Assembly (NCBI RefSeq): GCF_018771565.1
Contig: NZ_CP076326.1
Span: 248,001-312,000, forward strand
Source of the DNA: Thermoflexus hugenholtzii
Lineage (GTDB): Bacteria > Chloroflexota > Anaerolineae > Thermoflexales > Thermoflexaceae
Direction of reading: 5' to 3'
DNA length: 64,000 nt
The notes under the pieces were generated by a model. That model ran no database searches. It saw nothing but the letters and a program-made list of their open reading frames with translations, and was not told the DNA's origin. The translations under genes and the position numbers were made by a program. Numbering within the stretch: the stretch's first letter is position 1; each line of letters starts with the position of its first letter. Shown here in pieces: positions 1 through 64,000 of this stretch.

Positions 1-354
1 GGCCGGGAGGTCGACGGCGTGGAGCTGGTCTTCGAGGGCGGGCGGGTGGTGAAGGCCACGGCCAAAAAGAACGAGGCCTTCCTCCACCGCATGCTGGAGA
101 CCGACGAGGGCGCCCGGCGGCTGGGGGAGCTGGGCATCGGCACGAATTTCGCCATCCGCCGCTTCACCCGCAACATCCTCTTCGACGAGAAGCTCGGCGG
201 CACCTTCCACCTCGCCCTGGGCGCCGCCTATCCCGAGACCGGAGGGACCAACCAGTCCGCCATCCACTGGGACCTGATCTGTGATCTGAAAGAAGGAGAG
301 ATCGTGGTGGATGGCGAGGTCCTCTATCGGGATGGGAAGTTCCTGATCGGGTAG
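1..354 (+). CDS. M29-family aminopeptidase, C-terminal fragment
   Basis: The reading frame is open from base 1 and ends at TAG 352-354, so only the last 117 residues are present and the start lies outside the window. The fragment matches the end of thermophilic M29 metallo-aminopeptidases (AmpS/AmpT/PepS type), cytosolic dinuclear-metal exopeptidases that remove N-terminal residues from peptides. Visible family features are the LGIGTNFAI segment, the [14 protein letters not shown] stretch with a ligand His, and the SAIHWD motif, whose His and Asp are known metal ligands of the family. It is followed after 23 bases by the Cys-cluster gene on the same strand. Family assignment is confident; substrate range cannot be judged. 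Confidence 0.9.
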
Positions 355-377
355 CCTCCTGCTTCCGGTGGGAGGGG

Positions 378-1007
378 ATGGCCGGGATGACCATCGAGAT
401 CCGCGGGATTCGGGTGGACCCCCGCTTGCTGGAGCCCCGGCCGGTGCAGCGGTGCGGCCCCGCCTACTGCCGGGGGCGCTGTTGCGCCTATGGGGTGTGG
501 GTGCGGGTGGAGCAGCGGGATGAGATCCTCCGCCACGCCGAGCTCGTCCAGCGGGTCCTGCCGCCGGACCGCCGGGACCCGAGCCGCTGGTTCGATCCGG
601 AGCCCGAATGGGACGACACGCCGCCTGCGGGCTACTGGGTCGGGACCACGGTCATCGAGAACCCCAACCATCCGGTCGGTCAGTCGTGCATCTTCCTGCT
701 GGACGACGGCCGCTGCAGCCTGCAGGTGGCGGCCGTGGAGGCCGGCATGCATCCTTGGGCCCTCAAACCCTTCCACTGCGCCCTCTACCCCCTCACCTTG
801 TGGGAGGGTCAGCTGATCCTGGATGACGAGAACGAGCTCTACGCGGAGGCCTCCTGCCAGCAGCCCGCCGAGACGGCCCGTCCGCTGTTTATGGTCTTCG
901 ATCAGGAGGTGAAGTGGGTGCTGGGGGAGGAGGGCTTTCAAACCCTTCTGGAGCTGTATCGCGCTCGCTATGGAGCCGAAGGATCTCCTGAGCCTGGAAG
1001 CGTATGA
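378..1007 (+). CDS. YkgJ/DUF3109-like cysteine-cluster protein
   Basis: A 209-residue protein with a Cys pattern typical of the YkgJ/DUF3109 group of putative Zn- or Fe-S-binding proteins: C-x4-C-x3-CC near residues 26-36, then a CIFLLDDGRCSL segment around 109-120 and a KPFHCALYPL segment around 134-143. The biochemical role of the family is not established. ATG 378 sits directly on the GGAGGGG ribosome-binding sequence, so ATG 387 (ten bases after it) is an equally good start. The 3' end overlaps queA by 38 bases, which suggests translational coupling in one operon with queA and sfsA. Confidence 0.75.
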   Translation: MAGMTIEIRGIRVDPRLLEPRPVQRCGPAYCRGRCCAYGVWVRVEQRDEILRHAELVQRVLPPDRRDPSRWFDPEPEWDDTPPAGYWVGTTVIENPNHPVGQSCIFLLDDGRCSLQVAAVEAGMHPWALKPFHCALYPLTLWEGQLILDDENELYAEASCQQPAETARPLFMVFDQEVKWVLGEEGFQTLLELYRARYGAEGSPEPGSV

Positions 1008-2046
1008 CTACGAGCTGCCGCCCGACCGCATCGCCCAGGAGCCCGTCGAGCCCCGGGACGCCTCGCGGCTGATGGTGGTGGACCGGGCGACCGGGAGGAT
1101 CGAGCACCGGATCTTCCGCGAGATCGTAGCGTATCTGCGGCCGGGGGATCTGCTGGTGTTCAATGACACCCGGGTGATCCCGGCCCGCCTGTTCGCGATG
1201 AAGCCTACCGGCGGTCGGGTGGAGCTCCTGCTGGTGCGGCGGGTGGCGGCGGATCGCTGGTGGGCGATGGTGCGGGGTCGGGGCGTCCGCCCGGGCCTGC
1301 GGTTGCAGCTGCTCTCCGGCAACCAGTCCATCGATCTCCACGCCGAGGTGGAGGCTGAGGGCGAAGGGCCGCTCCGCCTGCTCCGCTTCTCCGTCCCTCC
1401 GGAGAGCTGGCTGGAGCGGCTGGGCGCGATCCCTCTCCCCCCCTATATCCGGAAGCCCCTCCACGACCCGGAGCGTTATCAGACCGTCTACGCTCGGGTG
1501 CCGGGCTCCGTGGCCGCCCCGACGGCCGGGCTACACTTCACCTCCGAGCTGCTGGCCCGCTTGCGGGAGCACGGCGTCCGCTTCGCCTTCGTCACCCTCC
1601 ACATCAGTCTGGATACCTTCCGCCCCATCGAGACCCCGGATGTCCGGGAGCACAAGCTGCACCGGGAGTGGTGCATCCTGTCCCCGGAGACGGCGGAGCA
1701 GATCAACCGGACCCGACTGGAGGGCGGGCGCATCGTGGCGGTGGGCACCACTGTGGTGCGGGTCCTGGAGACCGCCGCCCGTTACGGCCTGGGTTGCTCC
1801 CCGGAGGACGTCTGCCCCTGGCGGACGGTGGGGCCTTTCGAGGGGGAGACCGATCTTTACATTTATCCCGGGTTCACCTTCCGCGCCGTCGATGCCCTCA
1901 TCACCAACTTCCATCTCCCTCGCTCCACGCTGCTCCTGCTGGTGGCGGCCTTCATGGGCTATGATCTCATGCGCCGGGCTTACCAGACGGCCATCGCCGA
2001 AGGCTATCGGTTCTATTCCTTCGGCGACGCCATGCTGATCCTGTGA
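970..2046 (+). CDS. queA: S-adenosylmethionine:tRNA ribosyltransferase-isomerase
   Basis: QueA transfers and isomerises the ribosyl group of SAM onto 7-aminomethyl-7-deazaguanine in the anticodon wobble position of Tyr, His, Asn and Asp tRNAs, giving epoxyqueuosine. The 358 residues match the normal length. The N-terminus YDYELPPDRIAQEP and the segments NDTRVIPAR, AAPTAGLHF, GTTVVRVLE and TNFHLPRSTLL are family signatures. ATG 970 lies inside the preceding Cys-cluster gene; no in-frame start after the overlap would keep the conserved N-terminus. The stop codon overlaps the GTG of sfsA (GTGA), so the genes are probably cotranslated. No other queuosine-pathway gene is in the window. Confidence 0.97.
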   Translation: MEPKDLLSLEAYDYELPPDRIAQEPVEPRDASRLMVVDRATGRIEHRIFREIVAYLRPGDLLVFNDTRVIPARLFAMKPTGGRVELLLVRRVAADRWWAMVRGRGVRPGLRLQLLSGNQSIDLHAEVEAEGEGPLRLLRFSVPPESWLERLGAIPLPPYIRKPLHDPERYQTVYARVPGSVAAPTAGLHFTSELLARLREHGVRFAFVTLHISLDTFRPIETPDVREHKLHREWCILSPETAEQINRTRLEGGRIVAVGTTVVRVLETAARYGLGCSPEDVCPWRTVGPFEGETDLYIYPGFTFRAVDALITNFHLPRSTLLLLVAAFMGYDLMRRAYQTAIAEGYRFYSFGDAMLIL

Positions 2047-2744
2047 GCGTTGCCGCCATGCGCTGGCCGCCCCTGATCCCGGCGGTGTTCCTGCGGCGTC
2101 TGAATCGCTTTGCGGTGGAGGTGCGCCTCGGCCGGCGCCGGACACGGGCCCATCTGCCCAACTCCGGCCGCCTGCACGAGCTGCTCATCCCGGGATATCC
2201 GATGTGGCTGGCCCGCCGGGAGGGCCCGCGGCGCACCCGCTACGATGTCCAGCTCGTGGCCCTCCCGGACGGCACCCTGGTCTCCGCGGACGCCCGGGTT
2301 CCCAACGTCCTGTTCCGGGAGGCCTGGGCGGAGGGGCGGCTGGCGCCTTTCCGCGGCTACATCCGTCTGATCCCCGAGCCCCCTCTGGGGGAAGGTCGGG
2401 TGGACTTCCGCCTGGAGGGTCCGGAGGGCCTGGCTTATGTGGAGGTGAAAAGCGTCACTCTGGTCGAGGGAGGGGATGGCCTCTTCCCGGATGCCCCCAC
2501 GGAGCGGGGGCGGCGCCATCTCTCCGCCCTTCAGGCAGCCCGCGCGGCGGGCGCCCAGGCCTTCATCGTCTTCATTGTGCAGCGGCCGGACGCCCGGGCC
2601 TTCCGCCCCCACGACGCGGCGGACCCCGCCTTCGGGCGCATGTTGCGGGCGGCCGTGGCCGGAGGGGTGCAGGCCCTGGCTTACCGATGCGTGGTCTCCA
2701 TGGAGGAGATCCGGCTGGCCGAGGCCATCCCGGTGATCCTGTGA
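2043..2744 (+). CDS. sfsA: SfsA family DNA/RNA nuclease-like protein
   Basis: SfsA was named for stimulating sugar-fermentation genes in E. coli and has a nuclease-like fold that binds nucleic acid; its cellular role is still unclear. Family signatures seen here are FLRRLNRFAVEV, THE HLPNSGRLHELL-type segment near residue 40, RVPNVLFREAW, the catalytic-type YVEVKSVTLVE segment and FPDAPTERGRRHL. The annotated start is GTG 2043, overlapping the queA stop by four bases; ATG 2058 is an alternative that would shorten the protein by five residues. Length (233) is normal. Function in this organism is unknown. Confidence 0.93.
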   Translation: MSVAAMRWPPLIPAVFLRRLNRFAVEVRLGRRRTRAHLPNSGRLHELLIPGYPMWLARREGPRRTRYDVQLVALPDGTLVSADARVPNVLFREAWAEGRLAPFRGYIRLIPEPPLGEGRVDFRLEGPEGLAYVEVKSVTLVEGGDGLFPDAPTERGRRHLSALQAARAAGAQAFIVFIVQRPDARAFRPHDAADPAFGRMLRAAVAGGVQALAYRCVVSMEEIRLAEAIPVIL

Positions 2745-2787
2745 GGAAGGCGGGTCGATCAGGGAATCCGTCCGGAGGTCTGATTCC

Positions 2788-4755
2788 GTGTCGACGGAGC
2801 GCGCGCATCCATCCGGCGTCCCGGATCCTGCGGGGAAGCCCTATCGGGTTCGGGGCGTCTGGCTCGATCGCTTCCGATACCGCTGGTTCGGCATGCTGGA
2901 GGTGGAGGGAGAGGACGGGCGGCTTCGTCTGCCGATGACCGGGACCATCGCCCAGTGGTTCCGCCCGGGGGAGGAGGTGTGGGTGGCCCTGGGCGCAGGG
3001 GCGGATCCCCAGGCCCTGACCTTCGATGCCTACGCCCTGTGGCGTGCGGTCGACGGGGAGTGGATCCCGGTCTGGCCCATGTATCAGGCTTCCTTCGTCC
3101 TGGAGCGCTCCTCCCCGCTTTCAACGGCGCCTCTGTATCGCTACGCCGTGCGGGCCCGGGAGGCCGGCCTGGAGTCGGACTTCGAAGCCATCGTCGATCT
3201 GGAGCAGCATCACTACGCCTCTGAGGCCGAGATCCTGGCCCGCTGGTGGTGCCCGGAGGATCGGACCTGGGCGGAGGCCAATGCCCGGCCCCAGTGCCCC
3301 CACTGCCGTCGTCCCATGCGCTTCGGCGACCTCAAGGACGCCACCCGGGCCTCCCGCTTTCTGGTGTTGACCCTGGAGGAGCGCATGCCCTATGAGCCCC
3401 TTTACATCGGATACGTGCGGATCGATCCGCCGATCCCCCTGATGCACCGCCGCCTGCCCGATGGCTCCGTCCAGCCCCATTTTCGGCAGGCCATCTTCCC
3501 CGCCGAATGGTTCGAGCCTCCCTTCTGGCCGGAGCGCTATGAAGAGGAGCTGCAGCGGGAGCGGCCGGAGCTCACCCCCTTCGACCTGTGGTGGGAATCC
3601 CAGGAGATCGCCCTGCGGGTCTGCGACACGCGGGTGGCCCGTCTGGCACGGGTGGTGGTCCATCCGGATTACCGGGCGGATGGGTTGGGGCAGCTGGCCT
3701 TGCGAGCCGCCATCGCCTGGATCCGGGAGCGGCGGATCCCGGAGATGCGTCGTCCCAAGGTGCTTCTGGAGACCATCGCCCAGATGGCCCGCTACAACCC
3801 GTTTATGGAGCGGGCGGGCTTCCGCTATCTCGGCGACACCGCCTCCGGGCGGCCGGTGCTGGTCTACCCGCTAACGGAGGAGGCGCAGCCTTACCTGGAG
3901 CGGTTCTATGAAACCGACCCGGTCGCCCGGGCCCATCGCGGGCGGCTCTACCGTCCGGCCTTCCGGCCGGTGGAGCCGCTGGCCGGCCCTATTCGCCTGC
4001 GGCATGTGACCTATCGCTATGAAAGCCTTCTGCGCCTGGCCGGGGTGGCGCGCCCGGTGCAGGAGGTGCTGGAGGCCTTTGGCGTTCAGGAGCGGGCGAT
4101 CCAGAAGATCGTGCTGAAGGATGTATCCCTGATCATCCACCCCCGACAGGTGGTGGCATTGATCGGCGCGTCCGGGGCGGGGAAGACCACCCTGCTGCGC
4201 CTGCTGCTGGGGGCGGCGGCCCGGCGGGGGGAGGCCCCGTTGCCCCGTGGGGCGATCCGGGCCCTGTATGCCCTGCAGGCGGGGAGCATCGAGGTGCCGG
4301 AGAACATCCGGGCGGCGGCGTATCTGCCGGGCGAGGTGGAGCCGGAGTTCGGGGAGGAGACGCTGCTGGAAGCCCTGTATCGGCTGACAGGGGATGAGGT
4401 GCTGGCCATCGAGGTCCTGAACGTGGCGGGGATCGCCGACGCGGTGCTCTACCGGGCGCGCTTCTCCGAGCTCTCCACCGGGCAGAAGGAGCGGGCGCGG
4501 ATCGCCTACCTGCTGGCGGCGCGGCCGAACCTGCTGCTCATCGACGAGTTCGCCGCCCATCTGGATCCAGCGATGGCGCTGCGGGTGGCCCGCAAGGTGG
4601 CGGCCCTGTGCCGCGCCCACGGCATCACCCTGATCGCCGCCACCCACCGCCCGGAGGTCCTCCAGGGCCTGGAGCCCGACCTCACCGTCCTCATCGGCTA
4701 TGGCCTCTTTCGGGTCCTCCCGCGCTCCGGAGAACCGGAGGCGCCGGCCGGGTGA
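2788..4755 (+). CDS. ABC-type ATPase fused to GNAT-like acetyltransferase domain (COG2401 type)
   Basis: A 655-residue fusion. Residues 1-150 are unassigned. C155, C170 and C173 form a possible small metal site. Residues about 200-380 look like a GNAT acyltransferase, with a VVVHPDYRADGLGQLALRAA segment at 289-308 resembling the acetyl-CoA loop. Residues 400-650 are an ABC ATPase: Walker A GASGAGKTT at 460, signature LSTGQ at 562, Walker B LLLIDEF at 583. There are no membrane segments, so it is not a transporter; the ATPase more likely drives a conformational change on nucleic acid or protein. This arrangement is known mainly in archaea as COG2401, and its function is unestablished. The start is GTG 2788. 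It lies 43 bases after sfsA and may be in the same transcript. Confidence 0.85.
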   Translation: MSTERAHPSGVPDPAGKPYRVRGVWLDRFRYRWFGMLEVEGEDGRLRLPMTGTIAQWFRPGEEVWVALGAGADPQALTFDAYALWRAVDGEWIPVWPMYQASFVLERSSPLSTAPLYRYAVRAREAGLESDFEAIVDLEQHHYASEAEILARWWCPEDRTWAEANARPQCPHCRRPMRFGDLKDATRASRFLVLTLEERMPYEPLYIGYVRIDPPIPLMHRRLPDGSVQPHFRQAIFPAEWFEPPFWPERYEEELQRERPELTPFDLWWESQEIALRVCDTRVARLARVVVHPDYRADGLGQLALRAAIAWIRERRIPEMRRPKVLLETIAQMARYNPFMERAGFRYLGDTASGRPVLVYPLTEEAQPYLERFYETDPVARAHRGRLYRPAFRPVEPLAGPIRLRHVTYRYESLLRLAGVARPVQEVLEAFGVQERAIQKIVLKDVSLIIHPRQVVALIGASGAGKTTLLRLLLGAAARRGEAPLPRGAIRALYALQAGSIEVPENIRAAAYLPGEVEPEFGEETLLEALYRLTGDEVLAIEVLNVAGIADAVLYRARFSELSTGQKERARIAYLLAARPNLLLIDEFAAHLDPAMALRVARKVAALCRAHGITLIAATHRPEVLQGLEPDLTVLIGYGLFRVLPRSGEPEAPAG

Positions 4756-4817
4756 GGGGATCCCGGCGTTTCGTTCATCAAATCGAAGCGCTTACAATGG
4801 ATCTCAGGAGTTAGATC

Positions 4818-4943
4818 ATGCGCGGGCGAAGAGACCGTTGGGTTCTACTGGGGATAGTGGATGCGTATCTGGAGCAGGCGGCGGCCTTCCCACTGGGGAT
4901 CGGCGTTCTGTCCCTGTGGCGCAGCTTACGGTCTCGCTCCTGA
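4818..4943 (+). CDS. possible 41-residue small protein in the 4756-5116 gap
   Basis: The 361-base gap between the COG2401 gene and the end of nrdJ holds this 41-codon frame, ATG 4818 to TGA 4941-4943. An AGGAG sequence ends eight bases before the ATG. A TACAAT hexamer at 4793-4798 could be a -10, but no convincing -35 stands 16-18 bp upstream. The peptide begins with a basic stretch (MRGRRDRW), continues with a moderately hydrophobic middle (WVLLGIVDAYLEQAAAFPLGIGV in two short runs), and ends in basic residues. No family is recognised. It could be a small membrane-associated protein or chance; the rest of the gap shows nothing else. Confidence 0.3.
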   Translation: MRGRRDRWVLLGIVDAYLEQAAAFPLGIGVLSLWRSLRSRS

Positions 4944-5116
4944 GGGTGGGAGTTGATGGATGAAACGGGGGGCAGCCGCACAGCGATAGGGGATTCCCGC
5001 CAGCCACCCCCCGCGATCCGATGGCGGATCCTTGCCGGGTGCGGAGCGCGAGAGGCGCTCTCATGCAGGCTGCTGAGCGCAACCCCCTCGCGCTCCGGGG
5101 CCTCCTGAGTGCCGCG

Positions 5117-7684
5117 CTAACACTCGCTGTAGCCACAGTTGTAGCAGGTCCGGCATCCCTCCTGTTCCAGCAGGGTGGCCTCCCCGCACTGGGGGCAGAT
5201 GTCCCCCACCGGCCCCATGGCCCTCGGCTCCTCCCGGCCGGGGTGGGGTTCCGATAACGGGAGGGCGGGCTGGACCGCAGGGGCGGGGGCGGCGGGGAGC
5301 TCCAGGCCCCGCTCGGCCAGATACTCCGCCAGCACCCGGGCGATGCCGTCGGGGAGGCTGCGCACCCGCTCCGGTCCGAAGCCCAGGGCGCGCCCCCCGC
5401 CGATGCCCTGGAGCTGATCCACCACCTGGCGCAGCCGCTCGGCCGGGGGCACGGGCGAAGGCAGCCGCAGCAGCAGGGAGATCAGCCGCCCGATGGCCTC
5501 CGCCACCGCCGCGATATCCGAGCCGGCCTTCCCCACGTTCAGGAACACCTCGAAGGGCTGGCCCTCCCCGTTCTCGTTCAGGGTGATGAAGGCCGTCCCC
5601 ACCGGCGTGGCGATGCGATAGGTCACGCCCGCAAGCTTCTGGGGCCGGGGGCGCACCGTCGGGCCAACCGGTTGCGGCAGCGTCGGCTGAGCGGGAACCA
5701 TGGCGGCCTCCTTCTGCTCCTTCCTGGCCTTGGTCTCCAGGGTCTCCAGGACCTCTTTCTGGCGGGAGCCGGCGACGTATACGGTAAGCCCTTTGCATCC
5801 CAGCTTCCAGGCTAAAAGATAGGCTTTTTCAACATCTTCTACGGTTGCTGTTTCAGGGAAATTGATCGTCTTTGATATACTATTATCAATAAACGCCTGA
5901 ATACTGGCCTGCATCCACACGTGTTCTTCGGGGGTGAGGTCCTGGGCGACCACGAAGGTGTGGCGGATCCAGTCTGGGAGCTCCTGGATGTGCTGGCAGG
6001 TGCCTTTGCGCAGGACCTCCTCGATGATCCGGGCGCGGGTCTCCTCGTCGAGGCCGGCCTCTTTGAGGGCGCGCATGAAGAGGGGGCTGACGTAGCGCAG
6101 CTCCAGGCGCCCTTCGGCCTCGTGGACGTAACGGATGTAGGCCAGGGCGAAGACCGGCTCGCACCCATAGCCCTCGCAGCCGGCGACGGTGGAGAGGGTG
6201 CCGGTCGGCGCGACGGTTGTTTGAGCAGCGTTGCGGATGCCGTGACGGCGAATCCCCTCCACGATGGCGTTCCAGTCCAGCGGCGGTCGGCCCCAGTCGC
6301 GGGTGTAGGGTTTGAGGGGCTTCGGGGGCTCCCACTTCAGGTCCTCGGGATCATAGATGCTGCCCCGGATGGCCGGGAAGGGCCCCCGCTCCCGGGCCAG
6401 CTCGATGCTGGTCCGCATCGCGTGATAGCGGATGAACTCGGCGATCTGGGCGGCGAACTCCTGGCCCTCCTCGGAGCCGTAGCGGATCCGCAGGTGATAC
6501 ATCAGATCCGCCAGCCCCATGAAGCCCAGGCCGATGCGGCGGGTCTTGAAGGCGGCCTCCTTCAGCTGAGGGACGGCGGGCACATACTGGTTGACCTGGA
6601 CCACGTTGTCCAGGAAGCGGGTGGCCCATTCCACCGTCTCCCGCAGCTTCTCCCAGTCCACCTCCGCCTTGCCGTTCACGTATTTCACGTGGCGGGCCAG
6701 GTTCACCGAGCCCAGACAGCAGTTCTCATAAGGCCCCAGCCACTGTTCACCGCAGGGGTTTGTTGCTTCCAACGTATACAGATGGGGCACCGGGTTCGAG
6801 CGGTTGGCGGTGTCCAGGAAGAGGACGCCGGGCTCGCCGTTGTGATGGGCCTGGGTCGCGATCTTGCGGAAGAGGTCCCGGGCCCGCACGCGCTTGTAGA
6901 CCCGAATGGGGATGCCCGCCCGCTCGGCGTCCTCCAGGGTCCCCCGGAAGTTGCGATACGCGGGGTGCAGCACATCCGGGAAGCGCAGCTCCCACTCCTC
7001 GTCGTTCTCCACCGCCCGCATGAAGGCGTCGGTGATGCCCACCGAGATGTTGAAGTTGGTGATGGCGTTCTCGTCCGTCTTGCAGGTGATGAACTCCTCG
7101 ATGTCCGGGTGGTCCACCCGCAGCACCGCCATGTTGGCGCCCCTGCGGCTTCCGCCCTGCGCGATCTCCCCGAAGGCGCGATCGTAGACCCGCAGGAAGC
7201 CCACCGGGCCGGTGGCGCGGCCCATGGAGGAGAAGACGATGGCGTTCTTGGGACGCAGACGGGAGAAGGAGAAGCCGTTGCCGCCGCCGGTCTGCTGGAT
7301 CAGCGCCGCATCCCGCAGCGTCTGGAAGATCCCCCCCGGGATCTTCCCCATGTCGTCTTCAAGGGGGAGGACAAAACATGCAGCCAGCTGCCCTAGAGGG
7401 GTGCCGGCGCCGGTGAAGGTGGGGGAGTTGGGGAGGAAGCGGAGGGAGGTGAGCAGTTGATAGAACCGCTCCTCCCACAGGGCCGGATCGCCGCCGAGCT
7501 CCTTCTCGGCCTCGGCGATGGCCCGGGCCACCCGGCGGAACATCTGGGGGATCGTCTCGACGGGACGGCCGTCCGGCCCCTTGCGCAGATACCGCCGCTC
7601 CAGAACGATGCGGCCGTTCTCCGTTAAGGGGATCTCCTCCTCCGGGTTGGCCTCATCCACTCGGATCTCCCAGCGCGTCGTCAT
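5117..7684 (-). CDS. nrdJ: adenosylcobalamin-dependent (class II) ribonucleoside-diphosphate reductase
   Basis: NrdJ reduces ribonucleotides to deoxyribonucleotides with a cobalamin-generated thiyl radical, independent of oxygen. The 855 residues contain the class II hallmarks: [13 protein letters not shown] with the N-terminal active-site Cys, [14 protein letters not shown], the catalytic NPCGEQ loop (Asn, Cys and Glu all present), and a C-terminal Zn-ribbon [12 protein letters not shown]...[12 protein letters not shown] carrying CxxC pairs. No intein or split is present. ATG 7684 follows a GGAAGGAGG ribosome-binding site. It is downstream of nrdR on the same strand, and a pair of NrdR boxes in the 314-base gap between them predicts repression by NrdR with (d)ATP as cofactor. 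Confidence 0.97.
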
Positions 7685-7878
7685 GGCCGCCTCCTTCCAG
7701 TGGGATGGATTCGAAGCGCCCCACGGATCATGCGTGTAGCGCCATCCAGGGGATCCCGTCCCTCGTCCGCCCTGAGCGCCGAACCCGCGCGTCCCAGCGG
7801 GAATCGAAATGCGCTTCTCCCTGCATGACGGTTAACCCCCCACCTCCCGTCCCGCCCCCTGCCGGAACATGGGGAACG

Positions 7879-7919
7879 CCATATATGGCGGTGGCTATGT
7901 GTTTGAATCCCATATATGG
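7879..7919 (-). promoter_or_regulatory. tandem NrdR boxes in front of nrdJ
   Basis: Two identical palindromes CCATATATGG lie at 7879-7888 and 7910-7919. Their start-to-start distance is 31 bp, three helical turns, the spacing typical of paired NrdR boxes (consensus core around CwATATwG). The rest of the 7685-7998 gap shows no gene. The boxes are 195-235 bases before the nrdJ start, consistent with a long leader or a promoter overlapping the boxes; a TTCAAA/TATATG pair with 16-bp spacing overlaps them on the minus strand but is weak. Confidence 0.85.
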
Positions 7920-7998
7920 TGGATCCCGGAGCACGGCGGGATCCCGGGTGTGGCTTCCGTTCGGTTGGGATGTGGCAGGGCCCGAGGGGTGGGCGCGT

Positions 7999-8490
7999 TC
8001 AGGCCGGGCCGACCGAGGAGGGGGCCCCTTCCCGGGCTCGGGCCTCCAGAAGGCTATCGATCTCCCGTCGGATGCTCTCCAGGTCGCTCAGGCCGAGATA
8101 GACGATGGCGTAGCGGATGTATGCGATCTCGTCCAGCTCCTTCAGCCCCGCGATCACCATGTCGCCGATCTGCCGGCTGGGGATCTCCGGCTTGCCCATG
8201 GCCTGGATGCGAGCCTCGATGCGCTCCACCAGCCGCTCCAGGGCCTCCGCCGGGATGGGCCGCTTGGCGCAGGCGATCTGGATCCCCCGCAACAGCTTCT
8301 CCCGATCGAAAGGCTCCCGCCGCCCATCCCGCTTGATGACCATGGGCGCCAGATGGATCGGACGCTCGATGGTGGTGAACCGGCGCAGACACCGGGGGCA
8401 CTCCCGACGGCGCCGCACCGCCCGCCGCTCCGCCTCCGGCGTGGTGTCGATCACCCGCGTCTCCTCGCTCCCACAGAAGGGACAGCGCAC
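7999..8490 (-). CDS. nrdR: transcriptional repressor NrdR
   Basis: NrdR represses ribonucleotide reductase genes by binding paired NrdR boxes when loaded with dATP/ATP. The N-terminal Zn ribbon (CPFCGSEETRV...CPRCLRRFTTIE) and the following ATP-cone domain (VIKRDGRREPFDREKLLRGI) are both complete. The start was placed at GTG 8490, which gives the conserved VRCPFCGS N-terminus and has a GGGGG sequence about nine bases upstream. An in-frame ATG at 8538 would add 16 residues unlike the family. The resulting 163 residues are a usual NrdR length. Its presumed target nrdJ follows on the same strand. Confidence 0.96.
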   Translation of the reverse strand: MRCPFCGSEETRVIDTTPEAERRAVRRRRECPRCLRRFTTIERPIHLAPMVIKRDGRREPFDREKLLRGIQIACAKRPIPAEALERLVERIEARIQAMGKPEIPSRQIGDMVIAGLKELDEIAYIRYAIVYLGLSDLESIRREIDSLLEARAREGAPSSVGPA

Positions 8491-8561
8491 GTCGGGAACC
8501 CCCAGATCTTGGGTGAGAGGGCCGGAGCCCCGCCACATCTTCCGGACTCAAGCGGGCTTCC

Positions 8562-8590
8562 ATCATAGCATAGCCGGGGCGGCCTGTCAA
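8562..8590 (-). promoter_or_regulatory. sigma70-type promoter for nrdR
   Basis: On the minus strand TTGACA (8585-8590) and TATGAT (8562-8567) are separated by exactly 17 bp. Transcription would start near 8555, leaving a leader of about 65 bases before GTG 8490. Confidence 0.8.
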
Positions 8591-8841
8591 GGGGGATGGG
8601 CTGCGCCGGGGGCGCGTTCCCGGCCGGCCCTTTCCCCGACATCCGATCCCGGGGGATGGGAGGAGGATCCCCCTCCCGGGGATGTGCATCGGAGGATCGG
8701 GGGATGCCGGGGAGGGGCTGAGATCTCGGCGTGGTCCACCGTTCGTTGCGGGGCTTATCGGTTCTTCCGGATGCAGGATAGATTGGGGCGGGGTCGGAGG
8801 TGGACCGGTCAGGTCGTTCTCGTTGCGCGCTGGGGGCAATA

Positions 8842-8870
8842 TTGTCAGGATCATACAGGACGGCTATAAT
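8842..8870 (+). promoter_or_regulatory. sigma70-type promoter for rplS
   Basis: TTGTCA at 8842-8847 and a perfect TATAAT at 8865-8870, 17 bp apart. The predicted start near 8877 gives a leader of about 175 bases before the rplS ATG, long enough to hold a regulatory structure; I could not recognise one. Apart from this promoter and the nrdR promoter, the 8491-9050 gap shows no gene. Confidence 0.8.
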
Positions 8871-9050
8871 GTCCCTCTGCGTGCGGATCGCGGCGAAGAT
8901 CGGCCATCGGCACGCTTGCGAACCCCGTGGCCACCTGGGGACGGAGATCCGGAAGAGGCCAGCGGGGCGATCGGGACGGGGTCCTCCAGGATCCTGATCG
9001 TCGCCATCATGAAGCCATTCGGGGCAAATCTCGGTGGAGAGGGAATCGGG

Positions 9051-9470
9051 ATGAGCGATCTGATTCTTCAACAGCTGGAGCGGGAATGGATCGCCGGGCG
9101 GCCGGTCCCCGAGCTCCGGCCGGGCGATGTGGTGCGGGTGCACTGGCGGGTGCGCGAGGGCGATAAGGAGCGGGTGCAGGTCTTCCAGGGGACAGTCATC
9201 CGCATCCGGGGCAGCGGCACTGGCCGCACCTTCACCGTCCGTCGCATCGCCGCCCACGGTATCGGGGTGGAGCGCACCTTCCCCCTGTATTCCCCGCGCA
9301 TCGACCACATCGAGGTCGTGCGCCACTCCCGGGTCCGCCGCGCCCGGCTGTATTATCTCCGGGAGCGGTTCGGCAAGGCGGCCCGCCTGAAGGAGCGCCT
9401 GATCGCCGCCCCCGAGGCTGCGGAACTCCCCTCCGAAGCGCCCGAGGCCTCTGAGGAAGCTGGCGCGTAG
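9051..9470 (+). CDS. rplS: 50S ribosomal protein L19
   Basis: bL19 sits at the 30S-50S interface. Signatures are [55 protein letters not shown] and [25 protein letters not shown] 9051 is preceded by GGAGAGGG at a normal distance and gives the expected [10 protein letters not shown] start; an upstream in-frame ATG at 9009 is less likely. The 139 residues include an acidic Ala/Glu-rich C-terminal tail of about 20 residues beyond the family core. It appears monocistronic, with its own promoter and a terminator 45 bases downstream. Confidence 0.97.
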
Positions 9471-9514
9471 CCCCTCCTCTCAACCGACATCTTGCGATCG
9501 AGCGCATGCCGCCG

Positions 9515-9550
9515 GGGCGGATGGGCAGAGAAGCTTCCATCCGCCCTTTT
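9515..9550 (+). terminator. intrinsic terminator after rplS
   Basis: A 10-bp perfect stem (GGGCGGATGG 9515-9524 with CCATCCGCCC 9537-9546), 12-base loop, followed at once by TTTT. Confidence 0.85.
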
Positions 9551-9678
9551 CGGCGTCTTTTTCCTGAGAGGGACGGAGAGCCGCCCGGACCACCGGCTAT
9601 CATTTAATTGGGAGCGCGTGTTCGGGAGAGGCCATCGGACGGCCTCCCGCTCCAGGGATTCCGCGCGAAGGAGCCGGG

Positions 9679-11208
9679 ATGCTCGCCCGCCTGTGGAGCT
9701 GCGCCCTGATCGGGCTGAAAGGGGAGCCTGTGGCGGTGGAGGTGGATGTCAGCCGCGGGCAGCCAGGGTTCACCATCGTCGGGTTGCCGGACGCGGCGGT
9801 TCAGGAGGCACGGGAACGGGTGCGCTCGGCGATCCGCTACGCCGGTCTCTCTTTCCCGCTGGCCCGCATTGTGGTCAACCTGGCCCCGGCCGATCTGCGT
9901 AAAGAAGGCCCCTCCTACGATCTCCCCATCGCCCTGGGGGTGCTGATCGCCTCCGAGCAGCTCCCCCTGAACGCCGTGGAAGAGGCCATGGTGGTGGGGG
10001 AGCTGGGGCTGGACGGGTCGGTGCGCCACGTGCCGGGGACCCTGGTGATGGCCGCCCTGGCCCGGGAGATGGGCATCCGCCGCCTCTTCGTCCCCGCCGC
10101 AGACGCCCCGGAGGCCGCCCTGGTGCCGGAGATCGAGATCTACCCCGTGGCCTCCTTGCGGGAGCTGGTGGATCACCTGCTCGGGCAGCGTCCCATCCCT
10201 CCCCAGCCGCCCACGCCGCTGGATCGCTGGATCGACACGCCTCCCGCGGTGGACTTCGCGGACATCAAGGGCCAGGAGCACGCAAAGCGGGCCCTGGAGG
10301 TGGCGGCGGCCGGCAACCACAACGTGCTGATGATCGGCCCGCCCGGGACCGGGAAGACGCTGCTGGCCCGCGCCCTCCCCGGGATCCTCCCCCGTCTCTC
10401 CCTGGAGGAGGCGCTGGAGGTGACCCGCATCTACAGCGTGGCGGACCTCCTCTCCTCGGAGTTCCCTCTGATCCGCCAGCGCCCCTTCCGGGCGCCCCAC
10501 CACACCATCAGTCACGCCGGCCTGGTGGGCGGGGGTCGCTTCCCCCGCCCGGGGGAGATCTCCCTGGCCCACCGGGGGGTGCTCTTCCTGGATGAGCTGC
10601 CGGAGTTCGACCTGCGCGCCCTGGAGGTGCTGCGTCAGCCCATGGAGGACAAGCGGGTGGTGATCAGCCGGGCCGCCGGGACCCTGGAGTTCCCGGCGGC
10701 GTTCATGCTGGTGGCGGCGATGAATCCCTGCCCCTGCGGCTACTACGGCGATCCCATCAAGCCCTGCACCTGCTCCCCGGCCATGGTCGCCCGTTATCAG
10801 AAACGCCTCAGCGGGCCGCTGCTGGATCGCATCGATATCCAGATTGAGGTCCCCCGCGTGGAGTATGAGAAGCTGTCCGACGACCGGCGGGGGGAGCCTT
10901 CGGCCCGGATCCGGGAGCGGGTGGAGCGCGCCCGGGCCCTCCAGCGCCTGCGTTTCCACGGGACCGGAGTCACGTGCAACGCTGAGATGGGACCCGGGCA
11001 TATCCGCGCGTATTGCCCGATGGAGCCCCAGGCCCAGGCCCTGCTGCGGGCCGCGATGCATCAGCTGCATCTCTCCGCCCGGGCTTATCATCGGGTTCTG
11101 AAGGTGGCTCGCACCATCGCGGACCTGGAGGGCTCGGAGGTCCTGCAAGCCCATCATATCGCCGAGGCTCTGCAGTATCGGCCCCGCTGGCCGATGGCCG
11201 GCGCTTGA
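9679..11208 (+). CDS. comM: YifB/ComM family Mg-chelatase-like AAA+ ATPase
   Basis: ComM is a cytosolic hexameric helicase that promotes branch migration during natural transformation; in non-competent organisms its role is less clear. The 509 residues show the N-terminal ChlI-like domain ([18 protein letters not shown]), the AAA+ core with Walker [20 protein letters not shown] near residue 218, Walker [10 protein letters not shown] near 304, the family segment [17 protein letters not shown], a CPCGYYGDP...CTCSP Zn-like insert near 353-370, and the C-terminal [20 protein letters not shown] domain. ATG 9679 has GAAGGAG upstream. No other competence gene lies nearby. The three following genes are closely spaced and probably share its transcript. 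Confidence 0.93.
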
Positions 11209-11241
11209 GCCCATCGGATCGCCGCGCTGGAGAGCGGGAGG

Positions 11242-12024
11242 ATGGCGATGACGATCCCCGGACGCCCGGATTTCTGGGGGAAGCTCCGGAACGCCCAGCG
11301 GCAGCGGCGGACCCGTCTGGGCCTGACCCTGGCGGTGTGGCGGGATCGGATGCCGGCGCCGATGTTGCCGGTGGATGATCCGGTCTTCCCCTTCGCCCGC
11401 ACCATCCTGGAGGAGGTCGGGGCGTGGATCTGCGCCTGCGCCGTCCCGCTGATCCCCTTCCTGGCCGAGGGCGCGGCCGGGATGGTGGCGATGGAGCGTC
11501 TGATCCGCTATCTCCCCGACGATCTGCCCATCCTGCTGGACGCCCGGTGGCGGGATCCGGCTTCGGCGGGCGCGTATCTCCGGGCCGCCTTTGAGGTGTG
11601 GGGAGCGGACGCGGTGACGGTGGCTCCCGAGCTCCCGGCGGAGGCAGTCCCCCATGGGGCTGCCAACGGGGCGATCTTCTGGTGGGCTCGGGAGGCGCCG
11701 GAGGCCGGGATCGCTGGCCGTCACGCCCGGGCCGCCCGCGCCCGCGGCCTGCCGGCGGGCCTCGCATGCAGCGCCCCGCTCTCCGTCCCCGAGGACCTCC
11801 AATGGGTCGCCCTGGAGGTCCAGGATCCCGCGGACCTTTCCAGGATGGCCGGAGGGCCGCCGCCGGCGGTGGTGTTCGTAGGGGAGCCGATCCTCTACGC
11901 CTCCCGACGCATGGATTTCCGGGAGGCCGCCCGCCGGGCTGCGGAGCACTGGGCGCAGCAGCTGGCCGCCTGGCCTCCGGTGGATGCGCCGGACCCGGAG
12001 GGCAAGGAGTATATCTCTGGATGA
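11242..12024 (+). CDS. orotidine-5'-phosphate decarboxylase-like protein lacking catalytic residues
   Basis: The 260 residues align in order with type 2 OMP decarboxylase (PyrF): AGMVAMERLIRYLPDDLPILLDAR corresponds in two parts to the conserved Ile-Pro-Asp-Asp and Asp-Ala-Lys region, and FEVWGADAVTVAP to the next conserved segment. The catalytic DAKRGDI motif reads DARWRDP (residues 100-106), so the essential Lys is Arg; the N-terminal LCVGLDP-type segment and the phosphate-binding GxGxQGG loop are missing. It should not decarboxylate OMP by the known mechanism. A non-catalytic or altered-function paralogue is inferred. ATG 11248 has better spacing from GGGAGG than ATG 11242. The stop overlaps the next start by four bases. 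Confidence 0.65.
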   Translation: MAMTIPGRPDFWGKLRNAQRQRRTRLGLTLAVWRDRMPAPMLPVDDPVFPFARTILEEVGAWICACAVPLIPFLAEGAAGMVAMERLIRYLPDDLPILLDARWRDPASAGAYLRAAFEVWGADAVTVAPELPAEAVPHGAANGAIFWWAREAPEAGIAGRHARAARARGLPAGLACSAPLSVPEDLQWVALEVQDPADLSRMAGGPPPAVVFVGEPILYASRRMDFREAARRAAEHWAQQLAAWPPVDAPDPEGKEYISG

Positions 12025-12620
12025 ATGAGCAGGATGAGTTCCCATCCCTGGAGTCGGTTCGCGGGGTGAAGCGGGCCCTGCGCGCCCGATGGCTCGCCGA
12101 GCGGGAGGCGTTGCCTCCGGAGATCGTCGCCGCCGCCAGCGCGGCGGTCCGCGCGCACCTGGAGGCATGGCCTCCCTTTGCGCAGGCCCATACGGTGCTG
12201 ACGTATATGGCCTTCCGGAACGAGATCGATCTGACACCGCTGCTCGACCGCCACCCCACGAAGCGATGGGTCCTCCCCCGGATCGCCCCTTCCCGGGAGC
12301 TCTCGCTCCATCGGTATCAGCCCGGCGCCCTGGAGCGCCATCCCTATGGCATGCTGGAGCCGACGCCGGAGTGCCCCGAGGTGGCCCCGGAGGAGATCGA
12401 GCTGGCCCTCATCCCGGGGGTGGCCTTCGATCGCCGGGGCTTCCGGCTGGGATATGGCGGCGGGTATTTCGACCGCCTCCTCCCGCGCCTTCGAGGGATC
12501 ACCGTGGGGGTCACCTACGCCCGCTTTCTGGTCGACGCGCTCCCTCACACCGCCCGGGACAGCCGGGTGCAGTGGATCCTGACGGAGGCGGGCTGGCTCC
12601 GGGCGGAGGATGGATCGTGA
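12021..12620 (+). CDS. 5-formyltetrahydrofolate cyclo-ligase
   Basis: The enzyme (MTHFS, YgfA/FAU1 family) converts 5-formyl-THF to 5,10-methenyl-THF with ATP, returning stored folate to one-carbon metabolism. The 199 residues carry the family features: VRGVKRALRARWLAERE at the N-terminus, TVLTYMAFRNEIDLTPLL, and the substrate/ATP-binding PGVAFDRRGFRLGYGGGYFDR near the C-terminus. ATG 12021 overlaps the stop of the OMPDC-like gene (ATGA), so translation is probably coupled. The next gene begins about 13 bases after its stop. Confidence 0.93.
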   Translation: MNEQDEFPSLESVRGVKRALRARWLAEREALPPEIVAAASAAVRAHLEAWPPFAQAHTVLTYMAFRNEIDLTPLLDRHPTKRWVLPRIAPSRELSLHRYQPGALERHPYGMLEPTPECPEVAPEEIELALIPGVAFDRRGFRLGYGGGYFDRLLPRLRGITVGVTYARFLVDALPHTARDSRVQWILTEAGWLRAEDGS

Positions 12621-12633
12621 GGGAGGGAGCCGG

Positions 12634-13941
12634 ATGTCCGTGGAGTTGCTGCTCGGGGTAGGGGTGGGGCTGGCGCTGAGCGGCGTGAGCGCCATCGTCC
12701 CCGGCTTGCATCCTTATAACCTGGTGGCGGCCCTCCTGTTCAGCCTTCCTGAGCGAAAAGGGATCCTTCCCGCCGACGGCGGGCTGGGGCTGGGGATCGG
12801 AGTGGCGGTGGGTTACGCCTTCTTCCATCTGGCCCCGGCGGTGTTCTACCAAACCCCGGATGAAGGGGCCCTGGGGCTGATGCTGCCGGCCCAGAAGGCC
12901 CTCCGGGAGGGATGGGGACAGGAGGCGGTGCGATGGGCCGGATGGGGAGCGTGGGGGGCTGTGATGCTCCTGTTGCTCTCCGCGCCCTTCTGGCCCCGGG
13001 GATGGGCGGCGCTGCGGGCGGTGCTGGCGCCGCACGTGGGCTGGATCCTGCTGGCCCTCAGCGCCTTCCTGTTGCTTTCGGAGTGGCCGTGGGGCGCCGA
13101 GCGGCTGCCCACGCCGGCCCGGCGTCTGATGACGGTCTGGATGCGGCTCGGCGCCGGGGTGGTCACCTTCGCCCTCTCCGGAGCGCTGGGCTTTCTCCTG
13201 CTCGCCCGGAACCCTCTCATCGGTCCCCTGGCGCGTCAGCCGTTGATCCCCGCCTTCCTGGGGCTGTTCGCGGTTCCCAGCCTGTTGCAGGCGATGAGGG
13301 GCGGTCGGCCCGCTCCATCCCGTCCCTCAGGGGAGACGCTTCCGTTCGGGATCTGGGCGCGGGGGGTGGGGGCCGGGTTGCTGGGAGGGGTGTTCTCGGT
13401 GCTTTTCCCGGGGGTGACGGCGGGGATCGGGGGGCTGCTGGCGGGTCACGCCACGGCCCAGCGGGATGATCGCGCCTTCCTGGTCGCCCAGGGGGCGGCC
13501 CGGGCTTTCTACAGCGTCGGCGTCTTCTGGCTGCTTCTCCTGCCGGACTCCCCCGCGGCGCGGGGCGGGCTGGGGACGATGCTGGCTCCCTGGGCGGGGC
13601 CGGCGACGCCGGACCGTTATCGCGCGGCGGTCCTGGCCACCGCTCTGGCGGCGGCGCTGGCTTTCCTGCTGATGGAGCCGCTCACACAGGGGATGAGCCG
13701 CTGGGCGGCCTCCCGGGCGTGGCGGTGGGTTTATGCAGCGGCGCTGGCCCTGATCGTCCTCAGCGTCGCAGGGTTAGGGGGGATCCCGGGGCTTGCGGTC
13801 CTGCTCGCGGCCTCCGGCATCGGCCTGCTTCCCTCCCTCACCGGCAGCCGTCGTCTGAACACCCTGGGTGTGATCCTGGTGCCCCTCACCCTGCGCCGCC
13901 TGGGGCTGGAGGATGCAGTGTGGCACATACTGAGCCTGTAA
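12634..13941 (+). CDS. TctA-like (COG1784-type) integral membrane permease
   Basis: About 435 residues with ten or more hydrophobic segments. The first half begins with GVGVGLALSGVSAIVPGLHP and the second half contains GVFSVLFPGVTAGIGGLLAG: the duplicated G-x-x-PG motif of TctA-type tripartite tricarboxylate transporter subunits, in the shorter form best known from archaea (COG1784). TctB and TctC partners are absent nearby, so the substrate is unknown. ATG 12634 follows GAGGGAGGG; an in-frame ATG at 12610 inside the previous gene would add eight residues. It is the last gene of the comM run; no clear terminator was seen after it. Confidence 0.65.
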   Translation: MSVELLLGVGVGLALSGVSAIVPGLHPYNLVAALLFSLPERKGILPADGGLGLGIGVAVGYAFFHLAPAVFYQTPDEGALGLMLPAQKALREGWGQEAVRWAGWGAWGAVMLLLLSAPFWPRGWAALRAVLAPHVGWILLALSAFLLLSEWPWGAERLPTPARRLMTVWMRLGAGVVTFALSGALGFLLLARNPLIGPLARQPLIPAFLGLFAVPSLLQAMRGGRPAPSRPSGETLPFGIWARGVGAGLLGGVFSVLFPGVTAGIGGLLAGHATAQRDDRAFLVAQGAARAFYSVGVFWLLLLPDSPAARGGLGTMLAPWAGPATPDRYRAAVLATALAAALAFLLMEPLTQGMSRWAASRAWRWVYAAALALIVLSVAGLGGIPGLAVLLAASGIGLLPSLTGSRRLNTLGVILVPLTLRRLGLEDAVWHILSL

Positions 13942-13996
13942 CCCGGTCCGGGCCTTTCGCACCGGGGCTCCTGAGAGGGTCGTTCGGCCCGAGGGA

Positions 13997-14593
13997 TCAG
14001 GCCGCTTCGGAGCGGATGCGGTAACGGCAGGCCGGATCCCCGTGAATGATGCAGGAGACCCGCTCCGTCGGCGCCCCGAGCAGCTCCTCCATCAGGGCGG
14101 CGTCCAGGGCGCAAAGCCCCTCCTGTTCCCGGGCGACCTCCAGGTAGGGGCAGTTGCGGATCTCCAGCCACGCCGGGCCGTTGGTCGCGGGCTCGATCCG
14201 GGCCAGGTAGCCTTTCGAGTTGAGGAAGGAGACGACGGCGGCGAGCCGGGCCGGACCGGCCAGCCCCTGGAGGGCGGCCTCCTCACTGATGCGTCGGGCG
14301 ATCTGACGGATCTCCGCCGCCGAGAGGGCGACCGGGAGGAGATGGCGGACGAGCCCTTCGTAGTTCCGTGGGAAGAGACGGTTGGCGGCCTCGGTGAGGG
14401 TGAAGACCAGACGAGGACGCCCGCGGCCGTTGCGGTGGGTGCGGACCTCCCGGATCAGGCCCTCGGCGCGCAGGACGCGGAGGTGATGCCGGACGGTGAC
14501 GGCGCGGAGGCCCAGCCGTGTGGCCAGCTCGACAGCGGTGGCTTCTCCTCGTTCCCGCAGGATCTGAAGGATACGAGACCTCGTGGCCTGCAT
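13997..14593 (-). CDS. SufR-like HTH regulator with C-terminal cysteine cluster
   Basis: A 198-residue ArsR/DeoR-type regulator: winged helix at residues 1-70 (ILQILRERGEATAVELA, then TVRHHLRVLRAEGLI), and a C-terminal ligand domain with Cys at 148, 161, 181 and 189. The C-x12-C pair and overall plan resemble SufR-type [4Fe-4S]-binding repressors (COG2345), but the later spacings (x19, x7) differ from cyanobacterial SufR (x13, x14). No suf/isc gene is in the window, so the target is unknown; autoregulation or control of the small membrane protein starting at 14903 is possible because their promoters face apart. ATG follows CGGAGGTGG. Confidence 0.75.
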   Translation of the reverse strand: MQATRSRILQILRERGEATAVELATRLGLRAVTVRHHLRVLRAEGLIREVRTHRNGRGRPRLVFTLTEAANRLFPRNYEGLVRHLLPVALSAAEIRQIARRISEEAALQGLAGPARLAAVVSFLNSKGYLARIEPATNGPAWLEIRNCPYLEVAREQEGLCALDAALMEELLGAPTERVSCIIHGDPACRYRIRSEAA

Positions 14594-14677
14594 CGGCCAC
14601 CTCCGGAGTCAGGGAGGCCTGTGCCTCCCCTAAGATCTCCGCCATCGCCGTCCATCCCCGCTGGCCCCTCTATCCCC

Positions 14678-14706
14678 AGCATAACCGATCCTGGGAAAAA
14701 TGTCAA
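14678..14706 (-). promoter_or_regulatory. promoter of the SufR-like regulator
   Basis: Minus-strand TTGACA (14701-14706) and TATGCT (14678-14683) with 17-bp spacing. It faces away from the plus-strand promoter at 14809-14837, leaving about 100 bp between them. Confidence 0.8.
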
Positions 14707-14808
14707 TGGAGCTGACCCAATCATGGGCCGCTGGTTGTCCACGGGGGCTGGGAAGGCGGTCATCGTCTCTCAAAAACGCTTCCCGGCTCTGAATTTATGG
14801 GTTTCCCA

Positions 14809-14837
14809 TTGACGGAGCGACCGGGGCTGGCTACAAT
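14809..14837 (+). promoter_or_regulatory. promoter of the small membrane protein gene
   Basis: TTGACG (14809-14814) and TACAAT (14832-14837), 17 bp apart. Predicted start near 14844, about 60 bases before ATG 14903. Confidence 0.8.
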
Positions 14838-14902
14838 CTATCTGTGCTGGTGAGGGGTTTCCGTGAAGAAGGCGCTCGATGAACTTCGCGGAGGGAGGTG
14901 GG

Positions 14903-15097
14903 ATGCTGGCCAAACGCATCGCCGTGATCGTGGGCGGGCTGATCATCGGGATCGCCCTGGATCTGTGTGTCCTGGCCCTCTATGCGATCCCCCCTGCTAA
15001 ATACGGCTGGATTTATCATCTGGGCACGGCGCTCCCGCTGGCCCTGGCGGCGATGATCGTGCTGGATGCGGTGCTGAAGACGGAGATGCTCCCATAG
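14903..15097 (+). CDS. small two-helix membrane protein, unknown function
   Basis: A 64-residue protein not recognised as a named family. It begins MLAKRIAVIVGG, contains two hydrophobic helices (about residues 5-28 and 38-57) joined by a short AKYGWIYHLGT loop, and ends DAVLKTEMLP. ATG 14903 was preferred over the in-frame ATG 14879 because GGGAGGTGG precedes it at the normal distance. A strong promoter lies upstream, which supports a real gene. It runs towards rpsU on the other strand. Confidence 0.65.
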   Translation: MLAKRIAVIVGGLIIGIALDLCVLALYAIPPAKYGWIYHLGTALPLALAAMIVLDAVLKTEMLP

Positions 15098-15197
15098 GCG
15101 TGGGGCTAAGGGGAAGCGTCAGGCTTTCGACCGCTGAATCCGACTTCCTGATGCGAGCCGGAGGAGAAGGGGTTGCCGGTTCGCAAGCCGGGATCCG

Positions 15198-15239
15198 GAA
15201 AACAGATGAGGGGCGGGGAAAGATCCCCGCCCCTCATCT
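15198..15239 (-). terminator. intrinsic terminator of rpsU
   Basis: A 15-bp perfect inverted repeat (15204-15218 with 15225-15239, GC-rich, 6-base loop). On the minus strand it is followed by GTTTT. On the plus strand there is no T-run, so it serves rpsU, though the stem could also slow transcription from the plus-strand gene. Confidence 0.8.
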
Positions 15240-15263
15240 CCTTCAGGGCTTCGGCGTTTCCAC

Positions 15264-15485
15264 TCAGAGCAAACCGGCGGCCCGCAGGGCCTTGAGCGTC
15301 GTCCGCCGGCTCTTGCGCAGCTTGGCCGCCTTCTTGCGCTTGCGGATCACGCTGGGCGGCTCGTAGTAGCGCCGGCGGCGGAGCTCCGAAAGCAGCTTGT
15401 CGGCCTGGATCTGCTTGTTGAACCGCTTGAGGGCCGACTCAAAGGACTCCCCCTCCTCGATGACCACGCGCGCCAACGTTCCCAC
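15264..15485 (-). CDS. rpsU: 30S ribosomal protein S21
   Basis: bS21 binds near the anti-Shine-Dalgarno end of 16S rRNA. Signatures: VVIEEGESFESALKRFNKQIQADKLL split by the usual turn, RRRRYYEPPSVIRKRKKAAKLRK and a basic C-terminus. At 73 residues it is a normal length. The start GTG 15485 has AAAGGGG directly upstream with short spacing; TTG 15476 is the main alternative. It has its own near-consensus promoter and a strong terminator, and lies downstream of a Ser/Thr kinase gene on the same strand. Confidence 0.93.
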   Translation of the reverse strand: MGTLARVVIEEGESFESALKRFNKQIQADKLLSELRRRRYYEPPSVIRKRKKAAKLRKSRRTTLKALRAAGLL

Positions 15486-15523
15486 CCCCTTTCGTGTTCG
15501 GATCGATCTGCCTCGCGCTTTCC

Positions 15524-15553
15524 ATTATAGGGGGAGCGGCGGGGGATTGTCAA
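15524..15553 (-). promoter_or_regulatory. consensus sigma70 promoter for rpsU
   Basis: Both hexamers are perfect on the minus strand: TTGACA (15548-15553) and TATAAT (15524-15529), spacing 18 bp. It fills the gap between the kinase stop codon and rpsU. Confidence 0.85.
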
Positions 15554-15566
15554 TGGGTGTCGGCGC

Positions 15567-16550
15567 CTACCCGTGCATCAGGGTGATCAGCAGGGCGAGG
15601 ACGAAGATCCCCAGGGCCACCAGGGCCAGGAGCCGGTGGCGCCGCCAGAGGACCTCCCACAGGCTTTCGGGGGGCGCCCAGACCGCTGCGGGTGGGGAGG
15701 GCGGAGCCGTCCCCAGCAGCTCGGCCCGGAAGGCAGCGATGCTGGGAGGACGGTCATCCGGATGCAACGCCATGGCGTTCAGGATCGCCCGCTCCACCCG
15801 GGGGGAGATGCGCGGGTTGAGGGCGCGGGGCGGGATCAGGCTGTCCGGCTTCAGGAAACGTTGCCGTGCGTCCGGCGGGGGCGTGTTGGTCAGCAGATGA
15901 TAGAGCGTGGCCCCCAGGGCGTAGATGTCTGAACGGATGTCCGTGTGCCCGACGTCCCCCCCATACTGCTCCAGCGGCGTGTAGGCGGCGGTGCCCCGCC
16001 CCTGCAGGATCGTGATGGTGCGGTCCTCATCCGGCGCCAGGAGCTTGACCAGCCCGAAATCCACCAGCTTGATCCGGCCGTCGGGGGTCAGCTTGATGTT
16101 CGAGGGCTTGATGTCCCGGTGGACGATGGGCGGGTTCTGCCGGTGCAGGTAATCCAGGGCGTCGCACAGCTGCTCCGCCCAGCTCAGCACCGTCCGCTCG
16201 TCGAGGAAGCGGCCGCTCTCCCGGGCCTCGTCGATGAGCTCCCGCAGGTCCCGGCCGGGGACGAAATCCATCACCAGGTAATCCCGATCCCCTTCGGAGA
16301 AATAATCCGAGACCTTGGGGAGGTTGGGATGATCCAGCCGGGCCAGGACGCTGGCCTCGCGATAGAACTGGGCGCGGGCCTGCTCCCGATAGGCAGGATC
16401 CGCCTCGAAGCCGAGCAGGATCTCCTTGATGGCGCAGCGGCGTCCCTCCAGCAGCGTGTCCTCGGCTTCGTAGACGGCGCCCATCCCACCTCGTCCGATG
16501 GGGCGCAGGATGCGATAGCGGCCGTGGAGCAGCGTCCCCGGCTTGAGCAT
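15567..16550 (-). CDS. membrane-anchored Ser/Thr protein kinase
   Basis: A Hanks-type kinase of 327 residues from ATG 16550 (an in-frame ATG at 16574 would add eight). Glycine loop GRGGMG near 19-24, ATP-binding Lys42, catalytic HRDIKPSN at 144-151, Mg-binding DFG at 164-166. The kinase domain ends near 270, followed by a Pro-rich linker and one transmembrane helix (about 307-325) with only two or three residues beyond it. Unlike PknB-type receptors it has no external sensor, so it must respond to cytosolic or membrane cues. The gene stands immediately upstream of the rpsU promoter on the same strand. Confidence 0.93.
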   Translation of the reverse strand: MLKPGTLLHGRYRILRPIGRGGMGAVYEAEDTLLEGRRCAIKEILLGFEADPAYREQARAQFYREASVLARLDHPNLPKVSDYFSEGDRDYLVMDFVPGRDLRELIDEARESGRFLDERTVLSWAEQLCDALDYLHRQNPPIVHRDIKPSNIKLTPDGRIKLVDFGLVKLLAPDEDRTITILQGRGTAAYTPLEQYGGDVGHTDIRSDIYALGATLYHLLTNTPPPDARQRFLKPDSLIPPRALNPRISPRVERAILNAMALHPDDRPPSIAAFRAELLGTAPPSPPAAVWAPPESLWEVLWRRHRLLALVALGIFVLALLITLMHG

Positions 16551-16680
16551 GGCGGTCCTCTTCCCCCACTCCACAGCGCGCCCCGGTCGGGCGGCGGGCA
16601 GGACCCCGGTTCCGGAGCGCTTTGCTTCATTTTAACCGATCAACCGAGGGGAGCCCGCGCGGTCGGGGAGGGGCTGCGGG

Positions 16681-16726
16681 AAAATGAGGGATCGGGGAGG
16701 CCTCTCGTGGGACCTCCCCGATCCCT
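16681..16726 (-). terminator. intrinsic terminator after the epimerase-like gene
   Basis: A 14-bp perfect stem (16687-16700 with 16713-16726), 12-base loop, followed on the minus strand by CATTTT. Confidence 0.8.
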
Positions 16727-16750
16727 GCGGGAATGGGGACATGTGCGAAC

Positions 16751-17665
16751 TTACGAGGCGGTGGGGCGCAGGATGGCCCGCAGGGCGGATTCGGGATCCG
16801 GGTAACGGAAGGTGAAGCCGGCCTCGAGCAAACGCCTGGGGAGCACGAACTGGCCGGTGAGCAGGAAGTCGGCCCCCTCCCCGAACAGCAGGCGCAGGGC
16901 GAAGGCGGGCACCGGCAGCCAGGAGGGGCGCCCCATCACCTTCCCCAGGATCCGGCAGAGCTCGGCGTTGCTAACCGGCTGGGGGGCGGTGAGGTTGTAG
17001 GGCCCCCGGGCCTCCGGGTTCTCCATCAGGAAGCGCGCGGCCTCCACCCAGTCATCCCGATGGATCCAGGACCACCCCTGGCGGCCGTTCCCGAGGGGGC
17101 CGCCCAGGAAGAAGCGAAAGGGAAGGAGCAGGCGGGGCAGGGCGCCCCCATCCTTCGCCAGAACGATCCCGGTGCGCAGGATCACCCGGCGGACTCCCAT
17201 GGCCTCCACGGGCTGCGTGCTGGCCTCCCAGTCCACGGCCAGGCGGGCCAGGAAGTCGTTCCCCGGAGGATCTTCTTCCGTTAACCGCTCTTCGCCCCGC
17301 GCCCCGTAGTAACCGACGGCGGAGGCCTGAAGGACGACGTGGGGTTTCACCCGGGCGGCGGCGATGGCCTCCACGACGGCGCGGCCGGCGTTCAGTCGGC
17401 TCTCGCGGATGCGGCGCTTGGTGGCCTCGGTCCACCGCTGGCCGATGCTCTCCCCGGCCAGGTTGATGATCGCGATGGCCCCCTCAACCAGATGCCCCCA
17501 TCCCTCCGGGGTGCGCCCGTCCCAGCGCGCCCCCTGCACGCCCGGCGGCAGGCGCGCCGGCTCCGGCCGCCGCGAGAGCGCGATCACCTCGTAGCCAGCC
17601 CGACAGAGGCGCTCCGCCAGCGCCCGGCCCAGCAATCCGGTCCCTCCGGTGATCAGCACGCGCAT
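16751..17665 (-). CDS. TIGR01777-family NAD(P)-binding epimerase-like protein
   Basis: A 304-residue extended short-chain dehydrogenase/reductase of the YfcH/SDR39U1 family. The Rossmann motif is ITGGTGLLGRALAERL at residues 4-19; further signatures are INLAGESIGQRWTEATKR, a SAVGYYG catalytic-type segment (Ser and Tyr), and a C-terminal domain (FVLPRRLLEAGFTFRYPD) typical of DUF1731. Substrate unknown. It follows the penicillin-acylase-family gene by 21 bases on the same strand, so the two are probably cotranscribed; no metabolic link is obvious. Confidence 0.9.
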   Translation of the reverse strand: MRVLITGGTGLLGRALAERLCRAGYEVIALSRRPEPARLPPGVQGARWDGRTPEGWGHLVEGAIAIINLAGESIGQRWTEATKRRIRESRLNAGRAVVEAIAAARVKPHVVLQASAVGYYGARGEERLTEEDPPGNDFLARLAVDWEASTQPVEAMGVRRVILRTGIVLAKDGGALPRLLLPFRFFLGGPLGNGRQGWSWIHRDDWVEAARFLMENPEARGPYNLTAPQPVSNAELCRILGKVMGRPSWLPVPAFALRLLFGEGADFLLTGQFVLPRRLLEAGFTFRYPDPESALRAILRPTAS

Positions 17666-17686
17666 GCGAGCCTCCCCAGGCGGAAG

Positions 17687-20131
17687 CTACGGCTGCAGGA
17701 TGAGGACGCCCTCCGCATTCCGCTCCACCTCCTCCCGGGACCAGAGCATCGGGTGATACTCCCCCTTCAGCCACAGCGGGATGAAGTCGTCGTAATGGGG
17801 ATGATAAGGCTGCCCGGACTGGCCGGTGGTGTGGATGAAGCGGCTGTCGGACCAGCTGGCGGTGGAGGCGATGAAGCGGAGGGAGGGCAGGCTGCGGACG
17901 GCGAACCCTTTCTGGACGTTGAACCCGGTGTTGTTCACCGCCGCGCTGGTCCCGGGGGCCGGGTAGGGGCCGCGGTTGAAGATGGCCTCGACCGGCCCAA
18001 TACCGGATTGTCCCAGGGTCCCGTGGACGAAGGTGGCCGTGTGGACCTTCCCCCAGGCCCAGGCGCGGGGATCCGGGCCGAGGCGCCCGCGCAGCTCGGC
18101 CACGGCCTGCTCGAAGGCCCGCCGCACGATGTCGTCGCGGGTCTCCCGTTGCGGCGTGCGGAGATCGTCCCACCATGCCAGGTCCGGCTGGGCCAGCGCC
18201 CAGCGGGCCCAGTATCGGTTGTGGCTGCCCCCGGTCAGCAGCTCCTGCACGATCTCCTCGCCCAGCTCGTCCACCCACGCTTCGTGAAGGAGATGCTGGA
18301 GGAAAGCCTCGAAGATCGTGGGGGCCGGGCTCTCCGGGGTGGCTCGGAAATCCCAGGCCCGCAGGAGATCCTGGGCCTGGCGGGCGAGGGGGTCGGTGAA
18401 GGAGACCTGGAGGATGTAGGGCGTGATGGCCTGGGCGGCCAGGGAGAAGGTGTCGTTCTGGATGGCGGCCATATCCTCGATGGAGAGCCGGTCCTTCGCC
18501 CGGAGCAGATCCGTGATGCGCTGGGCCCGGTCTCCGTAATCCCACACGGCGGCCAGGAAGTAGGGATAGGCTGGATCCACCACCGCGTTGTTGGCGGTGA
18601 CGATGAAGCCCTCCGGTGGGTCCAGCCGCCGGGGCATCTCCTCATAGGGGACATATCCGGTCCACTCGTATTCGCCGGTCCAGCCCGGGACGGGCAGCAG
18701 GCCGTTCCCCTTCGCCCGGATGGGGATGCGGCCGGTGGCCTGGTAGCCGATGTGGCCGTCGACGTCGGCGTAGACGAAGTTCTGGCCGGGGACGTCCCAG
18801 TCGGCCAGGGCGGCGCGGAATTCCTCCCAGTTCCGGGCACGGTTCAGACGCAACAACGCCTGCACGATGGAGGAGGGCTCCAGGGCGGTCCAGCGGAAGG
18901 CGTAGAGGGTCTGGGTGCGGGTCAGGGCTTCCACCACGTCGTTGATCACCGGGCCGTGCCGGGTGATCCGCACCGGGAGGAGAAGAGGCTCCGCCTGTCC
19001 GGCGATGCGGATCTCCTCGGTGATCACCCGGACGGGCTCCCACTTCCCCTGAAATTCGACCTCGAGGGGGTTCTGAGGGTTCGCCCGCTCCAGATAGAGG
19101 TCCTGGACATCGGGCCCCACGTTGGTCACGCCCCAGGCGATGCGGTCGTTGTGGCCGATCACGATGCCGGGGACGCCGGGGAAGGAGGCGCCGGCGACCC
19201 GGAGGGGGCATTCGGGGGTGACGGGCTCGCAGTGCAGGGCCACCTCATACCAGATGCTGGGCATCTGGATGCTGAGGTGCGGATCGTTGGCCAGGAGAGG
19301 CTTTCCGGTGACGGTGCGGGATCCGGCCACCACCCAGTTGTTGGACCCGATGTCCGGGGCATCTCCCAGGGTCATCCGCTGGAGGGAGCGGCCGATGTCC
19401 AGCAGCGCCCGGAGGGTTTCCTCCGGGACCTCGGCTACCGGCGTCGGGACGATGACCGGGCGGTCGGCAGGGTAGGGGAGGACGATCTCCTTCAGGCGTT
19501 CGGCGCCGATCCGGTCCACGATGCGGGCGTTGAGCAGCTCGTCGTCCCAGTTGCCCCCCAGATCCCAGGCCATCACCTTGGCCCAGGCCACGGTGTGCAG
19601 GGGCTGCCAGGGCTCGATCTCCCAGCGGCGTCCGAACAGCCGGAAGAGGGTGAACTCCAGGGGCAGGCGATCCCGATGCTGTTCCAGGTAGGCGTTCACC
19701 CCGGCCGCGTAGGCTTCGAGGATGGCCCGCTCCTCCGGGCCGAGGCGCTCCAGGTCCTGCCGAGCGGCCCGGTTCCAGCCCAGGGTGCGGATGAAGCGGT
19801 CCTGGTTCAGGGTGGTCTTCCCCAGCATCTCCGAGAGGCGCCCGGTCCCGATGTGGCGCCAGAACTCCATTTGCCAGAAGCGGTCCTGGGCGTGGACGAA
19901 GCCCTGGGCCATGAACAGGTCGTGGAGGTTGGAGGCGTAGATGTGGGGCACTCCCCAGCGATCCCGGATGACGGTGACCGGGGCCTGCAGGCCGGGGAGG
20001 CGGAGGGTCCCGCGGGTCTGGGGGAAGGGCTGGCGGGAGGCTCGGTAGAAGGCGAGGGCGCCTCCAGCGAGGAGAAGCAGGATCAGGGCCCCCAGGGCGA
20101 TCCCGATCCAGAGCAGCATACGGCGGCGCAT
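17687..20131 (-). CDS. penicillin acylase family Ntn-hydrolase
   Basis: An 814-residue member of the penicillin G/cephalosporin/AHL acylase family, which self-cleaves to expose a catalytic Ser and hydrolyses amide bonds of small acylated substrates outside the cytoplasm. Residues 5-28 form an N-terminal membrane anchor or signal. The N-terminal segment IRDRWGVPHIYASNLHDLF and the precursor cleavage site G-S-N-N-W with nucleophile Ser263 are clear, as are GHNDRIAWGVTNVGPDVQDL in the large subunit and VNNTGFNVQKG near the end. ATG 20131 has AGGAGG upstream; the frame extends further but into repeat sequence. Substrate is not predictable; acyl-homoserine lactones are one possibility. Confidence 0.92.
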   Translation of the reverse strand: MRRRMLLWIGIALGALILLLLAGGALAFYRASRQPFPQTRGTLRLPGLQAPVTVIRDRWGVPHIYASNLHDLFMAQGFVHAQDRFWQMEFWRHIGTGRLSEMLGKTTLNQDRFIRTLGWNRAARQDLERLGPEERAILEAYAAGVNAYLEQHRDRLPLEFTLFRLFGRRWEIEPWQPLHTVAWAKVMAWDLGGNWDDELLNARIVDRIGAERLKEIVLPYPADRPVIVPTPVAEVPEETLRALLDIGRSLQRMTLGDAPDIGSNNWVVAGSRTVTGKPLLANDPHLSIQMPSIWYEVALHCEPVTPECPLRVAGASFPGVPGIVIGHNDRIAWGVTNVGPDVQDLYLERANPQNPLEVEFQGKWEPVRVITEEIRIAGQAEPLLLPVRITRHGPVINDVVEALTRTQTLYAFRWTALEPSSIVQALLRLNRARNWEEFRAALADWDVPGQNFVYADVDGHIGYQATGRIPIRAKGNGLLPVPGWTGEYEWTGYVPYEEMPRRLDPPEGFIVTANNAVVDPAYPYFLAAVWDYGDRAQRITDLLRAKDRLSIEDMAAIQNDTFSLAAQAITPYILQVSFTDPLARQAQDLLRAWDFRATPESPAPTIFEAFLQHLLHEAWVDELGEEIVQELLTGGSHNRYWARWALAQPDLAWWDDLRTPQRETRDDIVRRAFEQAVAELRGRLGPDPRAWAWGKVHTATFVHGTLGQSGIGPVEAIFNRGPYPAPGTSAAVNNTGFNVQKGFAVRSLPSLRFIASTASWSDSRFIHTTGQSGQPYHPHYDDFIPLWLKGEYHPMLWSREEVERNAEGVLILQP

Positions 20132-20251
20132 GGCGGCCTCCTGTGAGAGGTTCCCTTGAGTTCGGAGCCCGCCCCCGGCAGCCTGTTCATCCCTGGGGCG
20201 GCACTTTCCTATCTTACATCCGGGCCGGGCGCGGGAGGAAGCATCCGGCCG

Positions 20252-20276
20252 CATGTAGGGCAACTGCGAGCAGTGG
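20252..20276. repeat. decayed TGTAGGGCAACTGC hairpin
   Basis: TGTAGGGCAACTGC is followed by GA and then GCAGT, after which the right arm has decayed. The same arm occurs intact at 38100-38131 and, with one change, inside the element at 57552-57629. Confidence 0.6.
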
Positions 20277-20285
20277 AGGATCGAT

Positions 20286-20785
20286 GTCGAATGAATTCGA
20301 CCTCGGAGAGCCTTCGGCCGGCGGTCGGCCTGCACGCCGAATGAATTCGGCCTCCAGGGGCCTTTGGCCGGTGGTCGGCCTGCGCCGACCGGGAAGGTGT
20401 CTTGCGTCGGCGGAGGCCGACGCGTGGCGCGCAGCGCCCAAGAAGGCCGATTTCAATCGGCGTCAAAGGCCTTCGGCCGGCGGTCGGCCTGCACGCCGAA
20501 TGAATTCGGCCTCCAGGGGCCTTTGGCCGGTGGTCGGCCTGCGCCGACCGGGAAGGCGTCTTGCGTCGGCGGAGGCCGACGCGTGGCGCGCCAGCGCCTG
20601 AGAGGGCCGATTTCAATCGGCGTCAAAGGCCTTCGGCCGGCGGTCGGCCTGCACGCCGAATGAATTCGGCCTCCAGGGGCCTTCGGCCAACGGTCGGCCT
20701 GCGCCGACCGGGAAGGGGTTTTGCGTCGGCGGAGGCCGACGCCTGGCGCGGAGCGCCCGGAGAGGCCGATTTCAATCGGCGGAGG
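20286..20785 (+). repeat. compound hairpin repeat array I
   Basis: Fills most of the 741-base gap between the acylase and lepA. After a GTCGAAT-GA-ATTCGAC hairpin (20286-20301), a unit starting CCTTCGGCCG recurs at 20311, 20470 and 20630 (period 159-160 bp). Each unit is a string of short hairpins: GCCGAAT-GA-ATTCGGC, GTCGGC-CTGC-GCCGAC, GCGTCGGC-GGAG-GCCGACGC and GCCGATT-TC-AATCGGC. The same modules, in inverted orientation, form arrays II (44.1-44.7 kb) and III (45.9-46.4 kb). Stems in different copies differ by paired changes that keep base pairing. The array ends four bases before the lepA -35. Confidence 0.9.
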
Positions 20786-20788
20786 CAT

Positions 20789-20818
20789 TTGACACCCGTT
20801 TCGCGCCATGGGTATGAT
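20789..20818 (+). promoter_or_regulatory. promoter of lepA
   Basis: TTGACA (20789-20794) and TATGAT (20813-20818), spacing 18 bp, directly after repeat array I. Confidence 0.75.
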
Positions 20819-20872
20819 GCACGGCGAAACCGGCTTCGGGCGCACCTCTTCCCGAACCCGGGCGGGGGAGCG

Positions 20873-22678
20873 ATGGGACTGGAGCGCATTCGCAATTTCT
20901 GCATCATCGCCCACGTGGATCACGGCAAGACCACCCTGGCGGACCGGCTCCTGGAGCGCACCGGCACCATCCAGACGCGGGATGGGGTGGAGCTGGTGCT
21001 GGACTCCATGGATCTGGAGCGGGAGCGGGGGGTCACCATCAAGGCCTCGGCCGTCCGGATGCGCTACACGGCGCGGGACGGGCAGACCTACATCCTGAAC
21101 CTGATCGACACGCCGGGCCACGTGGACTTTTCGTATGAGGTGGGCCGGGCCATGGCCGCCTGTGAGGGGGCGGTGCTGCTGGTGGACGCCACCCAGGGCA
21201 TCGAGGCCCAGACCCTGGCCAACCTCTATCTGGCCCTGGAGCACGACCTGGTGATCATCCCGGTGGTCAACAAGATCGATCTGCCTGCCGCGCGGCCCGA
21301 CGAGGTGGCCCGGGAGATCGCCGAGCTCATCGGTGTCCCCGAGTCGGAGGTCCTCCGGATCTCCGCCAAATTGGGGATCGGCGTGGAGGAGGTCCTGGAG
21401 GCGGTGGTGCAGCGCGTCCCTCCCCCCCGGGGGGATCCGGAGGCCCCCCTCCAGGCCCTGATCTTCGACAGCCACTACGATCCTTACAAAGGCGTCATCG
21501 CCTACGTGCGGGTGGTCAACGGGGCCCTCGCTATGGGCCGGAAGATCCTGGTGATGTCCACCGGGGTGACCAGCGAGCCGGTGGAGATCGGGGTCTTCAC
21601 GCCGGACTTCACCCCCACGGGCCGGCTGGAGGCGGGGGAGGTGGGCTACGTGGCCACGGGCCTCAAATCCGTGCGGGAGTGTCGGGTGGGGGATACCCTG
21701 ACCACGGCGGACCGCCCGGCCCCCGAGCCGCTGCCGGGGTTCCGCCCTCCCAAGCCCATGGTCTTCGCCAGTTTTTACCCTTCGGAAGGCGAGGATTACG
21801 AGCTGTTGCGGGAGGCCCTGGAGAAGCTGCAGCTCAACGACGCGGCCCTGGTTTTCCAGCCGGAGACCTCCCAGGCCCTGGGCTTCGGCTTCCGGTGCGG
21901 CTTCCTGGGGATGTTCCACATGGAGATCGTGCAGGAGCGCCTGGAGCGGGAGTATGGGCTGGACATCGTGGCCACGGCCCCCAGCGTGGAGTATGAGGTG
22001 GTGCTGCGGGACGGCTCGGTGAAGACCATCACCCGTCCCTCGGATCTCCCGGACGCCTCCTGGATCGAGGAGATCCGGGAGCCGTGGATGAAGGTCACCA
22101 TCATCACCCCGGCCGATTACATCGGGCCGGTGATGGATCTCATCACCTCGCGGCGGGGCGTTTATCAGAACATGACCTATCTGGATCCGCGGCGGGTCAT
22201 GATCGAGGCCGAGGTCCCCCTGGCCGAGCTGCTCATCGATTTCTACGACGCCCTCAAGAGCCGCACCCGGGGCTACGCCTCCATGGATTACACCTTCATC
22301 GGGTATCGGGCGGGGGATCTGGTGAGGCTGGACATCCTGGTGCACGGCCAGCCGGTGGACGCCCTGGCGCTGATCGTGCACCGGGATCAGGCGTATGCCA
22401 GGGGGCGCGCTCTGGTGGAGAAGCTGCGGGAGGTGATCCCCCGCCAGCTGTTCGACGTGGCCATCCAGGCGGCGGTGGGGGGGCGGGTCATCGCCCGGGC
22501 GACCATCAAGGCCATGCGCAAGGACGTGCTGGCCAAGTGCTACGGGGGCGATGTCACCCGCAAGCGGAAGCTGCTGGAGAAGCAGAAGGAAGGCAAAAAG
22601 CGCCTCAAGATGATCGGCCGCGTGGAGGTCCCCCAGGAGGCCTTCCTCGCCGTCCTCCGGCTGGGCCGCGAGGCATAG
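20873..22678 (+). CDS. lepA: elongation factor 4 (LepA), ribosome-associated GTPase
   Basis: EF4 binds ribosomes and affects back-translocation or 30S biogenesis. ATG 20873 follows GCGGGGGAG and gives 601 residues, the family norm. G-domain motifs: [14 protein letters not shown] (G1), RGVTIKA (G2), [12 protein letters not shown] (G3) and NKIDLP (G4). The LepA-specific C-terminal domain ([37 protein letters not shown]) is complete. The open frame extends upstream into the repeat array, but that part has no start context. A good promoter lies 55 bases upstream. No clear terminator follows. Confidence 0.97.
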
Positions 22679-22830
22679 GCGGGCCGATCCTCGGATCCAC
22701 TCCCCTTCTTGAGCCCCGGCTTTCTCCGAAGGGAAGGCGAGGGCGCGCAACGGCCCTCCTCGGAGCGCCCGCGCCATAGACCTCGAAGAAGGGAAGCGTC
22801 TCTTCCGAATCCCTCTCGGTGGGCATAAGG

Positions 22831-23013
22831 TTGTAAGAAAGTTAGAGCCCGGAGCCACCTTGTTCACAATTTGTTCACAGGCTTTGGGCAAGCTGAGAAG
22901 CAAGGAGTAGAGGCGTCGGAGGATGAGGGCTTCGCCTCGAAAGTGGGTTGTAAAGAGGTTAGAGGGTGAGAGGCTTTTGTTCACAGATTGTTCACAAGCC
23001 TTTGGCAGGTTAG
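22831..23013 (+). promoter_or_regulatory. duplicated promoter module with two GTTCACA direct-repeat sites (sites A and B)
   Basis: The 422-base gap between lepA and the secreted-protein gene holds two related 66-base modules, 22831-22896 and 22948-23013, offset by exactly 117 bp. Each begins TTGTAA, contains GTTAGAG and then two GTTCACA heptamers with a 4-base spacer: site A at 22862-22868 and 22873-22879, site B at 22979-22985 and 22990-22996. The 11-bp period puts both heptamers on one DNA face. Site B ends 104 bases before ATG 23101. Three further sites of the same design occur at 28692, 34937 and 39120. The first part of the gap (22679-22830) shows no clear feature. Confidence 0.65.
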
Positions 23014-23100
23014 GGGGGAAGATGCGTTCGCCGCCCACATGTTTGAGGCGAGATCCCGGGACGCGGTCCGCAGCCTGAAGCCGATCCCAGGAGGTGAACG

Positions 23101-23382
23101 ATGTTTCGGAGCAAGCCGTGGACGGAGATCGCGAAGCGCGCCCGGCGCGTGGGGGCGCTGGCGGTGATGGCGCTGGCGGTTTTCCTGATCGGGGCCGGGA
23201 TCACGGGGCTGACCCGCCCCCGCATCGCCGAGGCGGAGGGACCCACGATCATCCCCGGAGGCACCATCACGGGTTCGGTGACCTGGACGGCGGCCGGCAG
23301 CCCCTATATCGTCCAGGGGTCGGTGACCGTGGCGGACACGGGCCAGCTCACCATCGAGCCCGGGGACGGCGGTGCGGTTTGA
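23101..23382 (+). CDS. N-terminal fragment of the frameshifted secreted beta-helix protein
   Basis: Begins at ATG 23101 after a CAGGAGGTGA ribosome-binding site. The 93 residues give a typical signal peptide: basic start (MFRSKPWTEIAKRARR), hydrophobic core VGALAVMALAVFLIGAG, then likely cleavage near EAEG. The mature part (IPGGTITGSVTWTAAGSPYIV) is the opening turn of a parallel beta-helix and stops at the canonical TIEPG segment. Deleting one G from the GGGG run at 23362-23365 joins it smoothly to the next frame (LTIEPG-TAVRFEDNVYLRV). The two frames are therefore one gene with a frameshift: sequencing error, slippage-controlled expression, or recent mutation. Confidence 0.75.
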   Translation: MFRSKPWTEIAKRARRVGALAVMALAVFLIGAGITGLTRPRIAEAEGPTIIPGGTITGSVTWTAAGSPYIVQGSVTVADTGQLTIEPGDGGAV

Positions 23383-26300
23383 GGACAATGTGTATTTGCG
23401 GGTGGATGGGCGGCTGGTTGTAACGGGGACGGAGACGGCGCCGATTACGTTTACTACGGCGAGCACGACGACGGTGGCGCCGGGGCGCTGGTATTTCATT
23501 CGGTTTGCGAGTGGTTCTTCGGGGGTGATGCGGCGGTGTGTGGTGAACTCGGCGGGTGCTGGCAACTATGCGGCGTTGTGGATTGAGAGTTCGGACGTGG
23601 TGGTGGAGGACTGCCGCATCCACCATAACGCAGGCGCCGGGGCGTATGTGGTGGGCAGCGCCCCTACGCTGGCCGGGAACGCCATCTACCTCAACGGCGG
23701 GCCGGGCCTGGTGACCTCGAACAGCCAGCCCATCCTTCGGGGCAACCTCTTCTACCGCAACGCCGGCTTCGGGATCCGCAATGACACCCCTGCCCGGACG
23801 GTGAACGCCCGCCAGCAGGCGTGGGGCCATCCCACGGGCCCGTATCATCCCTCCCGGAACCCCATGGGCCTGGGGGACCGGGTGAGCGACGGGGTGGACT
23901 TCGAGCCCTGGCTGCGGGTGGCCGGCGTCTTCATTCCGGAGAATCAGCCCCCGCAGGCTTTCGTGGTGAATCCGGCGGCCGACGGCTTCACCTTCAACGC
24001 CTTGCCTCTGCAGTTTCAGATCTGGGTCACGGACACCGACGCCCTGACCGGGACGACCTTCGTCCAGGACATGATCTATCTGCGGGCGGAGATCCGGCAG
24101 GGTGGAACGGTGGTGGCGGTCTACGACCAGGTGGAGAGCCCGGCGGGCTGGGATCGGGGGTTCTATCGGATTGAGTCGAGCGAGGGGGTGACGGCCACCC
24201 TGACCCTGACCCGCGCGCTGCCGCCCGGGGATTACACGATTCGGGTCACGGCCTTTGACGGCATCGGGATGGGGACGGGGCCGGAGCGGGCCTTCTCGGT
24301 GAACCTGACCGCCTGGGGCATCGCCAGCGTTCAGCCGGAGGAGATCCTGGCGGTGCCCGGGCTGACCCAGACGCTGACCCTTTACGGGTATGGCTTCACG
24401 AGCGGGGCGCAGGTGTGGCTGGAGCAGGTGATCTCGGACACGGAGCGAGTGGATCCGGAATCGGTGATCCGGGTTTCGGAGGAGGAGCTGCGCGTCCGGG
24501 TGAACATGGGCGGGCTCAGCGGCCTGTGGGACGTGGTGGTGCGGCAGGGCGGCGAGGAGCGCCGCTTCCCGCTGTATGTGTTCCCCTACATGCCGGTGAT
24601 GGTGGTGGAATCGCAGCCTCCGGCGCGCCCCCGGCCGGGCTTCCTTCTGCCCTTTGAGGTGCGGGTGACGAACGCGGGGACGGCCCCGGGGGTGGCGCTG
24701 GTGATGGCGACGACGCCGACGGGGACGCAGGTGATCACGGTGACGGCGGCCGCCGGGGGCGTGGAGGTGGTGAAGCGGGAGGGCAACCTGGCCCTTTACG
24801 CCATTCGCGTGGAGCCGGGGGATACGCGGACGGCGACGGTGTGGTTCCGGATCCCGTGGGAGGCGGTGGGGGATGCGCCGGGCCAGCTGCGCCTGGGAGC
24901 GCCCCTGTTTATGTATAGCGAGCTGCTCGGGATGACGACGGTGGAGGGCTGGGAGCTCTTGCGGGCCGAGATGGACGACCAGACGCCGGAGCGGCTGACG
25001 CTGCTGATGATGGCGGGCTGGATGATGCTGGAGGGCCATTACGAGCAACGGTTCATCGATTTGATCAACTGGCAGCGCGCGCGGGGCCTTGAATGGTGGG
25101 AGCGTCTGTATATCCGGAATCCGGTTCTGGCTTCGGTCCTGATCCAGGCGGCGGTGCAGGCGATTCTGCCGGCCTGGTATGAGGCCCTCGGGGGTAGGGA
25201 GGCCCTGCCGCCGTATGTAGAGTTGAACTTTGAGCGGGTGCTGGAGGGATCGACGGGCATGGCCCGTCCGGCCGGGATCGGCACGCTGCAATACAGCGGT
25301 GGCCTTTGGGACAATTTGAAGTTATTCGGGGCCACCGTTAAAGAGATGTTCTCGTTTGAGGGCTGGGAGACGATGGAGGCCTCTGCCAAGGCCATAGGGG
25401 CCGGCCTTGTGGAAGGGCTGACCTTGGGGTTCGTCAAGCTGAATCCGGTTCCGGATTTGGAGTGCCAGGATCCCTACATTCAGATGGCGGTGAAGTGGGG
25501 TCGTGTGGCTGGCAATATCGCAGCCATAGCCGTGCCGCTCAAACTGAGCGTGCCCATCAAGATCTACGGTTCTGAGCGACTGGCAGCCCTGGCGCATAGT
25601 GTGAACCAGCGTCTGATCCAACTCGGCCGATCGCACTACAAGGTGATTGCCTCTACCCTGGATTCGGGCGCTCAGAAGCTGTTGAACACGCTGCAGCGGG
25701 TGGATGGGGCGCTAAACCGATTGGGGATCAATTCGAATCTATCGAACATCCAATTCGGCTGGGGCCCACCGGGTCGGCGGGACATCTTGTTGTGGAACAA
25801 GTATAAGCTCACTCTGAGCGGCAATGATATCGAGCCGATTCGTGTCGGATTAAGCAAGATTGTGAAAGTTGGTGACGAATATTATGATGTAAATATCTTC
25901 CACTATGGCGAGCGAGTAGTGGGAGAGGAATTGGTTAGGGATCAATTCGGCAATGTGCTTGGCAGGAAAATCGTTACAGATCCGCACATGGGATATGGCA
26001 GTTCAGGCAAGCCAGTGATAGATCGGAACACCGGGCAGCCTATGCGAGATGAGTGGGGGAACATAATTATGGCCGCTGGCCCACACTATTACACTAAACA
26101 TTACTTCCGGATGGGCCGTGACAACATACCTTATTTTACTAAAGAAGGGAAACTGAATCCGGCTTTCGTTGATGAGTTGCGGGAAAGTTTTGCGCAGTCT
26201 CGTCCATTGAATGTCGTAGTCATGTATAATACTAAGGACTTTGTCAACCAAGTGCTTTCCAGTGATGATCAGCATCTTGTGAGCCCTGTGGGCGCTTCGG

Positions 26301-27262
26301 GAACCTCCGCGACATCAGATTGTGGCGGGAGCCGGTCGGTGCCGTTGCGGGCCTCCTGGGATCCGAACGATATCCAGGGTTTGCCGAGCCGGGTTTATAT
26401 TGATCCGTCTCAAGCGTTGATGTTCACCATCCGTTTCGAGAACGTGGCCACGGCGACGGCGGAGGCCGAAACGGTGGTGGTGACCATGACCCTGGATCCG
26501 AACCTGGACTGGTCAGCCCTTCAGATGTTGGGGAGCAGCCACCCGGACAAGCTGCAGCTGCGCGCCGATGAGGAGTCGCGGGTGCTGGTCTGGGCCTTCA
26601 ATGGCATCAATCTGCCCCCCAATCGGAATCCGCCGGAGGGAGAGGGGTGGGTGCGCTTCCGGGTCCGGCCGAAGGCGAACCTCGGCAGCGGCACGGTTCT
26701 GACGGCCCAGGCGGTCATCGTCTTTGATGTGAACCCGCCCATCTGGACAAACGTGATCACATATGTCATCGATGTCACGCCGCCGGTGACGCCCACGCTT
26801 TCGGATCCTTCGGTCGCCGGAGATCAGATCCGCCTGCGCGTGCGGACCCAGGATGAGCACTCGGGCCTCTCCCGCCTTGCCGTTTACTACAGTCGCGATG
26901 GGGGTCAGGCGTGGAGTCTGGGGACAGACCTGATGCTAACCGAGCCGGTCCGGGAGTTGAATCAGGTATTCGCCTTCTCCGTCCCCGGCGGCGGCGATTA
27001 TCAAATCCGGGTCGACGCACGGGATGAAGTGGGGATGGGCATCACATCGGAGCCGATAACGGTTCGGGTGCCGTATCGGCTCTTCCTGCCGCTGGTGCTG
27101 CGGCAGGCGGGCGGGGCGCGTTCGAGCGGCCAGGCGGTGGAGGAGGGAGCCCCCGCGGCGCCGTCCATCCCGACGCCGGAGCCGCGGGAGATGGCCCCGC
27201 CGCCGGGGAGCGCCCTTCCTGCCTTCCGCAAGGTTCCCCGCCGGCGGCGGGCCCATCCATAA
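23372..27262 (+). CDS. large secreted beta-helix/IPT/repeat-domain protein, main frame
   Basis: 1296 residues in frame 2, lacking a signal peptide because of the frameshift at 23362-23365. Domains in order: parallel beta-helix (about 1-200, RCVVNSAGAGNYAALWI and DCRIHHNAGAGAYVV turns), an IPT/TIG-like Ig domain near 325-400 (VPGLTQTLTLYGYGF), a CARDB-like domain near 410-510, a helical unassigned region, a segment of about 200 residues encoded by clearly AT-richer DNA (25.74-26.33 kb), then the SWDPNDIQGLP-type repeat domain near 990-1130, an Ig-like domain and the YRLFLPLVLR motif near 1240 followed by a Pro-rich, basic tail. Likely cell-surface or exported. Preceded by two direct-repeat operator-like sites and followed by a terminator. 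Role unknown. Confidence 0.8.
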   Translation: MRFEDNVYLRVDGRLVVTGTETAPITFTTASTTTVAPGRWYFIRFASGSSGVMRRCVVNSAGAGNYAALWIESSDVVVEDCRIHHNAGAGAYVVGSAPTLAGNAIYLNGGPGLVTSNSQPILRGNLFYRNAGFGIRNDTPARTVNARQQAWGHPTGPYHPSRNPMGLGDRVSDGVDFEPWLRVAGVFIPENQPPQAFVVNPAADGFTFNALPLQFQIWVTDTDALTGTTFVQDMIYLRAEIRQGGTVVAVYDQVESPAGWDRGFYRIESSEGVTATLTLTRALPPGDYTIRVTAFDGIGMGTGPERAFSVNLTAWGIASVQPEEILAVPGLTQTLTLYGYGFTSGAQVWLEQVISDTERVDPESVIRVSEEELRVRVNMGGLSGLWDVVVRQGGEERRFPLYVFPYMPVMVVESQPPARPRPGFLLPFEVRVTNAGTAPGVALVMATTPTGTQVITVTAAAGGVEVVKREGNLALYAIRVEPGDTRTATVWFRIPWEAVGDAPGQLRLGAPLFMYSELLGMTTVEGWELLRAEMDDQTPERLTLLMMAGWMMLEGHYEQRFIDLINWQRARGLEWWERLYIRNPVLASVLIQAAVQAILPAWYEALGGREALPPYVELNFERVLEGSTGMARPAGIGTLQYSGGLWDNLKLFGATVKEMFSFEGWETMEASAKAIGAGLVEGLTLGFVKLNPVPDLECQDPYIQMAVKWGRVAGNIAAIAVPLKLSVPIKIYGSERLAALAHSVNQRLIQLGRSHYKVIASTLDSGAQKLLNTLQRVDGALNRLGINSNLSNIQFGWGPPGRRDILLWNKYKLTLSGNDIEPIRVGLSKIVKVGDEYYDVNIFHYGERVVGEELVRDQFGNVLGRKIVTDPHMGYGSSGKPVIDRNTGQPMRDEWGNIIMAAGPHYYTKHYFRMGRDNIPYFTKEGKLNPAFVDELRESFAQSRPLNVVVMYNTKDFVNQVLSSDDQHLVSPVGASGTSATSDCGGSRSVPLRASWDPNDIQGLPSRVYIDPSQALMFTIRFENVATATAEAETVVVTMTLDPNLDWSALQMLGSSHPDKLQLRADEESRVLVWAFNGINLPPNRNPPEGEGWVRFRVRPKANLGSGTVLTAQAVIVFDVNPPIWTNVITYVIDVTPPVTPTLSDPSVAGDQIRLRVRTQDEHSGLSRLAVYYSRDGGQAWSLGTDLMLTEPVRELNQVFAFSVPGGGDYQIRVDARDEVGMGITSEPITVRVPYRLFLPLVLRQAGGARSSGQAVEEGAPAAPSIPTPEPREMAPPPGSALPAFRKVPRRRRAHP

Positions 27263-27283
27263 CGTCCTGTCTGGCCTCCAGCA

Positions 27284-27317
27284 GGGGGCGCCCTGCAAAG
27301 GGCGCCCCCGCTTTTCT
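27284..27317 (+). terminator. intrinsic terminator after the secreted protein gene
   Basis: An 11-bp perfect stem (27284-27294 with 27299-27309) closed by a GCAA tetraloop and followed by GCTTTTCT. Confidence 0.85.
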
Positions 27318-27350
27318 CTATGAGATCTTCCCCCAGAAAGGAGGCCCTAT

Positions 27351-28583
27351 ATGCCGGGAGAGCGATGTCTCTTCGGGCTTTGCGCGGAGGAGCCCGTCTG
27401 GATCATCCTGGCAGGGGTGATCCTGTGGCTCCTGTATGGGCTGCTCTTCCTCCTCATCCGGGCCTTCCTGGTGGCCGGGATGCTCCGGGAGCTCACCCGG
27501 GCCGAGATCGAGGGGACCCGCCGGCGCATCCAGCTGGAACAGAAGGAGCCCGAGGCGGTCACCCCCTCCGAACAGGTCGTGCTGAACCATGTCGAGGCGC
27601 TGCTCCAGCAGGCGGAGCGAGCGGTTTCCTGGACCTTCGGGGACAAAGTGAAAGCGCTATGCTGGAACGGCGGGGCGGAGCTGGCCGCCTGGCGGTTGAT
27701 CCACGACGCGGAGCGGCTGGCGGCGAACGCGATGGCCACGCCCCACCTCAAGGCCCGGCTGCAGCGGGCCCTGGGCGACCTCTCGGAGCTTCCCCCGGCG
27801 CGTCAGAAGGCATGGAAAAAGCCTCTCCAGGAAGCGCTGGGGCATGCAAACGGGGATGCCCGAGCGACCCTTTCGGCGTTCCTGGCGGATCTCTACGAGG
27901 CGCGGGACAAGCGGTTCATGCTGGTGCTTAAGATGCAGAACTTGCTGACCTTTATGGTTCTCGTGGGCTTGCCGATTGGGCTGGCCCTGGCCATCGTGGG
28001 CTACGGCCCGATCTTGCTGGCGGGGGCGGTGGGCGGTCTGCTCAGCCGGCTGGCGCGGGTGTATCGGGGCAGCCCGAAGATGCCGGACTACGGGCTCTCG
28101 TGGGCGACGGTGTTCCCGGCACCCCTCTTTGGGGCCCTCAGCGCATGGGCCGGCCTGCACCTGGTCGCGATCCTGCAAAACCAGCAGATTCTCTCTCTGG
28201 AAGCGCTGGGAACGCTTTCCCAGCTTCTCACCCCACCCATCGCGCTGCAGAAAGACACGGTGCCCCTCCTGGCCCTGGGGGCCCTCTTCGGCCTCTCTGA
28301 GCGCCTGCTGGACCGTATGGTGGAGAAGACGGAGGAGCTGTGGAAGAAGCAGGAGAAGAAGCCGGAGGAGGGGCCGCCCGAGGAGACCCCGGAGGAGATC
28401 GTCCGGCGTATGCAGCTGCGGTTGGAGACGGAGGAGCAAGAGAAGGACGGGCCGCGCGTCACGCGCCGGATGACGCTGGACGTCCTCCAGGGGCCAGGGA
28501 AGGCCGGGCCTTCCGAGGCTCCCCGGGAACGGGAAGAGCCGGGCTCCCCAACCACTGCTTCCCCGAGTCCGCCGCCGCCGTAG
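27351..28583 (+). CDS. membrane protein of unknown function with acidic cytoplasmic tail
   Basis: 410 residues, not recognised. One N-terminal transmembrane helix (about 16-37), a soluble helical region of about 150 residues (VLNHVEALLQQAERAV and similar), two or three helices near 200-270 (LLTFMVLVGLPIGLALAIVG, PILLAGAVGGLLSRLA), another hydrophobic stretch near 285-320, and a highly charged Glu/Lys/Pro C-terminal tail. ATG 27351 has AAAGGAGG upstream. It starts only 34 bases after the terminator of the secreted-protein gene, so it may depend on read-through or a promoter not recognised. A strong terminator follows. Confidence 0.75.
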   Translation: MPGERCLFGLCAEEPVWIILAGVILWLLYGLLFLLIRAFLVAGMLRELTRAEIEGTRRRIQLEQKEPEAVTPSEQVVLNHVEALLQQAERAVSWTFGDKVKALCWNGGAELAAWRLIHDAERLAANAMATPHLKARLQRALGDLSELPPARQKAWKKPLQEALGHANGDARATLSAFLADLYEARDKRFMLVLKMQNLLTFMVLVGLPIGLALAIVGYGPILLAGAVGGLLSRLARVYRGSPKMPDYGLSWATVFPAPLFGALSAWAGLHLVAILQNQQILSLEALGTLSQLLTPPIALQKDTVPLLALGALFGLSERLLDRMVEKTEELWKKQEKKPEEGPPEETPEEIVRRMQLRLETEEQEKDGPRVTRRMTLDVLQGPGKAGPSEAPREREEPGSPTTASPSPPPP

Positions 28584-28634
28584 CCTCCGAAGAACCCGCG
28601 CGACGCCATCCCGACCCGCTGACGATGCGAGGAT

Positions 28635-28671
28635 CCGGCCGGACGATTGGGGGTCGTCCGGCCGGCTTTTT
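28635..28671 (+). terminator. intrinsic terminator after the 410-residue membrane protein gene
   Basis: A 12-bp perfect stem (28635-28646 with 28654-28665), 7-base loop, then CTTTTT. Confidence 0.9.
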
Positions 28672-28691
28672 CAAGCCGGGGCGGCCGGTCT

Positions 28692-28709
28692 GTTCACAAG
28701 TTGTTCCGA
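28692..28709 (+). promoter_or_regulatory. GTTCACA direct-repeat site C
   Basis: GTTCACA (28692-28698), 4 bases, then GTTCCGA (28703-28709): 11-bp period with a weaker second half. It lies 20 bases after a terminator and 44 bases before ATG 28754. A CGAGAT hexamer nine bases further (28719-28724) is a possible weak -10. Confidence 0.6.
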
Positions 28710-28753
28710 TGCAGGAGGCGAGATGTTCCCGAATCCGGGGGAAGGAGGCGCCC

Positions 28754-29023
28754 ATGGGACGGATCAGCTGGTTCAGCGAGGAGGGGGATGACCTCTTCTT
28801 CCAGCGGTATGTCGATCGGATGGAGTCCTGGCAGCAGGCCATCGCCGACGGCCGCATCGACCCGGAGGAGGTGCGGGCCCAGGCGGAGCGGGTGGCGGCC
28901 CTGCTGCGGGAGATCGAACCCCAGCTCAGCGACGCCCTCCATGAGCAGGTCACCCAGCTGCTGCTGGAGCTGGCGGTTCTGAATGCGATGCAAACGACCC
29001 TTTTCCTGCAGACCCCGGCCTGA
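28754..29023 (+). CDS. small helical protein, unknown function
   Basis: 89 residues, no family recognised. The sequence is strongly charged and helical (DPEEVRAQAERVAALLREIE, LHEQVTQLLLELAVLNAM) and has no membrane segment or Cys; a coiled-coil or small scaffold is plausible. ATG 28754 was chosen because GAAGGAGG stands eight bases before it; the longer open frame upstream crosses the terminator at 28635-28671. It is the first gene after operator-like site C, and the next three genes follow with 10-30 base gaps, so it probably opens an operon. Confidence 0.7.
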   Translation: MGRISWFSEEGDDLFFQRYVDRMESWQQAIADGRIDPEEVRAQAERVAALLREIEPQLSDALHEQVTQLLLELAVLNAMQTTLFLQTPA

Positions 29024-29035
29024 GGAGGTGAGGCC

Positions 29036-29632
29036 ATGCCCGATCAGCGCGTGTTCCACGCTCCGAACCTGGATATGGGCCGGCTGGTGCAGAGCCTGGC
29101 CGACTGGTATCGGGCCCAGAAGTTCGAAGTGCAGGTGCTGGATCTCCCCCAGGGTGGGGTGGTGATCCAGGCCCGCCAGGACGAGACATGGCGGAACCTG
29201 CTGGGGGTCTCCTCGGCCCTCAACGTGGCCCTTCGCCGGCAGGGCGACAGCCTGCAGGTGGAGATCGGGGCCGGCAAGTGGGTGGACAAGGCGGTGGCGG
29301 CGGGGGCGGGGCTCTTCCTCCTCTGGCCGCTGCTGTTCACGGCCGCCTACGGGGCCTGGCAGCAGAGCAAGCTGCCCCAGCGGACCTTCGAGTTCATCCA
29401 GTATTTCATCGCCACGGGGGCGGCCCTGCCGGTGGACACGGCGGCCTGGGTGGCCGGCCGCTATCAGGAGGCCCAGCGGTATGTGAGCGCTGTCCAGGCC
29501 ACGACGGCCCCGGCCGCCTCCGGCGGGGAGGCCGCGCCCGGCGGGGCGTATCGCTTCTGCCCCCAGTGCGGAGCGGAGCTCCCGGCCGGCGCCCGCTTCT
29601 GCCCCGCCTGCGGCGCCAAGCTGGGCGCATAG
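29036..29632 (+). CDS. membrane protein with C-terminal zinc ribbon
   Basis: 198 residues. A soluble N-terminal domain of about 80 residues (LVQSLADWYRAQKFEVQVLD, GGVVIQARQDETWRNLLG) resembles small DNA- or lipid-sensing folds only loosely and is unassigned. One hydrophobic helix follows near 89-108 (AVAAGAGLFLLWPLLFTAAY), then a linker and a complete Zn ribbon, FCPQCGAELPAGARFCPACG, at about 174-193. GAGGAGG-type ribosome-binding sequence precedes ATG 29036. It is second in the site C operon; the fourth gene also carries zinc ribbons and a membrane anchor. Confidence 0.75.
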   Translation: MPDQRVFHAPNLDMGRLVQSLADWYRAQKFEVQVLDLPQGGVVIQARQDETWRNLLGVSSALNVALRRQGDSLQVEIGAGKWVDKAVAAGAGLFLLWPLLFTAAYGAWQQSKLPQRTFEFIQYFIATGAALPVDTAAWVAGRYQEAQRYVSAVQATTAPAASGGEAAPGGAYRFCPQCGAELPAGARFCPACGAKLGA

Positions 29633-29653
29633 ACACCGGAAAGGAGGGATCCA

Positions 29654-29935
29654 GTGCGAGCCGGACGCCTTCGATGGTCGGAAGCCATGGTTTGGAAGGA
29701 GCGCGCCCTTGGGGCCTGGCTGTTCTCGGATGTCCAAGGGCTGCAGACCCTGGAGTGGGTGGCCCTGGCCGTTGTCATCCTGGCCCTGCTGGGCGCGGTG
29801 GCCGCCTATCTCCGCAGCCACCCCGATGTCGTGGGCGGGGCGGTCGCCGAGGCCATCCGCTCGTTCTTCGCCCGCCTGACCGAGACCTTCGGCCCCATCC
29901 TCTCGCCGTTTTTCCCCTTCCCCCCTCAAGCGTGA
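29654..29935 (+). CDS. small prepilin-like membrane protein
   Basis: 93 residues starting at GTG 29654 (GGAAAGGAGGG upstream). After about 30 residues the sequence reads VQG-LQTLEWVALAVVILALL: a Gly followed by a hydrophobic helix with Glu at its fifth position. That G/+5 Glu arrangement is the processing signature of type IV prepilins and Flp-type pilins. The remaining 40 residues are short and end in PFFPFPPQA. No prepilin peptidase, ATPase or platform gene lies in the window, so assignment as a pilin is tentative; a simple single-span membrane protein is the alternative. Third gene of the site C operon. Confidence 0.6.
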   Translation: MRAGRLRWSEAMVWKERALGAWLFSDVQGLQTLEWVALAVVILALLGAVAAYLRSHPDVVGGAVAEAIRSFFARLTETFGPILSPFFPFPPQA

Positions 29936-29961
29936 GGGGAGGGGAAAGCGAGGAGGGGACG

Positions 29962-30447
29962 ATGCTCCGGGCGGTTCGGGGAGGGTTGCTGATCGTCGGG
30001 CTGGGGGCCCTCGCGCTCTTCCTCGTCCTCCCCGGAGGGGGGAAGGGCGCCCTGGGCCTCCTGGGGCTGCTGGCCCTCTCCCTGGCGCTGAACCTGTGGC
30101 TCTTGCCGTGGGCCCTGCGGCGGACCCTGGGGGGATGGCGGCCGCGGCTGCCCCGGCCCGTCCCGCCGCCGGGCCTGGGGACGACCATCGAGGAGCGGGT
30201 GGGGGAAACGGCTCGGGCCCTCGTCCGGGCCCTGGAGGGGCCGCCCCCCACCCTTTCCCCGGAGGCCCCGGTGGCCTTCCGGTGCCCGACCTGCGGCCGG
30301 CGGCTGGCGCGAGGGGACGCCCGATGCGCGGGCTGCGGCCAGCCCGCCCGGTTCCGGTGTCCTTATTGCGCCCGGGAGGTGGATCCCGAATGGCGGCGCT
30401 GCCCCGCCTGCGGGGCCGCCCTCCCCGCCGCCTATGAGGGGCGATGA
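29962..30447 (+). CDS. membrane-anchored double zinc-ribbon protein
   Basis: 161 residues. Two hydrophobic helices near 8-25 and 30-50 form an N-terminal anchor; a Pro-rich linker follows; the C-terminal 55 residues contain two zinc ribbons with CPTCGRRL...CAGCG and CPYCAREV...CPACG, eight Cys in four CxxC pairs. Start ATG 29962 follows GAGGAGGGG. No family name beyond zinc-ribbon domain protein. The pairing of small anchored Zn-ribbon proteins with a prepilin-like protein suggests a membrane assembly, but the role is unknown. Last gene before a REP element, so probably the operon end. Confidence 0.75.
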   Translation: MLRAVRGGLLIVGLGALALFLVLPGGGKGALGLLGLLALSLALNLWLLPWALRRTLGGWRPRLPRPVPPPGLGTTIEERVGETARALVRALEGPPPTLSPEAPVAFRCPTCGRRLARGDARCAGCGQPARFRCPYCAREVDPEWRRCPACGAALPAAYEGR

Positions 30448-30570
30448 TCCGCGGCATCCGATCGCCGGATTTCGGGCCCAGGGGCCGCGCCTCGGGGGTA
30501 GGAGCCCCCTGCGCCGGGTGAAGACCGGTTCGGGGCGAAAGCAAGCCGAAATTCATTTCGGCATCCTTCT

Positions 30571-30701
30571 CTGTAGGAGCGGCTTCAGCCGCGACCCATT
30601 GCGATCTCCAAGGCGGAGGATTCGGGATTGTGGGGGCGGCTTCATCCCTGGTCTTTGGGATCTTGAAGGCGGAAGGTTCGGGGCGAAAGCCCCTCCTGCG
30701 C
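30571..30701 (+). repeat. REP/BIME-like element
   Basis: Starts with a TAGGAGCGGCTTCAGCCGCG hairpin and ends with GGGGCGAAAGCCCC; the middle matches one unit of the array at 55.8-56.6 kb. Occupies most of the 270-base gap between 30447 and 30718; no other feature is seen there. Confidence 0.8.
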
Positions 30702-30717
30702 CGGTAAGAGGTCGGCG

Positions 30718-31764
30718 ATGCGACGGGGAGCCCCTTGGATCGCGATCGGATCCGTGCTGATCCTCCTCAGTCTGGGGGCCGTCGGCCTGGGGGGATGGCT
30801 CGCCGTTCGCGCCGGGCGGGCGGGGGATCCGGAGATGGCGCTCATCTGGGGGTGCGGAGGAGGGCTGACGGCCCTCTCCCTGCTGTTCCTGGGGGCCGGG
30901 TTCGCATCGGAGGGGCTCACCCGCATGGCCGCCACGGTGCATGTCGACGTCGAGCCCCGCGCGGCCCGCCTGGGGGAGACCCTCGCGGTTCGGATCGCCG
31001 TGGAGGCCCATCGCCCCCTGATCGCCGGCCCCATCCGCCTCCGGCTGATGACGAAGGAGTTCATGACCTTCTGGGTGTGGGACTGGTTCCGTAAAACCCG
31101 CCGGCGGAAGGAGGAGCGGGAGCAGACGCGCGTGGTCCAGGAGATCCAGATCGCCGACCGCGTCGAGCTCCTCCCCGGGCTCCCCCAGCGCTACATGGCC
31201 GCCCTCGTTGTCCCGATCGATGGGATGGCCTCGTTCCGGCGGGAGGAGCGAGGCCGCCTCGGCGCCGACGTCCACGCCTTCGAATGGTGGGTGGAGCTGG
31301 AGGTCGGGCTGCAGGGGTGGCCCGACGCGTATGAGAAGATCCCGCTCTCCGTCCGGCCCGTTCGGGTATCGCCGGCTCTGGAGGCCCCGGCGGCGGAGCC
31401 TGTTTCGGACCTCCCGTCCTCCGACCCTCTGCGGGTCGCTCTGGCCGCATGGTCTTTCCCGGTGGGCTCCGCCCTGCGGGGATGGGTCCGCTGGGAGGGC
31501 GAGGCGCGGCAGCGGGTGCGGGTGGAGGCCGGCTACCGGATCCTCGCCGAGGGGCGGACCTGGACGACCCTCATCGGCCGCGCCGTTTATGAGCTCGAGC
31601 CCGGCCAGGAGGAAGCGTTCGCCTTTGAGATCCCTTCCGATGGCCCGATCACCCGCTCCGGCGACCTCTATGACATCCGCTGGTTCGTCCGGGGGATCGC
31701 GGATCGTCCCCTCGCCCGGGATCTTCCAGCCGAGGTGGCCGCGCGGGTGGTCCCTCAGGGGTGA
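30718..31764 (+). CDS. membrane-anchored protein with arrestin-like beta domain, unknown function
   Basis: 348 residues. Two N-terminal transmembrane helices (about 8-30 and 42-62) precede a soluble domain of about 280 residues rich in alternating beta-strand patterns: VHVDVEPRAARLGETLAVRI, then WWVELEVGLQG, and IRWFVRGIADRP. The order and the repeat of two beta sandwiches recall arrestin/Spo0M-like folds, but this is a weak, pattern-based impression. No catalytic motif is evident. ATG 30718 follows GTAAGAGGTC after a REP element. The next gene starts 35 bases downstream on the same strand. Confidence 0.6.
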   Translation: MRRGAPWIAIGSVLILLSLGAVGLGGWLAVRAGRAGDPEMALIWGCGGGLTALSLLFLGAGFASEGLTRMAATVHVDVEPRAARLGETLAVRIAVEAHRPLIAGPIRLRLMTKEFMTFWVWDWFRKTRRRKEEREQTRVVQEIQIADRVELLPGLPQRYMAALVVPIDGMASFRREERGRLGADVHAFEWWVELEVGLQGWPDAYEKIPLSVRPVRVSPALEAPAAEPVSDLPSSDPLRVALAAWSFPVGSALRGWVRWEGEARQRVRVEAGYRILAEGRTWTTLIGRAVYELEPGQEEAFAFEIPSDGPITRSGDLYDIRWFVRGIADRPLARDLPAEVAARVVPQG

Positions 31765-31799
31765 GCCGCAAAGAACCCTTAAGCAAGGAGGCGAACCGG

Positions 31800-33038
31800 A
31801 TGCGCTCGCGAACGGTTCTCATCGGCGGCCTGGCGCTGGCCTTCGTCGCGCTGTGCGCTTGCGCCGTCCTGGGCGGCGGATTCCTGGCTTACCGGTTCCT
31901 GCCGCGCCTGCTCTCGCCTACTCCCGCTTCGGAGATCCGGACGCCCACGGCGCGCCCGCCGGTCTCCCCCACTTCCCTTCCGAGGCCAACGGCCACGGCC
32001 GCGCCGCCCTCCCCGCCGACGCCGGGCCCAACCCTCTCCCCGACGGCCGGGGAGGCCCCCGCCCTGCCGCTCCGGATGGCCATCCCGGTAGAGGGGGTCG
32101 TCGCCATCGCCCCGGCCCCCGATGGACGCCTATCGCTGTTCACGGCGAACGGCCAGACCGGGCTTCTGGATCCCCGGACCGGGGAGATCGCGGAGGGGCT
32201 CCCCACCCCGTCGAGGGTGGAAGAGCTGGTCTTCTCCCCGGACGGCCGGGCCTTCGCCCTGCGGACCGGGTCGGAGATCCGCGTGTGGGATGTGCCGGGG
32301 GCGCGAACCCGTTTCACGTTGCCGATCCAGGAAGAGGTGCGCCGCATCGCCTTCTCCCCCCAGGGAAGCTTGTTGCTGGTCGGAGGCGAGCGCACCCTGA
32401 GCGGTTATTACGTGGAGACGGGACGGCGGGCTTTCGCCTTTGATCTCTACGGGCCTGCGGATCAGTTCGTCATGACGCCCGACGAGCGGCTGATCTTCCA
32501 GATGACCGATCGGGCCTCTGATCTCGAGGTGTGGGACGCTTACACCGGGGAGTGGTGGGACTCCATCGAGTTCGAGCCCCTCACGGCCATCGCCCTCTCC
32601 CCCGACGGGCGCCTCCTAACGGCGGCGGAGAACGAGATGCGGCCCATTGAGGGCGAGGGCTATGAAGGTCCCTTCCCGACCCGCGTCGCCCTGTGGCGGG
32701 TCTCCATCGATCCGGACCGGCGAGAGGTGCGTCTGGACCTGCAGGAGGAGCTGGAGCTGCAGCCGGAGATGGAGGGGAAGTTCCCGTTGCCCTTGAAGGC
32801 GCTGCAGTTCACCCCCGATGGCCGGCGGATCGTCGGGCTGGCGGACTGGGTGGGGGAAGGGAACATGAACGGCCGGCTCTACGTCTGGGACGCCGCGAGC
32901 GGGCGGATGATCGGACGGGCGGTCCTCCCGCCGCGCCCCTTGCGGATGGCCTTAATGGAGGAGGGGCGGTCGGTGGCCGTCCTCATCGGCTATATGACGG
33001 GCGTCGAGGTTCGCATCTACGAGATCCCGGGACGTTGA
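31800..33038 (+). CDS. membrane-anchored WD40/beta-propeller-like protein
   Basis: About 412 residues. An N-terminal signal anchor (VLIGGLALAFVALCACAVLG) is followed by a Pro/Thr-rich linker of about 60 residues and a domain of repeated WD40-like blades: LVFSPDGRAFALRTGSEIRVWDV, IAFSPQGSLLLVGGE, IALSPDGRLLTAAENE, LQFTPDGRRIVGLADW (each shown in part). The propeller would lie outside the cell and probably bind protein or glycan. ATG 31800 has AAGGAGGCG upstream; an earlier GTG at 31761 overlapping the previous stop is less likely. The next gene starts 16 bases after its stop. Confidence 0.75.
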   Translation: MRSRTVLIGGLALAFVALCACAVLGGGFLAYRFLPRLLSPTPASEIRTPTARPPVSPTSLPRPTATAAPPSPPTPGPTLSPTAGEAPALPLRMAIPVEGVVAIAPAPDGRLSLFTANGQTGLLDPRTGEIAEGLPTPSRVEELVFSPDGRAFALRTGSEIRVWDVPGARTRFTLPIQEEVRRIAFSPQGSLLLVGGERTLSGYYVETGRRAFAFDLYGPADQFVMTPDERLIFQMTDRASDLEVWDAYTGEWWDSIEFEPLTAIALSPDGRLLTAAENEMRPIEGEGYEGPFPTRVALWRVSIDPDRREVRLDLQEELELQPEMEGKFPLPLKALQFTPDGRRIVGLADWVGEGNMNGRLYVWDAASGRMIGRAVLPPRPLRMALMEEGRSVAVLIGYMTGVEVRIYEIPGR

Positions 33039-33053
33039 TGCGAGGGAGGCGAG

Positions 33054-34922
33054 ATGCGGTCCGCGTGGATGGAGCTGCGCCGGACGGCGGCGGACGCTCT
33101 CCACACGTTCATCCTGGCCCCCCAGCGGAGCGGCGTCGGCCTGCTAACGGATCTCCTCCGCATGGGGCCGCGAGGGTGGGCCTGGCTTCTGTTGCTGTTC
33201 GCCACCCTGGGGACGGCCTTCGTTTTCACTCTCCCGGGGGTGGGCCCGCAGGTCCGGGACGGGCTCGCCCATCCGGCGGGGATCGGGCTGCTCACGCTGT
33301 GGATCGCCTTTCTCTGGACTCTGCTGACGGCGACGGCGGGGGATCTGCCGGCGGCCTTCCGGCTGCCGGTCGCGGTCTATGGCCTGTTCTACTTCGGCCT
33401 GCCGCTGTTGGCCGGGGCCTCGCCGCTGGTGCTGGCGCCGACGCTGGCCCTTCTCCTGTTCGAGCGGACCCATCCCCGCTCCGCCCTCGCGGGCTGGCCC
33501 GGGCGGATCCTGTGGGCGCTGGCCCTGGCCCAGTTCCCGCCCCATCCGATCCATCCCTTCTTGCTCAGCCTGGGGCTCAAGGCGCTGCTGGGGATCGGGC
33601 TGATGAGCCTTCCCTTCTGGCCCTCGGTGCGGATCTCCCGGATGGCGCGGGGGGGCCTGCTGGCCCTGGGCCTGACGATCCCCTATCTGGTCGCCTGGGG
33701 GAGCGGGCCGGCGGCCCTCGGCGAGGGGATCCGGCAGATGCTCGCCGGGGCGTGGGGCCTGAGCGTCCCGGTCTGGCTCTGGCTGGGGGCCAATCTGGTG
33801 GAGGAGGGGGGACGCCTGGGCCACTTCTGGAGCCGCCGGATGGAGCTCCTGCGCGCCCGCCCCCATCTCTTCGGGGCGCTCCCCTTCCTGACCCTGGCGC
33901 TGGGCGCGCTGGCCCTGCCGGCCTTCTGGCCCGAGCTGGGGATGCAGGGGTTGGCGCGCCCGGGACTGTGGGCTCCCTTCGCGCTGTATCAAGGGATCTG
34001 GCATGCCCTTCGGGGCTGGCCTCCGGACGCCTATCTGGCGGGCCGGACGGCCGTCGGGGTCCTGTTCGTCCTGGGGGTGGCCGGCCTCGGGATGCGGCGG
34101 CGGATGGCGGCGGGGGCCTTCGCCCAGCGGTATGTCGCCCTCCTCATCGGCACGGTGGCCTTCCTGTTCGCCTTCTACCAGGCGTTCTTCGAGATCGTGG
34201 ACCTGGAGCTGCCCCAGCAGTGGTGGCCGCTGCTTCTGATGATGGTGGCCTGGACGTGGGAGCCGTTGAAGGGTCTGCAGGAGCTGCGGGAGGAAGCGGA
34301 GGATCTGCTGGAGTGGATCATCGCGGCCGGGCTGTTGTTGCTCACTGCCGTCATGGCCCGGCAGCTCGAGGATCCGGAGGGGCTGGTTCGGAACACCGCC
34401 CTGTGGCCGTTGCTGGGTGCCATGGCCTGGGGCTTCCCCTACCTGCTGTTCACCGCCCTGCAGGCCGCCCGGGGCGTGGAAGGGGAAGGGACGGTCTCCC
34501 CGGTCCGCCCCTTCCTGTTGGGCTATGGCCTGATGCTCCCGCTGGCCTCGCTGCTCCCCCTGGAGGACCGCTTTCTGCCGCCGCTGGCCTTCTTGCTGGG
34601 GAGCCTGCTGCTCCCGCCGCCGGAGGGCTCGCGGACCGATCGATGGATGCACGGGGCGTGGATCGGGTTGGGGGCGGTGGCCTTTCAGGTGGCGCCCTGG
34701 ATCCTGCCCCTGCCGGTCCTTCCGCTGGCGGGGGAGTGGCTGGAGCGCCTCTACCGCCGGACCCCCCTGGAGTTCCTGAGCGCGGTCTATTTCATCCGGG
34801 CGGCGGGAGCGCTGCTCGCGGCCCTTCCCCTGGCGATCCGAACGGGCTTCGGATGGCGCGGGCGGATCGGCGGGCTCCTCGGCGCGCTGCTGTGGGGGCT
34901 CTGGTCCGCCGGCATGCCCTGA
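33054..34922 (+). CDS. large polytopic membrane protein, unknown function
   Basis: 622 residues with at least 15 hydrophobic segments distributed along the whole chain and short loops; no soluble domain larger than about 40 residues and no recognised transporter, protease or glycosyltransferase motif. ATG 33054 follows GGGAGGCGAG. It ends the co-directional run that starts at 30718. The neighbours (anchored propeller, anchored beta-domain protein) suggest a membrane complex, in which this would be the core channel or scaffold; that is inference only. Confidence 0.7.
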   Translation: MRSAWMELRRTAADALHTFILAPQRSGVGLLTDLLRMGPRGWAWLLLLFATLGTAFVFTLPGVGPQVRDGLAHPAGIGLLTLWIAFLWTLLTATAGDLPAAFRLPVAVYGLFYFGLPLLAGASPLVLAPTLALLLFERTHPRSALAGWPGRILWALALAQFPPHPIHPFLLSLGLKALLGIGLMSLPFWPSVRISRMARGGLLALGLTIPYLVAWGSGPAALGEGIRQMLAGAWGLSVPVWLWLGANLVEEGGRLGHFWSRRMELLRARPHLFGALPFLTLALGALALPAFWPELGMQGLARPGLWAPFALYQGIWHALRGWPPDAYLAGRTAVGVLFVLGVAGLGMRRRMAAGAFAQRYVALLIGTVAFLFAFYQAFFEIVDLELPQQWWPLLLMMVAWTWEPLKGLQELREEAEDLLEWIIAAGLLLLTAVMARQLEDPEGLVRNTALWPLLGAMAWGFPYLLFTALQAARGVEGEGTVSPVRPFLLGYGLMLPLASLLPLEDRFLPPLAFLLGSLLLPPPEGSRTDRWMHGAWIGLGAVAFQVAPWILPLPVLPLAGEWLERLYRRTPLEFLSAVYFIRAAGALLAALPLAIRTGFGWRGRIGGLLGALLWGLWSAGMP

Positions 34923-34936
34923 GGCCGCATCCTCCG

Positions 34937-34954
34937 GTTCACAGCCTGTTCCCA
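34937..34954 (+). promoter_or_regulatory. GTTCACA direct-repeat site D
   Basis: GTTCACA (34937-34943), 4 bases, GTTCCCA (34948-34954): 11-bp period. Nine bases further lies GAAGAT (34964-34969), a possible weak -10. The site is 62 bases before ATG 35017. Confidence 0.55.
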
Positions 34955-35016
34955 GGGGCGGGGGAAGATCAGGTGCGAGGGGCTGGGAGATCCGGATCTC
35001 ACGCCGGGAGGCTTCG

Positions 35017-35220
35017 ATGGCTGGGATCGAACCGGTGTCGCATCGGCGGCTCGTGCGCGTCTACGTGGTCCAGGTCTTCCAGGACCCGGATGGGGCGGTC
35101 TACGGCCGGGTGACGGAGCCGGCCACCATGCGCCAGTGGGTTTTCCGCAACCTCGCGGATCTGCCGCGGATCCTGGGGCAAGCCGTGGAGGGCCCCTCGG
35201 AAGCGCCTCCGGGGAAGTGA
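35017..35220 (+). CDS. small protein of unknown function
   Basis: 67 residues, no recognised family. LVRVYVVQVFQDPDGAVYGRV suggests a beta-rich core, followed by a helix (WVFRNLADLPRILGQA) and a Pro/Glu-rich end. No Cys or membrane segment. ATG 35017 has GGGAGG at the right distance, and operator-like site D stands 62 bases upstream, which favours a real gene. The following 35221-35380 stretch shows no feature. Confidence 0.6.
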   Translation: MAGIEPVSHRRLVRVYVVQVFQDPDGAVYGRVTEPATMRQWVFRNLADLPRILGQAVEGPSEAPPGK

Positions 35221-35380
35221 TCCAGTAGTGGCTCCGCCGCGGAAGGGAGCTCGCCGGTCGGAAGGGGGCCATCGTCCGGGCAGCTCGATGGACGGCGCGC
35301 CGCAAGCGCCTCCAGACGATGGCTCCGGATGCGTTCAGGGCCGTGAGCCCTCAAGAACTGCCTCTGGAAAGACTCCCGCT

Positions 35381-35409
35381 TTGACGAGCATATGTGACCA
35401 TAATATAAT
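35381..35409 (+). promoter_or_regulatory. promoter of hicBA
   Basis: TTGACG (35381-35386) and a perfect TATAAT (35404-35409), 17 bp apart. The surrounding DNA is AT-richer than the genome average here. Predicted start near 35416, followed by GGAGGAGGT just before ATG 35453. Confidence 0.85.
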
Positions 35410-35452
35410 GTCAGCAGATGATGGGCCGCATGCCATGGAGGAGGTATAACGG

Positions 35453-35668
35453 ATGGGCAAGCAAGCGCGAGAATTTTACGTGGTGATCGAACGGGATGAA
35501 GACGGATATTATGTGGGGGAGGTTCCCCAACTGCGAGCCTGCTATAGCCAGGGGCGAACGCTGGAGGAGCTGCTGGAAAATATTCGAGAAGTTATCCAGA
35601 TGTGTCTGGAGGAAGGTGAGGAGCCGAGCGCCGAATTCATCGGTTTGCAGAAGGTGATCATCGAATGA
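35453..35668 (+). CDS. hicB: HicB-type antitoxin
   Basis: 71 residues of the partial RNase H-fold HicB family: FYVVIERDEDGYYVGEVPQL, ACYSQGRTLEELLENIRE and IQMCLEEGEEP. HicB binds and neutralises HicA. This short form lacks the C-terminal DNA-binding domain (HTH or ribbon-helix-helix) of longer HicB proteins, so autoregulation must be weak or indirect. The stop overlaps the hicA start by four bases (ATGA), giving coupled translation in the antitoxin-first order. Confidence 0.9.
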   Translation: MGKQAREFYVVIERDEDGYYVGEVPQLRACYSQGRTLEELLENIREVIQMCLEEGEEPSAEFIGLQKVIIE

Positions 35669-35892
35669 ATCGTCTGCCGGCTTTAACTGCCAAAGAGTTG
35701 ATCCGCGCCCTGGAAAAGGCTGGTTTCCAAGTGATCCGGCAGCGTGGAAGTCATGTCAGACTGAGACACCCCGATGGACGGGTTGTCACGGTCCCTGTTC
35801 ATGCAGGTCAGACAATTGGAAGAGGGCTTTTGAAAAAGATTTTGCGCGATGCAAGAATGTCTGTAGAAGATCTTCTAAAATTGATTGGATAA
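35665..35892 (+). CDS. hicA: HicA-type mRNA interferase toxin
   Basis: 75 residues with the dsRBD-like HicA fold: LTAKELIRALEKAGFQVIRQ, the catalytic-type RGSHVRLRHPDG with its conserved His, and VPVHAGQTIGRGLLKKIL. HicA cleaves mRNA in a ribosome-independent way. The gene overlaps hicB by four bases. The two-gene unit is AT-richer than its neighbours and stands alone between unrelated genes, consistent with horizontal gain. The gap to 36018 holds nothing further. Confidence 0.92.
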   Translation: MNRLPALTAKELIRALEKAGFQVIRQRGSHVRLRHPDGRVVTVPVHAGQTIGRGLLKKILRDARMSVEDLLKLIG

Positions 35893-36018
35893 AGAAAGAG
35901 GCTTTTAATAGGACTTTGGTTGGTAAGGGCGACCTTCCGTTTCAGCGAGCGAACGGTCGGCTGGCAGGGAAGGCCGCCCTCGGTGTTTATGGGGGCAACA
36001 GAAGGAGATGGCCTCTCC

Positions 36019-37047
36019 TCATCCGGCGCCGGCGGGGCCGACGGCTTGGCGCAGCGCTTCCCGCAGGCGCTGGATCTCCGGCTCCCAGCGGGTCTCCCCC
36101 AGGGCGGCCCGCTGATGTTTGCGGAAGGCCAGCTCCGTCGCCAGGGCGTAGATCCATCCCAGCCGCCGGAAGGTGGTCACATCCCCGCGCAGCAGCGCCC
36201 CCCATCGCGCGCCGATGCGACCCAGGATCGATGTGGCTTGCCGATAGAGGGCCTCCGGCAGCACGCCTGCCTCCACCTCCTCGCGGAGATACTGCCGCAG
36301 CCAGCGCTGCTCCCGGGTGAGCCCGTAGAGGGCGATGGCGAAGATCAGCAGCGCCCCTATCCAATCGAAGGGAACCCAGAACAGGCAGACCAGCGGGGAC
36401 TGAGCGGCTTTGGTCAGGGTGGCCACGGTGTTGTGCAGGGCGTGGAAGGCCATCGCCCCGCCCAGGCCCAGGATGGGAGTGGTCAGGCGGACCAGGGCCG
36501 AGGTCGACAGCCGGGCGGCGGCGAACCCCAGGCCGGTGAGGGATGTGAAGGCCGCGTGGTTGAGGCCGAAGACGATGGCCCGGGCGATGAAGTTTTCGAA
36601 CATCCCCCCCAACCCGCCCGCAGAGGCCGCGCTTAGGAAATAGAGGACGTTCTCGGTGGCGGCGAAGCCGAAGCCCACCAGGGAGCCGTAGAGGAAGCCG
36701 TCGTAGAGGCTGTCGATCTCCCGCCGGTAGAGCAGAAAGAGCAAAAAGACGAAAAGCCCTTTGAAGAGCTCCTCCGTGAAGGGCGCGACGAGGATGGAAC
36801 CCAGGGCGCTCCCTGCGCTCTGCCCCAGCGCGGCCTGGAAGACGGCGAAGGTCGGGATCTGGGCGCACAGGGAAAGCAGGACGGTGGGGACGCTGCCCCA
36901 CAGGAAGGCGGCGGCGATCAGCCAGAGGGGCTCCTTCTCGAAGCGGTCGAACCACCAGGCGAAGACCGCGTAGAGGACCATCGGCCCGAAGGCCAGCACG
37001 GGCGCCAGACACAGGGCGATGAGGGGGAATCCTCCCTGGCTCTCCAT
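36019..37047 (-). CDS. PrsW-family intramembrane metalloprotease
   Basis: 342 residues, seven or eight transmembrane helices. PrsW-type proteases cleave membrane-bound anti-sigma factors and related proteins. Active-site motifs are complete: EELFK at 92-96, the FGFAATENVLY segment with Glu132, His164 in FGLNHAAF, and FHALHN at 201-206. The C-terminal 80 residues are a charged cytoplasmic extension (LAFRKHQRAALGETRWEPE) shared with the upstream paralogue. It follows that paralogue by 33 bases on the same strand. The substrate is unknown; no anti-sigma factor is encoded nearby. Confidence 0.85.
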   Translation of the reverse strand: MESQGGFPLIALCLAPVLAFGPMVLYAVFAWWFDRFEKEPLWLIAAAFLWGSVPTVLLSLCAQIPTFAVFQAALGQSAGSALGSILVAPFTEELFKGLFVFLLFLLYRREIDSLYDGFLYGSLVGFGFAATENVLYFLSAASAGGLGGMFENFIARAIVFGLNHAAFTSLTGLGFAAARLSTSALVRLTTPILGLGGAMAFHALHNTVATLTKAAQSPLVCLFWVPFDWIGALLIFAIALYGLTREQRWLRQYLREEVEAGVLPEALYRQATSILGRIGARWGALLRGDVTTFRRLGWIYALATELAFRKHQRAALGETRWEPEIQRLREALRQAVGPAGAG

Positions 37048-37080
37048 GGTTGTCCCTCCGGTCGGGGATGAAGCCGTCGC

Positions 37081-38055
37081 TTACTCCGCCAGGCGGCGCA
37101 GGAGCTCGCGCAGGCGCCGGATCTCCTCCTCCCATCGGGCCTCCCCCAGGGCCGCCTGCTGATGCTTGCGGAAGGCGAGCTCAGCGGCGACCTGGAGCTG
37201 TTGCCCACGCCGCCGCCACGTCGTGGCGTCGCCCCGCAGCAGCGGCCCCCAGCGGTAGGTCAGCCAGCCTCCCGGCGAGCGGAGGACTTCATACAGGGCC
37301 GCCGGGAGGACGCCGGCGGAGACCTCCTCCCCCAGGTAACGGGCGATCCAGGCCCGCTCCCGGCCCATCCCATAGATCACGATGCCGATCAGCAGCAGGA
37401 CGCCCAGGGCGTTGATCAGGGCCCGTATGCCAGCCAGCCCCGGGTTCCAGAGGGTGGGCACGATGGCCAGCTCCCGCAGGCTGTGGAAGAGGAAGGCAGC
37501 CAGGACGCCCAGGAGGGGCCACGCCGGCCGCGCCGGGCTCCGGCTCAGCCGGCCCGCCGCCAGCCCCAGGCCGATCCACCCCGTGAAGAACGCGTGGGCC
37601 AGGCCCAGCGCCAGCGTCCGCCCGAAAGCCCCCTCCAGGCTCCAGCCCCGGGCCGGCGCCCCCACGATGGTGTCCGCAGCAGCGAAGGCGAAGCCGGTCA
37701 GGGCTCCGTAGAGGAAGCCGTCGTAGAGGCTGTCGATCTCCCGGGCATACAGGACGAAGAAGCCGGCCAGGAAGAGGGCCTTGATCACCTCCTCCAGAGC
37801 CGGCAACAGGAAGGCGTTCCCCCAGGTCCCCGCCCATAGCGGATCGAACAGGGCCGCGCCCCCGGCGAGGACCAGGGGCCGCAGCAGGGTCACCGCCATC
37901 TGCGCCAGGCTGCCCCAGAGGGTGGCGGCCCCCATCAGGGTCAGCGGCTCCTTCTCGTAGCGGTCGAACCACCATAGCAGCCCTGCGAACAGGAGGGTGG
38001 GGATCAACGCCCCGACCATGGCGATCCCCAGCGCCGCAATCGCGGATGCCGTCAT
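37081..38055 (-). CDS. PrsW-family intramembrane protease paralogue with altered second motif
   Basis: 324 residues, clearly a duplicate of the downstream gene (shared WWFDRYEKEPL, REIDSLYDGFLYG and LAFRKHQQAALGEARWEEE). EEVIK at 88-92 and the His in LALGLAHAFF are kept, but the ENVLY segment reads ADTIV, so the motif-2 Glu becomes Asp, and HALHN becomes HSLRE. Activity may be reduced or specificity changed. ATG 38055 begins the two-gene operon. The 154-base gap upstream contains a TGTAGGGCAACTGC-type hairpin but no clear promoter. Confidence 0.8.
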   Translation of the reverse strand: MTASAIAALGIAMVGALIPTLLFAGLLWWFDRYEKEPLTLMGAATLWGSLAQMAVTLLRPLVLAGGAALFDPLWAGTWGNAFLLPALEEVIKALFLAGFFVLYAREIDSLYDGFLYGALTGFAFAAADTIVGAPARGWSLEGAFGRTLALGLAHAFFTGWIGLGLAAGRLSRSPARPAWPLLGVLAAFLFHSLRELAIVPTLWNPGLAGIRALINALGVLLLIGIVIYGMGRERAWIARYLGEEVSAGVLPAALYEVLRSPGGWLTYRWGPLLRGDATTWRRRGQQLQVAAELAFRKHQQAALGEARWEEEIRRLRELLRRLAE

Positions 38056-38099
38056 GTTTCACCTCCCGGTCATCTGTTTGGGGAAGGAGCCCGGCCCGC

Positions 38100-38131
38100 A
38101 TGTGGGGCAACTGCTCGCAGTTGCCCTACAT
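38100..38131. repeat. intact GGGCAACTGC inverted-repeat hairpin
   Basis: A 15-bp stem with one G-T pair and a 2-base loop: arms meet at 38114/38117. Related copies are at 20252-20276 and within 57552-57629. Located between two minus-strand genes. Confidence 0.75.
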
Positions 38132-38209
38132 GTCCTGTAGCCGGAAGGCACTCACCTGCCCAGGAGATCTGGAAGGCCCCGGTCCGAAGAGGGCCGGGCT
38201 CCACCGATC

Positions 38210-39055
38210 TCAGCGCGCTTGGTAGGTGAACACATACAGGTAGGTGTAGTTCCCGGTGTCGACGATGTAGCCCGCGAACTTGAGGGTGCCGTCCTCCCGA
38301 TACGCCTCAAAGGCCAGGCTGCCGCTGCTGTGGCTGTAGTAGCCGGGCTCGTTCACGATGCCGTCCTGATCGAAATCCGTGTCGATCAGCGCATACTGGA
38401 ACGGCGTGTTGATCGGCTGGGCGCCCTGGGGAGTGACCAGAAGCCCCTGGAACCCCTGCACGTTGGGGAAGAAAGGACACGGGAAAAGGGTATAGCCCGG
38501 CTGGTCCACCAGAGAGCAATCCCGGTTGACCCGCAGGCCGCCGAAGGGGAACTGCACCTGGATGCTCCCATCCCCCAGCGCTTGCACCTGGATCGCAGAC
38601 CCCGTTCCGGAGGTGAGGGGTCGGCACTGGTTGGCGTTCACATCACAGGTATAGCCGCCGGTCTGGACCAGCGTGAAGCCGCCTCCTCCTGCTCCTCCGG
38701 CTGGGCCGCCTCCGGTGGGTCCGCCTCCCGAAGGCATCCCGGTGGTCCCGCCAGGCTGGGGCATGGTCTGACCGCCGGGCGCGCCGGCTGGGCCGCCTCC
38801 GGCGGGTCCGCCTTCTGAAGGCATCCCGGTGGTCCCGCCAGGCTGGGGCGCCGTCTGACCGCCGGGCACGCCGGTCGGTCGGACGGCCGGGGTGGCTGGC
38901 CGAACGGGTTGCGGGCCCTGTCCGCGGCTCAGCGCGACGACGCCCAGCGCGCACACGCCCAGGCCGACGAGGGCCAGCCCGAGCAGCAGCAGCCCGGCGC
39001 ATCCCCCGCCCACCACCAACGGAAGCCGGCTTCCGGATGATCCCATGTTCGACAT
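38210..39055 (-). CDS. membrane-anchored protein with Pro/Gly repeat linker
   Basis: 281 residues. One transmembrane helix (about 13-43, VVGGGCAGLLLLGLALVGLG) is followed by a low-complexity linker containing two nearly identical 27-residue repeats (GGQT-PQPGGTTGMPS-GGP) and a C-terminal globular domain of about 150 residues with four Cys (TCDVNANQC, RDCSLV, LFPCPFF). The ending DFDQDGIVNEPGYYSHSSG resembles Ca-binding or lectin-like surface modules but no family is assigned. Probably displayed outside the membrane. ATG 39055 is preceded 65 bases upstream by direct-repeat site E. Confidence 0.7.
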   Translation of the reverse strand: MSNMGSSGSRLPLVVGGGCAGLLLLGLALVGLGVCALGVVALSRGQGPQPVRPATPAVRPTGVPGGQTAPQPGGTTGMPSEGGPAGGGPAGAPGGQTMPQPGGTTGMPSGGGPTGGGPAGGAGGGGFTLVQTGGYTCDVNANQCRPLTSGTGSAIQVQALGDGSIQVQFPFGGLRVNRDCSLVDQPGYTLFPCPFFPNVQGFQGLLVTPQGAQPINTPFQYALIDTDFDQDGIVNEPGYYSHSSGSLAFEAYREDGTLKFAGYIVDTGNYTYLYVFTYQAR

Positions 39056-39104
39056 CGCACCCTCCTCTCGGAAAGTCGGTGGGGTCCCTTCTTGCTCGAA
39101 GCAA

Positions 39105-39137
39105 AGAGTAGGCGGGGGTTGTGAACAACCTGTGAAC
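39105..39137 (-). promoter_or_regulatory. GTTCACA direct-repeat site E with TACTCT -10
   Basis: Read on the minus strand: GTTCACA (39137-39131), spacer GGTT, GTTCACA (39126-39120), both heptamers perfect, 11-bp period. Nine bases further is TACTCT (39110-39105), a fair -10. It points at the anchored Pro/Gly protein and lies between that gene and the end of the SARP-type regulator gene. Confidence 0.65.
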
Positions 39138-39163
39138 AGGGAGCCGGGAAGGCGGACCGGGGC

Positions 39164-42100
39164 TTAAATCGGCTCGCCCCGACGGAGGCGTTCGGCCAGC
39201 CAGCGGGTGAGGGGGGCGGGAGGGACCTGGAGCTCCCGACGGAGGGTTTCCACCGCCTCCTCGTAAACGCGCAGGGCGCGGGCCCGTTGCCCCAGGCGGG
39301 ACCAGGCCCGCATCAGGACCTGGTAGCCTTCCTCCAGCCAGGGGGCCTCCTCGATGGCGCGCTCCGCCCAGCGGATGGCCTCCACGGGCTCCTGGAGGAC
39401 CAGTGCGTCCTCCGCCAGGGCCTGGGCGGCTTCGGTGCGCAGCGATCGCCAGCGTTCCTGGTGGGGGATCAGCCAGGCGTCATACGGCACCCCGGGCAGC
39501 AACAGGGGCCATTCCTCCAGGCGCGCCGCCAGCGCCGCCCAGGTCCCCCGATTCATCGGGCGCGCCGCCAGCGCCCGGCGGATCTCCGTTTCCATCTGCT
39601 CCACATCCACTTTCACCACATCCTGCGGATCGAAACGCAGGCTCTCCCCTGCGCTGGCGAAGTAGCGGAAGGGGCCCTTGGGGCGCACCGCCGGCTCCAG
39701 GACCTGATGCAGCCAGGAGAAGAGCCGACGGAAGATCTCCTCCGCCTCCTCGGGATCCCGCTTGGGCCACAGGTCCTCCAGGATGCGCTCCCGGGTGAGC
39801 CACTGACGTCGATGGAGGGCGAAGTATTGCAGGAGGCGGGCGACAGCCGGCCGGGGCCAGGCGGAGTCCGGGAGGAGCTGCCCGCCGCGCCGGACCTCGA
39901 AGCGGCCCAGAAGCCGGATCTCCAGGGGAGGCGGGGGGAGGGATTCCAGGGCCTCCAGGGCGGCGGCTATAGCCTGACGGACCTGGGCGTGGCGCTCCCG
40001 GCGGAGGGCATCCTGCAGGAGCGGCATGGCGGCTTCCTCTCCGGCGGCGGCCAGGGCCTGGGCCGCAGCGTGACGAACCCCCTCGCGGGGATGCCGGAGC
40101 AAGGCCCCGAGCTCGGAGAGAGGCCGCAGGCGTCCCAGCGCTCGGATGGCCTCCGCCTCGTGGATCCCCTCCTGCAGGCAGAGCAGCCAGAGGGCGGTCC
40201 CCAGCTCCGGGTCCCGGGCGGAGAGCCAGTCCTCCCGTCGGATCTGACGAAGGGCGGCGTGGAGGTGGCGGCGCCAGCGGGGATCCCCGGCGGCGTAAGC
40301 CTGGAGAGCCCGCAGGGCCCGCAACCGGGGGAAAGCGGCGCCGGCCCGGGCGGCGATCAAAGCTCCCACGGCCGGGTGGGATTCCGCCTGCCCCAGCGCC
40401 CAGGCGGCCAGATCCCGCTCCAGGGCCACCAGGCCTCGGACGAGGGGGGCCCCTTCCAGGCGCGGCAGGGCCTGCTCCGCGATCCGGAGGGCTTCCTCCG
40501 GGCGGCCCTGCCGGCGGGCCTGCCAGGCCTGGGCCTGGGCGAGGGCTCCCATCCGCTCGGGATGCCCATGGGCCAGATCCCCGGCCCGGGCGAGGGCCTG
40601 AGCGGCGGCGTCCCATCGTTTCTGGCCGATGGCGCCCATCGCCCGGCACCACCAGAACCAGAAATCGTTGCTGGCCTGTCCTTCCTCCACCTCGTGGGCC
40701 AGGGCCTCGATCTCCCGAAGGATTCCTTCCAGCTCGGCCCAGGCTCCGGTCTCCACCGCGAGCAGCGCCCAGCCCATCTGATGGGTGATCCGCTGGGCGG
40801 GCCGCTCCGTGTAATAGGGAGCGTTGGCGGAAAGCAGTGCCCGCGCCGCCTCAAAGCGCCCGGCAGGGATCTCCACGCCCACCGCCTGATTGTGGCGGAG
40901 GAACGCCGGGTAGTGGGGATCTCCCAGCGCCTCCGCCAGGGCCATCGCCTCCTGATAGAGGCGCCGGGCTTCGCTCAGACGGCCCAGGCCGGTGCAGGCG
41001 TCCGCGGCGGTTTTGAGCAGCCGCATGCGCAGGGCCGGGGAGCGCGCCTGCCCCAGCCCCTGCATGCTCCAGGCCAGGCTTTCCCCAAAGCGGCCCTCGA
41101 TGTAGAGCACGGAGGCCAGCATCAGCGAGGCCTGATCCCGCAACGCCGGATCGCCCCGTTGCTCCGCCCAGGCCAGCACTTCCCGGAGGAGCGCGCGGCC
41201 TTCCTCCCAGTAGCCGCCCCGATGGAGCTCCTTGCCCAGGCGGAGCATCAGATCCGGCGCCTCCCGACGCGCGGGCTCCGGGAGGGCCATCACCCAGCGT
41301 CGGAACGTCCGCCGCCGCCCCCGATCCCAGATGAAGGCGTCCGGCAGGGCCCGCAGCAGCCGGACTGCTTCGGCGTCCAGCCCGCCGGCCAGGGCGTGCT
41401 CGATGGCCATCTCCAGGTCGCCCTGTTTCTCGAACCAGGCGACGGCGCGGGTGAAAAGGGGCGGGAGCGGCTCCGGGATGTGCCGGAGCAGGAACTCCCG
41501 GAACAGCTCGTGGTAGCGCCAGCGATCCGGGGATCCGGCGGACTCCAGGAACAGCCGGCGCCGCTGGACCTCCTGCAACAGGCCGGGCAGCTGGGGCAGG
41601 AGATCCGAACGGTCCTCCAGGAGGGCGGCGGCCAGGGCTCCGTTGAACCACAGCGGGATCGCGGTGCGGAACAGGAAGGCGCGCAGCGGCTCGGGGAGGG
41701 TTCGGATCAACGAGCGGGCCAGCTCCTCGAAAAGCCGATCCCGAGCCTCCGGCCACCGCTCCGGGAGAGGGCGGTCGGCGTCAGGCTGGGCGAGCAGGGC
41801 GATGGCCATGGGCCAGCCCCGGGTCCGCCGATGCACCTGGACGGCCGTCCCGGGGTCCACCCCGAGGGCCGCCGCCACCTCGTCGACGGAGAAGGCCAGC
41901 TCCGCCTCCGTCAGCCATGTTTGCGGAAACGGGCCTCCGCCCAGCGGCTCCGGGATCCACCGCCCGGCAACCACCCAGCGTTCCGGGGTCCGGGCGATGG
42001 CCTCTTGCAACACGCCCAGCGCCTCCGGGCCATCGGCGAGGAGATGGACGTCGTCCAGGAGTCGGATGCGGGCTCCCTGAAGGGACGCGAGGACTTCCCG

Positions 42101-42304
42101 GAGGCAATCCGGGTCGATGGCGGATGGCATGAGGCCCAGATAGCGGCTGCCGGGGAGATGGAGCTCCAGGGAGCGCAGGAGCGTGCTCTTGCCGTAGCCG
42201 GGCGGCGCGGCGATCCACACCGTCCCCTGTTGCAGCCCCTCGTGAACCCGCTGAACGAGATGCGGGCGGATCCGGAAGATCGCGGGAGCTCTGCTCGCTT
42301 CCAT
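39164..42304 (-). CDS. STAND/MalT-like ATPase regulator with C-terminal SARP-type DNA-binding and BTAD domains
   Basis: 1046 residues. The N-terminal NTPase has Walker A APPGYGKSTLL near 33-43 and a Walker B-type RIRLLDDVHLL near 76-86. Residues about 290-780 are TPR/HEAT-like helical repeats (LARAGDLAHGHPERM, LLRHPREGVRHAAAQALAAA). From about 793 comes an OmpR-type winged helix (IRLLGRFEVRRGG, LTRERILEDLWP), then a BTAD domain to the end. In Streptomyces, SARP proteins with this C-terminal pair activate operons by binding heptamer direct repeats of 11-bp period; sites of that design flank this gene. Large ATPase-SARP proteins act as signal-dependent activators. An extended -10 promoter lies upstream. 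Confidence 0.85.
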   Translation of the reverse strand: MEASRAPAIFRIRPHLVQRVHEGLQQGTVWIAAPPGYGKSTLLRSLELHLPGSRYLGLMPSAIDPDCLREVLASLQGARIRLLDDVHLLADGPEALGVLQEAIARTPERWVVAGRWIPEPLGGGPFPQTWLTEAELAFSVDEVAAALGVDPGTAVQVHRRTRGWPMAIALLAQPDADRPLPERWPEARDRLFEELARSLIRTLPEPLRAFLFRTAIPLWFNGALAAALLEDRSDLLPQLPGLLQEVQRRRLFLESAGSPDRWRYHELFREFLLRHIPEPLPPLFTRAVAWFEKQGDLEMAIEHALAGGLDAEAVRLLRALPDAFIWDRGRRRTFRRWVMALPEPARREAPDLMLRLGKELHRGGYWEEGRALLREVLAWAEQRGDPALRDQASLMLASVLYIEGRFGESLAWSMQGLGQARSPALRMRLLKTAADACTGLGRLSEARRLYQEAMALAEALGDPHYPAFLRHNQAVGVEIPAGRFEAARALLSANAPYYTERPAQRITHQMGWALLAVETGAWAELEGILREIEALAHEVEEGQASNDFWFWWCRAMGAIGQKRWDAAAQALARAGDLAHGHPERMGALAQAQAWQARRQGRPEEALRIAEQALPRLEGAPLVRGLVALERDLAAWALGQAESHPAVGALIAARAGAAFPRLRALRALQAYAAGDPRWRRHLHAALRQIRREDWLSARDPELGTALWLLCLQEGIHEAEAIRALGRLRPLSELGALLRHPREGVRHAAAQALAAAGEEAAMPLLQDALRRERHAQVRQAIAAALEALESLPPPPLEIRLLGRFEVRRGGQLLPDSAWPRPAVARLLQYFALHRRQWLTRERILEDLWPKRDPEEAEEIFRRLFSWLHQVLEPAVRPKGPFRYFASAGESLRFDPQDVVKVDVEQMETEIRRALAARPMNRGTWAALAARLEEWPLLLPGVPYDAWLIPHQERWRSLRTEAAQALAEDALVLQEPVEAIRWAERAIEEAPWLEEGYQVLMRAWSRLGQRARALRVYEEAVETLRRELQVPPAPLTRWLAERLRRGEPI

Positions 42305-42330
42305 CCCTGGGCCCCTCCAGGGTCAATGCA

Positions 42331-42358
42331 TTGTCGGAGCGGCTTCCGCCGCGACTTT
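42331..42358. repeat. half REP element
   Basis: GGAGCGGCTTCCGCCGCGAC hairpin, one arm of the REP family seen at 30.6, 55.8-57.4 and 62.8 kb. It lies in the leader of the regulator gene. Confidence 0.6.
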
Positions 42359-42422
42359 TGCTTAGGGACCGCGACCTCTGGGTTTCCGCTGCGAACCCGT
42401 CCATGATTACTTGGTTATCCGA

Positions 42423-42431
42423 ATTATACCA
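42423..42431 (-). promoter_or_regulatory. extended -10 promoter of the SARP-type regulator
   Basis: On the minus strand TGGTATAAT: a perfect TATAAT (42428-42423) with the TG of an extended -10; no -35 is evident. The half REP element falls in the predicted leader of about 110 bases. Confidence 0.6.
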
Positions 42432-42469
42432 CCGCCCCAGGGCCGCCGGAGGAAACGCGCCCGCGCATT

Positions 42470-43510
42470 TCAGTTTCCCGAATCGGGCGCGCCTGGATGA
42501 TCCCATTCAGAGGCGGAGGGCCATGGGAAGGGATGGAAGGGGGTCTGACAGGGGGGGCCGAAGGCGTATTCGATGGCGCGCCCCCTCAGGTCCGCGATCA
42601 CGGACCAGAGGGTGGAGAACCCGGGGCGGTGCCCGCAGACCGGCGCCTCGTGATCGCTTAAAGCCCTGCGGAGGCGCTCCCGGGGCGGGCCCTCCCCGGT
42701 TGCAATGTGCTCCGTTAGCCGTTCCTTCCGCCGCATGGAGAACCGCAGATCCCGGCGGCCTCCATAAGGCTGCATCGCCGGATGCTCGTAGTGGTTCGTC
42801 ACCGTCAGGATCCCGTCCTCCGGGAGGCGCACCGCCGCGCAGAGCGGATGGATCTCCACGGCGAACCCCTCCTGGGGATCGGCGACCAGGAGGTTCAGGG
42901 GGAGCATATGCGGCATCCGCAGCAGGAGCTCCACGGCCTCCCCGGCCGAGCGGCAGCGCTCGAGCAGGATGCGGGGGATCAGATGGAAGGGGATCCCGGG
43001 ACGGGGAGGCGGCTCGTCGGCCATCACGGCGTGCAGGGAGACGAAGAGGCCGGCCTCGTTGACCCCATCGTAACGGCCGCCGGGGACGCTGCCCATCATC
43101 CCCAGGGAGGCCAGGCACCCCTCCGGGCGCAGCCCCACCAGATCCCGCCGGCGCTGGATCGGGCGGAAATCGTAATTGCGCCCTACCCACGCGCCCGCAG
43201 GCCCCCACACGGCCCCCGCGGAGCAGGCGAACAGGCGGGCGCGCATGGAGGTGCGACAGACCTGCTGCCAGAGGAGCCGGGGATCCATCCCCTGGGCGGC
43301 GGCGTAGCCTTCGTATTCCTCGATCAAGGGGGGATGCCAGCGGGCCACCAGCCGGCGGCAGGCCTCGGCCAGCTCGGGATCCGGAGGCGGCGGCCACCAG
43401 GGCGGGCGATGGAAAGGCGGATCCAGGCGGCCCAGCTGCGCGCCGATCTCCCGCGGGGTCCCGGCCAGCATCCGCACCCGGTAAGGCGCCGGGGGGAACC
43501 GTTCGGGCAT
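42470..43510 (-). CDS. C45-type (acyl-CoA:6-APA acyltransferase-like) Ntn hydrolase
   Basis: 346 residues. Family signs: FACSAGAVWGPAGAWVGRNYDF-type region in which Cys96 would become the N-terminal nucleophile after self-cleavage and GRNYDF at 110-115 is the family hallmark, then DGVNEAGLFVSLHAV and TVTNHYEHPAM. C45 members hydrolyse or transfer acyl amides (choloylglycine hydrolase-like fold). The usual Cys-Thr after the cleavage point is Cys-Ser here. No signal peptide, so cytosolic. It follows aroQ by 17 bases on the same strand; a metabolic link is not obvious. Confidence 0.8.
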   Translation of the reverse strand: MPERFPPAPYRVRMLAGTPREIGAQLGRLDPPFHRPPWWPPPPDPELAEACRRLVARWHPPLIEEYEGYAAAQGMDPRLLWQQVCRTSMRARLFACSAGAVWGPAGAWVGRNYDFRPIQRRRDLVGLRPEGCLASLGMMGSVPGGRYDGVNEAGLFVSLHAVMADEPPPRPGIPFHLIPRILLERCRSAGEAVELLLRMPHMLPLNLLVADPQEGFAVEIHPLCAAVRLPEDGILTVTNHYEHPAMQPYGGRRDLRFSMRRKERLTEHIATGEGPPRERLRRALSDHEAPVCGHRPGFSTLWSVIADLRGRAIEYAFGPPCQTPFHPFPWPSASEWDHPGAPDSGN

Positions 43511-43527
43511 CGCGCTCCTCGCTTGGC

Positions 43528-43983
43528 TTACGCCCGGCCCTGCGCGGCGCGCTCCTGATGGAGGGCGTATAGCGCTTCCAGGCCCAGCAGGTAGCTGCGC
43601 CAGCCGAAGCCCTGGATCACCCCCTTACAGACCGGAGCGATCACCGAGACCCGGCGCCATTCCTCCCGGGCGTAAAGGTTGGAGAGATGGACCTCCACGG
43701 CGGGCAGGTTCACGGCGGCCAGGGCGTCCCGCAGGGCGTAGCCGTAGATATGGAGGGCGCCCGGGTTGATCAGGATGGCGTCCGCCCAGCCCCGGGCCTG
43801 GTGGATGGCGTCGATGAGGACGCCCTCGTGGTTGGACTGGATGATGCGCAGGGTGACGCCGTGGGCGGCCGCCCACTCCTCCAGCCGGGCGTTGATCTCC
43901 TCCAGGGTCATCGTCCCGTAAATGTGGGGCTCCCGCGTCCCCAGCAGGTTGAGGTTGGGCCCATGCAGCACCAGCACGTTCAT
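43528..43983 (-). CDS. aroQ: type II 3-dehydroquinate dehydratase
   Basis: AroQ dehydrates 3-dehydroquinate to 3-dehydroshikimate in the shikimate pathway. The 151 residues carry [18 protein letters not shown] with the catalytic Tyr, [31 protein letters not shown] with Asn and His, and [15 protein letters not shown]. All active-site residues are present and the length is normal (dodecameric enzyme). No other shikimate gene is in the window. Upstream (43984-44826) lies repeat array II and no recognisable promoter. Confidence 0.97.
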
Positions 43984-44109
43984 GGACGAAAGCCTCCTGC
44001 GGATCGAAGGATGGCCGGACCGCTCCGGACGGTCGAAGTTGCAGAACCCGTTCGCTCTGCGTTATCGTTATTTTCCGGCGACTGCCTGCCCGGCGGCGGG
44101 CTTTCGCGC

Positions 44110-44715
44110 CGATGGACATCGGCCTTCTTGCGGCGCTTGCGCGCCGGGCGTCGGCTTTCATGCCGATTGAAATCGGCCTTCTCGGGCGCTTCGCGCCGGG
44201 CGTCGGCCTTCGCCGACGCAAGGGATGTCTTTTCGGTCGGCGCAGGCCGACCGTTGGCCGAGGGCCTTGGCGCCGATTGAAATCGGCCTCCTGAGGCGCT
44301 TGTGTGCCAAGCGTCGGCCTTCGCCGACGCAAGGGATGTTTTTTCGGTCGGCGCAGGCCGACCGTTGGCCGAAGGCCTTGGCGCCGATTGAAATCGGCCT
44401 TCTAAGGCGCTTGCGCGCCAAGCGTCGGCCTTCGCCGACGCAAGGGATGTTTTTTCGGTCGGCGCAGGCCGACCGATGGCCGAGGCCTTCTCGGGCCGAA
44501 TTCATTCGGCCCGCCAGGCCGATCGTTGACCGAAGGCCCTTCGAGGCCGGATTCATCCGGCGTGCCCCGCGCCAAGCGTCGGCCTTCGCCGACGTGAAGA
44601 GTGTCTTTTCGGTCGGCGCAGGCCGACCGATGGCCGAAGGCCTTCTCGGGCCGAATTCATTCGGCCCGCCAGGCCGACCGTCGGCCGAAGGCCCTTGAAG
44701 GTCGAATTCATTCGA
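44110..44715 (-). repeat. compound hairpin repeat array II
   Basis: Fills the 843-base gap between aroQ and manC. A GCCGATT-GA-AATCGGC hairpin recurs at 44162, 44272 and 44383 (period 110-111 bp), each followed by GGCGC-loop-GCGCC, GCGTCGGC-CTTC-GCCGACGC and GGTCGGC-GCAG-GCCGACC hairpins; further on come GCCGAAT-TC-ATTCGGC, GCCGGAT-TC-ATCCGGC and GTCGAAT-TC-ATTCGAC. Read on the minus strand it is the same family as array I. The first 120 bases and last 110 bases of the gap show no feature. Confidence 0.9.
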
Positions 44716-44826
44716 CGCACAGGCTCTCGCGCCGATGAAGGATCCGGGCGGACAGCCGGAGTCGGCCGGCAGGCTCTATTCTCAGCCGGAATCTGCGAAT
44801 CGGCGAAATGCGAGGGGAGGTGGCGG

Positions 44827-45909
44827 ATGGCGGGGGAGATGTTCGCGGTGATCCTGGCGGGGGGCAGCGGCACCCGGCTGTGGCCGCTGAGCCGGCAGAG
44901 CCGCCCCAAGCAGATGCTCCGGCTCCTGGGGGAGCGGACGATGTTCCAGCTGACGGTCGATCGCCTGCTCCCCATGTTCAAGCCGGAGCAGATCCTCGTG
45001 GTGACCGGCCGGGAGCACGCCGAGGAGCTCATGCAGCAGGCCCCGGAGATCCCCCGGGAGAACTTCCTGGTGGAGCCGGTGGGCCGCAACACCGCCCCGG
45101 CCATCGGGCTGGCGGCCCTGCATCTGCGCCGCCGGGATCCCCGGGCCTGCATGGCGGTGTTGCCCGCGGATCACTACATCCGGGACGAGGCCCGCTTCCG
45201 CGCCGTCCTCCGGGCGGCCTTCCAGGTCGCCGAGAGAGGGTTCCTGGTCACCCTGGGCATCCGCCCCACCTATCCGGCCACGGGGTTCGGTTACATCGAA
45301 CGCGGGGAGCTCCTGGGGCGGTTCGGGGGCTTCCTGGCCTACCGGGTGCGGGCCTTCCGGGAGAAGCCCGACCTGGCCACGGCGGAGCGCTTCGTCGCCG
45401 ATGGGCGCCACTCCTGGAACAGCGGGATGTTCATCTGGCGCGTGGACCGCATCCTGGAGGAGATCGCGCGCCATATGCCGGAGCTGGCCGCCGGGCTGCG
45501 GGAGCTGGAGGGCGCCCTGGGGACCCCGGAGGAGGGGGAGGTCCTGCGCCGCATCTGGCCCGGGATGCCCAACACGAGCATCGATTACGGAGTGATGGAG
45601 AAGGCCCAGGAGGTCGCCGTCATCCCCGCCGAGTTCGGCTGGAACGACATCGGCAGCTGGGCCGCCCTGCTCGATATCCTGGCCGGCGACGATCAGAGCA
45701 ACGTGGTCCTGGGCGCGGAGCACCTGGGGCTGGACACCTCGGGCTCGCTGATCTTCGGCAACGGCCGTCTGGTGGCCACCCTGGGCGTCCGGGATCTGAT
45801 CATCGTCGACACCGATGATGTCCTCCTGGTCTGCCACCGCGAGCGCGCCCAGGACGTGCGTCTCCTGGTGGAGGCGCTGAAGCGCGAGGGGCGACAGGAG
45901 TATCTGTAA
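44827..45909 (+). CDS. manC: mannose-1-phosphate guanylyltransferase
   Basis: ManC joins GTP and mannose 1-phosphate to GDP-mannose for glycan and compatible-solute (mannosylglycerate) synthesis. The nucleotidyltransferase signature ILAGGSGTRLWPLSRQSRPKQ opens the protein (shown here within length limits), followed by EPVGRNTAPAIGLAAL, LPADHYI, ATGFGYIERGE, FREKPD, WNSGMFIW, SIDYGVMEKA and GWNDIGSWAAL. At 360 residues it lacks the C-terminal phosphomannose isomerase domain of bifunctional forms. ATG 44827 follows GGGGAGGTGG. It is isolated between hairpin arrays II and III, so its mRNA probably begins and ends in hairpin sequence. Confidence 0.95.
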   Translation: MAGEMFAVILAGGSGTRLWPLSRQSRPKQMLRLLGERTMFQLTVDRLLPMFKPEQILVVTGREHAEELMQQAPEIPRENFLVEPVGRNTAPAIGLAALHLRRRDPRACMAVLPADHYIRDEARFRAVLRAAFQVAERGFLVTLGIRPTYPATGFGYIERGELLGRFGGFLAYRVRAFREKPDLATAERFVADGRHSWNSGMFIWRVDRILEEIARHMPELAAGLRELEGALGTPEEGEVLRRIWPGMPNTSIDYGVMEKAQEVAVIPAEFGWNDIGSWAALLDILAGDDQSNVVLGAEHLGLDTSGSLIFGNGRLVATLGVRDLIIVDTDDVLLVCHRERAQDVRLLVEALKREGRQEYL

Positions 45910-45917
45910 CGGTTTCG

Positions 45918-46358
45918 GGCCGATGGAAATCGGCCTTCTGAGGCGCTTCGCGCCGGGCGTCGGCTTTCATGCCGATTGAAATCGGCCTCCTGAGGCGCTT
46001 GCGCGCCAAGCGTCGGCCTTCGCCGACGCAAGGGATGTCTTTTCGGTCGGCGCAGGCCGACCGTTGGCCGAAGGCCCTTCGAGGCCGGATTCATCCGGCG
46101 CGCCCCGCGCCGGGCGTCGGCCTTCGCCGACGCGAAGAATGACTTCCGGTCGGCGCAGGCCGACCGTTGGCCGAAGGCCCTTCGAGGCCGGATTCATCCG
46201 GCGTGCCCCGCGCCAAGCGTCGGCCTTCGCCGACGCGAAGAATGTCTTTCCGGTCGGCGCAGGCCGACCGGTGGCCGGAGGCCTTCTCGGGCCGAATTCA
46301 TTCGGCCTGCCAGGCCGACCGTCGGCCGAAGGCTCTTTGAGGTCGAATTCATTCGACG
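45918..46358 (-). repeat. compound hairpin repeat array III
   Basis: Fills the manC-topA gap. Same modules and orientation as array II: GCCGAT(G/T)-GA-AATCGGC, GCGTCGGC-CTTC-GCCGACGC, GGTCGGC-GCAG-GCCGACC, GCCGGAT-TC-ATCCGGC twice, GCCGAAT-TC-ATTCGGC and a final GTCGAAT-TC-ATTCGAC that ends 14 bases before ATG 46372 of topA. The ribosome-binding site of topA (GGGAGGGAG) directly follows the last hairpin. Confidence 0.9.
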
Positions 46359-46371
46359 GGAGGGAGTCAGG

Positions 46372-48552
46372 ATGGCGGAGAAGGGGACGCGGCTGGTCAT
46401 CGTGGAATCCCCGGCTAAGGCCCGCACCGTGGGCCGCATCCTGGGCCGGGGCTTCACCGTGAAAGCTTCCATCGGGCACGTGCGGGATCTCCTTAAATCC
46501 CAGCTGGCGGTGGACGTCGAGAACAACTTCAAGCCCACCTACCGGGTGCCCAAAGAGAAACAGGCGGTGGTGCGGGAGCTGCGACAGGCGGTCAAAGAGG
46601 CTGAGGAGGTCTACCTGGCCACCGATCCGGACCGGGAAGGGGAGGCCATCGCCTGGCACCTGACCGAGGTGGCGGACATCCCGCCCTCCAAGCTCCGTCG
46701 CGTCGTCTTCCACGAGATCACCGAGCCGGCGATCCGGGAGGCCTTCGCCCACCCCCGCGGCATCGACATGCAGCTGGTCCACGCCCAGCAGGCCCGGCGC
46801 ATCCTGGACCGGCTGGTGGGCTACAAGCTGAGCCCCCTGCTCTGGGAGAAGGTCCGCGGCCGCCTCTCCGCCGGCCGGGTCCAATCCGTCGCCCTGCGGC
46901 TGATCGTGGAGCGGGAGCGGGAGATCCAGGCCTTCGTCCCCGAGGAATACTGGACCATCGCCGTGGAGCTCTCCAAACTGGACGACGAGCGCGCCTTCCG
47001 CGCCCGGCTGGTCCGCTATCTGGGCCTCGAGCCGGACCTCAAGAACGAGGAGCAGGTGCGCCCGCTGGTGGCGGAGCTGGAGGACGCCCTTTACGTCGTG
47101 GTCAACGTCAAGAAAGGGGAGCGGCGGCGGCGGCCGGCGGCGCCTTTCACCACCAGCACGATGCAGCAGGAGGCCTCCCGCCGCCTGGGCTTCACCGCCC
47201 GCCGCACCATGGCCGTCGCCCAGCAGCTCTACGAGGGCCTGCCCCTGGGCGAGGAAGGCTCCGTGGGCCTCATCACCTATATGCGCACGGACTCCACGAA
47301 CGTCTCCCCTCTGGCCCAGGAGGAGGCGCGGCGCTTCATCGCCCAGGCCTACGGGGAGCACCTGCTGCCGCCGGAGCCTCCGGTCTACAAGACCCGGGCC
47401 CGCATCGCCCAGGAGGCCCACGAGGCCATCCGCCCCACCTCCGTGTTCCGGACGCCGGAATCGGTGAAGCCCTATCTGGACCGCGATCAGTATCGCCTCT
47501 ACGAGCTGATCTGGAAGCGCTTCATCGCCAGCCAGATGGCCCCCGCCATCCTGGACACGATGACCGTAGAGATCGTGGCCGTGCCCCGCGCCCTGATCGC
47601 CGACGGGGAGATCCCCCTGGAGGCCCTGGAGAATCCCCGCTACCTCTTCCGCGCCACCGGCTCCGCCATCCGCTTCCCCGGCTTCCTGGTGGTCTACGAG
47701 GAGGCCCGGGAGGAGGACGTCAAGCCGGAGGAGGAGGAAGAGGGGGGCGGGCTGTTGCCGCCCCTGGAGCCCAACGAGCGGCTGCGGCTGTGGCGGGTGC
47801 TCCCGGAGCAGCATTTCACCCAGCCGCCGCCCCGCTACACCGAAGCCTCCCTGATCAAGACCCTGGAGGAGCTGGGCATCGGCCGGCCCAGCACCTACGC
47901 CCCCATCCTCTCCACCCTCTTCCAGCGAGGCTACGTCGAGCGGGTGGACAAGCGCCTGGTCCCCACCCCCCTGGGGATCACCGTCACCGACCTGCTGGTC
48001 CAGCACTTCCCCGACATCATGGACGTGAACTTCACGGCCCGGATGGAGGAGGACCTGGACCGCATCGCCGCCGGGGAGGAGGATTGGGTGGAGGTGCTGC
48101 GGCGCTTCTACGGGCCCTTCGAGCAGCGGCTCCAGGAGGCCCTGGCCAGGATCCAGAAGGTCTCCCTGGACCATGAGGTGCTGGACGAGCAATGCCCGGA
48201 GTGCGGCGCCCCGCTGCAAATCCGCTACGGGCGGTTCGGGAAGTTCGTCGGATGCACCCGCTTCCCGGAGTGCCGCTACACCCGGCCTTTCTTCAACAAG
48301 CTGGGGGTGCCGTGCCCGCAGTGCGGCGGGGAGCTGCTGGAGAAGAAGAGCAAGCGGGGGCGCACCTTCTACGGCTGCAGCAACTGGCCGACCTGCAACT
48401 TCACCACCTGGAAGCGCCCCCTGACCGTCCGCTGCCCGCATTGCGGCGGCCTCCTGGTGCAGGAGGATCGGGAGAACGCCCGCTGCCTCAAATGCGAGGC
48501 CGTCGTGCCGCTGGCCGAGCTGGAGCCGGAGGAGGCCGGGGAGGAGGCGTAA
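46372..48552 (+). CDS. topA: DNA topoisomerase I
   Basis: Type IA topoisomerase that relaxes negative supercoils. TOPRIM domain at the N-terminus (LVIVESPAKARTVGRIL; LATDPDREGEAIAWHL), catalytic Tyr303 in GLITYMRTDS, and a C-terminal tail with three zinc-finger units (CPECGAPL...CTRFPEC, CPQCGGELL...CSNWPTC, CPHCGGLL...CLKC). Full length at 726 residues. ATG 46372 follows GGGAGGGAG directly after hairpin array III, an unusual leader that could influence expression. The downstream gene starts 34 bases after the stop. Confidence 0.97.
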   Translation: MAEKGTRLVIVESPAKARTVGRILGRGFTVKASIGHVRDLLKSQLAVDVENNFKPTYRVPKEKQAVVRELRQAVKEAEEVYLATDPDREGEAIAWHLTEVADIPPSKLRRVVFHEITEPAIREAFAHPRGIDMQLVHAQQARRILDRLVGYKLSPLLWEKVRGRLSAGRVQSVALRLIVEREREIQAFVPEEYWTIAVELSKLDDERAFRARLVRYLGLEPDLKNEEQVRPLVAELEDALYVVVNVKKGERRRRPAAPFTTSTMQQEASRRLGFTARRTMAVAQQLYEGLPLGEEGSVGLITYMRTDSTNVSPLAQEEARRFIAQAYGEHLLPPEPPVYKTRARIAQEAHEAIRPTSVFRTPESVKPYLDRDQYRLYELIWKRFIASQMAPAILDTMTVEIVAVPRALIADGEIPLEALENPRYLFRATGSAIRFPGFLVVYEEAREEDVKPEEEEEGGGLLPPLEPNERLRLWRVLPEQHFTQPPPRYTEASLIKTLEELGIGRPSTYAPILSTLFQRGYVERVDKRLVPTPLGITVTDLLVQHFPDIMDVNFTARMEEDLDRIAAGEEDWVEVLRRFYGPFEQRLQEALARIQKVSLDHEVLDEQCPECGAPLQIRYGRFGKFVGCTRFPECRYTRPFFNKLGVPCPQCGGELLEKKSKRGRTFYGCSNWPTCNFTTWKRPLTVRCPHCGGLLVQEDRENARCLKCEAVVPLAELEPEEAGEEA

Positions 48553-48586
48553 GGAACGCCTCCGGCGCCGGCGGGAAAGGAGGACG

Positions 48587-49708
48587 ATGCGGATCCGTGC
48601 GGTGACGGTGTTCGGCGCGCCTGTAGAGGAAGAGATCCGCCGGGCCGGGGCCCTGGCCCGGGCGGCGCGGGAAGCCCTCGCGGCGGCCGGCTACGAGGTC
48701 CAGACCCTCCGGCTGGCCTTGCCCCCGCCTGAGCCTTCGGAGGCGCCGGAGGCCTTCCTCGCCCGCGCCCGCGCGCAGGAGGCCCTGGCGCAGGAGGCCG
48801 GCTTCGATTACCTCAGCGTGGGCCCTGTGGGGCCGCTGGCCCCGCATATCCCCCGCCTCCTCGCGGAGACCCGAAGCGTCTTCGCTGCCCTCGCCCTGAG
48901 CCGGGAGGCGGACGCCCGAGCGGCCGCGCGGGTCATCCGGGAGAACGCAGCCGTGGCCCCGGACGGCTTCGCCAACCTCCGGTTCGCCGCCCTGGCCGGC
49001 GTGCCCCCGCTGTGCCCCTTCTTCCCGGCCGCCTACCACGACGGCGGCCCCATGGCCCTCGCCCTGGCCACCGAGGCCGCCGATCTCGCCGTCGAGGCCG
49101 CCCGGGCCGCCCAGGACCCTCCGGCGGCCTGCGCCATGATCCAGGCCCAGGTGGAGGCCATCGGACGGCAGCTCGGCGCCCTGCTCCGGCCGATCGCCGC
49201 CGCCTTCGGCGCCCGCTTCGCCGGCGTCGACTTCTCCCTGGCGCCCTTCCCCGAGCCTGAGCGCAGCATCGGGACGGCCATCGAAGCCCTCAGTGGGGTT
49301 CCCTTCGGGGCGTCCGGCACCCTGGCCGTCATCGCCGGGCTGGCGGCCGCCCTCCACGCCGCGGACTTCCCCCGAACCGGCTTCTGCGGGGTGATGCTCC
49401 CGGTGCTGGAGGACGCTATCCTCGCCCGGCGGGCCGCCGAGGGCGCCTTCGGCCTTCCCCATCTGTTGCTCTACTCCGCGGTCTGCGGGACCGGGCTGGA
49501 CACCGTCCCGCTCCCCGGCTCGACGCCGGAGGGCGCCCTGATCCGGATCCTGGAGGACCTGCGGGCGCTGAGCGAGCGGCTCCGCAAGCCCCTCACCGCC
49601 CGCCTGATGCCCATCCCCGGCCGGGAGCCCGGGGATCCCGTCCGCTTCGATTTCGCCTACCTGGCCCCCTCCGCCGTCCTGACGGTCCCGGATCTGGACA
49701 TGCGTTGA
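48587..49708 (+). CDS. DUF711 (UPF0210) family protein
   Basis: 373 residues. The conserved segments CPFFPAAYHDGGPMALALATE, FGASGTLAVIAGLAAAL and TGFCGVMLPVLEDAILARR identify the DUF711 family, whose structure is related to pyruvate-formate-lyase-like barrels but whose function is unknown; some members sit beside ACT-domain proteins, which is not the case here. ATG 48587 has AAAGGAGG upstream. It lies between topA and the DUF512 gene with gaps of 34 and 25 bases, probably one transcript. Confidence 0.85.
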   Translation: MRIRAVTVFGAPVEEEIRRAGALARAAREALAAAGYEVQTLRLALPPPEPSEAPEAFLARARAQEALAQEAGFDYLSVGPVGPLAPHIPRLLAETRSVFAALALSREADARAAARVIRENAAVAPDGFANLRFAALAGVPPLCPFFPAAYHDGGPMALALATEAADLAVEAARAAQDPPAACAMIQAQVEAIGRQLGALLRPIAAAFGARFAGVDFSLAPFPEPERSIGTAIEALSGVPFGASGTLAVIAGLAAALHAADFPRTGFCGVMLPVLEDAILARRAAEGAFGLPHLLLYSAVCGTGLDTVPLPGSTPEGALIRILEDLRALSERLRKPLTARLMPIPGREPGDPVRFDFAYLAPSAVLTVPDLDMR

Positions 49709-49733
49709 AGGGGATCCTTTCCCGGAGGCTTCC

Positions 49734-51149
49734 ATGTCCCGTCCCATTCGTGTCCCGCCGGAGTTCTGCGTCCCCGAGCGGCCCCGCCCGCAGGAGACCG
49801 CGGGGCTCATCCGGTCGGTCGACCCGGACAGCTGGGGCGCGCGAGTGGGGATCCGGCCGGGGGATCTGCTGCTGCGGGTCAACGGGCATCCGGTGGAGGA
49901 CATCATCGACGTTCAGTTCTACGCCGCGGAGGATCACGTCGTGATGGAGGTGTGGCGGGACGGGCAGCTGTTGCGGCTGGGCGGGCCGCGGGAGGAGGGG
50001 GAGCCCCTGGGGCTGACCTTCGCCCATCCGACCTTCGACATCGACATCCGCCGCTGCAACAACCTGTGCCCCTTCTGTTTCGTCCTCCAGACCCCGAAGG
50101 GCATGCGCCGCACGCTTTACATCAAGGACGACGATTACCGTTACTCCTTCCTGTATGGGCACTTCGTTACCCTGACCAACCTGGCCGAGCGCGACTGGCG
50201 GCGCATCGTCGAGCAGCGCCTTTCCCCGCTTTACATCTCCGTCCACGCCACCGACCCGGAGGTCCGTCGACGGGCGCTGCGCAACCCTCAGGCTCCGGAC
50301 ATCATGGCCCAGCTGCGCTGGCTGGCGGAGCACGGCATCGAGATGCACACCCAGATTGTGGTGACGCCCGGGCTGAACGACGGGGAGATCCTGGAGCGCA
50401 GCGTGTTCGACCTGGCCACCCTGTGGCCCCACATCCGCTCCGTGAGCGTGGTGCCGGTGGGCGTGACCCGCTTCCAGCGCTACGGGGTGCGCCCGAACAC
50501 CCGGGAGGAGGCCCGGCGAGTGCTGCGGGCGGTCCACGCCTGGCAGCGGGCCTTCCGCCGGCAGCTCGGGGTGGGGTTCGTCTACGCCACCGACGAGTGG
50601 TATCTCTCCCTCGGACGTCCGGTCCCCTCCAAACGGGCCTACGACGGGCTGCAGCTGCAGGAGAACGGGCTGGGGATGGTCCGGGACTTCCTGGAGGATT
50701 ACCGGCGGGTGAAGCGGCTGCTGGACCGGCGGCGGCCTCGCGATCTGGCCGGGCGGCGGGCGACGCTGGTCACCGCCACCCTCTTCGCGCCGGTCCTGGA
50801 GCGGGTCGTTCGGGATTTCAACCGGCGCGCCGGGACGGCCCTGGAGGTGGTCCCGGTGGTCAACACCCGTCTGGGGGAGACCATCACCGTGGCGGGGCTG
50901 TTGATGGCGGAGGACGTGATCGCCCAGCTGAGGCCGCGCCCGTTGGGGGAGCTGGTGGTGCTCCCCCGGATCATGTTCGACCACCCGGATGGGATCTCCC
51001 TCGACGATCGCACCCCGTGGGACATCGCGAAGGCCCTGGGCCGGCCGGTGGCCCTGGCCCGCACCATGCGGGAGGTCCTGGGGCTGCTCCACGGGCGCGG
51101 CCGGGAGCGCTTCGATCCGGATGCCGAGGGACTCTTCAACGGCGGATGA
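49734..51149 (+). CDS. DUF512 radical-SAM protein with N-terminal PDZ domain
   Basis: 471 residues. A PDZ-like domain (residues about 25-80, SWGARVGIRPGDLLLRVNG), a radical-SAM core with the canonical C-x3-C-x2-C cluster at C108, C112 and C115 (RRCNNLCPFCF), and the C-terminal DUF512 domain (ATLFAPVLERVVRDF, LLMAEDVIAQL). Proteins of this plan are widespread in Clostridia and Chloroflexota; the reaction is unknown. Start ATG 49734 follows CCCGGAGG. Cotranscription with DUF711 is likely. Confidence 0.9.
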   Translation: MSRPIRVPPEFCVPERPRPQETAGLIRSVDPDSWGARVGIRPGDLLLRVNGHPVEDIIDVQFYAAEDHVVMEVWRDGQLLRLGGPREEGEPLGLTFAHPTFDIDIRRCNNLCPFCFVLQTPKGMRRTLYIKDDDYRYSFLYGHFVTLTNLAERDWRRIVEQRLSPLYISVHATDPEVRRRALRNPQAPDIMAQLRWLAEHGIEMHTQIVVTPGLNDGEILERSVFDLATLWPHIRSVSVVPVGVTRFQRYGVRPNTREEARRVLRAVHAWQRAFRRQLGVGFVYATDEWYLSLGRPVPSKRAYDGLQLQENGLGMVRDFLEDYRRVKRLLDRRRPRDLAGRRATLVTATLFAPVLERVVRDFNRRAGTALEVVPVVNTRLGETITVAGLLMAEDVIAQLRPRPLGELVVLPRIMFDHPDGISLDDRTPWDIAKALGRPVALARTMREVLGLLHGRGRERFDPDAEGLFNGG

Positions 51150-51225
51150 GGGAATCCCCGAGCGGGCGCCCGCGGGCGTCGGCGGCGGTCGGGACGGAGG
51201 CATCCAGCGGCAGGAGAGGAGCGCG

Positions 51226-52062
51226 ATGGATCTGATCAGCGTCGTGTGGGAGGTGCGGCCGGAGCGGGCCGCCTCGTTGCCCCGCTGGCTGGGCTACGCG
51301 GTGTATGGGGCGGTGCTGCGGCGGCTGGCGGAACGGGATGCGGCGCGGGCCGGGGAGGTGCATGAGGCGGAGGGGCCGTCGGGCCTCACCTGCTCCACCC
51401 TGATGGGGCCTCGGGAGGGGGAGGCGGTGGATCCGGGGCGGGTGTATCGCCTGCGGGTGACGGCCTATCGGCCGGAGCTGGCCCCGCTCATCGATCCGGA
51501 GGGGGGCGCCCTGTGGGGGGAGGGGGAGCGGATCGAGCTGGAGGGCGTCCCCTTCCGGGTGGAGCGGGTGATCCGGGAGGGGGATCCGTGGGCGGGGTGG
51601 ACGACGTATGAGGGGCTGATCGCGCGGTATGGGCGGACGCCGCGGGCGTGGCCCCGGGAGGTGGCCTTGCAGTTCACCTCGCCGACGGCCTTTCGGGACG
51701 GGGAGCGGTGGAACCCGCTACCGGTTCCGGAGGCGGTGTTTGGGCATTTGATGGAGAAGTGGAACCGGTTTGCGCCGGCGGTGCTGCCGGAGGCCTTGCG
51801 GGAGATGGTGGCGGCGCGGGTGGGGGTGGCGCGGTTCGATCTGTCGAGCCGGGCGGTGCGGGTGAAGGAGGGGGTGCGCATCGGGTGCGTGGGGCAGGTG
51901 AGATATCGGGTGCTGGGGGAGGATCGGTATCTGCAGGCGATGGTGCACCTGCTGGCGGAGTTCGCCCGGTATGCGGGGGTGGGGATCCTGACCGGGATGG
52001 GGATGGGCCAGGCGCGGGCCCTCCGGGAGGAGGAGCGCCCGGAGCCGGAGGCCGAGGCCTGA
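51226..52062 (+). CDS. cas6: Cas6-type CRISPR RNA endoribonuclease (orphan)
   Basis: 278 residues of the RAMP superfamily. The second half shows the Cas6 C-terminal pattern: LQFTSPTAFRDGERWNPLPVPE, VFGHLMEKWNRFAPAVLP, GCVGQVRYRVLG and the Gly-rich loop AGVGILTGMGMGQA near the end. Cas6 cleaves pre-crRNA within repeats. A possible catalytic His is not obvious in the N-terminal half. ATG 51226 follows CAGGAGAGGAG. No cas1, cas2 or effector gene is in the window; a two-repeat CRISPR remnant starts 59 bases downstream. It may serve arrays elsewhere in the genome. Confidence 0.75.
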   Translation: MDLISVVWEVRPERAASLPRWLGYAVYGAVLRRLAERDAARAGEVHEAEGPSGLTCSTLMGPREGEAVDPGRVYRLRVTAYRPELAPLIDPEGGALWGEGERIELEGVPFRVERVIREGDPWAGWTTYEGLIARYGRTPRAWPREVALQFTSPTAFRDGERWNPLPVPEAVFGHLMEKWNRFAPAVLPEALREMVAARVGVARFDLSSRAVRVKEGVRIGCVGQVRYRVLGEDRYLQAMVHLLAEFARYAGVGILTGMGMGQARALREEERPEPEAEA

Positions 52063-52121
52063 ACCCCCGCCCCTCGCACGTGCGTCCACCCCGCTCAAAA
52101 ATCGTCCGCGGACCCCCATGG

Positions 52122-52233
52122 GGAAGCAGGAACGCCGTGGTGGCATTGAAAGCTATGACCTTGAAACTCAGAGGTGGGGTCACCATGGGGGTTGCCGTCT
52201 GAGGAAGCCGGAACGCTGGGGTGGGATTGAAAC
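52122..52233 (+). CRISPR. two-repeat CRISPR remnant
   Basis: Two 31-base related sequences, 52122-52152 and 52203-52233, match at 26 positions and share GGAAGC, GGAACGC and the ATTGAAA ending typical of CRISPR repeats. The 50-base interval between them would be the single spacer. The last repeat abuts the stop codon of the minus-strand gene. Divergence between the copies points to a decayed mini-array rather than an active one. Confidence 0.55.
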
Positions 52234-53192
52234 TATCCCACTGTCACCGTCAGCGACCACTCCGCCTCCTGCAGCGGGGGGAGCAGGCCGAAGGTTCCCC
52301 ATTCCCGCATCGCCGCCGTCAGGTCGTCCGGCGCCCCGATCCCCGGCTCGAACGCCAGATTGCGATACGGCGGCGTCCCCGCCCCCGACCAGCCCCCCGC
52401 GTTGATCCACAGCCCCAAATCGGTCACCGGACCTCGCCAGCGCACCTCCCACCACGTCCCCTCCGGCCGCACCAGGCGCGCCCACGACGCCGCCGGCCGC
52501 AGGAACACCTTCACCGCCCAGCCCCCCGCCGGGTCCGGCTCCCGCAGGTCCACCTCGCCCCCCGCCACCGGCAACCGCGGCCACTCAAACGTCGTCGCCG
52601 CCGGCGAAAGGCCCACCGCCCCCGCCACCCGCCCCGCCGCCGGCCCCGGCACCAGCAGCCGCGTCCCCCGCTCCAGCGGGAACAAAGGATGCGCCGCCCA
52701 CAGGAAATACAGGGTGTGCTCGGACCGGTTCTCCACCCGGTAGCGCAAATGCGCCGAGGGACGGCCCGCCTCCATCGTCAGAAGGCGTTCGAAGCGATAC
52801 GGCAGGAGGCGCCCCTCAACGCGTCCGCGGACGAAGAGCCGCTCCCCTTCGATCCAGGCCTCCACCGCCCAGGGCTGGGACCACAGCTCCCCGTGATCGG
52901 GGAGCGGCATCCCCGCCCACGGCTCCGCCGGATAAACCCCCGGCGCCACCGAGGGGAAGCACTCGTCCCACCCTCCCAGGTCGAAGGCCGCCACATACGA
53001 GGCCCCGGGTTCCGGCCGGCGCCACGGCAAATACGGGTTGCGCCACAGCCAGGAGACCCCCCGCCGCCGATCCTCCCACGCGGCGATCTTGCCCCCCAGC
53101 TCCGGCACCAGGGTCAGCGCCAGGGGCCCGTTCGTCACCCACAGCGCCCGGAACCCCTCTTCCTCCCTTTCCTCCACCCGCAGGACGCTCAT
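52233..53192 (-). CDS. galactose-mutarotase-like (aldose-epimerase fold) protein
   Basis: 319 residues with the beta-supersandwich pattern of the aldose 1-epimerase/DUF5107-like group: LALTLVPELGGKIAAWEDRR at the start, GGWDECFPSVAPGVYP, LPDHGELWSQPW with a conserved His, YRVENRSEHTLYFLWAAHPLF and a C-terminal W-R-G-P-V-x-D-L-G segment. It probably binds a sugar or sugar phosphate; the exact reaction is unknown. Its ATG overlaps the stop of the PII-like gene by four bases, so the three minus-strand genes 54779-52233 are likely one operon. Confidence 0.75.
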   Translation of the reverse strand: MSVLRVEEREEEGFRALWVTNGPLALTLVPELGGKIAAWEDRRRGVSWLWRNPYLPWRRPEPGASYVAAFDLGGWDECFPSVAPGVYPAEPWAGMPLPDHGELWSQPWAVEAWIEGERLFVRGRVEGRLLPYRFERLLTMEAGRPSAHLRYRVENRSEHTLYFLWAAHPLFPLERGTRLLVPGPAAGRVAGAVGLSPAATTFEWPRLPVAGGEVDLREPDPAGGWAVKVFLRPAASWARLVRPEGTWWEVRWRGPVTDLGLWINAGGWSGAGTPPYRNLAFEPGIGAPDDLTAAMREWGTFGLLPPLQEAEWSLTVTVG

Positions 53193-53551
53193 GGCCGGCG
53201 CAGGCCTCGCGCCTCCAGGACGGGGAGCACAAAAAGGAATCCGGTCTCCGGATCCTCGAAGCGGCCGACCACCCGCTCCGTCTCCCGAATCAGCCGCTCC
53301 AGATCGAAATCATCCGGGACCACCGAGAACAGCGTCCGGTGATGGAAGGCCGCCTCCGCGCTCTCGATCAGGGCGCGCAGGGAGGGAACCAGCGGCACGT
53401 CGTCCCGGCCCACCCATTGCCGCAGGGAGGCCATCCCGATGGTGTCGATCATCGTCACCCCCGGGACGCCTAAGGCGCTCCAGACCCGCAGCACCTCGTG
53501 CACCTTCTCTAAGTTCGGGATCACCGCCACCACGCATTTCGGCATCCGCAA
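53189..53551 (-). CDS. PII-like signalling protein
   Basis: 120 residues with the PII/CutA-like ferredoxin fold pattern: CVVAVIPNLEKVHEVLRVWSALGVPGVTMIDTIGM (two beta-alpha units, shown in parts), a variable T-loop-like middle and RTLFSVVPDDFDLERLI, then ETGFLFVLPV. PII-like proteins bind adenine nucleotides or bicarbonate and control transporters encoded beside them. The antiporter gene is immediately upstream with 34 bases between, which fits that rule. The uridylylation Tyr and other GlnB hallmarks are absent, so it is not a classical nitrogen PII. Confidence 0.65.
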   Translation of the reverse strand: MRMPKCVVAVIPNLEKVHEVLRVWSALGVPGVTMIDTIGMASLRQWVGRDDVPLVPSLRALIESAEAAFHHRTLFSVVPDDFDLERLIRETERVVGRFEDPETGFLFVLPVLEARGLRRP

Positions 53552-53585
53552 CCTCCGGGAGCAGGGTTCGCGTTTCCCCGACCCT

Positions 53586-54779
53586 TCACCGGCCGAAAGA
53601 CCAGCGGAGCAGGATCGGGGTGATGAGGGTGGTGGCCAGGACCATCGCCACCACCGCCACGAACTCGAAAGGCTGGAGGAAGCCGGTGGAGAGGCCCAGG
53701 GAGGCCAGGATCAGGCCCACCTCCCCCCGCGAGATCATCCCCAGCCCCACCCGCCACGCCGCCAGCGGGCGGAACCCGCCCAGCCACGCCCCCAGGCCGC
53801 AGCCGACGACCTTGGAGATCACCGCGACGGCGATCAGGGCCAGGGTGAACCACAACCCCTCCAGCGACATCGTCCGCAGGTCCGCCCGCAGCCCCACCCC
53901 CACCAGGAAGAGGGGGACGAAGAACCCATACGCCGCCGGCCGCAGGCGCTCCGAGATGGCATGGCGCGCCGGATGGGCCCCCAGGCCCAGCCCCGCCAGG
54001 AAGGCACCGGTGATGGCCGCCAGCCCGCCCAGCTCCTCCGCCGTCCCGGCCAGGGCCAGGATGGCCACGAAGGAGAGGGCGATGAGGCCCTCGCTCACCG
54101 GCTGGCGCTCCACCCAGGTGGCGAGGCGGGGCAGCGCGAAGCGGGCGAGCAGGAAGGCCAGGACCAGGAAGAGGGCCATGCGGGCCAGGGCGATCAGCAG
54201 CCCGAGGCCCCCGGCCCCCGAGCCGCCCTCCGGGGTCACCACGCTGGTGAAGGCGGCCAGGGCCAGCAACGCCAGCACGTCATCCACCACCGCCGCCCCC
54301 AGCAGGGCGATCCCCTCCGGCGAGCGCAGCCGTCCCAGCTCCAGCAGCGTCTGGGCGGAGATGCTCACGCTGGTGGCGCTCAGCACCAGCCCCACATAGA
54401 TCGAAGAGGGCAGATCCCTGTGGAAGGGATAGGCGACCAGGGTCCCCAGCAGCAACGGCATCAGCACCCCTGCCGTCCCCGTGAGGAGCGCCACCCGGCG
54501 CGCATGCAGGAACTCCTCCAATTCGATCTCCAGCCCCGCCATGCCCATCAGGAGGATCACCCCCAGCTCTCCGAGGGCGAACACCATCCCCGGGAACTCC
54601 TGATGATGGAAGACCGGCCAGTTGAAGATGTTCAGCAGGCTGGGGCCCAGGAGGAGGCCGGCGATCAGCTCCCCCAGGATGGCCGGCTGGCGCAGCCGCA
54701 GGCTGATCCACGCCCCCGCCTTGGCAGCCAGGATCAGAAGAGCCAGCAACAACACAAGGGCCGGGATATGGGTCTCCAT
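53586..54779 (-). CDS. CPA2-family cation/proton antiporter
   Basis: 397 residues, 12-13 transmembrane helices, no C-terminal TrkA-N domain. QPAILGELIAGLLLGPSLLN opens the transport core, and GAAVVDDVLALLAL contains the Asp-Asp pair (D166, D167) of electrogenic Na+/H+ exchangers such as NapA. LGMISRGEVGLILASLGLS near the end is the conserved CPA2 motif. It exports Na+ or K+ in exchange for protons. ATG 54779 follows GGAGGGTGG; ATG 54791 is an alternative. The downstream PII-like gene probably encodes its regulator. Confidence 0.93.
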   Translation of the reverse strand: METHIPALVLLLALLILAAKAGAWISLRLRQPAILGELIAGLLLGPSLLNIFNWPVFHHQEFPGMVFALGELGVILLMGMAGLEIELEEFLHARRVALLTGTAGVLMPLLLGTLVAYPFHRDLPSSIYVGLVLSATSVSISAQTLLELGRLRSPEGIALLGAAVVDDVLALLALAAFTSVVTPEGGSGAGGLGLLIALARMALFLVLAFLLARFALPRLATWVERQPVSEGLIALSFVAILALAGTAEELGGLAAITGAFLAGLGLGAHPARHAISERLRPAAYGFFVPLFLVGVGLRADLRTMSLEGLWFTLALIAVAVISKVVGCGLGAWLGGFRPLAAWRVGLGMISRGEVGLILASLGLSTGFLQPFEFVAVVAMVLATTLITPILLRWSFGR

Positions 54780-54866
54780 GCCACCCTCCATGACCTCTGA
54801 GGACTCGAAGCCGGGCGATCGCGCCTCTCCTCGCTCCGAAGGAGCGGGTCGATCCCTCTCGTCCCC

Positions 54867-55700
54867 TCATCCTTCCGGCGTGAGGGAACGCTCCGGGGGA
54901 TCCCAGCGGAGGCGTTCGATGGGCCCATCCCGGCCGATCAGCCGGCGCAGCTGCTCCTGAAAGCGGAGCGGATCCCCGGTGGTGAAGAAGCGGGCCGTCG
55001 GCTCGGAGGATGGAGACGGCCCGCCCGCCTGCGCGCGCCATACCTCCAGGACCCGGCGGGCCACCGCCGGCGCGGGGTCGATCAGGAGGACCTCCGGGCC
55101 GCTCAGGCGCTGGATCAGCGGGGCGAGGAAGGCGTAGTGGGTGCAGGCCAGCACCAGGACGTCGGCGCCTGCCTGGAGGACCGGATCCAGATGAGCGCGG
55201 ACACTGGCCTCCGCCTCCGGGCCCTCCAGCAGCCCGGCCTCCACCTGCTCCACCCATCCGGTGCAGACCCGGGGGATCACCCGGACGTCCCGGGCGAACC
55301 GCTCCACCACCCGAGCCATCAGCGGGCCATTGAGCGTGCCGAAGGTCCCCAGCACCCCGATCACCCCGCTTCGGGTGCGGGCGGCGGCCGGCTTCACCGC
55401 CGGCTCGATGCCGACGAAGGGGATCTCGGGGAAGGTTTCCCGCAGCGGCCAGAGGGCGGCCGCCGAGGTGGTGTGGCTGGCCAGGACGATGACCCGCGCG
55501 CCCTGTTCCCGGAGGAAGCGCGTGATGGCCTCGGCGAACCGCCGGATCTCCTCCGGCGACCGCGGGCCGTAGGGGACGTGGGCCTGGTCGGCCACATAAA
55601 GGGTGGGGACCTGCGGGGCCAGCCGGACGAGCTCCCGCCACACCGAGAGCCCTCCGACCCCCGAATCGAAGATCCCCACCGCCGGCACAGGGTCTTTCAC
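54867..55700 (-). CDS. glutamate racemase homologue with first catalytic Cys replaced by Ser
   Basis: 277 residues from GTG 55700, which has AGGAGG seven bases upstream (the frame continues to 55766 into repeat sequence). The MurI fold is clear: VGIFDSGVGGLSVWREL with D12 and S13, YVADQAHVPYG, GVLGTFGTL and the second active-site motif ACTHY with C186. The first active-site motif, normally ACNT, reads ASHT: Ser75 and His76 replace Cys and Asn. MurI uses two Cys as acid/base pair, so D-glutamate formation should be impaired, unless Ser supports partial activity. If it is the only MurI of the genome it must work; otherwise it is a specialised paralogue. Confidence 0.85.
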   Translation of the reverse strand: MKDPVPAVGIFDSGVGGLSVWRELVRLAPQVPTLYVADQAHVPYGPRSPEEIRRFAEAITRFLREQGARVIVLASHTTSAAALWPLRETFPEIPFVGIEPAVKPAAARTRSGVIGVLGTFGTLNGPLMARVVERFARDVRVIPRVCTGWVEQVEAGLLEGPEAEASVRAHLDPVLQAGADVLVLACTHYAFLAPLIQRLSGPEVLLIDPAPAVARRVLEVWRAQAGGPSPSSEPTARFFTTGDPLRFQEQLRRLIGRDGPIERLRWDPPERSLTPEG

Positions 55701-55800
55701 GGTTCCCCTCCTGCGCAAAGGGGCTTTCACCCCCAGCTCTCCGTCTTCGAGATCGGGAAGGGTCACGCCGGAAGCCGCCCCAACCGCATTGGTTTTTCTG

Positions 55801-56632
55801 TAGGAGGGGCTCTCGCCCCGACTCCTGCCTTCAAGATCCCAAAGGCCACGGATGAAGCCACCTCCCCCAATCCCGAGCCTTCCGTCATCGGTGGCGCAAG
55901 GGTCGCGGCTGAAGCCGCTCTTACCAAAACGATATCAATCTTTTGGTAGGAGGGGCTTTAGCCCCAAACCTATCTCCAAGATCCCAAAGGCCACGGATGA
56001 AGGCCGCCCTCCACAATCCCGAACCTTCCGTCTTCGATGGCGCAAGGGTCGCGGCTAAAGCCGCTCCTACCCAAACACATCGTTCTTTTTGGTAGGAGGG
56101 GCTTTCGCCCCGAACTCCTGCCTTCAAGATCCCAAAGGCCACGGATGAAGGCCGCCCTCCACAATCCCGAACCTTCCGTCTTCGATGGCGCAAGGGTCGC
56201 GGCTAAAGCCGCTCCTACCCAAACACATCGTTCTTTTTGGTAGGAGGGGCTTTCGCCCCGAACTCCTGCCTTCAAGATCCCAAAGGCCACGGATGAAGGC
56301 CGCCCCCCACAATCCCGAACCTTCCGTCATCGGTGGCGCAAGGGTCACGGCTAAAGCCGCTCCTACCAAAACGACATCAATCTTTTGGTAGGAGGGGCTT
56401 CAGCCCCGAACCCCTGCCTTCAAGATCCCAAGGGCCACGGATGAAGCCGCCCCCACAATCCCGAACCTTCCGTCTTTGGCGGCGCAAGGGTCGCGGCTAA
56501 AGCCGCTCCTACCAAAACGACATCAATCTTTTGGTAGGAGGGGCTTTAGCCCCGAACCTGCCTTCAAGATCCCCAAGGCCACGGATGAAGCCGCCCCCAC
56601 AATCCCGAACCTTCCGTCTTCGATAACACAAG
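55801..56632 (-). repeat. six-unit REP/BIME array
   Basis: Occupies the 933-base gap between the MurI homologue and the RAYT gene. Units start at TAGGAGGGGC at 55801, 55947, 56093, 56241, 56389 and 56535 (period 146-148 bp). Each unit has a GGGGC-TTT-GCCCC-type hairpin at one end and a GCGGC-TAAA-GCCGC hairpin at the other, joined by about 90 conserved bases. Copies are 90 percent or more alike by eye. The region 55701-55800 holds a decayed half unit. Confidence 0.92.
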
Positions 56633-56633
56633 G

Positions 56634-57197
56634 TCATGGCTGAAGATGTTTCGATTGGAGAACATCATCCCTCATCCACCATCGCCATCCCAACATCTGC
56701 TCCGCGTAAACCAAATTCGCGCTGCTATAAGGATATTCGCAAGGATCCCCCACCAGCCCTCGCCGAACCGGGTTTTCCTCAATATAGCGTGCAATCTTCT
56801 CCACGCTTTCTTCCGCACGAAGCGCGTGATCATAGAAGGCAGATTGCCAGAAAGGACCTGACCGTCCCAGAAGTCTGTTCAGCGCCCTCCCCGTGCAGCC
56901 CTTCAATCTCCGCACCACGTCGCTGAGCCTGCTCTGCCCGGTCAGTATGCCCAGGAGATGAACGTGATCCGGCATTACGACGAATGACAGCAAAGCGAAT
57001 CCGCTCTCCCGCTGCCACTGTAACAGGTGTTCGATGAAATGTTGTGCCACCACGCCGATCAGCAGCGGACGGCGTTGATCAACGGTGAAGGTGACGAAGT
57101 AAACTCGGCCCGTTTCGGAAAAGCGTCCTTTTCGAAGGGCGCGATGCCCGGGCGTCTCTTGTCCATAACGTAGACGAGGAACCTCATCAGACGGCAT
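56634..57197 (-). CDS. REP-associated tyrosine transposase (RAYT)
   Basis: 187 residues of the IS200-like Y1 transposase family specialised for REP elements (TnpA_REP). GRVYFVTFTVDQRRPLL opens the catalytic domain; VMPDHVHLLGIL carries the HUH pair (residues 78 and 80); RYIEENPVRRGLV holds the nucleophile Tyr (138). All catalytic residues are present. The start is ATG 57197 (a TTG three bases upstream would add one residue). The gene is embedded between REP units on both sides, the standard genomic setting of a RAYT. Confidence 0.92.
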   Translation of the reverse strand: MPSDEVPRLRYGQETPGHRALRKGRFSETGRVYFVTFTVDQRRPLLIGVVAQHFIEHLLQWQRESGFALLSFVVMPDHVHLLGILTGQSRLSDVVRRLKGCTGRALNRLLGRSGPFWQSAFYDHALRAEESVEKIARYIEENPVRRGLVGDPCEYPYSSANLVYAEQMLGWRWWMRDDVLQSKHLQP

Positions 57198-57249
57198 CAA
57201 TGCGGCCTCGCTTAGGGAAGAATCCGTCTATCCACGGACCGAGTCTCCT

Positions 57250-57421
57250 GGCAGAAGGAGCTTCAGCCCCGAACCTGCCTTCAAGATCCCCAAGGCCACG
57301 GATGAAGCCGCCCCCCACAATCCCGAACCTTCCGTCATCGGTGGCGCAAGGGTCGCGGCTGAAGCCGCTCCTACCAAAACGATATCGTTCTTTTTGCAGG
57401 AGGGGCTTCAGCCTCGAACTC
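57250..57421 (-). repeat. REP unit on the upstream side of the RAYT gene
   Basis: One full unit of the same family (CAAGATC, GGCCACGGATGAAG, TCCGTCATCGG landmarks) plus the next half hairpin GGAGGGGCTTCAGCC. Together with the array at 55801-56632 it brackets the transposase. Confidence 0.88.
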
Positions 57422-57551
57422 CCGTCAAGAAGCGGTCGAACGATTTTATTATAACGCCCCGGGGCTTGGGTCCATGGGGGAGAGAATCTTCGCGACGAAG
57501 CGGACCATCGGACGTTTCGGATCGTTGAGGAGCCGATCCGGCAGGCGCGGA

Positions 57552-57629
57552 GGGTGTGTCCCAATTTTGTCGGGCTGGTCGCTTTGTAGGACAACTGCGA
57601 GCAGTTGTCTACGATTTTGGGACACACCC
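57552..57629. mobile_element. MITE-like element with 13-bp terminal inverted repeats
   Basis: Perfect 13-bp ends, GGGTGTGTCCCAA (57552-57564) and its complement (57617-57629), enclose an inner hairpin GTAGGACAACTGC-GA-GCAGTTGTCTAC. Flanking 7-mers GCGCGGA and GCGTGGA differ at one base and could be an old target-site duplication. No coding capacity. The inner hairpin is the same family as those at 20252 and 38100. The rest of the 57198-57649 gap is the REP unit and plain sequence. Confidence 0.6.
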
Positions 57630-57649
57630 GCGTGGAAGGTTGAGGGCAT

Positions 57650-58477
57650 TCAGGCGATGGGAGTCCGGGGAAGGCCCCTCAATGGGCCTTCCCCCTTGCT
57701 TTCTTCCTCCAGCGCGCCGTTCCCCAGAGCCTGGCGGATGGCCCAGACGGCCTCCAGGAAAGCGGCGTGGGACCAGCGGTCGGCGCCCCGGGGCCGCGGG
57801 AGGGAGATGGGGATCTCCGCCACGATCGCCCCGGGGCGCGGCCGCATCACCAGCACCCGGTCCGCCAGCCGGGCGGCCTCATGCACGTCGTGGGTGACCA
57901 TCAACACGGTTTTGCGCTGCCGCTCCCAGAGGGAGAGGAGGAGCTCGTTTAAGCGCTCCCGGGTCAGAGCGTCCAGGGTGGCGAAGGGCTCATCGAGGAG
58001 GAGGATCTCCGGGTCGGCGGCCAGGGCGCGGGCCAGGGCCACCCGATGCTGCATCCCGCCGGAGAGCTCCCGGGGGTAAGCGTCCTCGAAGCCCTCCAGC
58101 CCCACCTGCCGGAGCCACGCCCGCGCCCGCCGGTCCGCCTCGGGCCCCCTCAGCCCGTTCAGCTCCAGCGGCAGGCGCACGTTCTCCAGGGCCGTCCGCC
58201 ACGGCAGCAGCGAGTCCTTCTGAAACACGATCCCAATCCGCCGGTCCGGCCCCCGGAGGGGCTGATCCATCAACCGGACTTCCCCCTGCGTCGGGCGCAG
58301 CAGGCCCGCCAGGATACGCAGCAGGGTGGTCTTCCCGCACCCCGAGGGCCCCACGAGGCAGACGAACTCCCCGGGCCGCAGCGCGAGGGAGACCTTCCGC
58401 AGGGCCCATACCTCCCCCCGGGCGGTCGGATAGCAGTGAGCGATCCCGCGCGCCACCAGGATCGGCCGATCGGTCAT
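57650..58477 (-). CDS. ABC transporter ATP-binding protein, riboflavin importer (RibXY-associated)
   Basis: 275 residues, a complete SsuB/TauB/ThiZ-type ABC ATPase: Walker A GPSGCGKTTLLRIL near 43, Q-loop VFQKDSLLPWR, signature LSGGMQHRVALARAL, Walker B ILLLDEPFATLD and H-loop VTHDVHEAARLAD. ATG 58477 overlaps the stop of the substrate-binding protein gene by four bases. As third gene of an operon controlled by an FMN riboswitch it most likely energises riboflavin uptake; sequence alone would also fit nitrate/sulfonate or thiamine-precursor import. Confidence 0.9.
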   Translation of the reverse strand: MTDRPILVARGIAHCYPTARGEVWALRKVSLALRPGEFVCLVGPSGCGKTTLLRILAGLLRPTQGEVRLMDQPLRGPDRRIGIVFQKDSLLPWRTALENVRLPLELNGLRGPEADRRARAWLRQVGLEGFEDAYPRELSGGMQHRVALARALAADPEILLLDEPFATLDALTRERLNELLLSLWERQRKTVLMVTHDVHEAARLADRVLVMRPRPGAIVAEIPISLPRPRGADRWSHAAFLEAVWAIRQALGNGALEEESKGEGPLRGLPRTPIA

Positions 58478-59484
58478 CGCCCGCGCTCCACCAGAGGCCA
58501 GAGCTCCTCCACGAAGGCGTTGGTGTAAGCGGCGTGGATGTCCCCGGGCTCTTTGAGCTGGCCCATCCGCACCAGGACTCGGGTCATCTCCTCCCAGGCC
58601 CGGGGATCGGAGCGGCCGGGCACCTCCGCCTCCCACAGCGGCAGCGTGGCCTGCAGCACCTCCCACTGGGCCGCCTCGTTCTCCCCGCTCAGCCCTTCCA
58701 CATACTTCTTGCTGATCTCAAAGGCCTCCTTCGGGTTTCGCAGCGTGTCCCGCAGCCCGCGCAGGAACGCCCGCAGGAACCGCCGCACCAGGTCCGGCTG
58801 GTCCCGGATCGTCCGCTCGTTGGTCAGGATGCCGTTGCCCACCAGGGCGGCGTAATCCGCCACGTCGATGACGGTCACATCCAGGCCGGCCCGCCGCAGC
58901 ATGAGAGGCTCGTTGTTGATGTAACCCACCGCCGCATCCACCTTCCCCTCCCGGACCGCCGCCACCTGGGTGAAACCGCCCAGGTCCACCGCCCGCACCT
59001 CCTCCTCGGGGATCCCCGTGGCGTAGAGGAGGGCCTTGAAGCCGACATACGAGGCTCCGAAGAACCCGGGCAGCCCGACGGTCTTCCCCCGCAGGTCCTG
59101 GGGAGAGCGGATGCCTTTCTCCGCCCGGGCGAAGATGGCGATGGGGTAGCGCTGATACCACTGGGCGATCATCACCACGGGCAACCCCTGGGCCCGGGCC
59201 AGGGGCACCTGCTCGCCGCTCACCAGAGCGAAGGGGAGCTGCCCGGCCCCCACCAGCTGCACCCCGTTGGTCTCGAAGCTGTAATCGAAGGAGAGCTGGA
59301 TCCCCTCCTGGGCGAAGTAGCCCTTCTCCACCGCCACGTAGAAGGGAGCGAACTGGACGTTGGCGATGTAGCCCATGGGCAACCGGATGGGGGTGGGCGT
59401 GGCCGGGCCGGGCGGGCCCGCCAGGGCCTGACACGCGGTCAGGGCCAGGATGCCGCTGACGAGGAAGAGAAGTCGTCGGCGCAT
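58474..59484 (-). CDS. ribY: riboflavin-type ABC substrate-binding lipoprotein (RibY-like)
   Basis: 336 residues of the NMT1/THI5-like family. Lipoprotein signal MRRRLLFLVSGILALTAC with Cys18 as lipid site, then MGYIANVQFAPFYVAVEKGYF, SGEQVPLARAQGLPVVMIAQ, LRGKTVGLPGFFG and GKVDAAVGYINNEP, the ligand-binding cleft. Relatives bind pyrimidine precursors (ThiY) or riboflavin (RibY). The FMN riboswitch at the head of the operon argues for riboflavin. It follows ribX by about 50 bases. Confidence 0.85.
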   Translation of the reverse strand: MRRRLLFLVSGILALTACQALAGPPGPATPTPIRLPMGYIANVQFAPFYVAVEKGYFAQEGIQLSFDYSFETNGVQLVGAGQLPFALVSGEQVPLARAQGLPVVMIAQWYQRYPIAIFARAEKGIRSPQDLRGKTVGLPGFFGASYVGFKALLYATGIPEEEVRAVDLGGFTQVAAVREGKVDAAVGYINNEPLMLRRAGLDVTVIDVADYAALVGNGILTNERTIRDQPDLVRRFLRAFLRGLRDTLRNPKEAFEISKKYVEGLSGENEAAQWEVLQATLPLWEAEVPGRSDPRAWEEMTRVLVRMGQLKEPGDIHAAYTNAFVEELWPLVERGR

Positions 59485-59535
59485 CGGGATACCTCCGTCG
59501 GGATAGGATGACAGGCGATCCGCCCCGCGGGCGGG

Positions 59536-60312
59536 TTATCGGCGCAGACAGCGATGCTCCAGCCCGGTGAGCAGGCCGTAGAGCAACAGCGCCTGGGAGG
59601 CCAGGAGCAGGATCCCTCCGAACACCAGGGGGGTGTCGTAGAGCCCCTGGCCCTGCTTGATCAGGAAGCCGATCCCCCGGTCGGCGCTGATCAGCTCCCC
59701 CACGAAGGCGCCGATGACCGAGAGGGTGGCCCCGATCTTCAGCCCGCCGAAGATCACCGGCAGGGCCGCCGGCCACTCCAGCTTCCGGAAGGTCTGCCAG
59801 CGGGTGGCCTGCAGGCTCCGGAACAGCTCCCGCCACTCCGGCGGGACCTGGCGGAAGCCGGCGATGGCGGAGATCAGCACCGGGAAGAAGGCGATGAGGG
59901 CGCTGACCAGGACCCGGGCCAGCAACCCCGGCCCGAACCAGATGATGAGCAACGGCGCCACGGCGACGATGGGGACAGCCTGGGAGGCTACCAGATACGG
60001 CGCCACCAGCCGCTCAAAGGGGCGCCAGTGGGCCAGGGGATAAGCCAGGAGGAGGCCGACGGTCACCCCCAGGCCCAGACCCAGGCCGACCTCGACGGCG
60101 GTGGCCACCCAGTGCCGCCAGAGGGTCCCCTCAACGGCCAGCGCCCACAGCCGGGCGGCCACCCGCTCCGGCCCGGGGAGGATGAAAGGCGGATAATCCC
60201 CCCAGCGGACGATGAGGCTCCACAGGATCAGGAAAAGGGCGGCGGCGCCCGCCCGGGGCAGCCAGATGGAACCCCGCATGCGGAGACGAACCCCGATCTC
60301 TTTCCGGCTCAT
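59536..60312 (-). CDS. ribX: riboflavin-type ABC permease (RibX-like)
   Basis: 258 residues, six transmembrane helices, binding-protein-dependent transport (BPD) permease. The EAA motif region reads FRSLQATRWQTFRKLEWPAALPVIFGGLK near residues 165-193 (given in part), which docks to the ATPase. ATG 60312 has GGAGGACTGGGG upstream; the open frame runs further up through the terminator region but has no start context there. First gene of the operon behind the FMN riboswitch. Confidence 0.87.
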   Translation of the reverse strand: MSRKEIGVRLRMRGSIWLPRAGAAALFLILWSLIVRWGDYPPFILPGPERVAARLWALAVEGTLWRHWVATAVEVGLGLGLGVTVGLLLAYPLAHWRPFERLVAPYLVASQAVPIVAVAPLLIIWFGPGLLARVLVSALIAFFPVLISAIAGFRQVPPEWRELFRSLQATRWQTFRKLEWPAALPVIFGGLKIGATLSVIGAFVGELISADRGIGFLIKQGQGLYDTPLVFGGILLLASQALLLYGLLTGLEHRCLRR

Positions 60313-60370
60313 CCCCAGTCCTCCCCGGATCGAAGATCGCCCTCGGACCGTGGGTCCGATCCCAGGCGAT

Positions 60371-60409
60371 GGAAAACAAAACGCCCCGAAGGCGGTGGAC
60401 CTTCGGGGC
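60371..60409 (-). terminator. tandem terminator 3 of the riboflavin operon leader
   Basis: Minus-strand stem GCCCCGAAGG / CCTTCGGGGC (60383-60392 and 60400-60409), 7-base loop, followed by GTTTTGTTTTCC. Nearest to ribX. Confidence 0.8.
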
Positions 60410-60473
60410 AAGGCGATGGAGGCCCGCCCGGGGATCTCCGGCATCCCCGGGTCGGGTTGTTCCCCACGGCGGA

Positions 60474-60507
60474 ACAAAAACCCCCGAAGGCGGTGGACCT
60501 TCGGGGG
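60474..60507 (-). terminator. tandem terminator 2 of the riboflavin operon leader
   Basis: Minus-strand stem CCCCCGAAGG / CCTTCGGGGG (60481-60490 and 60498-60507), same 7-base loop as terminator 3, followed by TTTTTGTTCC. Confidence 0.82.
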
Positions 60508-60540
60508 CAGGGCAACGCCTTCGCCGCGCATGGGCGTAGA

Positions 60541-60578
60541 ACAGAAACCCCGAAGGCGTGGGAGGAATGCCTTCGGGG
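60541..60578 (-). terminator. tandem terminator 1, nearest the FMN aptamer
   Basis: Minus-strand stem CCCCGAAGGC / GCCTTCGGGG (60548-60557 and 60569-60578), 11-base loop, followed by TTTCTGTTC. It lies 37 bases after the aptamer P1 stem and is the likely expression platform. Confidence 0.8.
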
Positions 60579-60615
60579 CAGGCCACGCGCATGCGCAGCG
60601 CGCCATGGGAACGCC

Positions 60616-60779
60616 ACCTGCTCCCATCCCGACTATACGGTCGGCCCCGGACTTTCACCGGTGTCCTGCCTCGGCCGGAGGGCCTCGGCTCGCGGGCTGA
60701 GGAGGTGAGCGGATGCTCCCTCCATCACCGCCGGTCGGGAATTGGCCGCCCGAGGGCGGCCTCACCCTGCCCCGCAGGT
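60616..60779 (-). promoter_or_regulatory. FMN riboswitch (RFN element)
   Basis: On the minus strand the P1 arms ACCTGC and GCAGGT (60774-60779 with 60616-60621) enclose the conserved RFN core: GGGGCAGGGTG, ATTCCCGACCGGCGGT, GCCCGCGAGC, GACACCGGTGAAAGTCCGG and GGCCGACCGTATAGTCGGG, then ATGGGAG. All invariant blocks are recognisable. One side stem carries an added GGCCGCCC hairpin. Binding of FMN would favour the terminators downstream and stop synthesis of the transporter mRNA. Confidence 0.93.
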
Positions 60780-60806
60780 CGTGCCTATTCGGTTGGATCT
60801 GTGGAC

Positions 60807-60835
60807 AGTATAGACGGAAGCCCCTATGCCGTCAA
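60807..60835 (-). promoter_or_regulatory. promoter of the riboflavin transport operon
   Basis: Minus-strand TTGACG (60830-60835) and TATACT (60807-60812), 17 bp apart, 28 bases before the aptamer. Confidence 0.82.
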
Positions 60836-60944
60836 ACTCTCCCTCCTGCCGATCTGCCCGTCGCCGCTCGAACCTGCCGGCAGCGGGTCAGCGAAGGCCC
60901 GGGCCTCTTTCGGATATCTGGCGTGATCTGCATTCGGTTGGGAT

Positions 60945-60973
60945 TTGGTCTTTGGTCGGGCTGGGGGTATGAT
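60945..60973 (+). promoter_or_regulatory. promoter of toxin-antitoxin module 1
   Basis: TTGGTC (60945-60950) and TATGAT (60968-60973), 17 bp apart, 19 bases before ATG 60993. Confidence 0.75.
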
Positions 60974-60992
60974 GGGAGGCGGGAGGTGTTCG

Positions 60993-61304
60993 ATGCGGGA
61001 AGTGGAGCGGGAGCTGTTGGAGCTGAGGGTTCGGTTGGAGCGGTTGGAGCGGCGGGTGCGGCAGCTGGCGGGGGAGGAGCCGGAGGTTCCTCCGCCGACG
61101 CCTGGTGTGCTGCCTGATCCCCGGCATCTGATCGCCTGGCTGCGGTCCCAGGGGCTGATTCGGGAGCCGACGCCGGAGGAGCGGCAGCTGGCCGCCGAAT
61201 GGGAGGCGCTGCCGGAAGAAGAGAAGGAGGCGATCCGTCGGGAGCTGGACCACTTGCCTCCGGGGCCGATGGCCAGTGACATCATCATCGAAAACCGTCG
61301 CTGA
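60993..61304 (+). CDS. VapB-like antitoxin 1
   Basis: 103 residues starting at ATG 60993 after GGGAGGTG. The N-terminal part is a leucine-rich coiled coil (ELLELRVRLERLERRVRQL), followed by a Pro-rich middle and a C-terminal segment that would embrace the toxin (EEKEAIRRELDHLPPG...DIIIENRR). No HTH or AbrB domain is evident. The first 79 residues are nearly identical to antitoxin 2; the last 24 differ. Toxin 1 follows two bases after the stop. Confidence 0.72.
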   Translation: MREVERELLELRVRLERLERRVRQLAGEEPEVPPPTPGVLPDPRHLIAWLRSQGLIREPTPEERQLAAEWEALPEEEKEAIRRELDHLPPGPMASDIIIENRR

Positions 61305-61306
61305 GA

Positions 61307-61828
61307 ATGGCCCTTTATTACCTGGATGCCAGCGCGCTGGTGAAATACTACATCCGAGAGCCCGGCAGCGCCTGGGTGAGGGGCCTGATAAACGCCCGGT
61401 TGCCTGACAGCGGTGTGCCCGCCCATCCGATTTGGATCTCCGAAGCCAGCATCGTGGAATGCGCGGCAGCCTTCGCTGTCCTTCACCGGAGAGGGCGGAT
61501 TTCTCTTAAGGCGCGCGATGGGGCTTTTCGGGCTTTTATGCGGGATATCGCCAGCGAGGTTTTCTATCCCCTTCCGGTGCGGACTTCGGACTTTCAGTTC
61601 GCCGCCCACCTCACCCAGCGCCACCCCTTGAAGGCTTACGATGCCGTTCAGCTGGCTGTCGCCTTGCGATACGCCCGCATTCTGGCGGCTTTCGGGCTTC
61701 CCCTGATTTTCGTCAGCGGGGACGCGGCGCTTCTGGCCGCCGCTCGGGCGGAGGGCCTTCCCACCGACAACCCCTTCGACCACGTCGCCCCGGAGGACAC
61801 CCCGGACCCTTCCGGATATCTGGCGTGA
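61307..61828 (+). CDS. PIN-domain toxin 1 (VapC-like)
   Basis: 173 residues, PIN-type nuclease fold: MALYYLDASALVKYYIREPG with the first acidic residue, the Glu in EASIVECAAAFAVL, KAYDAVQLAVALRYA with the second Asp, and FVSGDAALLAAARAEGL with the last Asp. All four acidic positions are present, so it should cleave RNA. The last 65 residues are identical to those of toxin 2, while the first 110 share only the family core. Confidence 0.88.
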   Translation: MALYYLDASALVKYYIREPGSAWVRGLINARLPDSGVPAHPIWISEASIVECAAAFAVLHRRGRISLKARDGAFRAFMRDIASEVFYPLPVRTSDFQFAAHLTQRHPLKAYDAVQLAVALRYARILAAFGLPLIFVSGDAALLAAARAEGLPTDNPFDHVAPEDTPDPSGYLA

Positions 61829-61846
61829 TCTGCATTCGGTTGGGAT

Positions 61847-61875
61847 TTGGTCTTTGGTCGGGCTGGGGGTATGAT
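61847..61875 (+). promoter_or_regulatory. promoter of toxin-antitoxin module 2
   Basis: TTGGTC (61847-61852) and TATGAT (61870-61875), 17 bp apart, a copy of the module 1 promoter. Confidence 0.75.
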
Positions 61876-61894
61876 GGGAAGCGGGAGGTGTTCG

Positions 61895-62206
61895 ATGCGG
61901 GAAGTGGAGCGGGAGCTGTTGGAGCTGAGGGTTCGATTGGAGCGGTTGGAGCGGCGGGTGCGGCAGCTGGCGGGGGAGGAGCCGGAGGTTCCTCCACCGA
62001 CGCCTGGTGTGCTGCCTGATTCCCGGCATCTGATCGCCTGGCTGCGGTCCCAGGGGCTGATTCGGGAGCCGACGCCGGAGGAGCGGCAGCTGGCCGCCGA
62101 ATGGGAGGCGCTGCCGGAAGAAGAGAAGGAAGCCCATATCCGCCTGATGCATCGTCTGATCCTGGACCCACCTCTCAGCCGGATCATCATGGAGAGCCGC
62201 CGGTGA
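61895..62206 (+). CDS. VapB-like antitoxin 2
   Basis: 103 residues from ATG 61895. The coiled-coil N-terminus and Pro-rich middle are nearly identical to antitoxin 1 (one residue change in the first 79); the C-terminal 24 residues differ (EAHIRLMHRLILDPPLSRII). That end of VapB-type antitoxins contacts the toxin, so the change should set partner specificity. Toxin 2 starts one base after the stop. Confidence 0.72.
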   Translation: MREVERELLELRVRLERLERRVRQLAGEEPEVPPPTPGVLPDSRHLIAWLRSQGLIREPTPEERQLAAEWEALPEEEKEAHIRLMHRLILDPPLSRIIMESRR

Positions 62207-62207
62207 T

Positions 62208-62723
62208 ATGGCCTTTTACTATTTTGATGCCAGCGCGCTCGTCAAATACTATGTGACAGAACCGGGAAGCACGTGGGTTCGTCACCTTGTGGAAGATCGA
62301 GATTCCGAGACCGAATGGGTTCACACCATTTTCGTTGCCGAAATCACCCGTGTGGAAGTTGCGGCAGGGCTGGCGGTGATCGAACGCATCGGACGGATTC
62401 GGAGAGCCCAGCGGGATCGAGAGTATCGGCGTTTTGTGAGCCAGTTTGTCTCCCGATATGCGGTTATACCGCTGGTCACCGCTGATCTGGAATATGCTGC
62501 GGATTTGACCCAGCAATACCCTCTTAAAGCCTACGATGCCGTTCAGCTGGCTGTCGCCTTGCGATACGCCCGCATTCTGGCGGCTTTCGGGCTTCCCCTG
62601 ATTTTCGTCAGCGGGGACGCGGCGCTTCTGGCCGCCGCTCGGGCGGAAGGCCTTCCCACCGACAACCCCTTCGACCACGTCGCCCCGGAGGACACCCCGG
62701 ACCCTTCCGGAAGCCCAGGATGA
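62208..62723 (+). CDS. PIN-domain toxin 2 (VapC-like)
   Basis: 171 residues. PIN motifs intact: MAFYYFDASALVKYYVTEPG, EITRVEVAAGLAVI, KAYDAVQLAVALRYA and FVSGDAALLAAARAEGL. The N-terminal 110 residues are about half-identical to toxin 1 in the family core only; from KAYDAVQ to DPSG the two are identical. AT content of the divergent part is slightly higher. The stop is followed by a decayed third promoter copy. Confidence 0.88.
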   Translation: MAFYYFDASALVKYYVTEPGSTWVRHLVEDRDSETEWVHTIFVAEITRVEVAAGLAVIERIGRIRRAQRDREYRRFVSQFVSRYAVIPLVTADLEYAADLTQQYPLKAYDAVQLAVALRYARILAAFGLPLIFVSGDAALLAAARAEGLPTDNPFDHVAPEDTPDPSGSPG

Positions 62724-62825
62724 CCCGCATTCGGTTGGGGTTTTGCCTTTGGTCCGATGAGATGGATCGAGCGCGGGGATGCCTAATCGGGAAATCGGGA
62801 CAGGGGTTGGGACGAAAGCCTTCAC

Positions 62826-62995
62826 TGTAGGAGCGGCTTCAGCCGCGACCCTTGCGCCATCGAAGACGAAAGGTTTGGGATTGTGAGGGAGGGCTCCATC
62901 CGTGGCCCTCAGGATCTTGAAGGCAGAGGTTCGGGGCGAAAGCCTCTCCTGCAAGAAATTCATCGTGTCGGCACGGCTTTCGCCGCGACCTTTTT
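62826..62995 (+). repeat. REP/BIME-like element
   Basis: Full unit starting TAGGAGCGGCTTCAGCCGCG (62828) and ending GGGGCGAAAGCC, followed by a half unit with GGCTTTCGCCGCG; the latter ends at the stop codon of the BMP lipoprotein gene. Fills most of the gap 62758-62993. Confidence 0.78.
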
Positions 62996-64000
62996 AGGGC
63001 GTCGGGCACGGGGTTGGCTGCAGGGCGCGCTCCCGCAGGGCCTGCTGGAGCTCCCGGGGGGCTCGATGGAAGAAGGCCGGGCTCCCTCGCCAGGCGATCC
63101 CGCCCGCCTGCCACCCCAGGGTCCGATGGATCCCGAAGGGGAGCTCCCCGCGCCGGCTCTGACGCAGCGTCCGCCGCACGACCTCATCGACCGCCGGGGT
63201 GACGGAGCCGAGCAGGGCCTCCATCGCCGAGGAGCGCATGGCCGCATACCGGTCATACCAGTCCGCGCCGACGCCGATGGCGTATCGCCGCAGGGCGCCC
63301 GCCGCCTCGAAGAGGCCGGCGCTGCTCCCCCCCGCCAGCCCCGCCGCGATGGGGACCCCCTGCGCATACAGGCGCAGGGCCGCCTCGAATCCGGCGATAG
63401 GGTCCCGATCCGAGGCCACGGTCTCGACCCGCAGGGCCTCCGGCGGCGTCCCGGCCGCCCGCGCGCCGCACGCGTAGCCCTCCCACAGCGCCTCCGCCCC
63501 CGGGCCGATCAGCGCGCCGATGGGCTGGCGCGTCCGCGCCGGATCCGCCCACCGACCGGCGATGTAGCCGGCCACCCAGCCCATCTCCCATTCATCGAAG
63601 GAAATCGCGAGGACGTTGGGCGGGATGGCTTGCTCTGGCGGCAGGCCGAGGAGGACGAACCGCTTCCCCGGGAAGATCCGCGCCATCTCCAGGCCCAGGC
63701 GGGCAGGCCCCTCCATGCCGATGAGGAACAGACGATGGTTCGGATCCCGCACGGCCTCACGGATCATCCGTTCCCAGGAAAGGGGATCGTATCCCATGGC
63801 GATCAGGGGGACGCTCACACCCTCGCTGCGCTGAAAGGCGCCCACGCCGGCGGCGGCGAAGTCGAAGGGTCCGCGATCTCCTCCCACTCCTTCCATCAGG
63901 ACGATCACGGAGGTCAGCGAGGGCCGCGGGGTTGCAGGGCGGGAGAGGCAGCTCCCCATCAGGATCAGCCCGAGGGCGGCGATCCGGATCCACGTCCTCA
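62994..64000 (-). CDS. BMP-family (Med/PnrA-like) substrate-binding lipoprotein, 5' end at window edge
   Basis: The frame runs to the window edge. Upstream of the first in-frame ATG (63959) it continues as RTWIRIAALGLILMGSC, a lipoprotein signal with lipobox MGSC, and the first two bases of the edge codon are TG, so the true start is probably at 63999-64001. Mature features: VIVLMEGVGGDRGPFD, IGMEGPARLGLEMARIFPGKRFVLLG, WEMGWVAGYIAGRWAD and IGALIGPGAEALWEGYACG, typical of the basic-membrane-protein (nucleoside or unknown ligand) family. Partner permease genes would lie outside the window. Confidence 0.82.
   Translation of the reverse strand, partial: RTWIRIAALGLILMGSCLSRPATPRPSLTSVIVLMEGVGGDRGPFDFAAAGVGAFQRSEGVSVPLIAMGYDPLSWERMIREAVRDPNHRLFLIGMEGPARLGLEMARIFPGKRFVLLGLPPEQAIPPNVLAISFDEWEMGWVAGYIAGRWADPARTRQPIGALIGPGAEALWEGYACGARAAGTPPEALRVETVASDRDPIAGFEAALRLYAQGVPIAAGLAGGSSAGLFEAAGALRRYAIGVGADWYDRYAAMRSSAMEALLGSVTPAVDEVVRRTLRQSRRGELPFGIHRTLGWQAGGIAWRGSPAFFHRAPRELQQALRERALQPTPCPTP

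Follow-up and report, generated by a model that had tools for sequence, protein, structure and literature searches.

The window analysed here, the whole stretch of 64,000 nucleotides, belongs to the genome of Thermoflexus (Chloroflexota), which is a single contig of 3.32 Mb. It includes three arrays of short palindromes, which proved real and agree with the preliminary description in both position (20286-20780, 44108-44716 and 45919-46357) and sequence. The arrays are built of modules, here given as letters, and include a small palindrome with the centre T-NN-A (h1) and a second hairpin with the centre C-CTNC-G (h2).

20286..20780, minus strand: array I, ABCDEFdE three times plus a terminal f, three units of ~160 bp, between divergent penicillin acylase (minus) and lepA (plus) genes
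20286..20301, minus strand: terminal module f, GTCGAATTCATTCGAC, a variant of the h1< palindrome
20336..20351, minus strand: module F, h1< palindrome GCCGAATTCATTCGGC; more copies at 20495-20510 and 20655-20670
20373..20390, minus strand: module D, h2< hairpin; more copies at 20532-20549 and 20691-20710
20404..20423, minus strand: module C, h2> hairpin; more copies at 20563-20582 and 20723-20742
20446..20461, minus strand: module A, h1> palindrome GCCGATTGAAATCGGC; more copies at 20606-20621 and 20765-20780
44108..44716, plus strand: array II, ABABCDEACDEABCDFdEPCDEFdEf, between divergent genes, that on the plus side being mannose-1-phosphate guanylyltransferase-like (by eye)
45919..46357, plus strand: array III, ABABCDEPCDEPCDEFdEf, directly 3' of the guanylyltransferase-like gene and ending 14 bp before the topA ORF

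Counting of hairpins with a perfect stem of at least 7 and a loop of 2-4 gave 13, 16, and 11 in arrays I, II and III, as compared with shuffle means of 0.37, 0.37, and 0.32, respectively (shuffle maximum 3). Elsewhere in the window, 118 bins of 500 bp contain on average 0.23 such hairpins, with a maximum of 2. The unit of 159-160 bp reported for array I was confirmed by spacings of 159 and 160 bp, and that of about 110 bp reported for arrays II and III by periods of 111 and 103 bp. As proposed, all arrays share the same modules: the 160-bp unit is ABCDEFdE, and the shorter units are made of incomplete series of those modules. Two-base GA or TC loops are present, but not always, as had been claimed; palindromes with such loops represent 2 of the 6 hairpin modules, and modules C and D have four-base loops (CTNC or GNAG). 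Arrays II and III are oriented opposite to array I; hence the 'GA' and 'TC' forms represent a single pair of modules seen from opposite strands, and the two loops mark the mirror-image ends (halves) of one inverted-pair unit. The varied stems exist as well, GCCGATT, GCCGAAT, GTCGAAT, and GCCGGAT having 124, 86, 26, and 4 copies, respectively, in the array loci analysed in this genome, but they form no continuum there and mostly fall into a few discrete module types.

A genome-wide search for the palindromes by BLAST with array III gave matches all over the chromosome, and 36 arrays of 128-1653 bp each, 23.9 kb in total, were parsed from selected chromosome stretches. The exact pattern GCCGANTGANTCGGC, which falls one base short of the palindromes, had 0 matches. 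The module order is A-B-C-D-E-F followed by a partial dE, repeated, and is often closed by the variant f; 23 of the 36 arrays start with A and 28 end with F or f. Consensus modules are A, GCCGATTGAAATCGGC; C, GCGTCGGC-CTNC-GCCGACGC; D, CGGTCGGC-GCAG-GCCGACCG; and F, GCCGAATTCATTCGGC. Modules A and F are complementary at 14 of 16 positions, and three single units, from this genome, its sister species G004 and the L160 genome, folded into long branched inverted repeats (z from -4.2 to -6.5). Thus, each unit consists of two ends in inverted orientation, each end with two hairpins, in the order h1> h2> (linker) h2< h1<. At L034:3520-3600 of this genome, a non-module stretch (GCTCGCAGTTGTCCTACAAAGGGGCC...TTGGGACACACCC) interrupts an array end just before the last f.

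The arrays are intergenic and fold strongly, their pairing is conserved, and three of them adjoin housekeeping genes, all of which would suit RNA elements (terminators, attenuators or mRNA stabilisers) that serve gene regulation, with the spread of the repeat being secondary. However, counted relative to genes, the 36 arrays are placed 19 co-directionally, 9 divergently and 5 convergently, with 3 uncallable (flanking gene strands were taken from codon scoring and are approximate), which is not a terminator-type bias, and a terminator or attenuator role was set aside given this context. Both orientations of the arrays occur (13 and 23), unit number differs between sister species, and an Rfam search left the arrays unmatched, which together make a regulatory RNA very unlikely. 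The sole Rfam match was an FMN riboswitch at 60612-60783 of the window, on the minus strand (67.8 bits). No published Thermoflexus repeats were found in a search limited to a library of open-access papers.

The genome has four Y1_Tnp matches, and the linked transposase sought was found as an intact IS200-type HUH transposase gene inside the largest array.

L049:13295-13729, minus strand: tnpA, a 144-aa ORF flanked on both sides by stretches of the largest array

TnpA matched the NCBIfam model for IS200/IS605 TnpA (NF033573) with 58.3 bits (cut-off 55), and its score of 25.4 bits against the RAYT model REP_Tyr_transpos is below the cut-off of 80. The alignment profile and an AF2 model, built on the SKYG36 relative of TnpA (pLDDT 88.7), both matched IS608, IS200-type and ISDra2 TnpA ahead of TnpAREP. 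The closest named relatives are from Thermoflexus, and phage records gave weak matches only (about 30%). H54, H56 and Y114 are conserved, DHLH (HUH) and WQ are present, and Y114, Q118, H121 and H122, which form the Y---Q--HH signature, are invariant across 31 sequences. Judged by these motifs, the linked enzyme would be a TnpAY1 of subclass 1.2. The dN/dS of tnpA is 0.04-0.16 where dS could be estimated, these values being rough because dS is near saturation.

Published members of subclass 1.2 are mostly from Cyanobacteria and Bacteroidetes, with a median length of 148 aa and a DH[IV]H motif (PMC6006769), and are described as lacking REPs and, in general, the terminal structures typical of IS200 (Quentin et al. 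2018, PMC6006769). The Thermoflexus enzyme is like them in the Y---Q--HH and WQ motifs, its 144 aa, the lack of added domains, low copy number and nearness to IS200 TnpA. It differs from them in that the genes studied here are palindrome-flanked and come mostly from Chloroflexota, along with other phyla, and in that the HUH motif is DHLH in this copy, not DH[IV]H.

A class-2 RAYT gene (YIEENP) is located in the window at 56634-57200 on the minus strand, beside a second palindrome array at 55800-56622 with a 148-bp unit, in which GTAGGAGGGGCTTTAGCCCC is paired with inverted GTAGGAGCGGCTTTAGCCGC (9 exact pattern matches, chance 0); together they represent a canonical GTAG-REP REPtron. Two further class-2 (Y---NP) Y1 matches are at genome positions 2865282-2865512 (L064) and 2846483-2846749 (L065). 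With both enzyme kinds in the genome, and h1 resembling short GTAG-REPs in many relatives, the RAYT of the window could be proposed to mobilise the compound arrays in place of the subclass-1.2 TnpA. This is extremely improbable, as the RAYT adjoins a GTAG-REP array of its own that differs from the compound ones, the latter flank the subclass-1.2 gene, and genomes G003 and G008 each have one Y1 match at E <= 1e-6, which is the subclass-1.2 gene.

There is one gene-bearing copy each in this genome, in the same-genus genome G003 and in the related genomes G008 and G051; in the last three, this single tnpA relative is located within arrays of the family found here or immediately adjoins them. The neighbour genes of this tnpA were not found at related loci (5-10 kb compared per locus). 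G001, G002, G004 and G006 have arrays and no tnpA was found in them, possibly an effect of MAG contigs breaking off at repeats. Hairpins of the h1/h2 types occur within 300 bp of tnpA in 52 of 54 relatives, which are genome contigs from several phyla with MAG taxonomy labels that may include misbinned contigs. Their density is 1.6-2.3 per kb within 300 bp and 0.03-0.06 per kb elsewhere in the same loci, a difference of 30-80 times for hairpin types that were defined on those very loci. The full order h1> h2> tnpA h2< h1< is seen in 21 of the 54 relatives (counted by hand from the output). In a second locus set, partly overlapping the first, the mean number of hairpins per locus was 4.8 for subclass 1.2, 0.6 for 1.1-type and 0.9 for class-2 genes. 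Two Bacteroidota plasmid copies of tnpA have no h1/h2-type hairpins. One of them, the subclass-1.2 locus of a Persicobacter plasmid (L232, Bacteroidota), has a symmetric pair of 20-nt palindromes of another sequence type, CGATGGGT...ACCCATCG, lying roughly 89 bp ahead of tnpA and 29 bp behind it.

Gene-less units, h1> h2> - short linker - h2< h1<, are present in about 40 scattered copies each in the L160 (Chloroflexi) and L171 (Ktedonobacterales) genomes, and the tandem copies of the L160 genome are mainly those adjoining tnpA. Where a gene-bearing copy shows the full order, tnpA stands between h2> and h2<, at the position of the linker in the gene-less unit. Hence, gene-less units appear to have arisen from the gene-bearing arrangement by internal deletion. 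A REP-like GT[AT]G tag is found 1-3 nt from the foot of h1 in 47 of 127 h1 copies at relatives, as compared with a background of 1.8%. Neither this tag nor GT[AG]G is present at Thermoflexus h1, which has NNAG instead.

Six array sites, with flanks of 92-98% identity, were compared with those of the sister species G004. All six are shared with this genome, and no insertion difference that would indicate recent transposition was found between these two closest genomes. G004 has one unit at four of the sites, including one ABCDEFdEf unit at that of array III, two units at one and a degenerate unit at one, as compared with arrays of 439-1512 bp in this genome; since G004 is a MAG, collapse of tandem copies could exaggerate this contrast. 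Among more distant genomes, G002, G003 and G005 lack both the element that precedes topA and the one that precedes lepA, and G001 lacks the former; the site in G001 is too diverged for an insertion target or target-site duplication to be read. Units of different arrays are about 81% identical, and 97% identity is reached by 59 of 537 pairs within arrays versus 3 of 13,659 between arrays. The sharing of sites and the confinement of near-identity mostly to within arrays indicate that the sites are old and the growth local, i.e. units multiply in place. A single recent expansion, which the preliminary description had named as grounds for refutation, was tested and rejected, given the ~81% identity between arrays and near-identical duplicates that are only local.

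Recent growth in place with no new sites, and the persistence of arrays where no tnpA was found, would also be expected if tnpA were a passenger, that is, an ordinary IS200-like insertion in or near inert hairpin repeats that spread by slippage and recombination alone. However, an association that recurs in 52 of 54 relatives from several phyla, in the order h1> h2> tnpA h2< h1<, and is weak or absent at 1.1-type and class-2 Y1 genes argues against this, and the scattered gene-less units of other genomes require some dispersal process. Hence, a passenger tnpA is unlikely.

The stems had been said to vary by compensatory changes. Pairing is indeed maintained by paired changes, but the argument is weaker inside the window alone than stated, because the variation there is largely the end-versus-end difference of one unit together with positional variants. 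Comparison between species, or between the scattered copies of another genome, gives far more paired changes than comparison within this genome. In 80 h2 hairpins, selected for their centre motif and their proximity to tnpA and blind to pairing, 64, 71, 70, and 70 pair at the four most variable positions, as compared with 35, 41, 33, and 43 when shuffled. At each of positions 1-6, pairing is seen in 64-72 of the 80 cells and involves several Watson-Crick types; the values are far above shuffles at positions 1, 3, 5 and 6. BLAST gave 20 units of one other genome, in which pairing holds for 95.5% of cells (31-46% in slid controls), 11 pairs have double changes versus 5.3 shuffled, and covariation is 0.141 versus 0.073 (0 of 500 shuffles). 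This covariation indicates that the folded single strand, and not the letters, is what is kept. Beside selection, correction of imperfect palindromes during replication could be a source of paired changes. Copying through the folded form had been suggested; with that form single-stranded, it fits the linked HUH transposase.

The hairpin clusters consist of a small, probably mobile DNA element in tandem. In full, the arrays are likely to represent a tandemly amplified, non-autonomous, REPIN/BIME-like element of ~128 bp, with a subclass-1.2 IS200-type HUH/Y1 TnpA as the best candidate for its cognate enzyme. This explanation brings together the observed unit architecture, tnpA linkage, covariation, differing unit numbers at fixed sites and conserved catalytic residues; mobilisation of the units by TnpA is suggested by the linkage. 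When the DNA is single-stranded, e.g. in the lagging-strand template, the unit ends would fold; TnpA would bind the folded hairpins, cut via its tyrosine and join strands. Copying would then pass through the folded form, with the enzyme selecting for pairing, and units, once seeded, may be amplified locally through slippage or recombination involving near-identical modules.

The palindromes had been thought to match no repeat family, but their arrangement is that of BIMEs/REPINs. REP/BIME/REPIN palindromes form inverted pairs with a linker, are dispersed between genes and often occur in consecutive tandem copies (PMC8266576). Similarly, the 36 arrays have inverted palindrome pairs with a linker in multiple intergenic copies, one Y1 HUH enzyme gene lies inside its own repeats, as in a REPtron, and many h1 copies of relatives have the GT[AT]G tag near the foot. 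The differences are that each end has a second hairpin (h2), that Thermoflexus copies lack the GTAG tag, that the arrays are composite and reach 1.65 kb, and that the enzyme is IS200-like (Y---Q--HH) and not a RAYT (Y---NP) as in a REPtron. The arrays were not assigned to RAYT-type REPs because neither the GT[AG]G tag, in this genome, nor a RAYT enzyme was found for them; most likely, they work like BIMEs/REPINs and belong to a subclass-1.2 TnpA. With IS200/IS605 elements (IS608, ISDra2) they share the HUH/Y1 fold and catalytic residues and hairpins on both sides of the gene. However, IS608 and ISDra2 have small subterminal hairpins in place of the inverted double hairpins at the ends here, and IS200/IS605 elements often have several near-identical gene-bearing copies, whereas here there is a single copy of the gene and most units are gene-less.

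On balance, though with less assurance, subclass 1.2 appears to supply the enzyme of another, widespread type of REPtron. In it, the gene-bearing h1>h2>-tnpA-h2<h1< would be the source of gene-less double-hairpin REPINs across several phyla, and those of Thermoflexus would have grown into composite arrays with a fixed grammar. The arrays would offer a substrate to a transposase subclass that had none, and activity could be tested with the assays used for TnpAREP (PMC8266576). They also bear on the origin of REP systems from insertion sequences, as h1 is short-REP-like, the enzyme IS200-like and the gene-less units deletion-derivative-like. CGTC-tagged REPs, which are short palindromes with CGTC near one end that form dimers and have no RAYT assigned (Di Nocera et al. 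2013, PMC3733652), are similar in their short palindromes with CGTC and in their dimers, a resemblance in form. The arrays were not assigned to that family, as the CGTC tag is unpaired there (PMC3733652) and lies inside the h2 stem here.
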